DNA of 6,241 nt from positions 1 through 6,241 of the forward strand of contig JACRIR010000084.1 in assembly GCA_016215705.1 (NCBI GenBank), written 5' to 3'. The translations under genes and the position numbers were made by a program. Positions 1 to 6,241 of the stretch are shown here, piece after piece. A model generated the notes under the pieces. That model saw nothing but the letters and a program-made list of their open reading frames with translations. It did not search any database and was not told the DNA's origin. The first letter of the stretch is position 1. Each line of letters begins with the position of its first letter. This DNA is from Candidatus Poribacteria bacterium (GTDB lineage Bacteria > Abyssobacteria > SURF-5).

Positions 1-6
1 AAGAGA

Positions 7-12
7 TACAAT
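7..12 (+). promoter_or_regulatory. Possible -10 element for the AbrB-type gene
   Basis: TACAAT differs from the TATAAT consensus at one position. A transcript starting about 7 bases downstream would give a leader of roughly 30 bases ahead of the ATG at 49. The matching -35 lies outside the window, so this is a weak call. If correct, it argues against the upstream TTG at 22 as the start codon, because that TTG would lie almost at the transcript's 5' end. Confidence 0.3.
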
Positions 13-36
13 GAAAACATCTTGATAGACACGAAA

Positions 37-42
37 AAGGGG
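37..42 (+). promoter_or_regulatory. Ribosome binding site deciding the AbrB-type start
   Basis: AAGGGG ends 6 bases before the ATG at 49. This is good Shine-Dalgarno spacing and supports ATG 49 over the in-frame TTG at 22. Confidence 0.5.
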
Positions 43-48
43 CAGGTA

Positions 49-276
49 ATGATTGTCCGTATGGCTGCCAAAGGTTTGCTTACGATTCCTTCAAAAATTC
101 GACGGAGGCTTGGAATAAAAGAGAGAACACGCGTTCATGTGGATGTGGATAAACGTGGATACAAAATTGTTCTGACACCCATTACCCATGAGAACATCCA
201 GCGCTTGTGTGGAAAATATAAAGGGGAGGGATTATTGAAGGCCTTAGTGGCTGAAAAGAAGCGAGCCGCTGCGTAA
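49..276 (+). CDS. SpoVT/AbrB-fold (MazE-like) DNA-binding protein, probable antitoxin-type regulator
   Basis: This 75-residue protein has the swapped-hairpin AbrB/MazE signature near its N-terminus: KGLLTIPSKIRRRLGIK (about residues 8-24), followed by a short beta-rich stretch (VHVDVD, YKIVLTP). In this family dimers bind DNA, usually as the antitoxin and autorepressor of a toxin-antitoxin pair. The C-terminal tail (about residues 45-75) is basic and could be a partner-binding segment. I chose ATG at 49 because AAGGGG (37-42) sits 6 bases upstream; an in-frame TTG at 22 would add 9 residues and has weaker support. No PIN or MazF-type toxin follows. The next gene is convergent and unrelated, so this is either an orphan, an antitoxin whose toxin lies left of the window, or a stand-alone regulator. 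The fold is clear but the function is inferred. Confidence 0.8.
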   Translation: MIVRMAAKGLLTIPSKIRRRLGIKERTRVHVDVDKRGYKIVLTPITHENIQRLCGKYKGEGLLKALVAEKKRAAA

Positions 277-338
277 TTTGTTGGAGATCAAATAGCGCTC
301 TCGGTCGTCCAGAAGTCGGTGGCGCCGTGGGATCGCGC
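277..338. other. Short convergent intergenic gap
   Basis: It separates the rightward AbrB-type gene from the leftward methyltransferase gene. I see no convincing hairpin with a T tract on either strand, which is unusual for convergent genes. Confidence 0.5.
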
Positions 339-1451
339 TTACGCTGGGAGCAGAATTAGATCGACTTCCCCTTCCTTCGGCAACTTATCACCGAAAAGGC
401 GCGTTTGAGTCGGGCGGCGAAACGGCCTCGCTCTTTGAGTCAATTTCTTGTCAGGGAAAACTTTTTGCAAAACCTCCTTCGTGGTGTCGTAGGTAGTCTT
501 ACGCATGTCGGTACGAACGTATATGACGCTGTCGGCCGAAAGCAAGCCAGCCGCTTTACAAAAAACCTGCTCAAGCATCTCACGATACTTTTCCTGGTCT
601 GCAAATCTACCTCGATGTCGACCGTTCAGTCTCGAGGGAAGAGGTTTACCGCCGAGCAACCAAAGTCGTAGCCATTGGTCGTAATGATAGTTTGTGACAC
701 CGCAATAAGGAGGTGAAGTAAACAGCAACCGTGGGGGAGGCGCGTCAAGTGAGCGAATTGAATGGTGAAGGTCTGGTAGCAGATGGACACTATCGCCAAG
801 ATAAACTTGGCTCGGACTTAACTTGGGTCGCCCCTTTGCATAGCGCCAGTTGAGTCGTTTGCGTAAGAACTGTATCGGCTCAACGTCTGGTGGTAGTAGT
901 TTGTGCTCACGCCACCAACGAACTGCATAATCAGGCGACATGGACTTCGTTTGGCGCATCTGGTTTGACAATGAGGCATCCCGTTTACCATGCAGGTTAA
1001 TCAATAGAATTGCCATTGCTGTCCAATCAACTGCCCGACGGCTCCAATCTAGCTCACTTCGGGCTGCACAAAGGAATCTTCGCACATTGGCTGTAAAGCA
1101 GCGATGGTAAAACTCCGGCAGCTCGGCCGCGGCTCGCCGAAAATTTGGCGCGATACGACTCAATTCGGATAGACGCTGTTCCACAGCCTTAAGAGTGGCA
1201 GGACGCAATTTGGCGCGAGCATAAACCCAGCCCACGGGGTTCAGTTCAATTCCAATACCGCACCGTCCGTTGATTGCCGCACTGAATACCGCTGTACCAC
1301 GCCCCGCAAATGGGTCGAGAACTGTGTCCCCGGGCTGAGTGTATTTTTCAATCACGCCGTCCGCAAAGGTAGTGGGAAACATCGCATAATAAGGTCCCAC
1401 ACCAGCCCATCGGCTGGCAGCAGTGTCGTATTTCCCTTTCAAATTTTTCAT
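339..1451 (-). CDS. DNA methyltransferase, SPPY (N4-cytosine/N6-adenine) type, in a HerA-NurA operon
   Basis: A 370-residue AdoMet-dependent DNA amino-methyltransferase. The AdoMet-binding half comes first: YYAMFPTTF (21-29, motif X-like), DPFAGRGT (46-53, motif I) and GIGIELNP (65-72, motif II with acidic E69). A linker of about 145 residues rich in Trp and Arg follows (about 73-215) and may hold target recognition. The catalytic half comes last: YLGDS (217-221) and TSPPY (245-249, motif IV). SPPY more often marks N4-cytosine enzymes than N6-adenine ones, but the target base is not proven. The motif order is that of a permuted two-half enzyme, not the classical beta order (IV before I). I chose ATG at 1451 because it lies 4 bases after the nurA stop; the longer in-frame ATG at 1562 would put 111 bases inside nurA. 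Translation is probably coupled, since no clear ribosome binding site is seen. No restriction endonuclease or specificity subunit adjoins it. Confidence 0.88.
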   Translation of the reverse strand: MKNLKGKYDTAASRWAGVGPYYAMFPTTFADGVIEKYTQPGDTVLDPFAGRGTAVFSAAINGRCGIGIELNPVGWVYARAKLRPATLKAVEQRLSELSRIAPNFRRAAAELPEFYHRCFTANVRRFLCAARSELDWSRRAVDWTAMAILLINLHGKRDASLSNQMRQTKSMSPDYAVRWWREHKLLPPDVEPIQFLRKRLNWRYAKGRPKLSPSQVYLGDSVHLLPDLHHSIRSLDAPPPRLLFTSPPYCGVTNYHYDQWLRLWLLGGKPLPSRLNGRHRGRFADQEKYREMLEQVFCKAAGLLSADSVIYVRTDMRKTTYDTTKEVLQKVFPDKKLTQRARPFRRPTQTRLFGDKLPKEGEVDLILLPA

Positions 1452-1455
1452 CGAA

Positions 1456-2805
1456 CTACCGTTGACGCATGAGGGCGCGCGCAAGCTGTTGGAGGACTTT
1501 GGCACCCAAATGGAGCGGAATCGCGGCTTGTGCATGAGCCGAAACGAGAGGTGATAAAGCATTCGGGTAGCGCGACGTCACAAGTTTGTCCAAGAGAGCG
1601 CAGGCAGTTCCAAACTGCGGATACAGCGAAACATTATCGGACGTGATGTTGTCTTGGTCTTCGGTGAGGAAAGGGATGCTCGCCACAATGCGAGCGCCAC
1701 TCTTCGTTTTATAAAAGAACTTCCTGCCAAAGTAAGTATCCTCTCCGTAACGCTTGGTGCTGTCCGAAAAAATCACCCTTTCCTTGATGTATCGGTCAGT
1801 AAGAAGCATGTACGTGCCGGAAGGAAAATAAGCCTCCCCCGTCTCGGTTCGGTCGATTTCCTCGAAGTGTGTAACAAAATTGCCGGTCTTTTCGACGCCC
1901 AGAATTACAAGGTCATTCCCGGTCTTTTGGCGGACTTGGGTGTTGAGCCGCTTCAGTTCAGTATTGATAGCCGCACTCAACCATGCAGGCGGCCCGAAGA
2001 CAGCGAGTGGCCCATCGAGGAAGAAGGCGAGTTTTCCAACCTTGTCAAGCCAGCCGCGCCGTTCAAAACACCGCAAGAGGTGGATAAGAAGAATTCGCTC
2101 CCACAATTGCATCACCAACCCAAACGCCTCACCGTTCGTCCCGATGTCGAGGAATCGTTCGTGGATTCGGAGCGCGTCCGTGGAATAAATCGGACGACGA
2201 AGCTCGCAGTCACATGACGTGACGCCTGGCTGAACGTTGAAATGATGACTGCATCCCTCGTGGTCATATGGACACACCTGCGGCCGATTCTGAGGTTTGA
2301 GAGCCAACAAAGCCTCGTAGGTCTCAAGCAATGGCGATCGGTCTTCCTCATCTACGATCACATCGTGGAGCACATCAAAAACAGCTTCTCGGAAAGAGTC
2401 GCGGGCCGATTTGTGGTCGCGTGTCACCACGTTGCTGCCGGGCAGGGCGGCATCCACAGTTGCAGCCTCCTCCGTTCGGCGGAATTCAACGGGATCTATC
2501 GGACGTTGTTCATCGAGCCGATCTACTTCCTTTAAGTTCAGCAGCACACTAGCAACAGTGCAGTACCCAACTTTTGCTCCGGGGTAGCCGTTTTTAACAT
2601 CAACTTCTGCGTAGCTCCCGTCGATGGCTACCGTAAATTCTGGCAACGATTGTGGGGGTGGCGGCGGAATGGAAGGCTTTGCCAAAGTCACGCTGGAAGC
2701 TGTCTGAAAAACCCGAGCGCGTCGCAAAAGCTGCTGGACCCTCTCCGTCTCCGCAATGCGCCGTAAGGAACGATAGCCAGCGAACTCTCCCTCGTATGGC
2801 ATCAT
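1456..2805 (-). CDS. nurA: NurA-type nuclease with an internal Cys/His cluster
   Basis: A 449-residue protein with the NurA nuclease layout. AIDGSY (60-65, metal-ligand D62) begins the fold, [10 protein letters not shown] (262-271, D264) gives the second conserved Asp, VEKTG (304-308) supplies a conserved Lys region, and [17 protein letters not shown] (413-429) is the characteristic C-terminal block with H423. NurA proteins are manganese-dependent nucleases that bind the HerA ring and resect or degrade DNA ends. Between the catalytic blocks lies a Cys/His group (C178, H182, C185, H187/H188, C198, C200) that could bind zinc and is not part of the minimal archaeal NurA. It is also longer than archaeal NurA, which is usually around 340-450 aa. 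A proline run (47-51) precedes the fold. ATG at 2805 overlaps the herA stop as ATGA, and a second ATG follows immediately at 2802. The family call is strong; substrate and polarity are unknown. Confidence 0.85.
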
Positions 2806-4994
2806 TTACCTACTGCAATCGTACTTGCCTGAATGGAAAACCGCTCGACTTGGATAGGAACAACGTATGGGTTTGAGAGCGTCTTGACGCGAATGAAACC
2901 ACGGTCCTGCGCCCGCAGGATGCTGGCTTCGAAATCGGCGAAGTCATAGAACTTTTTCAGCTCCTTTGTTTCGTCCGTATTGTTCAAGTGACCGATAAAC
3001 CAGTTAGCGGTATTTCGCAGGATGTTTTTCTGAATCGAACTGACTTCCTGCGTCGCGTAAACAAGACCGATGTGGTACTTCGCGCCTTCTTTGGCGGTGC
3101 GGACCCAAATATCCTTCGTATCCAGTTCACTTGAAGGCGGAAGAATGTTGTGCGCCTCTTCGACGTAAACCAGAATGTCAGGAGGCATTTGCGCGTTGCG
3201 AAATTTGTTCCGATTGTTTTCGAAAATCCGACTAATGACTCGATCCGCCGAAGCCTTGTTCAGGTCTGGGTCACCGCTTGATTGATCTACGATGACCAAC
3301 CGACCTGCTTCGAGGTGTTTGTAAATATCCTCAGCGTAATCGGTCGAGGTACTGTGGGTGTGCTGCTCCTTCACGCGCCCAATGAGACGTGAGCCGTTCG
3401 GGTAAGCAAACAGTTCGAGAACCTTTTTAAGATCATCATCCGCCCAAGAGCCGGAACTGCTTTTTTGGATGTAATTGCTGTCGAAAGCCACGAATCCAGA
3501 TGCTGTATCTTTAATGAATTCTCTCAATATCTGGCAAGCTTGAGCGATTTCTGCCCAACTCGGTTGCGGCTTCTCGATAATGATCGCGCAACGCGAATAG
3601 GCTGTCGGATCGTCTCCCACCGGTTGCTTCAATGCTTCAATCAATTCTTTGTTGAATAAGCCTCGCGTTTGCGGCTGTAGACTTGCGGGAGGCGTCAAAC
3701 CCGCTTTGAACAGCAGCGCCCGATAACAAAGCACCCGCCGATTGTGCCTGGTCATGGCCGACCGGTCATTTGGATCGGGCGGCTCAAAGTTAATATCACG
3801 AAAATTTGAAATGTATTTTGTCGCGTCATTGGCTAATGCGGTGTTGATAATCTCCTTCCCAATCTGAAGATTCGCTTCCACGTAGAAGTTTAGCAACATC
3901 AAATTACGGCCTGGATCGTTCGGGTGCGCTGTAATGCCGTAGGTTACGACGTCTTGTTTCAATTCCGTGTGCTTGGCTGTCGGTCCGCAAGCCCACACAT
4001 TCTTAATCGCATTCGGGTTCTCACTCTTGGTGTCGGCGTCTTGCGTGTTTTCGTTCGCGTACTCGCCATTTGGGTCAAAAACAACTTGCCCAATCCGTTT
4101 CGTAGGGTTTGCCATCCAGCGCAGCTCGAAAATCGACTTTAAAATGATCTTTGTGGTATTCGACTTCCCCGTGCGGGTCATGCCAAACAGAGCGGTTTTC
4201 TGCCCAAGCAAATCAGTAGGCGTCATCGCGACTGCTACACTCGCAATTTGTTGAAACGGCCGATGAGTTGAGGCATATCGCACTTGCCCGATGTTGACGA
4301 GCAGACCGCCGCTTTCGGCGTGAGTTCTCGGGTCGCGATAGTTGGCGATTCGGGCAAGCATTTCTCCGCGTGGCTTGAAAACTTTTAGCCCACGGTTTGG
4401 ATAGTAATTGCTCAAATCGGAGCCGAAGGTTAGTTCGTAGCGTGGATGGATGTCGTCGCCAAGATTGGCAATGTAAAACGTTCCAAGCACACGGCACTGG
4501 ACCCCGGCGTAGCTCAACAAGTGATGCGTTGTTGGGTCCATCACGTCCTTGTGGTCCCAGCTTTTCGCAATCTCACCGCTAACGCGCTGGGCGTTTTCAA
4601 CACGAACTCTCAGGGCTTCTTGTGCATTCGGCAAATCCGCGTGGTCAAGTACACGAAGCAGGATGACTGACGCGTCCTCTTCACGAACATCAATAACTTT
4701 GGACGGCACAATGCGAGTAGCAACGAGGAACGAAAGCGCCGGAATGCCGCCAACTTTCTGGCGGTGGTGGTCGTGGATTTGAACTAATGCCTGCTCGTAA
4801 CCGAGTGAGAACACCTCCCCAAGATACGAGGCTTCATCTACTAGTCCGGCCAGGGTTTTTGCAGCAGCCGATAGCCCTGCATCGAGCTGAGGTTCGTCGA
4901 GTTGCTCCCCGACGGTTGATATGACGTTTACCATAAACCTTGTTTCCGTAGACTGGTTAATCTCGGCAATTTGTAAATTCACCGCCCCCTTCAA
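2802..4994 (-). CDS. herA: HerA-type hexameric DNA translocase ATPase (HAS-barrel plus FtsK/HerA-like ATPase)
   Basis: A 730-residue P-loop motor. The N-terminal part resembles a HAS-barrel ([18 protein letters not shown], 7-24, and the beta-rich region to about 255). The ATPase core shows Walker [11 protein letters not shown] (271-280, K277), VVFDPNGEY (304-312, a HerA hallmark), Walker [11 protein letters not shown] (607-616, E612/E613), ATQEVSSI (647-654, sensor-like) and a C-terminal [16 protein letters not shown] (660-675), typical of HerA. HerA hexamers thread double-stranded DNA and drive the partner nuclease NurA, which is the next gene and overlaps the stop by 4 bases. About 295 residues lie between the DPNGEY motif and Walker B, so the core carries a sizeable helical insertion. 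The start is uncertain: TTG at 4994 (AAGAG about 6 bases upstream) or GTG at 4982 keeps the HAS-barrel strand; the ATG at 4934 would cut into it and is less likely despite its AAGG. Confidence 0.9.
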
Positions 4995-5031
4995 TTTAAC
5001 TCTTAAGCTCCGTTACAGCAACGCCACTGTG

Positions 5032-5061
5032 ATAACAGCGGTACGCGGACACGTGCAACAA
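5032..5061 (-). promoter_or_regulatory. Possible promoter of the herA-nurA-methyltransferase operon
   Basis: On the minus strand TTGTTG (5061-5056) and TGTTAT (5037-5032) are separated by 18 bases. Transcription would start near 5025 and leave a leader of about 30 bases before the TTG at 4994. It lies just downstream of the leftward terminator, where an operon promoter is expected. Both hexamers are imperfect, and an alternative pair (TTGCTG, N17, TAAATT) closer to the gene cannot be excluded. Confidence 0.3.
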
Positions 5062-5067
5062 AACAAA

Positions 5068-5088
5068 AGGGCCGGCTGCGCCGGCCCT
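5068..5088 (-). terminator. Intrinsic terminator, leftward (relic hppA terminator)
   Basis: A perfect 9-bp GC-rich stem (AGGGCCGGC / GCCGGCCCT) with a 3-base loop. On the minus strand it is followed directly by TTTTGTTTTGTT. It ends leftward transcription from brnTA and the hppA remnant before herA. The related, weaker hairpin in the other repeat copy lies in the same place relative to hppA. Confidence 0.8.
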
Positions 5089-5130
5089 GTTTGATAAATT
5101 CTCCCTCACCCCTTTCCCCCTCATCCCCAC

Positions 5131-5155
5131 CCCTTCTCCCGCAAGGGGAGAAGGG
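5131..5155. repeat. CCCTTCTCCC intergenic hairpin (REP-like)
   Basis: Arms CCCTTCTCCC (5131-5140) and GGGAGAAGGG (5146-5155) form a perfect 10-bp stem with a GCAAG loop, preceded by a run of C-rich direct motifs (5101-5130). It resembles dispersed extragenic palindromes and recurs, diverged, at 6038-6061. Whether it is dispersed genome-wide cannot be seen here. Confidence 0.6.
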
Positions 5156-5184
5156 AGCGAGCCGAGGCGCGCAGGGCGCGCACT

Positions 5185-5605
<421 letters not shown>

Positions 5606-5846
5606 GTTTGGTAGCCTTTCGAATTGAGATGATCCGGATTTTATCTCCGCGTTCGGTGTACGTAACGGAGACCACGACACCGTGAAGCAACCCGAGCGAA
5701 ACAAAACGCTGTTCCTGATATGACTCGCGAGTATCTTCCGCCGTTACGGTATACCCCGCGAATATCCTGCCGGCATCGGCAAAATCAATACCGTGTTTCT
5801 TGAGGTTTGCTCGGCGTTTCCTCTCGTCCCAGGTGAACACGCAAGA

Positions 5847-5875
5847 AGTGTAGCTACAAATTGTTACTACATCAA
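5847..5875 (-). promoter_or_regulatory. Candidate brnTA promoter
   Basis: On the minus strand TTGATG (5875-5870) and TACACT (5852-5847) are separated by exactly 17 bases. Both are reasonable sigma70-type hexamers. The predicted start, about 7 bases on, falls at the GTG of brnT. Confidence 0.5.
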
Positions 5876-5923
5876 GGCCCCTCCGACACGGGCCGCGGAG
5901 TTAAAGCGGTTTGCTCTGCGTGA

Positions 5924-5955
5924 TGAGTAAATTTACTCAACGCATTGAGTAAATT
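5924..5955. promoter_or_regulatory. Overlapping palindromes, possible operator upstream of brnTA
   Basis: TGAGTAAATTTACTCA (5924-5939) is a perfect 16-bp palindrome. Its right arm, AATTTACTCAA (5930-5940), also pairs perfectly with TTGAGTAAATT (5945-5955) around a CGCA spacer. The result is three TGAGTAAA half-sites in alternating orientation within 32 bases, a pattern typical of cooperative repressor binding. It lies about 50 bases upstream of the candidate brnTA -35, beside the start of repeat copy B. It could be an operator for BrnA or another regulator, or a recombination site. Confidence 0.5.
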
Positions 5956-5985
5956 GTGATAACCGCGTACGCGGGCACGTGCAAC

Positions 5986-6006
5986 AAAAAGGCCGGCTTG
6001 CGCCGG
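5986..6006 (-). terminator. Weak intrinsic terminator downstream of hppA
   Basis: Read leftward, CCGGC, a GCAA loop and GCCGG form a 5-bp stem followed by CC and TTTTT. The position matches the stronger 9-bp hairpin in copy A. It is probably the hppA terminator, with possible read-through towards brnTA. Confidence 0.5.
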
Positions 6007-6037
6007 TGGGAACAAATCGAAGGAACCCTCTCCCAAG

Positions 6038-6061
6038 CCTCTCCCGCTGGCGCGGGAGAGG
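6038..6061. repeat. CCTCTCCCGC intergenic hairpin (REP-like)
   Basis: CCTCTCCCGC (6038-6047) and GCGGGAGAGG (6052-6061) form a perfect 10-bp stem with a TGGC loop, just downstream of the hppA stop. It is the diverged counterpart of the hairpin at 5131-5155. Confidence 0.6.
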
Positions 6062-6079
6062 GGAGTCGGTGAAAGTCTT

Positions 6080-6241
<162 letters not shown>

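Follow-up and report, generated by a model that had tools for sequence, protein, structure and literature searches.

A HerA-type translocase, a NurA-type nuclease and a DNA methyltransferase are encoded by three consecutive genes on a bacterial contig, and we consider it probable that together they form a restriction–modification-like immune system, in which end-loaded HerA–NurA would degrade DNA while methylated sites would spare the host. Within the closest HerA clade (the best 80 of 350 loci), the methyltransferase is an obligate partner of HerA–NurA. The closest solved relative is TdpAB, a translocase and nuclease that leaves DNA with phosphorothioate marks intact, and the locus is best read as the base-methylation counterpart of Tdp. 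A literature search, with preprints and most subscription journals outside it, found no account of a defence role in which HerA and NurA are joined by a methyltransferase, and the system is apparently unnamed in the literature covered. If correct, this reading would add a compact and very widely distributed class of systems that tell self from non-self DNA, and would tie HerA–NurA, which has long been viewed in terms of repair, to immunity; it would also make testable the way in which a ring translocase senses a chemical mark as it moves.

Organization of the three-gene unit

The window, i.e. the whole stretch of DNA that was analysed (6,241 nucleotides), is an entire 6.2-kb contig. ORF calls place three leftward genes on it: herA (4934–2802), nurA (2805–1456) and a DNA methyltransferase gene (1451–339). 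The herA stop and the nurA start share the sequence ATGA at 2802–2805, a 4-base overlap, and the nurA stop at 1456 is separated by a 4-base gap from the methyltransferase ATG at 1451–1449. All three products match Pfam families above the curated cut-offs (HerA/DUF87, 7.6e-11; NurA, 5e-15; N6_N4_Mtase, 5.8e-15). This is the layout of three leftward genes, ATGA overlap and 4-base gap given in the initial annotation. Its span of 339–4994 does contain the three genes, but the HerA start is more likely to be the ATG at 4934 than the TTG at 4994, because both the alignment and L016, a relative with 96% identity, start at that position. The features are as follows.

2802–4934 (ORF opens at 4994), minus strand: HerA/TdpA-like hexameric DNA translocase, about 710 aa, by Pfam DUF87 and TdpA matches
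4161–4184, minus strand: HerA Walker A motif GMTRTGKS, almost without variation among 82 relatives
1456–2805, minus strand: NurA/TdpB-like nuclease, 449 aa, by Pfam NurA, AlphaFold2 model and conservation
2206–2274, minus strand: Cys-rich, zinc-ribbon-like segment within NurA, by Cys counts in 71 relatives
339–1451, minus strand: DNA methyltransferase, 370 aa, by Pfam N6_N4_Mtase, AlphaFold2 model and conservation
1293–1316, minus strand: methyltransferase motif I, DPFAGRGT, by sequence and conservation
705–719, minus strand: methyltransferase motif IV, TSPPY, by sequence and conservation

Conservation of the set

An alignment-based HerA scan of 84,980 species genomes confirmed 350 relatives. 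We read the best 80 of these 350 loci, called ORFs on all of them and searched the ORFs with the window proteins. Homology search found HerA, NurA and the methyltransferase together in 73 of the 80, the methyltransferase lying after nurA in 72 and before herA in one (L073). A further locus (L051) retains only the start of the methyltransferase at its contig end (PYYAMFP, DPFAGRGT), which brings the total to 74. The other six (L020, L021, L040, L069, L085 and L095) are cut off by contig ends within herA or nurA or shortly beyond one of them. In most of the loci read, nurA overlaps the methyltransferase gene by 4 bases, a conserved translational coupling, and the gene arrangement is not due to chance. 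The choice of loci by HerA similarity could bias the co-occurrence count; this concern is countered by a NurA profile search of 386 genomes, in which the only three carriers all have the methyltransferase. Distances computed for the three proteins co-vary (Mantel r 0.87–0.89, with shared descent left in), which supports co-evolution of the methyltransferase with the other two. The coupled operon proposed at the outset is thus a conserved unit, and the search across genomes that had been suggested for it finds the three genes kept together, with contig ends truncating the other six loci. Two loci show insertions: in a Prevotellaceae bin, herA and nurA are separated by a GIY-YIG/DUF4357 gene (L070, 9028–9870), and in Deferribacter an IS200/IS605 element with TnpB splits herA (L006, 4141–7939).

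The expectation that the methyltransferase adjoins herA–nurA in relatives holds for these closest loci, but not for more distant ones: HerA–NurA pairs at about 35% identity, on three cyanobacterial plasmids and on a viral contig (L097), have no detected adjoining methyltransferase. The HerA–NurA machine can therefore exist without one. All three genes are carried by archaeal plasmids and by Deferribacter plasmids. A Vibrio temperate phage carries a related HerA–NurA beside its integrase, with HerA split into two ORFs and a methyltransferase on the opposite strand (L007, 1309–5751); the NurA–methyltransferase portion of this set recurs on two related viral contigs (one of them L010, 1–2282, likewise with the methyltransferase on the opposite strand). 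The phage methyltransferase is Dam-like (PHROG_56), with the motifs RYPGGK and DPPY read by eye, and does not belong to the family of the window enzyme. Since a related phage NurA is thus paired with a different methyltransferase, the nuclease–methyltransferase pairing may have arisen twice. Scans of viral contigs with the window NurA alone and with the window methyltransferase alone gave no matches. Another viral contig with a 69%-identical HerA (L009) was dropped as phage evidence, its neighbours having no PHROG match and its viral label being unproven.

The window methyltransferase family also occurs on plasmids without HerA–NurA, where its neighbour is a second methyltransferase or a large AAA helicase-like protein. 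The latter arrangement is seen on plasmids of Bradyrhizobium and Rhizobium (L131, 4965–10324; L132, 4959–10309): the relatives there face an AAA helicase-like protein of 1,414–1,416 aa, which in Bradyrhizobium resembles DpdJ and MkoA; this is a possible further methyltransferase-paired system.

HerA and NurA resemble TdpA and TdpB

The closest solved relative of the window HerA is TdpA (E 1e-17 from the single sequence, 1.5e-20 from a profile); other HerAs score far less well. For NurA, sequence profiles found no match among solved structures, and fold comparison alone found one. The AlphaFold2 model (pLDDT 88.8) best matches the TdpB chain 8wfd_G (Z 18.9 over 295 residues, rmsd 4.1; Foldseek E 1.8e-7), compared with Z 12.6 for Sulfolobus NurA and 12.1 for Deinococcus NurA. 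The TdpAB or TdpABC structures are PDB 8wet, 8wfd and 8y1k. PADLOC, run on the three genes, matched no NurA model and gave partial HerA matches of modest score. In the alignment of relatives, D62 of NurA is invariant and D264 nearly so, and both fit an active RNase H-like site. The Cys-rich segment has at least four Cys residues in 38 of 71 relatives and one Cys in the other 33. These results support the view that HerA is homologous to the TdpA hexamer and NurA to the TdpB dimer, with the catalytic motifs kept in both.

Judged by its motif rather than by superposition, D62 appears to be the counterpart of D49 of the Thermococcus kodakarensis NurA, a residue mutated in a study of that enzyme (PMC12977600). 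HerA–NurA first became known as end-resection machinery, from work on archaea and Deinococcus. The T. kodakarensis complex cuts both strands at duplex ends, circular duplex is left uncut by its NurA, and the authors suggested an antiviral role (PMC12977600).

A conserved recognition-like region in the methyltransferase

Motif I of the methyltransferase precedes TSPPY, and a conserved recognition-like region lies between them. The AlphaFold2 model (pLDDT 91.8) has E. coli Dam as its first Foldseek match; as the structure comparison returned generic methyltransferase folds and Dam alone, it does not separate m4C from m6A. The TSPPY motif is commoner in m4C enzymes, which suggests an m4C product. 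The catalytic motifs of both the methyltransferase and the nuclease are kept, in line with the activities assigned to them in the initial annotation.

In most restriction–modification families the target-recognition region varies. From their position between the catalytic halves, rather than from a DNA-bound structure, we infer that residues 134–210 form the DNA-recognition region. Their median pairwise identity is 0.545, compared with 0.63 in the N-terminal catalytic part, 0.52 in the TSPPY part and 0.28–0.36 in the linkers. This strong conservation, which the initial annotation overlooked, therefore suggests one fixed recognition sequence across the family and predicts one methylation motif common to distant phyla.

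Distribution and mobility

The hosts of the closest HerA loci (the best 80 of 350) belong to at least 26 phyla of bacteria and archaea. Cultured carriers include Mucilaginibacter X5P1, Flavobacterium endophyticum DSM 29537, Chryseobacterium oleae DSM 25575 and Psychrobacter lutiphocae DSM 21542. On the HerA tree there are 36 changes of phylum label, against a minimum of 25 and a shuffled mean of 50, and well-supported small clades mix phyla; some hosts are metagenome bins, and binning error may account for part of this mixing. Presence is patchy: in three small phyla, that of the window among them, carriers number 1 of 3, 1 of 5 and 1 of 16 genomes. These patterns, together with the co-varying distances of the three proteins, are consistent with transfer of the genes between phyla as a block. 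The candidate system is thus both conserved and mobile: close relatives from its own phylum lack it, and prophages and plasmids carry related sets.

Known defence genes, whose presence nearby had been proposed as a check, do occur in the flanks. With PADLOC, 150 flanking proteins match 166 models and 145 control proteins from the same genomes match 50; these counts are of models rather than of proteins or genes, the control set covers a small number of regions, and generic matches such as PD-T4-6 kinases are among the hits. The flanking matches include a type II endonuclease, type II and type III methyltransferases, SspB, Cas12k and MADS proteins. This neighbourhood is no more than supportive of the defence reading.

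Proposed mechanism and alternatives

In the proposed mechanism, HerA would load on free double-stranded DNA ends, such as those exposed by phage DNA injection or by breakage of a plasmid, and would pump the duplex into the NurA dimer, which would cut both strands. The host chromosome would be marked by the methyltransferase at a short, invariant sequence, and methylated sites would stall or release HerA–NurA, sparing host ends. Such protection would be analogous to that of phosphorothioates, which are thought to shield DNA from TdpAB. The relationship to Tdp and the end cutting of the T. kodakarensis complex are the grounds on which we infer end-loading degradation stopped by methylated sites. 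The mark would be read during translocation from an end, in place of cutting at a site, which would explain why the unit has no specificity subunit or site-specific endonuclease. Because methyl groups lie in the DNA grooves and the sulfur of phosphorothioates in the backbone, reading of the mark would have to differ from that by TdpAB. A bolder version, which we hold only tentatively and think somewhat doubtful, is that the methylated sequence is universal and acts as a Chi-like stop mark for end-loading HerA–NurA throughout an unnamed bacterial and archaeal immune system; a mark read in translocation and not at the cut site would mean that the recognition sequence cannot diversify.

Several other explanations were weighed. 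The unit could act like type II restriction, with HerA–NurA, by way of the Cys-rich segment of NurA, or an associated factor cutting an unmethylated site that the methyltransferase blocks. The strict pairing of methyltransferase and nuclease (in the best 80 of 350 HerA loci) and the zinc-ribbon-like segment within NurA would fit, as would a Psychrobacter plasmid on which a methyltransferase relative adjoins another methyltransferase and a gene without assigned identity in a layout resembling type II. However, about half of the NurA family has lost the Cys residues, DNA is fed from the ends in solved HerA–NurA complexes and T. kodakarensis NurA leaves circular duplex uncut (PMC12977600), and we regard site-directed restriction as unlikely. 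Slightly less likely still is a module that serves mainly a mobile element such as a prophage, plasmid or integrated island, by excluding competitors or stabilizing its carrier, with cell defence as a by-product. The related set at the integrase end of the Vibrio phage, the copies on plasmids and the position of the window unit beside BrnTA and repeated 3'-end fragments of hppA favour it, but many copies have no obvious element on their contig (about 7 kb viewed on each side), and the molecular mechanism would be unchanged.

An operon for DNA repair or end resection, in which the methyltransferase merely regulates or marks replicated DNA, would suit the setting in which HerA–NurA was first described (PMC12977600). 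It is nevertheless very improbable, given that the unit is missing from other sampled members of its own phylum and of two further phyla, that phyla are scattered on the HerA tree, that the NurA model is nearer to TdpB than to canonical NurA and that plasmids and temperate phages carry the unit.

Comparison with known systems

With TdpABC, the unit shares a TdpA-type translocase and a TdpB-type nuclease, the closest solved relatives of its HerA and NurA, an expected hexamer and nuclease dimer, and a DNA modification that marks self, here predicted. The pair is accompanied, in the window and in 74 of the best 80 of 350 loci, by a gene of the N6_N4_Mtase family rather than by the TdpC phosphorothioate gene; self would be marked by base methylation from an operon-encoded methyltransferase. 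Furthermore, the window NurA is about 90 aa longer, with its Cys-rich segment, and pairwise sequence similarity is low. The initial annotation had found no certain match to a named system; this stands for the literature covered, although TdpAB as the closest solved relative had been missed.

The canonical HerA–NurA pairs of Sulfolobus, Thermococcus and Deinococcus have the same folds, catalytic motifs and adjacent genes, but are chromosomal, have been studied mainly in end resection, are not described with a methyltransferase and match the window NurA model less well (Z 10–13 versus 18.9). Such a pair is kept vertically on the chromosome, whereas the present unit is absent from sampled relatives and scattered across phyla. 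In HerA-DUF4297 and SIR2-HerA (Nezha), a HerA hexamer likewise drives a separate effector in anti-phage defence, but the effector is DUF4297 or SIR2 instead of NurA and there is no DNA modification gene. Type II restriction–modification also pairs a modification methyltransferase with a nuclease (a linkage found in the best 80 of 350 HerA loci) and moves as a unit; it relies on a site-specific endonuclease, whereas the window unit has an ATP-driven translocase and a non-specific nuclease, with no sequence-specific nuclease domain recognized in its three genes, and a methyltransferase whose recognition-like region is conserved. BREX, DISARM and MADS combine a methyltransferase with ATPase-driven interference, and mad8 of MADS is HerA-like; the present unit has three genes, without PglZ, BrxC, DrmA/B/C or other MADS genes. 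PADLOC and Pfam matched none of PglZ, BrxC, DrmA, DrmB and DrmC in the three genes, and the unit is of three genes across relatives, in line with the initial annotation, which saw no phospholipase D or helicase of the BREX/DISARM kind.

Contig context

The first 5 kb of the window are 92% identical to L016, which is binned as Gammaproteobacteria RBG_16_51_14. Two 3'-end fragments of hppA in the window are closer to the hppA of that bin than to the full-length hppA of the window's own genome, and the GC content is 0.526 in the window, 0.52 in the bin and 0.564 in another contig of its own genome. The window contig may have been misbinned or recently acquired; the three-gene system itself is unaffected by possible misbinning. 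The two hppA fragments (5186–5301 and 6081–6241) are 95% alike and flank a BrnT toxin and BrnA antitoxin pair (5327–5840, by Pfam) just upstream of herA, and a further hppA 3'-end fragment abuts the HerA unit in L016 (1–400). This looks like repeated integration at the hppA 3' end, which is possibly an attachment site. At the left contig end (22–276), the window encodes an AbrB/MazE-like antitoxin with no toxin in view, a region to which L016 also aligns.
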